This document shows, in pieces, positions 1-26,265 of a stretch of DNA of 26,265 bases. Under the pieces are notes generated by a model. The model did not search any database. It saw nothing but the letters and a program-made list of their open reading frames with translations, and was not told the origin of the DNA. The position numbers and the translations under genes were made by a program. The stretch comes from a virus. The stretch is taken from positions 1-26,265 of the IMG/VR virus record IMGVR_UViG_3300017963_000692, one strand, 5' to 3'. Position 1 is the stretch's first letter; every line of letters starts with the position of its first letter.

Positions 1-606
1 ATCCTAGATGTGTGTGAAAAAGTAACAGGTGATGCCAACGAGGGTATGGATTGGGCGCTAGAGAAAGCAATAGCATCTCAGGCTGATCATTTCATCTGGG
101 ACTGTGACGGTCTTGGTATAAGCCTGAAGCGGCAGGTAGATCAGGCACTGGATGGCAAGAAGATGGAGTACCATATGTTCAAGGGCTCTGAATCGCCGTA
201 TGACCCAGAGATGCCGTACACGCTGGGAGGAAGCCAGAGGGCAAAGACCAACCGAGAGACCTTCTTCAACAAGCGAGCTCAGATGTGGTGGACCCTGCGT
301 GATAGGTTCGAGGCAACGTATCGGGCCGTAGAAAAGGGGCAGTACATCAACCCGGAAGAGCTCATAAGCCTGTCATCAGATATTGACAATATTGAACAAT
401 TACGATCTGAGGTGTGCAGAATACCTTTGAAACGATCAAATAGTGGTAAGATACAGATTTTGAGCAAGGTAGAGATGGCGAAAAAGCCCTACTCAATACC
501 TTCACCGAATATGGGCGATGCTCTTATGATGTCTATGCACTCGCCAAAAATTAATAGTGTCAAACCTGTAGAGATAAACTTCTCAGGATGGAAGCAATAT
601 GGCTGA
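1..606 (+). CDS. terL: Terminase large subunit, C-terminal part (5' truncated by window edge)
   Basis: The frame is open from base 1, so the gene begins upstream and only its last ~201 residues are visible. This is the nuclease half of the packaging motor, which cuts concatemeric DNA and docks on the portal. The RNase H-like fold is indicated by an acidic motif WDCDGLG (Asp codons at 100 and 106) and a late NMGDAL motif (about 511-525), which fit the first and last metal-binding acidic positions of TerL nucleases. The ATPase domain is not in the window. The last 8 bp overlap the portal start, the usual terL-portal arrangement. The GTG at position 10 is only an internal codon and should not be taken as the start. 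Family assignment is confident; the phage subfamily is not determined. Confidence 0.9.
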   Translation: MLDVCEKVTGDANEGMDWALEKAIASQADHFIWDCDGLGISLKRQVDQALDGKKMEYHMFKGSESPYDPEMPYTLGGSQRAKTNRETFFNKRAQMWWTLRDRFEATYRAVEKGQYINPEELISLSSDIDNIEQLRSEVCRIPLKRSNSGKIQILSKVEMAKKPYSIPSPNMGDALMMSMHSPKINSVKPVEINFSGWKQYG

Positions 607-2821
607 GTATGACGATGGCAAAGAGCTAGACAGCCGGGGCGCAGCGGAAGCTGACCTTAGTTACAAGGCTGATTATGAAGATCATCAGGACGTTATAGAC
701 CTGCTGAGCAAGTGTCAGATGGCGGACAAGGACAACCGGGAGCGCGTCAGAGAGGCGCACTTGTTCCTTGATAAGCGAGACGGCCAGTGGGAGCCCTACT
801 GGTGGAACTCAAACGAATCCAAGCCGCGTTATACGTTTGATATGGTCAATCCTATCGTGGATCAGGTAGCCTCTGAGATAGAGCAGAGCGACTACGATAT
901 CCGCGTGTCACCCGCCGGCGGCAACGCAACCAAAGACATTGCGATGGCCTATGACGGCATCATCCGCAACATTGAGCAGCTTTCTAACGCAAAGACAGTC
1001 TACGCGCAGTCCGCCCGGAATATGGTAATCGGCGGTATGGATGGCTGGCGTGTGGTCCAGAAGTACGTTGATGACAATAGCTTTGACCAAGACCTAGCGA
1101 TTGAGCACATCGGCAACTTTGTTGACCGCGTTTGGTTTGATCCTGCGGCTGAGAATCAGGACAAGTCCGACAGTCGGTATGCTTTCGTGCTGCATCCGAT
1201 GTCAAAGGATGAGTATGAGGCCAGATGGCCGGAGGGCTCTGCTGAGAGCGTAGATGATGACCGTGAGGGCGAAGCCTATTACGACAAGGCTGAGGTCATT
1301 GTGGTTGGTGAATTCCTGTATATGGAGTCAGAGGACCGCGAGCTGGTCATGATGTCCAACGGTCAGGTTCATGAGGTCAATGATGACTTTGAGAAGGTTG
1401 TTGATGATCTCGCTGCCATTGGCGTGACTGAGGTCAAGCGCCGCACCCGCAAGAAGCACTATGTATGCAGTAGGTACTTTGATGCGAAAGACTTCCTTGA
1501 AGACAAGAAGGAGACCGTATTTTGCCGCATCCCAGTGGTCCCGGCTTACGCCAACTTCAAGATATTCGAGAACAAGACAATCTACTGGGGCGTGGTAGAG
1601 AAGCTGCTTGATCCGCAACGGGTAATGAACTACAGCGTGTCCCGGGAGATTGAGGAAGGTGCGCTGGCGCCGAGGGCTAAATACTGGATGACAATGGCTC
1701 AGGCTAGTGGTCATGAGAAGCAGCTCCAGACACTGAACACCAACGCAGACCCAGTACAATTCTACAACGTAGACCCAGAGTCTCCTGCGGTCCCACAGCA
1801 GCAAGGCGGAGCTCAGATCAATCCCGGTCTACGGACTATCTCCGAGGCGATGCGCGGAATCATTGGTCAGACGGCTGGTATGTTTGCAGCGAATATGGGT
1901 GACAATCCGGGCCTGCAATCTGGAGTCGCTATCAAGCAGCTACAGGACCGTGGGACTAACAGCACGTTCAAGTACAGCAGAAGCATAGAAATCGCTGTAG
2001 CGGCCACAGGAAGGCTCCTGAAGGATGCTATTCCTATGGTGTACGACACCGAGCGACAGGTCAGGATACTCCGGGAGGATGAGTCCTATGATATGGTCCC
2101 GATCAATCAGAAGGTTATTGACAACGCTACAGGCGAGATTGTCACCGTCAATGATCTGCAAGTTGGAACCTATGACGTTACCTGTCGGGCTGGTCCCAGC
2201 TTCCGCAACCGTCAGCAGGAGACCATTGAGGCCATTACGACACTGGCACAGACTGATCCCAGCCTGATGCAGATCGCTGGTGACCTGTTGCTCCAGAACA
2301 TCTCTACGCCAGCCGCGTCACAGATTGCAGAGCGCAAGCGCATGCAGATGATTGCTCAAGGTCTCATTCCTCAATCTCAGATGACCGAGGAAGAGTTGCA
2401 AGAGATGGCCGCCAAGATGCAGGCGCAGGGACAGGGACAGGCTCCTGATCCCGCTATGGTGCTCGCACAGGCAGAGCAGATGAAGGCTCAGGCCGACATG
2501 ATGAAGGCCCAGATTGACGCTCAGAAGGTGCAGAACGAGACGCTCAAGATACAGCTACAGGCCCAGAACGATCAGAACGAGCTAGTAGCGGAGCAGGCTA
2601 AGACTCAGGTTGATGTCTTCAATGCCCAGACCAATCGCATCAAGGCGCAGGTAGAGGCTGAAAAGGCGGGCGCTGTCATTGATCACACCAACATTAAGGC
2701 ATTCGGCGATCAGCTCGACAATCAAGAGAAGATGTCCGACATGATGGACGAGCAGGAGCGTAGAGCCCGGATGTCAATGATGTCCGATATGGACCTGATG
2801 AGGATTGTGAACGGTGGCTGA
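599..2821 (+). CDS. Portal protein, P22 gp1-like
   Basis: 740 aa, close to the ~725 aa of P22 portal. The portal forms the dodecameric ring at one vertex through which DNA is packaged and ejected. The N-terminal two thirds looks like the P22-type portal family: an early RDGQWEPYWW segment, a YTFDMVNPIVDQ segment, and a central region near residue 345 (PQRVMNYSVSREIEEGA). From about residue 610 to 700 the sequence becomes a Gln/Ala/Lys-rich helix (repeats such as AQAEQMKAQADMMKAQ) with coiled-coil character, matching the long C-terminal barrel of P22-like portals. The ATG at 599 overlaps the end of terL by 8 bp, and the stop overlaps the next gene by 8 bp, so translation is probably coupled. 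Assignment rests on length, position and motif resemblance. Confidence 0.9.
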   Translation: MAEYDDGKELDSRGAAEADLSYKADYEDHQDVIDLLSKCQMADKDNRERVREAHLFLDKRDGQWEPYWWNSNESKPRYTFDMVNPIVDQVASEIEQSDYDIRVSPAGGNATKDIAMAYDGIIRNIEQLSNAKTVYAQSARNMVIGGMDGWRVVQKYVDDNSFDQDLAIEHIGNFVDRVWFDPAAENQDKSDSRYAFVLHPMSKDEYEARWPEGSAESVDDDREGEAYYDKAEVIVVGEFLYMESEDRELVMMSNGQVHEVNDDFEKVVDDLAAIGVTEVKRRTRKKHYVCSRYFDAKDFLEDKKETVFCRIPVVPAYANFKIFENKTIYWGVVEKLLDPQRVMNYSVSREIEEGALAPRAKYWMTMAQASGHEKQLQTLNTNADPVQFYNVDPESPAVPQQQGGAQINPGLRTISEAMRGIIGQTAGMFAANMGDNPGLQSGVAIKQLQDRGTNSTFKYSRSIEIAVAATGRLLKDAIPMVYDTERQVRILREDESYDMVPINQKVIDNATGEIVTVNDLQVGTYDVTCRAGPSFRNRQQETIEAITTLAQTDPSLMQIAGDLLLQNISTPAASQIAERKRMQMIAQGLIPQSQMTEEELQEMAAKMQAQGQGQAPDPAMVLAQAEQMKAQADMMKAQIDAQKVQNETLKIQLQAQNDQNELVAEQAKTQVDVFNAQTNRIKAQVEAEKAGAVIDHTNIKAFGDQLDNQEKMSDMMDEQERRARMSMMSDMDLMRIVNGG

Positions 2822-4382
2822 GCAAACATCTCTGCGCCAGTTTGTTCCTGAACCTACTACGTCCCTGATGAACGTAGAGGACTTGTCTGGCTACACGCAG
2901 CAGAATCCTTTGCCGGTTGACGAGAGGGACAGACAGGAAGCCGCGAGAGAGCTTAGCCGCAGAGGCATTACAGCGCAAGCTCCCGTGCCGTCTAATCAGA
3001 GCGTGATGGCTGCGCCTGTCTCATACAATCCGTTCAATCCTGCGTTCAGAGAGACCGCTCGATCATTTCTCAACAACTACTTTGGCGGCAGTAATATTGC
3101 AGGCAGAGAAGGTTATCGCACAGGCCAGTTGGTAGATACTGCGGTAGGATCGCTGGACTTTATTCCCGGGGTAGGCGATGCGATGGGCGTAGGAGACCTG
3201 CGTCAATCTATTGGCTCTGGTGACCTGATTGGCACTGCTGTAGATTCAACGGCTCTGGCTGCTGGTATGATTCCTGTTGTCGGTGATGCTGCGGCAAAAG
3301 GAATCAAGACAAGCGAGTCAAGTTTACGCCGTTACTTCGGAGGAGACATCCCAGAAGTAACGAGAGATACAGAATTGTTGATGAGAGTTGGTGATCCTAA
3401 GTCAGTAAATGAAATGACTGTTGAAATGACTGACCCAGTTATCTCTTCTGCTCCTATTGTGAGTGCAGAGGATTTAGTTGATCGACCATTTATCACGGGT
3501 ATGTCCGATACATCACGAAGCGGGCTAGAAACAGTAACTTCAGTGAATGACGTTCCAGTAAACGCGGTGATGCGAGGCGGTAAATATTTTGGTTTACAGC
3601 CTCAGAATTTAGAAAGAGGCATTGCATTCGCTTCAGCGCCCGGAGCCGTAATGGGGCAGCTAAATAGAGCGGCTGCGGCTCAAGCTCTCGGAGGAAGACC
3701 AGTAGCGTTTATTCCTTTTGGAATGAGGCCAGCAAGCCCAGACTTCGCAACAATGAGCACGGACATAATGGTTCCGTATGCTCAGCAAGTTATGAGCAGG
3801 TCAGATAAAATTGCGTTAGATAGGCGCATCCGAGAAGGCACAGGATCTAAAACAGATGACAAGAAGCCAATCCCTGATTGGGTTGGTATTGATAACGCTA
3901 CTCCTGAGTATCTTAAAGAGCTTGGAGGAGATAGGAAGGCGGTTACCAAAGCGTTAGATGAGTTTAGAGACGCTGGATCATTAAGCAGATCGCAAGCAAG
4001 AGCGATTGTTACTGATCCAACTCAATTTGAGCCCGTATTCGGTGATATAGACATGATCTACGAGCTTGACCCGCAAGCCGTTGCAGATAGAAGGTTTTTG
4101 GATTCAGATCATCCTTCGTATGAGTCAGCGCTACTGGGCAGGCCGCTAGGCGCATTAAGAGATACCGAGAAGGTAAATATATTTGAGTTTAATCCTTTAG
4201 CTGGAACGCAAGATAAAGGATTTTACAATTTTAGGCAGAAACAGTTAGATGCAGGCAGAGACTTTCCTATAGGGGGATCACTTTCGAGCCCTACAATGAA
4301 AGCCTTCTTACCCGGAGGTCACGGTATTATTACGCGAGAAATGGTAGATGATTTAATTAGACGAGGGTTGGTCAGACCGTAA
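2814..4382 (+). CDS. Unrecognised 522-aa protein with pre-toxin-TG-like segment; possible virion cargo
   Basis: Overlaps the portal gene by 8 bp, so it is probably translated with the head genes. P22 has no gene here. Residues 1-90 are polar and Pro-rich. Residues 105-165 hold two Gly-rich hydrophobic motifs, LDFIPGVGDA (114-123) and IPVVGDAAAKGIK (153-165), separated by about 30 residues. This resembles the pre-toxin TG segment of polymorphic toxins and similar segments in phage internal proteins. The remaining ~350 residues match no family I know. Hand counts give about 57% GC in one 60-base stretch near 3121-3180 and about 40% near 3361-3480 and 4201-4260, so the second half is AT-richer. 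Possible roles are a minor head or ejected protein, or an effector carried in the virion. Function is unproven. Confidence 0.6.
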   Translation: MAEQTSLRQFVPEPTTSLMNVEDLSGYTQQNPLPVDERDRQEAARELSRRGITAQAPVPSNQSVMAAPVSYNPFNPAFRETARSFLNNYFGGSNIAGREGYRTGQLVDTAVGSLDFIPGVGDAMGVGDLRQSIGSGDLIGTAVDSTALAAGMIPVVGDAAAKGIKTSESSLRRYFGGDIPEVTRDTELLMRVGDPKSVNEMTVEMTDPVISSAPIVSAEDLVDRPFITGMSDTSRSGLETVTSVNDVPVNAVMRGGKYFGLQPQNLERGIAFASAPGAVMGQLNRAAAAQALGGRPVAFIPFGMRPASPDFATMSTDIMVPYAQQVMSRSDKIALDRRIREGTGSKTDDKKPIPDWVGIDNATPEYLKELGGDRKAVTKALDEFRDAGSLSRSQARAIVTDPTQFEPVFGDIDMIYELDPQAVADRRFLDSDHPSYESALLGRPLGALRDTEKVNIFEFNPLAGTQDKGFYNFRQKQLDAGRDFPIGGSLSSPTMKAFLPGGHGIITREMVDDLIRRGLVRP

Positions 4383-4541
4383 CTTTTCATAATGCTTACA
4401 AATTATGAATCGGTCATCGGAGGCAACGCCATCGTCCATCATCAACTGGTTAAGTAGATCGGCACTTTCAAAGTTTTGCCAATCACTTTCAACTGCTTCG
4501 TACCAATCAAGGCTAAGAGAACTATTTGTTTGAAGTTTCAT
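4353..4541 (-). CDS. Small opposite-strand gene, 62 aa, probably leaderless
   Basis: The only leftward gene I support. The product is acidic and polar, with no membrane segment and no domain I recognise (starts MKLQTNSSLSLDWYEAVESD). Its 3' end overlaps the 3' end of the upstream rightward gene by 30 bp in convergent orientation. Support for reality is mainly its promoter: on the minus strand ATTACA, a 17-bp spacer, and an extended -10 TGTTATACT end just 6 bases before the ATG, so the transcript should start at or next to the start codon. No SD precedes the ATG, consistent with leaderless translation. It could be a regulator, an immunity-like partner of the neighbouring 522-aa protein, or a moron gene. 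None of these is shown by sequence. A chance ORF remains possible. Confidence 0.5.
   Translation of the reverse strand: MKLQTNSSLSLDWYEAVESDWQNFESADLLNQLMMDDGVASDDRFIICKHYEKLRSDQPSSN
4375..4415. repeat. Imperfect inverted repeat spanning a stop codon
   Basis: An 8-bp perfect stem, TTCATAAT (4386-4393) and ATTATGAA (4402-4409), encloses loop GCTTACAA. Outer arms GACCG (4375-4379) and CGGTC (4411-4415) add 5 bp after an asymmetric internal loop. The TAA stop of the 522-aa gene (4380-4382) lies inside. There is no T-run on either side, so it is not a classic intrinsic terminator. It could be an RNA stem that stabilises 3' ends of the two converging transcripts, or a protein-binding site. Confidence 0.5.
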
Positions 4542-4576
4542 AACATTAGTATAACAAAGTTTATGGGAGTGTAATA
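4541..4576 (-). promoter_or_regulatory. Leftward sigma70-type promoter with extended -10
   Basis: Reading the minus strand: -35-like ATTACA (4576-4571, four of six consensus bases), a spacer of exactly 17 bp, then TATACT (4553-4548, five of six) preceded by the extended -10 TG one base upstream. The expected start site falls at about 4541-4542, the A of the leftward gene's ATG or the base before it. The -35 lies inside the putative structured RNA on the opposite strand, so the two elements may interfere. Confidence 0.55.
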
Positions 4577-4635
4577 GAGGTGCAAGTCCTCCGGTGTAAA
4601 TCTATAACGAACCGGGCCAAAGTTTGCCGCTCCCG
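4566..4635 (+). ncRNA. Candidate structured RNA (multi-stem element)
   Basis: A 70-base segment closed by a 7-bp stem, GGGAGTG (4566-4572) with CGCTCCC (4629-4635), one G-U pair. Inside are GAGG (4578-4581) with CCTC (4589-4592), CCGGT (4592-4596) with ACCGG (4612-4616), and a competing pairing ATAGA (4575-4579) with TCTAT (4602-4606), which suggests a pseudoknot or switch. These local stems share a few bases and cannot all form at once. The segment GGTGCAAGTCC recalls a box of cobalamin riboswitches, but the CCCGC-ACTG core is absent. It is not a tRNA: the T arm and D arm do not fit. It lies upstream of the rightward promoter, so it would act on read-through transcripts or as a DNA site. No known RNA family is claimed. 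Confidence 0.35.
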
Positions 4636-4646
4636 CCTAAAATAGT

Positions 4647-4673
4647 TGCAAAACCACAATATGTGGTATAGTA
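4647..4673 (+). promoter_or_regulatory. Rightward promoter for scaffold and coat genes
   Basis: TTGCAA (4647-4652) and TATAGT (4668-4673) are separated by 15 bp, shorter than ideal. The -10 is preceded by TG plus one base (TGGTATAGT), an extended -10 that can compensate for a weak -35. Expected start is near 4680, leaving a ~70-base leader before the scaffold gene. It follows the only long non-coding gap in the window and precedes the genes needed in largest amount, so a dedicated promoter makes sense. This was judged by eye only. Confidence 0.45.
4654..4668. promoter_or_regulatory. Palindromic operator-like site within the promoter
   Basis: ACCACA ATA TGTGGT is a perfect 6-bp inverted repeat around a 3-bp centre. 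It fills the spacer between the -35 and -10 elements and touches the first base of the -10. That placement is typical of repressor operators. The binding protein is unknown. It shares only loose similarity with NrdR-type boxes. Confidence 0.4.
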
Positions 4674-4749
4674 ACGCCATAGCGAACTCCACGCTTTCTT
4701 GGAGGCACGGAACGTCACCGTTTATTTGACGGCATTTATGGAAGGTAAG

Positions 4750-5577
4750 ATGCAACCAGAAGATACGCTCGATGAGGCTGAAATAGAGCTTGAAGAGGTA
4801 GAAACTGAAGATCAGGAAACTGATTCCGACTCATCTACGGATACTGAAGAGGTTCAGGAGAAACAAACCGATCCTGATTGGCGTCAGGTCCGGGCCAGAT
4901 TTGACCCGGTGCAGCAAGAGGCATACAACCGCGGTATAGCTGAAAAGGTCATGAAGCTCAGGGATAAAGAGCGAGAGGCCGAAGAGCTAAAGCAGCGATT
5001 GCAAGCCCTTGAGCAGCAGATGCCCAAACAGGAAAGGCCGAACGTGCCGAAGGAGCCTGACCCGTACGCCCTGAGTGATCAGGAGTACCAGCAGCAACTC
5101 CGACTGCGCGATGAAGCCATAGCTAGACAGGCTGCGTTTGACGCACAACAGCGCTTCCAACAACAGGAAGTACAGCGTTTGCAGCATGAACAGCTGATGA
5201 AAGAGCAGGAGGCTTTGAACGAGAAGGTATCTACCTACTCGCAGCGAGCTGTGCAGCTTGGCATTTCTAACGAGGAATTACAGGCAGCAGGTAATGCTGT
5301 CGCTTCGTTTGGCATCTCGGATGATGTAGTCAACTATATCTTAGAAGACGATCTGGGACCGGCGATAACGAAGTACCTCAGTCAGAACGTGACCGAGCTA
5401 GACACCATCCGGGCAATGAGCCCGGCGCAAGCTGCTGTAAGGATAGCGACTCATGTACGAGAAAAGGCTGCTGCATTGAAACCTAAAGTAAATGCCGCTC
5501 CTGACCCGGTTGAGCAGCCAGCAAAAGCTGGTGTAGCGCCTAAAGCGCGAGGACCGAAGGGGGCGATTTTCGAATGA
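4750..5577 (+). CDS. Scaffolding protein (predicted)
   Basis: 275 aa, very acidic N-terminus (about residues 1-40, rich in Glu, Asp and Thr), then a long Gln/Glu/Arg-rich helical region (about 70-160) with coiled-coil character, and a basic, Pro/Ala-rich C-terminus ending KARGPKGAIFE. Composition, size and position immediately upstream of the coat gene fit a P22 gp8-like scaffold, which directs coat assembly and leaves the procapsid. I recognise no conserved sequence motif. The ATG at 4750 was chosen because GGAAGG (4740-4745) sits just before it. An in-frame ATG at 4738 (adds MEGK) and a TTG at 4699 preceded by weak signals are alternatives. The leader contains a short hairpin, CGTCA with TGACG, about 4714-4732. 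Confidence 0.75.
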   Translation: MQPEDTLDEAEIELEEVETEDQETDSDSSTDTEEVQEKQTDPDWRQVRARFDPVQQEAYNRGIAEKVMKLRDKEREAEELKQRLQALEQQMPKQERPNVPKEPDPYALSDQEYQQQLRLRDEAIARQAAFDAQQRFQQQEVQRLQHEQLMKEQEALNEKVSTYSQRAVQLGISNEELQAAGNAVASFGISDDVVNYILEDDLGPAITKYLSQNVTELDTIRAMSPAQAAVRIATHVREKAAALKPKVNAAPDPVEQPAKAGVAPKARGPKGAIFE

Positions 5578-5579
5578 AT

Positions 5580-5589
5580 GAGGTGATCC
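5580..5589 (+). promoter_or_regulatory. Extended Shine-Dalgarno before coat gene
   Basis: GAGGTGATCC is complementary over 10 contiguous bases to the 3' tail of typical bacterial 16S rRNA (anti-SD and the bases 5' of it). It ends 4 bases before the coat ATG at 5594, which places the core GAGG at a workable distance. No other gene in the window has such a long match, in line with the need for hundreds of coat subunits per virion. It also supports ATG 5594 as the start. Confidence 0.7.
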
Positions 5590-5593
5590 GAAA

Positions 5594-6859
5594 ATGGCTA
5601 ATAATCTTAACAGCAACGTCACCCGGAAGGTGGCTCGTGTCTTTTTAGAGGCATTCGAGTCCAGCCGGGTTGTTACTAAAACCGTAGACACTCAACTCCT
5701 GAGTGGCAAATTCAACCCTTCAAGTGGTAGCACTGTAGACTTCAAGCGTCCGCACGACTACAACTCCATTCGTACTTCTGGCGGTGACATTTCATCGTCC
5801 ACTAAGTCAGACATCATTGCTGGTAAAGCAACTGGTACTGTTCAGAACTACTTCACCGTAGCTACCGAGTGGGGCAACGTGGAAGAAGCTCTTGAGCTTG
5901 ATCAGTTGGAGCAGATTCTTGCTCCTATGGCACGCCGCATCGTGACTGACCTTGAGATTGATCTTGCTAGCTATATGCTCAAGAACTCTTCTCTGAAGTA
6001 TGGTTCTCACGGTACTGCCGTTGATGCTTGGGGTGATGTCGCAGGCGCCGGCGCACTGATGGATTCCATCGGCGTACCTGCTGCGGCAGAGCGTTACTAC
6101 CTGATGAACCCTTTCACCACTAGCGCACTTGCTAACGTGCAGAATGGCCTGAATGCGTCTGATCAGTTGGTCCGCACCGCTTGGGAGAATGCACAAATCT
6201 CTCAGAACTTCGGCGGTATGCGAGCTCTGACTTCTAACGCTCTGGCTAGCTTTACTTCTGGCACTGGCGCTGACCGTGCGGGTACTTTGTCTGCCGCTCC
6301 TGATGCGACTTACGTCACAGCGAAAGACACTATGACTCAGACTCTGGCTGTTACTGGATTCACTTCTGGTATGGTTGTGAAGGCTGGTGATATGGTCACT
6401 ATCGCTGATGTGAACCGTCTGAACCTAGACACTCGCACAGCTATGATCGATGCCTCTGGAGCCAACGTGGCTTGGACAGGTGTTGTGACTGCTGATGTAA
6501 CTCTTACTGGCGGTGCGGGTAACATTGTCGTTGCAGGCCCTGCGATCTATGAGGCTAATGGTCAGTACAACACTGTAGACGCTGCACCAGCCAACGGTGC
6601 TGTTGTTACTATCCTGAGTGCTTCAGCTACTCTGTATCAGCCAAACCTGTTCTTCACTAAGCAGGCTTTTGGTATGGGTACTGTCAAGCTGCCTAAGCTG
6701 TACTCTACAGACACTATTGCGACTACCGAAGACGGTATGAGCATCCGTGTAAGTAAGTACGCAGATGGTGACGCCAACACCCAGAAGATTCGTTTTGACT
6801 TGTTGCCTGCATACGCAACATTCAATCCGTTTATGGCTGGACAAGGCTTCGGCGTATAA
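5594..6859 (+). CDS. Major capsid protein, P22 coat (gp5) family
   Basis: 421 aa, close to the 430 aa of P22 coat. It forms the HK97-fold icosahedral shell. The N-terminus (MANNLNSNVTRKVARVFLEA) and the region around residues 35-75 (SGKFNPSSGSTVDFKRP) are characteristic of the P22 coat family. Residues 95-125 form the spine-helix-like stretch (ALELDQLEQILAPMARRIVTD). Residues about 225-345 are a Thr/Val/Gly-rich beta segment that fits the telokin-like insertion domain of P22 coat. The C-terminal PAYATFNPFMAGQGFGV completes the fold. It follows the scaffold gene by 16 bases with an extended SD, and a strong terminator follows 15 bases downstream. Together these features suggest the highest expression in the window. 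Confidence 0.92.
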   Translation: MANNLNSNVTRKVARVFLEAFESSRVVTKTVDTQLLSGKFNPSSGSTVDFKRPHDYNSIRTSGGDISSSTKSDIIAGKATGTVQNYFTVATEWGNVEEALELDQLEQILAPMARRIVTDLEIDLASYMLKNSSLKYGSHGTAVDAWGDVAGAGALMDSIGVPAAAERYYLMNPFTTSALANVQNGLNASDQLVRTAWENAQISQNFGGMRALTSNALASFTSGTGADRAGTLSAAPDATYVTAKDTMTQTLAVTGFTSGMVVKAGDMVTIADVNRLNLDTRTAMIDASGANVAWTGVVTADVTLTGGAGNIVVAGPAIYEANGQYNTVDAAPANGAVVTILSASATLYQPNLFFTKQAFGMGTVKLPKLYSTDTIATTEDGMSIRVSKYADGDANTQKIRFDLLPAYATFNPFMAGQGFGV

Positions 6860-6874
6860 CTCCTGAGGTTTTTG

Positions 6875-6902
6875 AGGGAGCTTCGGCTCCCTACTTTTTT
6901 TT
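6875..6902 (+). terminator. Intrinsic terminator after coat gene
   Basis: AGGGAGC (6875-6881), UUCG tetraloop (6882-6885), GCTCCCT (6886-6892): a perfect 7-bp stem with an exceptionally stable loop, followed by AC and eight T (6895-6902). It should strongly reduce, but perhaps not abolish, transcription into the tail genes, giving high coat and lower downstream levels. The T-run ends at the base before the next ATG. Confidence 0.9.
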
Positions 6903-7169
6903 ATGGCTAAACCGCAAAAAGGCAAAGCTAAAGTAAAGGTCACCGCCAGCGGCAAGAAGGTCTCCTACGGGCAGGCTGGTAAGGCCAAAGGCGGTGGTCC
7001 AAGAGTTAGGCCGGGTACAGCTAAGGGTGATTCCTACTGTGCTCGGTCTCTTGGTATTAAGAAGGGGCTATCAAAGGAAAAGCAAAACGATCCGAATACT
7101 CCTAACAATCTGAGTCGCAAGCGCTGGAAGTGTAAGGGCGCTAAGTCAATGAAGGCCAAATATGAGTAA
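6903..7169 (+). CDS. Small basic protein of unknown function, 88 aa
   Basis: Lys/Gly-rich N-terminus (KPQKGKAKVKVTASGKKVS), then a more ordered part, RVRPGTAKGDSYCARSLGIK (about residues 39-58), and a C-terminal NNLSRKRWKCKG motif. The two Cys with basic neighbours could bind metal or nucleic acid, but I see no complete zinc-binding set. It resembles small proteins I associate with coat-downstream positions in environmental phages, with no known function. The ATG directly follows the terminator T-run and no SD is visible: the nearest purine-rich stretch is inside the terminator stem. A later start is not available as ATG before the conserved part. It overlaps the next gene by 8 bp. Confidence 0.65.
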   Translation: MAKPQKGKAKVKVTASGKKVSYGQAGKAKGGGPRVRPGTAKGDSYCARSLGIKKGLSKEKQNDPNTPNNLSRKRWKCKGAKSMKAKYE

Positions 7170-7353
7170 GACAGGCAAGAAAAAAGGATTGTGGGATAAC
7201 ATCCACGCCAAGCGCAAAAGGATCGAACGACAGAAGAAGGCAGGCAAGAAGGTTGAGCGTATGAGAAAGCCCGGCTCAAAGGGCGCGCCAACTGCTGAGG
7301 CTCTTGAGAAGTCAAAGAGCAAAAAGAAAACGTCTAAAGCTAAATTTGAGTGA
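7162..7353 (+). CDS. Small basic protein, 63 aa
   Basis: Begins MSKTGKKKGLWDNIHAKRKR and continues with MRKPGSKGAPTAEA (about residues 34-47) and a Lys/Ser-rich tail. Nearly a third of residues are Lys or Arg. The GLW-NIHAKRKR and RMRKPGSKGAPT motifs recur in small phage proteins near head genes, to my recollection, but no function is established. It overlaps the previous gene by 8 bp and is followed 7 bases later by another basic mini-protein. Possible roles are binding packaged DNA or decorating the inner capsid. That is inference from charge and position only. Confidence 0.65.
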   Translation: MSKTGKKKGLWDNIHAKRKRIERQKKAGKKVERMRKPGSKGAPTAEALEKSKSKKKTSKAKFE

Positions 7354-7360
7354 GGTAGTC

Positions 7361-7489
7361 ATGCCAAACGTAAACGGTAAGAAGTTTCCATATACCAAAG
7401 AAGGTATGAAGCAGGCAGAAAAGGCGCGCAGAAAAAAGCGCACTAAACGCTCACCCAAAAAAGACATGAACGGAAATACTTACGAGTAA
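7361..7489 (+). CDS. Small basic protein, 42 aa
   Basis: Begins MPNVNGKKFPYTKEGMKQAE, then a dense cluster ARRKKRTKRSPKK (about residues 22-34) and a short acidic end. The ATG at 7361 is preceded by TGAGG at a normal SD distance and is preferred over an upstream in-frame start (7304) that lies within the previous gene. The VNGKKFPYTKEGM opening is recurrent in phage mini-proteins I recall. Its stop overlaps the start of the gp4-like gene by one base (TAATG). Function unknown; the charge suggests nucleic acid contact. Confidence 0.65.
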   Translation: MPNVNGKKFPYTKEGMKQAEKARRKKRTKRSPKKDMNGNTYE

Positions 7490-7971
7490 TGGCTACTGTC
7501 GCGCAGGTTGCTAAGGCATCCTTACAAAGAATTCTAGTACAGGCGAGCGAATCTCCGCTCCAGCCAGATGAGTACAATGATTTCATCTTCGCGATGAACA
7601 ACTATATGAGCGAGCTAGACGCTCAGGGAGTCCAGTTAGGATACACAGAGGTATCTGACTTAGGTGATGACGTAACGATTCCCACAGGCGCTCTGAGAGG
7701 CTTGATTGCCAATATGGCGATAGAGGTTGCGCCTGACTACAACGGTGTGATCTCACAAGGTCTGATCAAGGCTGCGCGTGATGGATTCAACACAATGCGG
7801 TTGATAGGTCAGACAATGGGTGAGAGCAAGATGCCTGCAACACTTCCCATTGGATCAGGAAACGAAGATACGCTGTTTGGCTTTCCCGGTCATTTCTATC
7901 CTGAGTCAGAAGAAGAGATACTGGCTGAGTCTACTGGCGCAATAGGATTGGAGCTAAATACTAATGGTTGA
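7489..7971 (+). CDS. P22 gp4-like tail accessory factor
   Basis: 160 aa against 166 aa for P22 gp4. In P22, gp4 is the first factor to bind beneath the portal after packaging, forming a twelve-fold ring. Sequence marks shared with gp4 are the helical N-terminus with a QPDEYNDFIFAMNNYMSELD segment, an APDYN motif near residue 82, and PIGSGN near residue 122 followed by an aromatic, Gly/Pro-rich end (GFPGHFYPE). The P22 protein also has reported peptidoglycan-hydrolysing activity. I cannot confirm that for this homologue. It starts at TAATG overlapping the previous stop and its end overlaps the next gene by 8 bp, so the tail operon is translationally linked. Confidence 0.85.
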   Translation: MATVAQVAKASLQRILVQASESPLQPDEYNDFIFAMNNYMSELDAQGVQLGYTEVSDLGDDVTIPTGALRGLIANMAIEVAPDYNGVISQGLIKAARDGFNTMRLIGQTMGESKMPATLPIGSGNEDTLFGFPGHFYPESEEEILAESTGAIGLELNTNG

Positions 7972-8809
7972 TAGATCACAAGGCAGGAAGAAGTCCGATT
8001 TTGTTGCGAAGACCACAGTAGAGTCTGGCGCGTTTATGGACTACTTTGTAAACGGCACAAATTACAAGATTACCTATGCCAACTTTGTTGGAGGTCTGGG
8101 TGTTACTGGCTCGATCACGCAAACTGGTGATCCTACCGGAACGGCTGTTCTGGACATTGATGGCACAGTAAACAAGATCAGAAACATAGAGAGCGGCGCT
8201 GGCATACTGGCTAGTGTATCGGCTCAGAACGGCGTTGAGCTAAAGCATAACTTTGCTGCTGATTCTACTGGCTCTCCGTTGTTACTTAACGTAACGGACG
8301 CAACTCCTGATATAGCGAGTATTGTTGGAGGAAACGGAATAAGCGTAACATCAACAAGCAACTACGTTACGATTGACGCTGAAGCGCAACCATACGCTCA
8401 GGTTAGTGTTCAAGGAAACACTGGAGCAACAACAATATCAACTGCTGGTACTCCCGTTAAGGCTTCTGCAACCTATGTTGTTGGCATACAGTCTGGATTC
8501 ACAGGAGATACAACAGGAAAGATTGTCTACAACGGTACTACTGCGAGAGTTGCTGCTGTTCACGTTAGTGCTACGTTTAGTCCTGTTTCTGCAAACAATC
8601 AAGAAGTATTCATACAGGTTGCTAAAAACGGAACAATTGAAGCTGGCAGCAAAATAACCAGAAAGGTTGATTCAGCCGAGTCTGCCAATGCTTCTACGTT
8701 TTTCAATGTTTCCTTGGCGCAAAATGATTACATTGAGCTTTATATTGGTAACGATACGAGCACAGATAATGTTGTTTTGATTGATGCAATTGTGGGTATT
8801 GTGAACTAA
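7964..8809 (+). CDS. Virion protein with C-terminal C1q/TNF-like knob
   Basis: 281 aa, inserted between gp4- and gp10-like genes. Residues 1-130 are beta-rich with Gly/Thr/Ser and no recognised domain. Residues about 140-281 look like the C1q/TNF-type jelly roll used as a trimeric knob in phage fibres: TPVKASATYVVG, SGFTGDTTGKIVYNGT, a VEVHVSATFS-type strand (AAVHVSATFSPVSANNQEVF), and a terminal LAQNDYIELYIGNDTSTDNV. Likely a trimeric head or tail appendage. P22 encodes no protein here, but the Sf6 tail needle ends in a TNF-like knob, so a needle or plug role is one option. It ends one base into the next gene's ATG. Confidence 0.6.
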   Translation: MVDRSQGRKKSDFVAKTTVESGAFMDYFVNGTNYKITYANFVGGLGVTGSITQTGDPTGTAVLDIDGTVNKIRNIESGAGILASVSAQNGVELKHNFAADSTGSPLLLNVTDATPDIASIVGGNGISVTSTSNYVTIDAEAQPYAQVSVQGNTGATTISTAGTPVKASATYVVGIQSGFTGDTTGKIVYNGTTARVAAVHVSATFSPVSANNQEVFIQVAKNGTIEAGSKITRKVDSAESANASTFFNVSLAQNDYIELYIGNDTSTDNVVLIDAIVGIVN

Positions 8810-10230
8810 TGCCGAAGGTTATTTTGCCAATAGCTCACGGATATTATGAGAGCGATTCTCTGCCGATATCGGCTCAGGAATGCACTAACTTCTATCCGAA
8901 TATAGCTCAGGCTCCTGCGTTAAATCAGGAGACTCTGTTTGGCACGCCCGGTCTTACACAAGTAGCTAGCGCAAGTGACATCAATAACTGCCGTGGCGCA
9001 CATGAAATGAACGGTGTGCCTTACTTTGTTATTGATGGAAAGCTATACAGTATGTCAGCCAGCTATGTTCTAACAGATCACGGTCAAATAGACGGATCCG
9101 GTAGAGTATCAATGGCTGACAATGGTACGCAGATGCTGGTTTTAGTGCCGGGAGGTAACGGCTACATTTACAACCACGTTACGGATTCGTTCGCTCAGAT
9201 TACGGATGCTGACTTCACAGCTAACGGTAACCCGCAGCAGGTAGTCTATATAGATGGTTATTTTTGTCTTACTACAGATTCTAAGAAGTTTATTGTCAGT
9301 GCTCTGAATGATGGTCTGTCGTATAACGCACTAGACTTCGGTACTGCTGAGTCTGATCCGGATGAGATTGTTGCTCCGGTTGTATTTAAGAACCAGCTAT
9401 TTATCGGCGGTTCACAGACGATAGAAGCATTTCAAAACATTGGCGGTGCTGACTTTCCGTTTCAGCGGACAGGGTTGTTCTTGAGCAAGGGCATATCGAG
9501 CCCGTTTAGCATTCAGTCCATACAGGATACGTTTGTGTTTGTTGGCGCTGGTGCTAACGAGTCACCGGCCATCTGGGCTCTGAATGGTAACAACGTAGTA
9601 AAGATATCTACGACTGCTATAGACAAGGAGCTCAGCGAGCTGACTGAAACGCAGGTAGCAGACATATTTAGCTGGGCATACGCAGAGAAAGGCGCGTACT
9701 TTGTTGGCTTTGCGTTGCCGGGTACTACGCTGGTATATGACACGATTAGCAAGCGATGGCACGAAAGGAAGTCATTTGTAGATGGTTCTCTTGGTGCTTA
9801 TCGCGTAACTGCGTTGGTGAGGGCTTACAATCAGTTGTGGGCTGGTGATCTGGTAGATGGGCGCATAGGTCTTTTAGATCAGGATACCTACACCGAGTAT
9901 GGGACAGAGATACGCAGGACAATAGTTACTCAGCCTTTCCAGAACAATATGGAGAGCTTTGTTGTTCCGGAGTTGGAGCTTACCGTTGAGAGCGGAGTAG
10001 GCAACGCTGACGCAGTTGACCCGCAGGTAGGTTTGGAGCGCAGCACTGACGCAAAGGTGTGGAGCGACATGAGACTCCGTAGCGTTGGTAAGGTTGGTGA
10101 ATATAACCGCAGGGTGATATGGAATCGCAATGGCAGGGCTTCGAGGTTCGAGCTGTTTCGGTTCACGATCAGTGACCCTGTGAAGCCTGTATTTATACAG
10201 ATGACTGCTGATATCGTGGCAACGCAATGA
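8809..10230 (+). CDS. P22 gp10-like DNA stabilisation / tail accessory protein
   Basis: 473 aa, matching the 472 aa of P22 gp10, the hexameric factor that assembles below gp4 and helps retain packaged DNA. Recognisable positions are an N-terminal SAQECTNFYPNIAQAP, FGTPGLTQ near residue 45, GSGRVSMADNG near 96-106, SDPDEIVAPVVFKNQLFIGG near 182-202, LSKGISSPFSIQSIQDTF near 225-242, LVYDTISKRWHERKSF near 309, and VIWNRNGRASRFELFRF near 437-453. The repeated Gly-aromatic strand pattern agrees with the beta-propeller-like body of this family. It begins at TAATG overlapping the preceding stop and ends in ATGA overlapping the next gene by 4 bp. Confidence 0.88.
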   Translation: MPKVILPIAHGYYESDSLPISAQECTNFYPNIAQAPALNQETLFGTPGLTQVASASDINNCRGAHEMNGVPYFVIDGKLYSMSASYVLTDHGQIDGSGRVSMADNGTQMLVLVPGGNGYIYNHVTDSFAQITDADFTANGNPQQVVYIDGYFCLTTDSKKFIVSALNDGLSYNALDFGTAESDPDEIVAPVVFKNQLFIGGSQTIEAFQNIGGADFPFQRTGLFLSKGISSPFSIQSIQDTFVFVGAGANESPAIWALNGNNVVKISTTAIDKELSELTETQVADIFSWAYAEKGAYFVGFALPGTTLVYDTISKRWHERKSFVDGSLGAYRVTALVRAYNQLWAGDLVDGRIGLLDQDTYTEYGTEIRRTIVTQPFQNNMESFVVPELELTVESGVGNADAVDPQVGLERSTDAKVWSDMRLRSVGKVGEYNRRVIWNRNGRASRFELFRFTISDPVKPVFIQMTADIVATQ

Positions 10231-10478
10231 GCTACAAGTTAAACGCAGCACAGCCGATAGTTGACGCTAACGGCACGATGGAGCAGCCATTTAGGCAGTT
10301 TACGCAGGAAGCCTCGCTGTCTATTCCTATCACGGGTGCAGGAAGCCCGGAGGGAGTTGTTGAGGCGGTACAGTTTAGTTTATATCTCGACACCACTGGA
10401 AGTGCGGGATCAATTCAATATAGAAAGATGCAGCCAGAGATCGGCGGTGACCGTACCCGTGGCTGGATAGCGGTTTAG
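10227..10478 (+). CDS. Hypothetical protein, 83 aa
   Basis: A compact beta-looking protein with no Cys and no membrane segment (MSYKLNAAQPIVDANGTMEQ at the start, GGDRTRGWIAV at the end). It overlaps the gp10-like gene by 4 bp and precedes the ejection cluster. In P22 this place is taken by the tail needle gene 26, but at 83 residues and without heptads this is not a needle. It could be a small tail-completion factor. I recognise no family. Confidence 0.6.
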   Translation: MSYKLNAAQPIVDANGTMEQPFRQFTQEASLSIPITGAGSPEGVVEAVQFSLYLDTTGSAGSIQYRKMQPEIGGDRTRGWIAV

Positions 10479-10487
10479 GAGAATATT

Positions 10488-11096
10488 ATGGCGGCATTTT
10501 TGGGACCTTTAATTGCGGCAGGAAAGGGCATAGCTGGGGCTCTTGGAGGCGCTAAGGGCTTAACTGCCATAGGCAGCACTGCTCTTGGTTATATGGGCCA
10601 AAGAGAAGCCAACAAGATGGGCGAGGAAGCTGCCGCTCAATCTGCTCAGCAGCGAGCAGAGCAAATGGCATTGATCAGAGAGTTTGGTCAAAAGGCTTTG
10701 CAACCGTTAGCTCCGGCATATCAGCGATCTCAGGATATCAGGCAAGAAAGCGCAAACAGGGCTCTGGCGCTGGCTGGTTCAATGTTCAGACCGCAGCTAG
10801 AACAATTCCGGGAAGGCAACTATATGGCCCAGCAGCGAATCGCTGAAGCTCAGCCGTTTATGCAATCTGCAATACTTGGAACTGGCTCTTTAGGATATAT
10901 GCCGCAGGCTCAGAATGTCGGCGGTCAGTTAGATTACGGCGTGCTTGATCCGCTTATAAATCCAGAGCAAATGCAATTTACGCCGGTGTCTCAAGGTCAG
11001 GGTGCGCCGCAAGCAAATATGCAAGCAGCCGCGCCAGTTGATCAAATGCAACAGGCGATGATGCGCTTTCAGACAGATGGAAATATACCGTTATGA
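10488..11096 (+). CDS. Putative ejection (internal virion) protein, 202 aa
   Basis: N-terminal Gly/Ala-rich hydrophobic stretch (about residues 3-35, LGPLIAAGKGIAGALGGAKG), then an Ala/Gln-rich helical middle (about 40-120) and a Gln/Pro-rich C-terminus. This pattern and the position after the gp10-like gene resemble P22 gp7-type ejection proteins, which leave the capsid ahead of DNA and help cross the periplasm. There is no sequence-specific motif I can name. Good SD TAGGAG lies 8 bases before the ATG. It overlaps the next gene by 4 bp (ATGA). Confidence 0.6.
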   Translation: MAAFLGPLIAAGKGIAGALGGAKGLTAIGSTALGYMGQREANKMGEEAAAQSAQQRAEQMALIREFGQKALQPLAPAYQRSQDIRQESANRALALAGSMFRPQLEQFREGNYMAQQRIAEAQPFMQSAILGTGSLGYMPQAQNVGGQLDYGVLDPLINPEQMQFTPVSQGQGAPQANMQAAAPVDQMQQAMMRFQTDGNIPL

Positions 11097-13177
11097 TTAG
11101 AGGCAAGCGAGAAGATACAGAAGGCGTAAGAGAAGCCGAGTTTATTGTTCTCGACTTTATAAAGTCTACGCCAAACGCCACGGTTCCAGAGATCGCAAGG
11201 TTAATGGATGATGTTGGCGCTGACGTTGATTATGTCGCCAATGTTTTGGGTGTTGATCCTGCGGTAGCGAGGCAGGCTTACAACGAGGTTATAAACGATG
11301 CGCCTCCGATTGAGCAGGTCATAGAGAAGCAGTCAAATCTAGCAGAAAAGATTGACACTTCTGGAGCCGCTGGTGCGGTTGCAAGCGGAACGCCTATTTC
11401 TCAAAGCCAGCAAACTCGAGATGCGCAAGCAGCAAGAATAGCTGCCATAGAGGCAGAGAACGCCCGTCTCGCACAAGTAGAGGCAGACAGGGCGGCAGCA
11501 GCGCAACGCGGAGCTGAGGCTAGGGCTACGGCGGCAGCCACGCTAAGAGGCCAGATAGCGGATCAGGGAGCGTCTCAGGTGCTTTCTGGGCTGACTTCTG
11601 ACGGCACATCAGAGCGTGTTGCGTTAATGAATCTGTCAGGTGACACTGGTATTCCGGTTACAGAGCTGGAACGTACATTTCAAACAACTCCAGAGCCGCC
11701 TCCTACGGGAGCCACGTTGACTCCTACGCCGGGCGGTACAGTTACAACTCCGGCAGCTACTACAGTTACAACTCCGGCAGCTACTACAGTGCCTGATGCA
11801 ACTGATCCAAACCTAAGGAGAGATATCAGAACAGGCGCGATGGCTGGCGCACAACTGCCTGTAGGTCTGGCAGCAGCAGAACGAGCTGCGTTAGGCGGTG
11901 CAGGAACTGCGGCAGGGCTCTTAGGTACTACCGCAGGCGCAGCAGGAAGAGAGCTAACTGCTGGCACAATGGGCGGCATAGGAGCCCTGAGAGGCGGTAT
12001 AGGCCAAGCCAGACAAGACATCATGCAGGGTACTCAGACCGGCATAAGCGCTCTACAGCAGGCTCTGGGAGGAGCTAGGGCTGATATTGAGTCAGGCTTT
12101 CAAAGAGCAGAGGGTATGTTTGATCCATACGCTCAGGCTGGCGGTCAGGCGCTGCAACAGCAAATGGCACTCTCTGGCGCGTTAGGCCCAGAGGCATTCC
12201 AGCAGGCTTATCAGGAGAGCCCACAGATGCAATTCCTGCGAGAGCAGGGTGAGCGTGCAGCTCTTCGTACAGCAGCCGCCAGAGGCGGTCTGGGAGGCGG
12301 TAGAGTCATGCAGGAGCTGGCCCGGTACGGAACCGGATTGGCCTCACAGGACTTGCAGAACCAGATAGCTAACCTTCAGGCGCTGTCAGCTCAAGGGCTT
12401 GGCGCTAGAGGCAGTGCGGCTAATATCGCCACAGGCGGCGCTCAGCAATTAGCTAATCTGGGTGTGCTCGGCGGTACTTCTGGATTGCAAGCTGCTACTC
12501 AGCAGGGTACGCAGTTGGCTAATCTGGCGCAGCAGTTAGGCGTGAGAGAGTCTGATCTACTCACAGGATTGGGTGCAGGCCGCTCCAACATTGCGCTGGG
12601 TATCGGTACTCGCGCAGCAGACCTTGCGGCTCAGACAGGACTGAACGTAGCAGGCATGAGAACTCGCGCAGGCGAACAGCTCGCAGGCCAGTTTGGTACG
12701 GCAGCATCTCAGCTTGCTAATTTGCAAAGAGAGCAAGGCTTAGGGACGCAAGGTTTAATTGCTGGTCAGGCTGATTTAATAAGCCGCTTGCAGCAGTCAG
12801 CCGCAGCGGGTGATGCTGCCGCACAGACTGAATTAGCGCAGTTGCAGGCTCAAGGCTATACCAACATAGGCTCTCAACTTGCTGGCGTTCCTCCGGCTCA
12901 GACATTTGTCGGCCAGAGCCCGATTGTTGGCGCTCTTGGCGGTGCGGTAGTTGGTTCGCAATTGGCTGAGATGTTCCCGCAGCAGCAGCAACAAGTGCAG
13001 ACACCAACGCAAACTGGAAGCACATTTCAAATAGGTTCTTACTTCCCGCAAGGATACTTTGCTCAACCAACTATAGCTCCTTCTGGCGCAACAGTGTATC
13101 CCGGTAACATGCAATTCGGCGGTAACGTAAGCTCTACAGGGATTCTCAGAAGCCCAATATCGTTTGGTTTCGGCTAA
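11093..13177 (+). CDS. Large Ala/Gly/Gln-rich ejection-type protein, 694 aa
   Basis: Three zones. Residues 1-100 are a charged globular N-terminus with a helical EIARLMDDVGADVDYVANVL segment that could be a small helix-turn-helix or UBA-like fold. Residues 100-250 are an Ala/Glu coiled coil (AARIAAIEAENARLAQVEAD) followed by a Thr/Pro linker containing a 24-bp tandem duplication. Residues 250-620 are Gly/Ala/Gln-rich helices with recurring QLANL and AARGGLGGGR-like motifs, as in phage DNA-transfer or internal proteins. It ends in a Gln-rich and Gly-rich tail. Low complexity prevents firm family assignment. Position between two other candidate ejection genes supports a role in DNA delivery. 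Confidence 0.6.
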   Translation: MIRGKREDTEGVREAEFIVLDFIKSTPNATVPEIARLMDDVGADVDYVANVLGVDPAVARQAYNEVINDAPPIEQVIEKQSNLAEKIDTSGAAGAVASGTPISQSQQTRDAQAARIAAIEAENARLAQVEADRAAAAQRGAEARATAAATLRGQIADQGASQVLSGLTSDGTSERVALMNLSGDTGIPVTELERTFQTTPEPPPTGATLTPTPGGTVTTPAATTVTTPAATTVPDATDPNLRRDIRTGAMAGAQLPVGLAAAERAALGGAGTAAGLLGTTAGAAGRELTAGTMGGIGALRGGIGQARQDIMQGTQTGISALQQALGGARADIESGFQRAEGMFDPYAQAGGQALQQQMALSGALGPEAFQQAYQESPQMQFLREQGERAALRTAAARGGLGGGRVMQELARYGTGLASQDLQNQIANLQALSAQGLGARGSAANIATGGAQQLANLGVLGGTSGLQAATQQGTQLANLAQQLGVRESDLLTGLGAGRSNIALGIGTRAADLAAQTGLNVAGMRTRAGEQLAGQFGTAASQLANLQREQGLGTQGLIAGQADLISRLQQSAAAGDAAAQTELAQLQAQGYTNIGSQLAGVPPAQTFVGQSPIVGALGGAVVGSQLAEMFPQQQQQVQTPTQTGSTFQIGSYFPQGYFAQPTIAPSGATVYPGNMQFGGNVSSTGILRSPISFGFG
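11738..11790 (+). repeat. 24-bp perfect tandem duplication in Thr/Pro linker
   Basis: The 24-base unit beginning ACAGTTACAACTCCGG occurs at 11738-11761 and again, identical, at 11762-11785, followed by five bases of a third copy. It encodes TVTTPAAT twice, in frame, in a flexible linker. Exact identity at DNA level suggests a recent slippage duplication and likely length variation between relatives. Confidence 0.9.
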
Positions 13178-13192
13178 GATAGGAATATTCAG

Positions 13193-14290
13193 ATGGCTGA
13201 CAACTCTTTACTACTAGGCGGCAGAATGCCTACACAGCAGCAAGGCCCAAAGCTAAGCACTGTATTACAGGGATTGCAGGCTGCGTACACAGGTCAAGGC
13301 CCGCAGTTTTTGCAGCAAGTACAGCAGCAAGAGCAGTACGACAGACAGAAGGCTATGCAGGATTTCCAGATGCAGGAAACACTTGCTAAGTCTGCTGCTC
13401 AGGACGCTGTAAGAATCAGAGGTTTGCTGGACGCTGGAAACGTGAATCAGGCTATTGAGCTTCTGCGAGACAGGGCTCAACTAGAAAACAGGATTGGCGC
13501 ATCTAGTGATGCAACGCAAAATCTCATGCAGATGCTGATGAATGATCCTATGTCTGCTATACCATCGCTTGATTCTGCGATAGCTAGTGCTTATCAGATT
13601 GGCCTGATACAGATGCCGAAGCAAGACGAGCTAACTATAAGTCAATTGCGTGAAGTAGGTACTAGCGCTAGAAAGCTCAATCAAAACGTGGATGAGATAA
13701 CGACTGCTTACAACAAGGTCAAAGGCTTAGAGAAAGAAATGAGAGCCGGAAGCAGATCAGCAATCAATGCGGGTATTATGAACGTAGCTCGATTGATATC
13801 ACCGGGTGTTGTTACGGATGCTGATGCTAGGCAAATTGCCGGGGCCGATACTCCGTATAATGTTCTTCTTGATGTTTTGGCAGGAAGAGGTATAGACACT
13901 CGTCAGCTATTAGCAATTTATGACCCGACAAATCCAGAGGTTTTCAATGTTGACCAGCTTATGAATGTGGCTAACAGTGTTACTGCGGCAGGCATACCAT
14001 CTATATATGATGCTTACTCAGACTTGCAGAACACAGCTACAGACTTCGGTGCTAACGCAAGATTTATGAGCGCGTACTTCAATCCAGAGTCTAAGAGAAT
14101 GCAAACTCTAGGCCGGATTAGAGATGAGGTTTCAGCTAACCCAATGCTGCAAGATTCTGTAACTTTTCCTGATTTACAAGCTGCTCAGAGCGCCTATAAC
14201 GCTGGCGATATAACAAAGGACCAAGTAAACAGAGGTTTGGTTTCATACACTGAGCCAGACGGCACTGTCGTTAGGGTAAAAATTAAGTAG
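13193..14290 (+). CDS. Putative ejection protein, 365 aa
   Basis: N-terminal Gln-rich segment (about residues 14-65, with LQQVQQQEQYDRQKAMQDFQ), then an almost wholly helical protein (LLDAGNVNQAIELLRDRAQL near 79-98, VKGLEKEMRAGSRSAINAGI near 172-191). The C-terminal portion has an INxGDITKDQ-like short acidic motif (AYNAGDITKDQVNRGLVSY). Helical, Gln-rich, no signal peptide, in the position of P22 gene 20: the layout suggests an internal virion protein delivered with DNA. SD-like TAGGA lies 10 bases ahead of the ATG. No enzyme motif seen. Confidence 0.55.
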   Translation: MADNSLLLGGRMPTQQQGPKLSTVLQGLQAAYTGQGPQFLQQVQQQEQYDRQKAMQDFQMQETLAKSAAQDAVRIRGLLDAGNVNQAIELLRDRAQLENRIGASSDATQNLMQMLMNDPMSAIPSLDSAIASAYQIGLIQMPKQDELTISQLREVGTSARKLNQNVDEITTAYNKVKGLEKEMRAGSRSAINAGIMNVARLISPGVVTDADARQIAGADTPYNVLLDVLAGRGIDTRQLLAIYDPTNPEVFNVDQLMNVANSVTAAGIPSIYDAYSDLQNTATDFGANARFMSAYFNPESKRMQTLGRIRDEVSANPMLQDSVTFPDLQAAQSAYNAGDITKDQVNRGLVSYTEPDGTVVRVKIK

Positions 14291-14298
14291 GCAAGATA

Positions 14299-16407
14299 AT
14301 GGATGAGTTAATCCCAGATAGAAGTCAAGCTCCTGTTGTTACTAGCGATCCTGTTGGTTTGAGGGAAATAGGGCAGTCAGAAACTCTGGTTGCCGACATT
14401 CCTCTTACTCCTGAGCAGCAATCTGCAAGAGAGCTTCTCCCTTATAGAGTCGGCGAGGTGCTTCCTGAAAGCGGAGCTATGGGCCGTGTAGGTCTAGGTG
14501 CTCTTAGTGCTTTGACATTCGATCCAAACGAATTCGCGCAGATACTAAAAGTTGCCGATCCTAGAATACAGGTAAGCACAGGGCCAAGAGGCGGTGTTTA
14601 CATAAAACATCCTGATAATCCTCAAACTTATGTTGTTAATAAGCCGGGTTTAAGCTGGGGAGATTTTACCCAAACAATGTCAGCAATCGCTGCGGCAACT
14701 CCTGCTGGTTTGGGTAGAACTGTGTTGACCCGGGCGGGATTGGAAGCCGCAGCTCAAGCAGCAATAGAGTTAGGACAAAGAAGCGCCGGCGGTGAGTTTA
14801 ATGTCGGAGAAGTAGCTATGGCTCCGATGTTTAGCGTGGCCTCAGATTTGCCCGGCGTGGTTTCTGCGGGAAGACAAGAAGCCAGAATGAGAAGTCAGGT
14901 AGCTGGAACGCTTGAAGAGGAAGCGGCTCCAGAGATATCCCGGGTGGCAAGAGAAGCAACAACCGGGCGAGCTCCGCAAGCGGCAGAGCGGATGGCGGAT
15001 GTTGTTCAGCCGGACCCTAGACGGGCTCGCGCTGTTGAAGAGTTAGGATTAGAAGAAATTACTCCGGCAAGAATGGTTTCTCAAAATCCTCAATATATTC
15101 AAGTTGAACAGGCTCTTGCTCAGATTCCGGGCTCAGCAATGGCTAACTCGGAGAAGCAGTTTATAGATCAGCTATCCGCTAGGGCTGGAAACTTCATAGA
15201 CGAGTTTGGAGGAAGCCGGGACTTAATTGCCGTAGATGATCTCATTAAGAAAGAAATGAGCGATACAATGGACGGTCTGAGGTCTCAGTCTGATGCTCTT
15301 TACGCAAAGATCAGCGCAACGATTGATCCTAGAGCTAGGATAACTAATTTGCGTCCGCTTAGGGACGCGCTTAGGTCAAAAGCAATAGATGCAGGCGGTG
15401 TAAGAAACTTATCTCAGCCAGAGCAGCAGTTATTTAGAGAAGTGCAAAGATCAATGTCAGCAACTGGTAGAGCTGGACAAATGACCTACACACGACTTGA
15501 TGAGCTAAGGCAAAAAATAGGAGAACAATACGGTAGCGCGTCTAGAGGTATGTTTGCGGGAGACGCTGCATCATTCCAGCTCGGTAGATTGTATGACGCT
15601 CTTACAGAGGCGCAGGATCAGGCTCTTAGAGACATTGATCCCGCTATGTCTCAGGTATGGAAAACAGCAAAAGCTCTTGTTGCTGAGAGAAAAGGTCTCG
15701 AAGAGATAGCCAAGAATGTTGCTGGTAGGAATATGGAAAAAAATATTGTTCCTCAATTAACCAGAGCTATGAATCGGTTGTCTGAGGGAAACAGCCAGTT
15801 GTTCAAGCAGGTTATAGAGGCTGTTCCAGAAAGCATGAGACAAGAAGCTGTAGTAACGGCTCTTGGCGGTCTTTTTACTCGTGGAGGAAGAACGAATGTA
15901 GAATTATCACCCGGTCAATTTGCTGCTTGGTGGAACAAAATAAAGAGAGACTCTGGTGCTAGAGAATTGCTTTTCCAAAACCTTCCTGCTGGCGGTGCAA
16001 GATATCTCAATAACTTAGCGTCTATATCAAAGGCTTATGCAGATGCAGCGGCGTCTGCTCCCAAAACTGGTATAACTAACGCAATGGAGATGATGAATAA
16101 CGATAATGGATTCATCAGCAAGTTTTTCGGAGAAATACCTATAGCTGGTAGTTGGGTAAAATGGGCTTTGGAGTCTGCTCCAGAGGATACACTAAAAGCT
16201 GCTAGTCAAATGATGGGAGATCCCACATTTAAGAGAATCATTGTAAGAGCTGCAAGAGGAGAGCCCACAGATAGAGCTGAGGCTAGCTTTATCAAGAGCA
16301 AGGTATTTAACAACTGGGCAAACACTGTTCCAGCCAATATTAGAGAAAGAGCGTTGGCCGTAGGTGTGGCTAATTACTTTTTGAACAGTACAAGCGGTGA
16401 AGAATAA
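14299..16407 (+). CDS. Putative large ejection protein, 702 aa
   Basis: Largest of the four-gene ejection-type block and in the position of P22 gene 16. Residues 1-60 are polar. At 64-115 lies a small alpha/beta part with RIQVSTGPRGGVYIKHPDNP. Residues 125-190 are hydrophobic Ala/Gly helices that could insert in a membrane (TMSAIAAATPAGLGRTVL). Residues 200-560 are long charged helices (QFIDQLSARAGNFIDEFGG near 286), and the C-terminus has a KWALESAPEDTLKAA helix. No lytic transglycosylase or protease motif is visible. It abuts the preceding gene by an 8-base gap with AGTAGG as SD, and its stop overlaps the fibre gene (TAATG). Confidence 0.55.
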   Translation: MDELIPDRSQAPVVTSDPVGLREIGQSETLVADIPLTPEQQSARELLPYRVGEVLPESGAMGRVGLGALSALTFDPNEFAQILKVADPRIQVSTGPRGGVYIKHPDNPQTYVVNKPGLSWGDFTQTMSAIAAATPAGLGRTVLTRAGLEAAAQAAIELGQRSAGGEFNVGEVAMAPMFSVASDLPGVVSAGRQEARMRSQVAGTLEEEAAPEISRVAREATTGRAPQAAERMADVVQPDPRRARAVEELGLEEITPARMVSQNPQYIQVEQALAQIPGSAMANSEKQFIDQLSARAGNFIDEFGGSRDLIAVDDLIKKEMSDTMDGLRSQSDALYAKISATIDPRARITNLRPLRDALRSKAIDAGGVRNLSQPEQQLFREVQRSMSATGRAGQMTYTRLDELRQKIGEQYGSASRGMFAGDAASFQLGRLYDALTEAQDQALRDIDPAMSQVWKTAKALVAERKGLEEIAKNVAGRNMEKNIVPQLTRAMNRLSEGNSQLFKQVIEAVPESMRQEAVVTALGGLFTRGGRTNVELSPGQFAAWWNKIKRDSGARELLFQNLPAGGARYLNNLASISKAYADAAASAPKTGITNAMEMMNNDNGFISKFFGEIPIAGSWVKWALESAPEDTLKAASQMMGDPTFKRIIVRAARGEPTDRAEASFIKSKVFNNWANTVPANIRERALAVGVANYFLNSTSGEE

Positions 16408-18707
16408 TGGCTAGATTCGGCGAGATAAACGCACAATACTTTGATGACGCTGGCGATCCGCTGAGCAGCGGTAAGATATATTTCTACGAGACCGGAACGA
16501 CTACTCTCAAGGATACCTTCAGCGACATCAACCAGACTATCGCTAACACCAATCCGGTCATTCTGAGCGCGGCTGGTAGGCAGCCAAACATATTCTTTAG
16601 CGGTACTGCTAAGGCGATACTGGTAGACAAGAATGACGTACAGATACTGGTTCGTGACCCGGTAGGTCAGACTGCCAGTGTATTCGGTGATGGCTGGGTA
16701 GCTACGAAGATATACAGTGCTGATGCCGTGGTATTAGGCAGTGACGGTCAATACTACCGATCTCTCGCCGCAGGTAACCAGAACAACGATCCGACATCTA
16801 CGTCAGGATACTGGACGCTACTCTACTCAGTAGAATGGAACTCAGGCATAACCTATCAGGAAGGCGCTGTAGTCACTTATGATGGTGAGCAGTACCAGAG
16901 CCTTCAGAACACTAACTTAAACAACAACCCATCCAGCGCGACATCGTACTGGGTGCTGCTGAGTTTTGCTTGGATATCTACGGCAACCTACGCAGACAAT
17001 CAGAATGCTGTCGGAACTGACGGTGTGCTCTACACATCTCAGCAAGCAGGCAATCAAGGCAATGATCCTACAGATGCTGCTAATCGCCCGACTTACTGGG
17101 TAGGCACATCTGCTGATGCGGCAGCCAGTGCTGCGGCGGCTGCGACTTCTGCTACAGCGGCGGCTACATCTGCAACCAACGCTGCTACTTCTGAGACCAA
17201 TGCTTCGAACAGCGCAACAGCGGCAGCCACAAGCGCCACAAACTCTGCTAATTCAGCAACAGCCGCGGCTACTTCTGAAACGAATGCGGCCAACAGCGCG
17301 ACTGCTGCGGCCACTAGCGCCACTAATGCAGCCACTTCAGAGACTAACGCTGCGACATCTGCTACCAATGCCTCAAACTCAGCTACTGCTGCTGCTAACT
17401 CTGCTACTGCGGCTGCAACGTCAGAGACCAATGCGGCTAACTCAGAAACGGCTGCTGCAACTTCTGCGACTAACGCAGCTACGAGTGAGACTAACGCGGC
17501 AACCAGTGAGACAAACGCAGCTAACAGCGCCACAGCAGCAGCTACCAGTGCTACCAATGCGGCTACCAGCGAAAGCAACGCATCTACATCAGCTACAGCG
17601 GCAGCGACTTCTGCAACCAATGCAGCGACAAGTGCCACAGCAGCCGCTTCCTCGGCCACAGACGCGGCCACAGCAGAGACAGGAGCGGAAGCAGCTCTGG
17701 CTGACTTCAACAGCAAGTATTTAGGAGCCTACGCCACACAGCCCACAGGCACGGCAGCAGGCCAACTGTACTTCAACACCACATCAGACACGATGTTCGT
17801 ATATACCGGGACGGCGTGGACTGAAGCTGGCTCAGCAGTAAATGGCACTAGCGAGCGTCAGGAGTACACAGCAACGTCCGGGCAGACTAGCTTTAACGCT
17901 ACCTATGATGTGGGCTTTGTTGATGTATATCTGAACGGTTCTAGGCTAATACCCACAACCGACTTCACGGCTACTAATGGCACGACTGTTGTTCTGACTA
18001 CAGGAGCCACGACAGGTGACAACGTATCTATTGTGGCCTATGGCGCATTCAGCCTAGCGGACGTTTACACAAAGCTACAGAGTGATGCTCGATACCTACA
18101 GATCACAAGCAACCTATCTGATCTGGATAACGCGGCAACAGCTCGGACTAACTTAGGTCTAGGCACGATAGCCACAGCAGCAACAAGTGACTACGCAGCT
18201 ACTGCTAATAATCTTTCAGACCTTGCCAGTGCTGCTACTGCACTTACTAATTTAGGACTCACGGCTACAGCAGCCGAGGTCAACTACAATGACATTACTA
18301 CTCTAGGATTAACAGAAGCGTCCAAGACAGTCACAGCAGACGCTAACGGTGTAGTGACCTTTGATAACGGTATATCAGAAGAGTATACAGCGGTTACTTC
18401 AAGCTCTAATGCTACGACCGTAAACCTTCAAGATGGTACGAACTTTTCTCATACACTAACTGAGAACACTACGTTTACTTTTTCAAACCCAGCGGCTAGT
18501 GGCAAGTCTTCTTCATTTACCTTGAAGCTGGTACAAGACGCTAGTGCTTCGGGATACACAGTGACTTGGCCCGCAGCAGTTGATTGGCCCGCAGCCACAG
18601 CACCAACACTCACAGCCACAGCTAGTGCAGTTGATTACTTTGTATTCATAACTCATGACGGCGGTACGACTTGGTACGGCTTCACAGCAGGACAGGCTCT
18701 CGCATAA
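16407..18707 (+). CDS. Tail fibre: head-binding N-terminus, three CBM-like modules, heptad rod, knob
   Basis: 766 aa. Residues 1-95 (GKIYFYETGTTT, then a PVILSAAGRQP segment) resemble virion-anchoring N-terminal domains of the P22 tailspike type. Residues about 96-232 hold three copies of a chitin/carbohydrate-binding-like module, each with YxxGDxV-like and final YW(T/V)LL or YWVG motifs (YRSLAAGNQNNDPTS, YQSLQNTNLNNNPSS, YTSQQAGNQGNDPTD). Residues 248-422 are 25 unbroken Ser-led heptads. Residues 430-766 hold phage-fibre motifs: LYFNTTSDTMFVYTGTAWTE, VDVYLNGSRLIPTTDFTATN, two NLSD/TNLGL repeats, and a beta C-terminus. Likely the main fibre contacting surface glycans. Start overlaps the previous stop by one base. 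Confidence 0.8.
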   Translation: MARFGEINAQYFDDAGDPLSSGKIYFYETGTTTLKDTFSDINQTIANTNPVILSAAGRQPNIFFSGTAKAILVDKNDVQILVRDPVGQTASVFGDGWVATKIYSADAVVLGSDGQYYRSLAAGNQNNDPTSTSGYWTLLYSVEWNSGITYQEGAVVTYDGEQYQSLQNTNLNNNPSSATSYWVLLSFAWISTATYADNQNAVGTDGVLYTSQQAGNQGNDPTDAANRPTYWVGTSADAAASAAAAATSATAAATSATNAATSETNASNSATAAATSATNSANSATAAATSETNAANSATAAATSATNAATSETNAATSATNASNSATAAANSATAAATSETNAANSETAAATSATNAATSETNAATSETNAANSATAAATSATNAATSESNASTSATAAATSATNAATSATAAASSATDAATAETGAEAALADFNSKYLGAYATQPTGTAAGQLYFNTTSDTMFVYTGTAWTEAGSAVNGTSERQEYTATSGQTSFNATYDVGFVDVYLNGSRLIPTTDFTATNGTTVVLTTGATTGDNVSIVAYGAFSLADVYTKLQSDARYLQITSNLSDLDNAATARTNLGLGTIATAATSDYAATANNLSDLASAATALTNLGLTATAAEVNYNDITTLGLTEASKTVTADANGVVTFDNGISEEYTAVTSSSNATTVNLQDGTNFSHTLTENTTFTFSNPAASGKSSSFTLKLVQDASASGYTVTWPAAVDWPAATAPTLTATASAVDYFVFITHDGGTTWYGFTAGQALA
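17148..17672 (+). repeat. 25 tandem 21-bp/heptad repeats in tail fibre
   Basis: Twenty-five consecutive heptads of the form S-(A/E)-T-(A/N)-A-(A/S)-(T/N/S), for example SATAAAT, SATNAAT and SETNAAN, encoded without a break (residues 248-422). Codons vary freely between copies, so the pattern is maintained at protein level. Heptad period with small residues suggests a tightly packed, probably trimeric helical rod as in other phage fibre repeats. Confidence 0.9.
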
Positions 18708-20629
18708 TGAGTAAAAAGCTAATACAAGCAGCGGCAGGTGCAGGTGGCACTCTCGGGTATGTAGAGGATGTATTCTCTACTTATTTGTATGAAGGAAATG
18801 GTTCTACACAGACCATAACCAACGGCATTGATTTAGATGGCGAAGGTGGTTTGGTGTGGCTTAAAAGTAGAGACCTTGCGAGAAATAACAATCTGTACGA
18901 CACTGAAAGGATAGGCACTTGGCCTAAACATTTAGTTTCTGATTCAACGGCAGCGGAAATAGATACAGAGCGTCTTTCATCGTTTAATTCAAATGGTTTT
19001 AGTCTATCCTCTTCTTCCGCTGTAAATGCTTCAGGTGAAAACTACGTCTCTTGGACATTCCGCAAGGCTGAGAAGTTCTTTGATGTAGTTACTTGGACAG
19101 GGAATGGGACTTCTCAGACAATAGCACATGCTCTTAACTCAACTATAGGCTCAATTTTTATTAAAAGAACTGACTCTTCTTTTGATTGGAAAGTTTACCA
19201 TATATCACTTGGAACATCCCAAGAGCTTGAGTTAAACCAAACAGGAGCAGCGGCGTCCACTGGAGGCACTGTTACAGCGGTAAGCGATTCTTCATTTACT
19301 GTAGGAGGAGGCAGTGGAGTTAACGCTTCTGGTGGTTCATACGTCGCCTACCTATTCGCCCACGACGCAGGAGGCTTTGGAGACGATGGCAGCGAGAGTA
19401 TTATTAAGTGCGGGAGTTTTACCGGTAATACTACTGTTGATTTAGGTTTTGAGCCTGCTTGGATAATGATAAAACCTACTAGCACAACAGGCGACTGGGA
19501 TATGCATGATGTTATGCGTGGATGGCCTTCTTCCGGTGATGCACAAAGATTAAAAGCTAACTCGTCAGTAGCTGAAACTTCAACATCACAAATATACCCA
19601 AATGCTACAGGCTTTAGCACATTAATAGGGTCTGCAACATACATCTACATAGCAATCCGCAGACCTATGAAGACTCCTGAGTCTGGGACTGAGGTTTTTA
19701 ATTCAGAGTTAGTAACGGCGACACAGGCCACAAAAATTGTTACAGGGATAGGTTTTAGCCCTGATTTACTTATTAATGGCGTCCGTAGCAACGCTAATTA
19801 TGGACAGCAAGTTACAGATAGGTTGCGTGGAGTAAATAAGCAGCTTTTTACTGAGTACACCTCCTCAGAAAGCACAACTAATGGGACGGCTCTAGTTTCT
19901 TTAGATATGGACGGCTTTACGTTAGGCGCTGACACAGGAGGAACGGGATGGAATGCTTACTCTGGATACACTTCCGTTAAATGGGCCTTCAAACGCGCCA
20001 CAGGCTTCTTTGATGTGGTGGCTTATACTGGTAATGGTGTAGCAGGACACGCTATTAACCATAACTTAGGCGTAGCGCCTGAGTGGATTATATGTAAAAA
20101 ACGTTCATCAGGTGGAAGTTTTAATGATTGGTATACAGTTACGTCTGTTTACTACAATACAAATCCATACGATAGACAATCTGCTTTAAATGGAACTAAT
20201 GGTTTTACAGGAGGAGGCTTTGTTAGCTCAGCAGACAGCACATCATTTACTCTTGCTAATGCTGTTGTTGCAAATGAAAACACATATGACCATATAGCTT
20301 ATCTTTTTGCTTCAGTGGCTGGCGTTAGTAAAATTGGAACATACACAGGAACTGGGTCAGACGTTAGTGTTGATTGCGGCTTTAGCTCTGGAGCTAGATT
20401 TGTATATATCCAAAGAGCAGATGCTACTGGAGACGGAAAATACGTCTGGGACAGCGCAAGAGGCATTGTCGCAGGTAACGATCCATATCTGTTATTGAAC
20501 TCCGCAGCAGCAGAAGTCACATCTACAGACTACATAGACCCGTTAAACGCAGGTTTTACAGTAACAAGCTCCGCTCCAGCAGGATTGAATGCTAGTGGCG
20601 GAACTTATTTTTTCTTAGCAATAGCATAG
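18707..20629 (+). CDS. Tail fibre/adhesin of six ~105-aa modules
   Basis: 640 aa from ATG 18707, which overlaps the previous stop (TAATG). An upstream in-frame TTG at 18671 lies within the fibre gene and is not used. After a 20-residue lead (MSKKLIQAAAGAGGTLGYVE), the protein is six related modules starting near residues 22, 124, 231, 328, 433 and 540. Each opens with a strand ending GNG-(S/T)QTI- or TGN-like, continues with an alternating strand with IxIKRTxSxxDW-type residues, and most end NASG-x-Y-V-(A/S)-(W/Y)-x-F. This module resembles a family seen in marine phage fibres (I believe named DUF7483, not checked). Beta-sandwich fold and receptor binding are inferred. No signal peptide or catalytic motif seen. 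Confidence 0.7.
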   Translation: MSKKLIQAAAGAGGTLGYVEDVFSTYLYEGNGSTQTITNGIDLDGEGGLVWLKSRDLARNNNLYDTERIGTWPKHLVSDSTAAEIDTERLSSFNSNGFSLSSSSAVNASGENYVSWTFRKAEKFFDVVTWTGNGTSQTIAHALNSTIGSIFIKRTDSSFDWKVYHISLGTSQELELNQTGAAASTGGTVTAVSDSSFTVGGGSGVNASGGSYVAYLFAHDAGGFGDDGSESIIKCGSFTGNTTVDLGFEPAWIMIKPTSTTGDWDMHDVMRGWPSSGDAQRLKANSSVAETSTSQIYPNATGFSTLIGSATYIYIAIRRPMKTPESGTEVFNSELVTATQATKIVTGIGFSPDLLINGVRSNANYGQQVTDRLRGVNKQLFTEYTSSESTTNGTALVSLDMDGFTLGADTGGTGWNAYSGYTSVKWAFKRATGFFDVVAYTGNGVAGHAINHNLGVAPEWIICKKRSSGGSFNDWYTVTSVYYNTNPYDRQSALNGTNGFTGGGFVSSADSTSFTLANAVVANENTYDHIAYLFASVAGVSKIGTYTGTGSDVSVDCGFSSGARFVYIQRADATGDGKYVWDSARGIVAGNDPYLLLNSAAAEVTSTDYIDPLNAGFTVTSSAPAGLNASGGTYFFLAIA

Positions 20630-20636
20630 GTGACTT

Positions 20637-21134
20637 ATGGAATTTAGAGTACGTTCAAGCGGTGAGCTAAAAACTCAAGGCGAAATCCGCAAACTCAATC
20701 CAAATGTTTCTTTGCCTAAAGTATGGAATAGCAACGTCTATGAAACGCTAGGCATTGACCCAGTATTAGAAACGCCCAAGCCAGACACTACTGGTGACTA
20801 CAAGGTAGTTGTGCGGAATGGCGCAGAACAGGACGCGAATAACAACTGGGTGCAGGCGTGGGTAGAGCGGGATATGTTTTCCGATACTACGGAAGATGGC
20901 GTTACTACCACTAAGGCAGAACATGAGGCAGCTTATCAGGCTAGATTGGATACAGAAGCTGCGGCTAATGTTAGGTCTGAGCGTGACCAAAAGCTAAAAG
21001 ACACAGATTGGATGGGTATGTCAGACGTTACTATGTCAACTGAATGGGCTACCTACCGACAAGCACTACGGGATGTTCCTTCACAAGCAGGATTCCCACA
21101 CACGATTACTTGGCCTACTGAGCCAGAGGTATAG
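20637..21134 (+). CDS. Tail-assembly-chaperone-like protein, 165 aa
   Basis: N-terminal 50 residues start MEFRVRSSGELKTQGEIRKL and carry a WNSNVYETLGIDPVLETP segment seen in phage tail-assembly proteins. The C-terminal half has a helical RLDTEAAANVRSERDQKLKD region, then DTDWMGMSDVTMSTEWATYR and the conserved ending RQALRDVPSQAGFPHTITWP. That ending matches the Phage_tail_APC-type family to my recollection. Such proteins are encoded beside fibre genes and aid fibre assembly. It lies between two fibre genes with 7- and 2-base gaps. SD AGGTGA (20628-20633) overlaps the preceding stop. Confidence 0.75.
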   Translation: MEFRVRSSGELKTQGEIRKLNPNVSLPKVWNSNVYETLGIDPVLETPKPDTTGDYKVVVRNGAEQDANNNWVQAWVERDMFSDTTEDGVTTTKAEHEAAYQARLDTEAAANVRSERDQKLKDTDWMGMSDVTMSTEWATYRQALRDVPSQAGFPHTITWPTEPEV

Positions 21135-21136
21135 AG

Positions 21137-24100
21137 ATGAGCAAATCAAGAGACATAGCCGATAGCGCGGCTACTATTAACTTTATTGATAACCTGACTT
21201 CTGATGCTCAGACTCAGCTCAATACTCTTGACACTGAGATAGACAACATCTCAGTAACTTCTGGCTCTCTGACCAAGACATTCACAAGCGGTGAAGCAGC
21301 CACAATTACCTTGTCAGGTAACGTGCTGTCTCCTGTTGTGGGCGTGACTAAAGAAGTAGCGCAGACGGGAACAACAAATAATAACTGGGACGTTAATTCT
21401 ACTACAGAGAACTACACACGTTTGGACTCTGCTACTGCGACTACTTTGGATTTTGTTGGGTTTGATGTTAGCGGAATTAGTTTTGTTGATAGCTTTAGCG
21501 TTTCATCTCAAAGCGCAGAACCTACAGATATAGCATTTAACACTGACGGCACTAAAATGTTTGTTGCTGAATATGGTGGGGCAGAAATAAACGAATTTAC
21601 TCTTTCTGCGGCATTTGATGTATCAACAGCAACTTATTCTCAGAACTTTTCTGTTTCATCTCAAGAAACTGGGCCAACAGGATTGGCCTTTAATACTGAT
21701 GGGACAAAAATGTTTGTTAGTGGTGAGTCTGGAGATAACGTAAACGAGTACACTTTGAGTACAGGTTTTGATATATCCACAGCAACATACTCACAAAACT
21801 TTTCAATATCCGCACAAGATACAAATCCAAAATCAATGACCTTTAACGCCGATGGCACTAAGATGTTTGTTATTGGTGGTGCTGGTCAAGATGTTAATGA
21901 ATACACATTATCTACAGGCTTTGATGTTTCTACTGCATCCTACTCACAGAACTTTTCTGTTGCTTCTCAAGAAACTGGCCCACGAGGAATAACATTTAAT
22001 ACTAATGGCACTAGAATGTTTATCGCTGGAAATGTGGGTGATTCTGTTTATGAGTACATTTTGAGTACAGGTTTTGATGTTTCCACGGCGACTTATTCTG
22101 AAAGTTTTTCAGTATCGGCGCAAGACGCTAGTCCGTGGGGCATAGCCTTCAATACTGATGGCACTAAAATGTTGTTAGTTGGTTATACTGGACAAGATGT
22201 TAATGAATACAATGTTGACATTGCATATTATTCTCATGTAACTCTCGGCACAGGCTCATTCGCATCTGCTGACGTAGGCAAGACTATCTACGCTAACAGC
22301 GGTGTGTTTATTCTAACTTCTACTGCTGGCGCAATATTTGAAACCACAGCACCCACTTCATACGCTCAAGTAGCTTCAGGCTCTTGGGAGATGTATGCCG
22401 TTGTGTATAACACGACTGATGGTGATTTGGAGTTGAGTGGTAAAGAAAGTTTTGATATTTCTACTGCCACTTTTGTTGATTCTTTTTCGGTTGCTTCACA
22501 AGATACTCAGCCAAGAACTGTAGCCTTTAACAACAATGGCACTAAGATGTTTATTGTTGGGACTATCGGAGATTCTGTTTACGAATATGCATTGTCAACA
22601 GGCTTTGATGTTTCTACTGCTAGTTATACCCAAAGTTTTTCCGTATCTTCTCAAGACACAAGCCCAGTAGGAATAGCTTTTAACACTGACGGAACTAAAA
22701 TGTTTATTACTGGTCAAGCAGGAGATGATGTAAATGAGTACACATTATCTACTGGTTTTGACGTTTCTACAGCATCTTTTGTAGATAGTTTTAGCGTGTC
22801 AGGACAAGATAATTCTCCACAATCAATAGCGTTTAACACTGACGGAACAAAAATGTTTGTTCTTGGCTCTCAGGCAGATGACGTAAACGAATATACATTA
22901 AGTACAGGGTTTGATGTTTCCACAGCATCCTATTCTCAAAACTTTTCTGTTGCTTCGCAAGACACATCTCCATACGGATTAGCTTTTAGCACAAATGGAA
23001 ATAAAATGTTTATTGTTGGTGCTTCAGGAGATTCTGTTTACGAATACAGATTAAGCACTGGCTTTGATATCTCTACAGCCTCTTATTCCCAAAACTTTTC
23101 CATATCTTCAGTAGATACAACACCATACGGAATAGCTTTTAATACTGACGGAACTAAAATGTTTATTGTTAGTTTTAGTGAAGATGACGTAAAAGAGTAC
23201 ACATTAGCATCAGCAGCCATCCCATCAGGCTACCACGCAGTTCACACCACAAACTCCACAGACTCTACTTACTGGACAGACATTAACTCTATGACCGCAG
23301 ATGAAGCTGCTGGTGATGGAAGTATTTACTACGCAGTCTCCACAGACGATAGGACTACTTGGAAGATTGCCGATAACACTGACGGCATACGGTCTATTGT
23401 CCGTAACAACTCAGGCACTTGGCAGTACAACTCCAATGGTACTTATGCGTCTACTACTTGGACTAACGCGACTACCAACACAGAGTTGAATGCTTTGCAG
23501 GAGGCTATGGAAGGTGCTGTTGTGGGCTATGATTTAGCTAACGCTAGTTATGACTCTGTTAGCTTTGATGTTTCATCTCAAGATACGCAGCCACAAGCAA
23601 TAGCATTTAATGCTAATGGTACAAAGATGTTTATTGTTGGTGAAACAGGGCAGGATGTAAATGAATACACTTTAAGCACAGGTTTTAATGTATCAACCGC
23701 TTCATACTCTCAAGCATTTTCTGTTTCTTCTCAAGAGTTATATCCTCAAGGAATCGCCTTTAATTCTGACGGCACAAAAATGTTTATTGTCGGGACTAAT
23801 GGTGACGACGTAAATGAATATACATTAGGCACAGGGTTTGACGTATCTACTGCGTCTTTTGTAGATTCTTTTAGCGTGTCTGCTCAAGACACATCTCCAA
23901 GAGGTGTAGCTTTTAGCACTGATGGGACTAAAATGTTTGTTGTAGGTATTACTAATGACTCTGTTTATGAATATACGTTATCAACAGGGTTTGATGTATC
24001 AACTTCATCTTTTGTAGATAGCTTTAGCGTTTCAGCTCAGGATACAGCGCCGTTAGATTTAACTTTTAATTCTGACGGAACTAAGATGTACATTATTGGT

Positions 24101-24562
24101 AGCACTGGTGACGATGTTAACGAGTATACGCTTTCCACAGGTTTTGATATATCTACCGCAACGTATGCTCAAAACTTTTCTGTAGCTTCACAAGAAACAT
24201 CACCAACAGGAATAACATTTAATTCTGACGGCACTAAGATGTTTATTGTTGGCTCTACTACAGACTCTGTATATCAATACAGTACAGCAGCCTACACAAA
24301 CCAAATGGACAAGACTCAGCTAGACGCTGTATCTGACGCTAATCACTTTACACTGGGTAATGACCTAGACCTTGCCATAGTATTTAACCTAACCAGTGGG
24401 ACTACGGTTCCATCCAGTGATGGTGTGTCTATTAACTACGATGCCAATGTACTTAATAAAGGCGCGATACTGGGTACTGATTATGACTATGACGCTCCTG
24501 CCCAGAATAAGGTCAGGATTACAGCATTGACAGGCAACAACCTGAAGGTGCGGGTAGTTTGA
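21137..24562 (+). CDS. Giant receptor-binding candidate with fifteen beta-propeller-like blades
   Basis: 1141 aa, largest protein of the window. Residues 1-108 begin MSKSRDIADSAATINFIDNL, an opening I associate with marine phage tail proteins. Fifteen ~51-residue repeats follow in three sets of five: residues 109-363, 439-693 and 798-1053. Each repeat has FDVSTA-x-Y-x-x-x-FSVSSQD-x-x-P-x-x-IAFN-x-DGTKMF-(I/V)-x-G-x-x-x-x-x-V-x-EYTLSTG, typical of WD/YVTN-like propeller blades. Spacers at 364-438 and 694-797 are unlike the blades; the second carries SIVRNNSGTWQYNSNGTY. The C-terminus (1054-1141, NQMDKTQLDAVSDANHFTLG) is also common to phage fibres. Sets of five suggest three five-bladed propellers, a shape known in lectins such as tachylectin-2. 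Lectin activity is inferred. Confidence 0.75.
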   Translation: MSKSRDIADSAATINFIDNLTSDAQTQLNTLDTEIDNISVTSGSLTKTFTSGEAATITLSGNVLSPVVGVTKEVAQTGTTNNNWDVNSTTENYTRLDSATATTLDFVGFDVSGISFVDSFSVSSQSAEPTDIAFNTDGTKMFVAEYGGAEINEFTLSAAFDVSTATYSQNFSVSSQETGPTGLAFNTDGTKMFVSGESGDNVNEYTLSTGFDISTATYSQNFSISAQDTNPKSMTFNADGTKMFVIGGAGQDVNEYTLSTGFDVSTASYSQNFSVASQETGPRGITFNTNGTRMFIAGNVGDSVYEYILSTGFDVSTATYSESFSVSAQDASPWGIAFNTDGTKMLLVGYTGQDVNEYNVDIAYYSHVTLGTGSFASADVGKTIYANSGVFILTSTAGAIFETTAPTSYAQVASGSWEMYAVVYNTTDGDLELSGKESFDISTATFVDSFSVASQDTQPRTVAFNNNGTKMFIVGTIGDSVYEYALSTGFDVSTASYTQSFSVSSQDTSPVGIAFNTDGTKMFITGQAGDDVNEYTLSTGFDVSTASFVDSFSVSGQDNSPQSIAFNTDGTKMFVLGSQADDVNEYTLSTGFDVSTASYSQNFSVASQDTSPYGLAFSTNGNKMFIVGASGDSVYEYRLSTGFDISTASYSQNFSISSVDTTPYGIAFNTDGTKMFIVSFSEDDVKEYTLASAAIPSGYHAVHTTNSTDSTYWTDINSMTADEAAGDGSIYYAVSTDDRTTWKIADNTDGIRSIVRNNSGTWQYNSNGTYASTTWTNATTNTELNALQEAMEGAVVGYDLANASYDSVSFDVSSQDTQPQAIAFNANGTKMFIVGETGQDVNEYTLSTGFNVSTASYSQAFSVSSQELYPQGIAFNSDGTKMFIVGTNGDDVNEYTLGTGFDVSTASFVDSFSVSAQDTSPRGVAFSTDGTKMFVVGITNDSVYEYTLSTGFDVSTSSFVDSFSVSAQDTAPLDLTFNSDGTKMYIIGSTGDDVNEYTLSTGFDISTATYAQNFSVASQETSPTGITFNSDGTKMFIVGSTTDSVYQYSTAAYTNQMDKTQLDAVSDANHFTLGNDLDLAIVFNLTSGTTVPSSDGVSINYDANVLNKGAILGTDYDYDAPAQNKVRITALTGNNLKVRVV
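21461..22225 (+). repeat. Blade repeat set A: five 153-bp repeats
   Basis: Five consecutive 153-base units with no length change (starts 21461, 21614, 21767, 21920, 22073) encode residues 109-363. The most constant codon blocks encode FSVSSQ, FNTDGTKMF and NEYTLSTGF. Confidence 0.88.
22451..23215 (+). repeat. Blade repeat set B: five 153-bp repeats
   Basis: Five further 153-base units, exactly in register, encode residues 439-693. Units here end DSVYEYALSTG or DDVNEYTLSTG, and two share the FVDSFSVSGQ or FVDSFSVASQ type rather than YSQNFSV. Confidence 0.88.
23528..24295 (+). repeat. Blade repeat set C: five repeats, first 156 bp
   Basis: Set C begins with a degenerate unit (YDLANASYDSVSFDVSSQD), one residue longer than the others, followed by 153-base units starting at 23684, 23837, 23990 and 24143; the last blade is about one residue short. 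It encodes residues 798-1053. Confidence 0.85.
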
Positions 24563-24565
24563 TGA

Positions 24566-24778
24566 ATGGTTCATGTCTTCGTATTAATCATGACCATTGG
24601 AGGCGTGGAGGTAGCTAACGATACTTGTCGGGAGGCTATGTGTTTTTTTAACTTGGATACCTGCAATAGTTTTGCGGCTAAGTTGAGGAGGAGAGGAAGC
24701 CCAAGTACAGAAACTATTACGGCTTACTGCAAACCGATCTTGGTTGATGTAAATCAAGAAGGCGTCCGGGTGTACTGA
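24566..24778 (+). CDS. Small Cys-containing hypothetical protein, 70 aa
   Basis: Hydrophobic N-terminus (VHVFVLIMTIGG, residues 2-13) followed by four Cys in the body (near residues 21, 26, 33 and 55) and a basic KLRRRGSP stretch, ending VDVNQEGVRVY. The hydrophobic start could be a short export signal or membrane anchor, with Cys forming disulfides outside the cytoplasm; an inference. I recall similar small proteins in phages with no known function. It starts 4 bases after the propeller gene and its stop overlaps the next ATG (TGATG). Confidence 0.6.
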   Translation: MVHVFVLIMTIGGVEVANDTCREAMCFFNLDTCNSFAAKLRRRGSPSTETITAYCKPILVDVNQEGVRVY

Positions 24779-25242
24779 TGATTGATCCGGTATCAGCAGT
24801 AGCCACTGCAACAGCTGCGTTTAATGCGTTGCAGAAAGGCATTAAGATGGGCAAAGAACTAGAGAGTATGGGCAAAACTCTAGGTGCTTGGTTCGATGCC
24901 TGTAGAGAGGTTAAGGACGCTCAAGAACAGATAGAGAATCCTCCGTTATTCAAAGCTCTGACCAACAAGAAGTCTGTTGAGCAGGAAGCAATGGATAACA
25001 TGATCCGCAAGAAAAAGATTGCCCAGCAGGAATATGATCTACGCATGTCTATCTGTCTCAGGTACGGAGAGCAGGCGTACATCGAGATGATGCGGGACCG
25101 GGACACTATTACGGCAAACCGCAAAAGACAGGCACAAAGACAGGCCCACAGACGTAAGAACTTTGTTCTAAACGCCATACTATTTTCTTTGATCGGCGTG
25201 ACGATATATCTATTTTGGATAGTAATTAGGTTGTTCACATGA
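24778..25242 (+). CDS. C-terminally membrane-anchored helical protein, 154 aa
   Basis: Residues 1-65 are amphipathic helix (MIDPVSAVATATAAFNALQK, then a WFDACREVKDAQEQIENPPL stretch). A strongly charged helix follows (about 65-125, rich in Lys, Arg, Gln, with AQRQAHRRK). A single transmembrane segment lies at about 128-153 (FVLNAILFSLIGVTIYLFWI). The basic cluster before it would place the body in the cytoplasm, a tail-anchored topology. Related proteins occur in marine phages to my recollection, with no assigned role. A lysis or host-membrane function is possible, but no holin family is recognised. Its stop overlaps the next ATG by 3 bases (ATGA). Confidence 0.6.
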   Translation: MIDPVSAVATATAAFNALQKGIKMGKELESMGKTLGAWFDACREVKDAQEQIENPPLFKALTNKKSVEQEAMDNMIRKKKIAQQEYDLRMSICLRYGEQAYIEMMRDRDTITANRKRQAQRQAHRRKNFVLNAILFSLIGVTIYLFWIVIRLFT

Positions 25243-26265
25243 AAAAGAATGGCGGGCGTAAGGTTATCAGTCCTGAGCTGTTAAAATACTGCACAACTGA
25301 ATATCAGCGGGAAATCATTGAGCTATATATGGAGCTCGGTACTTCTAGGGCAGTTGGCGAAGAGATCGGGATCAAAGAGAGAACCGTCAGGGCAATAGTG
25401 GCGTCAATAGAGGCCAACGCGGCTAAAAAGGGAATGGGCTTTGATGGCGGCATCCCGGACGGATATAGACTCCGCGGCAGGTCTACGCTTGTAGATGCTG
25501 ACGGTAATACCAAGATTGAGTGGGTAAAGACTGAAGTAGACAAAGAGCGCATGCAGGAGATGATGCGCGAAATTACCGAAGAGTTAGCTCAGGGCGTGAA
25601 GCCGTGGCCTGTAGTTAAGAAACCCGAGAAGACAACTAAAGACCTTTGCACCGTATATACAATAACCGACTACCACATCGGAGCATATGCCTTCAAAGAT
25701 GAGACCGGGGACGAGTGGGATCTGGAGATAGCTGAGAGCACATTGTACGAGGGTATCAGTGACATGATGGCCGGGAGCCCGGATTCCGAGCAGGCTATAT
25801 TCTGTCAAATGGGTGACTTCCTGCACTGGGATGGATTAGCTGCGGTAACGCCGCTCTCAAAGCATATTCTGGATGGCAGCGGGAGATATTCAGAGCTGGT
25901 CCAGCTGGCCGTAGAAACGTGCCTGAAGACCGTAGAGATGCTGTTGCGTAAGCACAAGAATGTTCACGTTATAATGTGCGAGGGTAACCACGATATTGCT
26001 GGTTCTTTATGGTTGCAGGCAATCATGAAAATAGCCTTCAAGGACAACAAGCGTGTTACAGTTGATAACAGCGTATTTCCCTACTACAAGTTTAAGTGGG
26101 GCAAGGTGTTTTTGGGCTGGCATCACGGCCATTTGACTAAGATAACCGGGCTGGCGGGCAAGTTTTTCTCCGAGCCCAGATTCAGGCAGGATATGTCAGA
26201 TGCTGAGTATATCTACCTGTCTACCGGGCATTTACATACTAAGGAGCTAATGGAGCGGTCTGGGG
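25239..26265 (+). CDS. HTH-metallophosphoesterase fusion (3' truncated by window edge)
   Basis: 342 codons are open to the window end with no stop, so the C-terminus is missing. Residues about 20-60 form a helix-turn-helix (REIIELYMELGTSRAVGEEI, then TVRAIVASIE), like the DNA-binding part of small terminases or sigma-like activators. From residue 138 there is a calcineurin-like phosphoesterase with its metal-site motifs in order: DYH (D144, H146), GDFLHWD (D193), GNHD (N250, H251, D252), GWHHGH (H295, H296, H298) and GHLH (H331, H333). Family members hydrolyse phosphoesters, including nucleic acid, with two metal ions. The substrate here is unknown. Such HTH-phosphoesterases often lie near terminase genes in phages, consistent with the window starting inside terL. 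Confidence 0.8.
   Translation, partial: MKKNGGRKVISPELLKYCTTEYQREIIELYMELGTSRAVGEEIGIKERTVRAIVASIEANAAKKGMGFDGGIPDGYRLRGRSTLVDADGNTKIEWVKTEVDKERMQEMMREITEELAQGVKPWPVVKKPEKTTKDLCTVYTITDYHIGAYAFKDETGDEWDLEIAESTLYEGISDMMAGSPDSEQAIFCQMGDFLHWDGLAAVTPLSKHILDGSGRYSELVQLAVETCLKTVEMLLRKHKNVHVIMCEGNHDIAGSLWLQAIMKIAFKDNKRVTVDNSVFPYYKFKWGKVFLGWHHGHLTKITGLAGKFFSEPRFRQDMSDAEYIYLSTGHLHTKELMERSG

Follow-up and report, generated by a model that had tools for sequence, protein, structure and literature searches.

Putative whole-ring exchange in a three-slot fibre of marine phages predicted to carry five-bladed propellers

The window analysed here, the 26,265 nucleotides of the IMG/VR virus record IMGVR_UViG_3300017963_000692, contains an ATG-started open reading frame (ORF) of 1141 aa, taken from the ORF list of the window and assigned to a fibre or adhesin (Table 1). 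It stands in a tail fibre cluster, as indicated by the chaperone domain PF16778 and the tail fibre PHROGs encoded upstream, and the position of the assembly chaperone directly before it together with the surrounding fibre genes makes its attribution as a tail fibre likely. Relatives of this chaperone adjoin the fibre in 12 loci. The start codon of the neighbouring tail fibre gene with DUF7483 is uncertain, the longest ORF beginning at 18671. Another tail fibre gene (16407-18707) contains 21-base repeats at 17129-17605, rich in Ala, Thr, Asn and Ser and mirrored by ORFs on the opposite strand. Downstream of the fibre, at 25239-26264, lies a phage DNA repair exonuclease (PHROG 704), relatives of which are likewise found downstream in 17 related loci; its help in recombination is possible.

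Table 1. Positions of the fibre, its parts and neighbouring genes in the window, and of the domain found in place of ring B in two relatives
Feature	Position	Strand	Basis
Fibre/adhesin ORF, three predicted five-bladed propellers in a conserved frame	21137..24562	+	ORF list, blade count, AlphaFold2 model
N-terminal tail, residues 1-43	21137..21265	+	AlphaFold2: short helices predicted at low confidence
Frame segment N, residues 44-108	21266..21460	+	Kept in 93 related frames; entropy 0.97 bits/column (residues 40-112)
Ring A in slot A, five blades, residues 114-360	21476..22216	+	20 strands, pLDDT mostly ~90
Frame segment S1, residues 366-434	22232..22438	+	Conserved, 0.79 bits/column
Ring B in slot B, five blades, residues 444-690	22466..23206	+	20 strands; alone pLDDT 97.4, pTM 0.93
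Frame segment S2, residues 698-793	23228..23515	+	Conserved, 0.71 bits/column
Ring C in slot C, five blades, residues 803-1050	23543..24286	+	20 strands, pLDDT mostly >90
Frame segment C, C-terminal, residues 1055-1141	24299..24559	+	Most conserved part, 0.66 bits/column
Tail fibre assembly chaperone	20637..21134	+	PF16778 Phage_tail_APC, E 4.2e-23; PHROG 4912; 2 bases before fibre start
Neighbouring tail fibre protein with DUF7483	18707..20629	+	PF24299, E 1.4e-90; PHROG 24898 tail fibre
Laminin_G_3 in place of propeller, slot B	L205:2113-3837; L089 (CRP-738 gp33) residues ~465-685		

The core motif F[NS]x[ND]Gx[KR]M is present in 15 copies in the ORF, grouped in three blocks (residues 134-338, 464-668 and 824-1028), with a spacing of exactly 51 aa inside each block and steps of 126 and 156 aa between blocks, so that the spacers add 75 and 105 aa. 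This motif count and spacing bear out the original prediction, made from the letters of the window, of fifteen ~51-aa blades arranged as 5+5+5; of the spacer lengths proposed there, 75 residues was confirmed for the first, while the second measures 105 and not 104. A 153-base period was found independently by Tandem Repeats Finder (scores 327-674). The regular blocks are no chance pattern, since the blade-core profile retrieves five-blade blocks in nearly all of ~240 homologous ring slots. Spacers and termini, in agreement with what had been proposed, bear no relation to the blades yet are conserved among relatives.

In the full-length AlphaFold2 (AF2) model, built with 42 relatives in the alignment, the rings form three separate confident blocks (pLDDT mostly 88-96), and the segments between them mostly fall below a pLDDT of 50. 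Each block contains 20 strands in the order d, (abcd)x4, abc, which fits five blades, the last of them completed by the first strand, closure being read from strand order and confidence. Ring B modelled alone with 102 other rings again gave 20 strands, at the scores listed in Table 1. Five blades of four antiparallel strands per domain are thus indicated by the AF2 strands and by the one-ring gap lengths in the 93 frames described below, and the models fit three predicted five-bladed propeller domains on one chain, as had been proposed. Seven-bladed closure or a continuous solenoid across the spacers, which the prediction had named as its counter-case, did not appear in AF2, and strand order and the quantised gap lengths speak against either reading.

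Among solved structures the best 50 Foldseek matches of the ring reach TM scores of only 0.49-0.65 and include many propellers known to have six or seven blades; rings of other phages, in contrast, are matched at 0.95-0.97. A PDB sequence search with the whole fibre protein matched no chain; by ring profile the nearest solved relative is the archaeal YVTN surface-layer propeller 1l0q (E 4.4e-13), which we take to be seven-bladed and which superimposes on the ring with a TM of only 0.54. Weak similarity to the Vgb lyase, lactonase, SGL and arylesterase profiles raises the question whether the rings could attack surface polysaccharide enzymatically instead of serving in binding, all the more as five-bladed folds include glycosidases. 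We regard this as very improbable: matches of the window fibre stay below the curated Pfam cut-offs (Vgb_lyase 44.1 bits against 50, NHL 17.1 against 20, Arylesterase 19.8 against 21.3), homologues L083 and L285, which exceed the cut-off for Lactonase or SGL, do so by repeat-level matches, and no catalytic residue recurs in the rings, their invariant columns being blade-turn glycines.

Scanning of IMG/VR revealed 249 stretches encoding fibre relatives, the best 80 of which were used. Cultured relatives are the Roseobacter phages CRP-2, CRP-9, CRP-13 and CRP-738 and the Lentibacter phage ICBM2, in all of which the protein is annotated as hypothetical. Profile-based counting assigned 5+5+5 blades to 59 of 81 ORFs, the window's own copy (L081) being counted among them. 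Departures mostly correspond to contig ends, to the absence of whole rings, or to a diverged blade scoring below threshold, where the gap widens by about one blade. Profiles of the non-ring segments N, S1, S2 and C located 93 sequence-distinct viral frames, some of them near duplicates, and distances between these segments provided a measure of occupancy independent of blade recognition. With few exceptions the gaps are bimodal, either 1-10 aa (empty) or ~246-279 aa (one ring). Slot A is empty in 14 frames (1-5 aa) and filled in 79 (246-271 aa); slot B is empty in two (9-10 aa), the others having 207-279 aa plus one case of 800 aa; slot C is empty in 22 (3-4 aa), with 216-276 aa in the others and 380 aa in one. 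Filled (1) and empty (0) slots A-B-C combine in these 93 frames as 111, 110, 011, 010, 100 and 101; a frame with all three slots empty, sought with the S1-S2-C stretch of L135, was absent from the loci examined. The junctions inspected between empty and filled states are clean and in frame, with no target-site duplication. Conservation of the frame extends to cultured phages, its C-terminal segment being 64-66% identical in the four CRP roseophages. Slot occupancy across the 93 frames agrees with the proposal that the repeats form a domain inserted in a shared fibre frame, and this part of the original prediction stood.

Several unusual fillings deserve separate description. In L065 (1111-6183) slot A is empty, slot B holds three tandem rings (the 800-aa case) and slot C one, giving 20 blades; the linker of the triple ring is altered after each fifth blade. 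The 216-aa slot C of L228 (residues ~728-942) is the sole four-blade ring seen, explained either by real loss of one blade or by assembly collapse of near-identical repeats. The 380-aa slot C of L074 comprises five blades and an extra insert; an extra domain of ~110 aa, which by eye may be cupredoxin-like, is located in this protein within S2 (residues ~965-1040). The 207- and 231-aa fillings of slot B, in L205 and CRP-738 (L089), represent not a propeller but a concanavalin-type domain, Laminin_G_3 (LamG), recognised above cut-off with E of 1.3e-9 and 2.3e-12, respectively.

Pairwise comparison of DNA revealed that near-identical frames carry rings that are either near-identical or very different, frame pairs alike by 95-99% having rings alike by only 64-69%. 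For L008 and L017 identity alternates along the gene: 99% in N, 68% in ring A, 96% in S1, 66% in ring B, 98% in S2, 64% in ring C and 96% in C. Single rings may be shared: only ring A between L017 and L006 (96% DNA), only ring B between L006 and L007 (99%) and only ring C between L195 and L046 (99%). Identity of same-slot ring pairs lies mostly at 35-75% and again at 95-100%, with few pairs between. The window and L090 are alike by 96.8% in N, 93.6% in S1 and 96.6% in S2 over 200-290 bases and by 51-58% in rings, and the 6 kb downstream of the fibre give no alignment at that sensitivity; flanking genes likewise differ among carriers. Synonymous difference in closely framed pairs amounts to 0.29 in the frame and ~0.67 in rings, which does not readily follow from point mutation within one gene, while replacement would give it. 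Same-slot matches account for 90 of the 91 recent ring matches (at least 80% identity), as would be expected if exchange were anchored in the flanks of each slot. Separate ring lineages for each slot were rejected, since the ring tree sorts rings by slot only weakly, despite this same-slot preference of recent matches. No silent ring cassettes were recognised in other parts of the phage genome in the 16 records searched; the ring matches there fall within fibre-sized ORFs, and those of 918, 1024 and 474 aa, situated where contigs of G009 and G002 end, are partial.

From these sequence comparisons the unit of exchange appears to be the whole ring and not the blade, and the family shows whole rings apparently swapped, lost, multiplied or replaced by a lectin-type domain in a frame that hardly changes. 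The idea that the repeat core is expandable by recombination is therefore retained in part: the changes fit recombination, but growth by single blades does not hold, since rings of five change as a whole. Blade-by-blade expansion was rejected, the only exceptions being the four-blade ring of L228 and apparent blade-level mosaics within the ring, found in 2 same-slot ring pairs. Most frames come from metagenome contigs, and their segments are conserved enough for assemblers to join strains, so part of the mosaic pattern could have arisen during assembly. That near-identical frame segments in mixed virus populations produced the swapping pattern largely as an artefact is nevertheless highly improbable in our estimation: the same contrast between frame (79-96%) and rings (49-57%) separates the cultured isolates CRP-2 and CRP-9, the LamG replacement is found in CRP-738, and chimeras would still require rings so diverse on one frame.

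Column entropy across 43 sequences ranges from 0.66 to 0.97 bits in the frame and from 1.50 to 1.64 bits in rings. The most variable blade positions are -6 and -4, at the end of the d-a loop and the start of strand a, and +12, +13 and +16 in the b-c loop, whereas less variation is found in the a-b turn and over most of the c-d loop. Since the d-a and b-c loops of propellers share one face, the two variable loops probably lie together and make one face of the ring variable. The pN/pS ratio reaches 0.90 at the hypervariable positions, against 0.47 in the remainder of the rings and 0.25 in the frame, never exceeding 1; this pattern is one of relaxed or diversifying change, short of proof of positive selection. 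The annotations of the scanned window proteins name no reverse transcriptase, which together with a template repeat would lie near the target of a diversity-generating retroelement. Weak constraint is also what would be expected if the rings were spacer or shield domains, or bound other virion proteins, with the receptor site residing in the C-terminal segment or another fibre. Such an arrangement would agree with the location of rings inside the chain rather than at its tip, with the presence of other tail fibre genes nearby and with the existence of empty slots, but we consider it unlikely, given that variation is concentrated on two loops with the rest of the blade kept, that whole rings are swapped between near-identical frames and that a lectin-type domain takes the place of a ring.

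The most plausible interpretation, and in our opinion a probable one, is a modular tail fibre or adhesin with three slots, whose rings recognise the host surface and are swapped as whole units via recombination in the frame. The gene product would serve in the virion of a short-tailed marine phage. Its frame N-S1-S2-C may represent a shaft or scaffold with three slots, putatively trimeric, as suggested by the failure of the frame to fold alone in the AF2 monomer. Each slot would usually house one self-contained five-bladed beta-propeller closed by its N-terminal strand, and the rings would act as recognition heads. The loops d-a and b-c would form their hypervariable face, opposite to a conserved one, and the probable ligand of this face is a molecule of the cell surface, with a glycan as the first candidate; recognition of surface glycans is favoured by the ability of a lectin-type domain to occupy a slot otherwise held by a ring. 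Whole rings are supposed to be replaced, removed or added slot by slot through homologous recombination, for which the short conserved segments of the frame would provide the sites, and independent change at each slot would alter phage specificity. The link between ring and host range is not a simple one, since a single strain is host to CRP-2, CRP-9 and CRP-13 although their rings differ; a change of ring may thus track another receptor or receptor variant, not another host species. If the modular interpretation is right, ocean phages possess a readable host-recognition code made of three independent slots, a one-ring unit of exchange and a defined variable face, testable in the cultured CRP-2, -9, -13 and -738; genes now labelled hypothetical would become candidate host-range determinants, and a route would be provided for linking phage contigs to receptors. 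The five-blade rule across a few hundred natural rings with near-regular 51-aa repeats may also be useful for studies of propeller design and evolution.

Among known proteins, those of CRP-2, CRP-9, CRP-13 and CRP-738 (gp51, gp42, gp43 and gp33) share the frame and slots of the window fibre, the first three being 33-40% identical to it over the whole protein and the last differing by LamG in slot B. ICBM2 AYP28110, encoded between tail assembly chaperone genes, contains a ring of this family with five blades, which matches ring B at a TM of 0.95, but it is a 403-aa protein with a single ring and without this frame. The huge phage LR756508 (L085, 484 kb) has several genes with rings of this family, one of them coding for a protein of 752 aa that has only one ring, of five blades. 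Rings 45-60% identical to ring B occur in cellular proteins, namely SAR11/SUP05 autotransporters (L260, L265, L276, L294, L303 and L330), where one ring is joined to the Autotransporter beta-domain PF03797; bacteria may therefore display the same module as phages carry. Other cellular carriers are a giant cadherin-like alphaproteobacterial protein, Bacteroidota and Patescibacteria, and in the genome collection the family is arranged mostly in blocks of five, sometimes ten. A more far-reaching proposal, which we put forward tentatively and regard as possible rather than probable, is a combinatorial adhesin: unrelated marine phages would share the frame with its near-identical DNA anchors and fill the slots independently from a common pool of rings and LamG overlapping with the SAR11-type autotransporter rings. 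If so, one recognition domain would serve phages and bacteria alike.

Conserved motifs alternating with hypervariable segments and a role in host range are described for the Gp38 adhesins of T-even phages in PMC6851490 (Trojet et al. 2011 cited there); the variable parts of Gp38 are short loops of a polyglycine sandwich, whereas whole 250-aa rings are exchanged in the fibre family of the window. The closest known protein is the receptor-binding protein Gp45 of staphylococcal phage phi11, a homotrimer with one five-bladed propeller per monomer, located between stem and C-terminal domains and thought to bind sugar (GlcNAc) (PMC4901313; a related structure is given in PMC7048315). Given its existence, the initial statement that no phage protein of this design had been described was overstated. 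Gp45 is like the window fibre in being a phage receptor-binding protein with a five-bladed propeller, yet no swappable slots are described for it, and its architecture, a homotrimer with coiled-coil stem and tower in which every monomer has one propeller, is not that of the window fibre, whose frame differs and whose single chain bears three rings. Gp45 is absent from the best 50 Foldseek matches of the ring and gave no sequence match either, and in the literature searched, largely open-access papers, we encountered no protein in which one chain bears several five-bladed rings in exchangeable slots. That phage receptor-binding proteins may contain a five-bladed propeller is thus known already, and what is new here, with no precedent found, is the arrangement of three propellers per chain in swappable slots.
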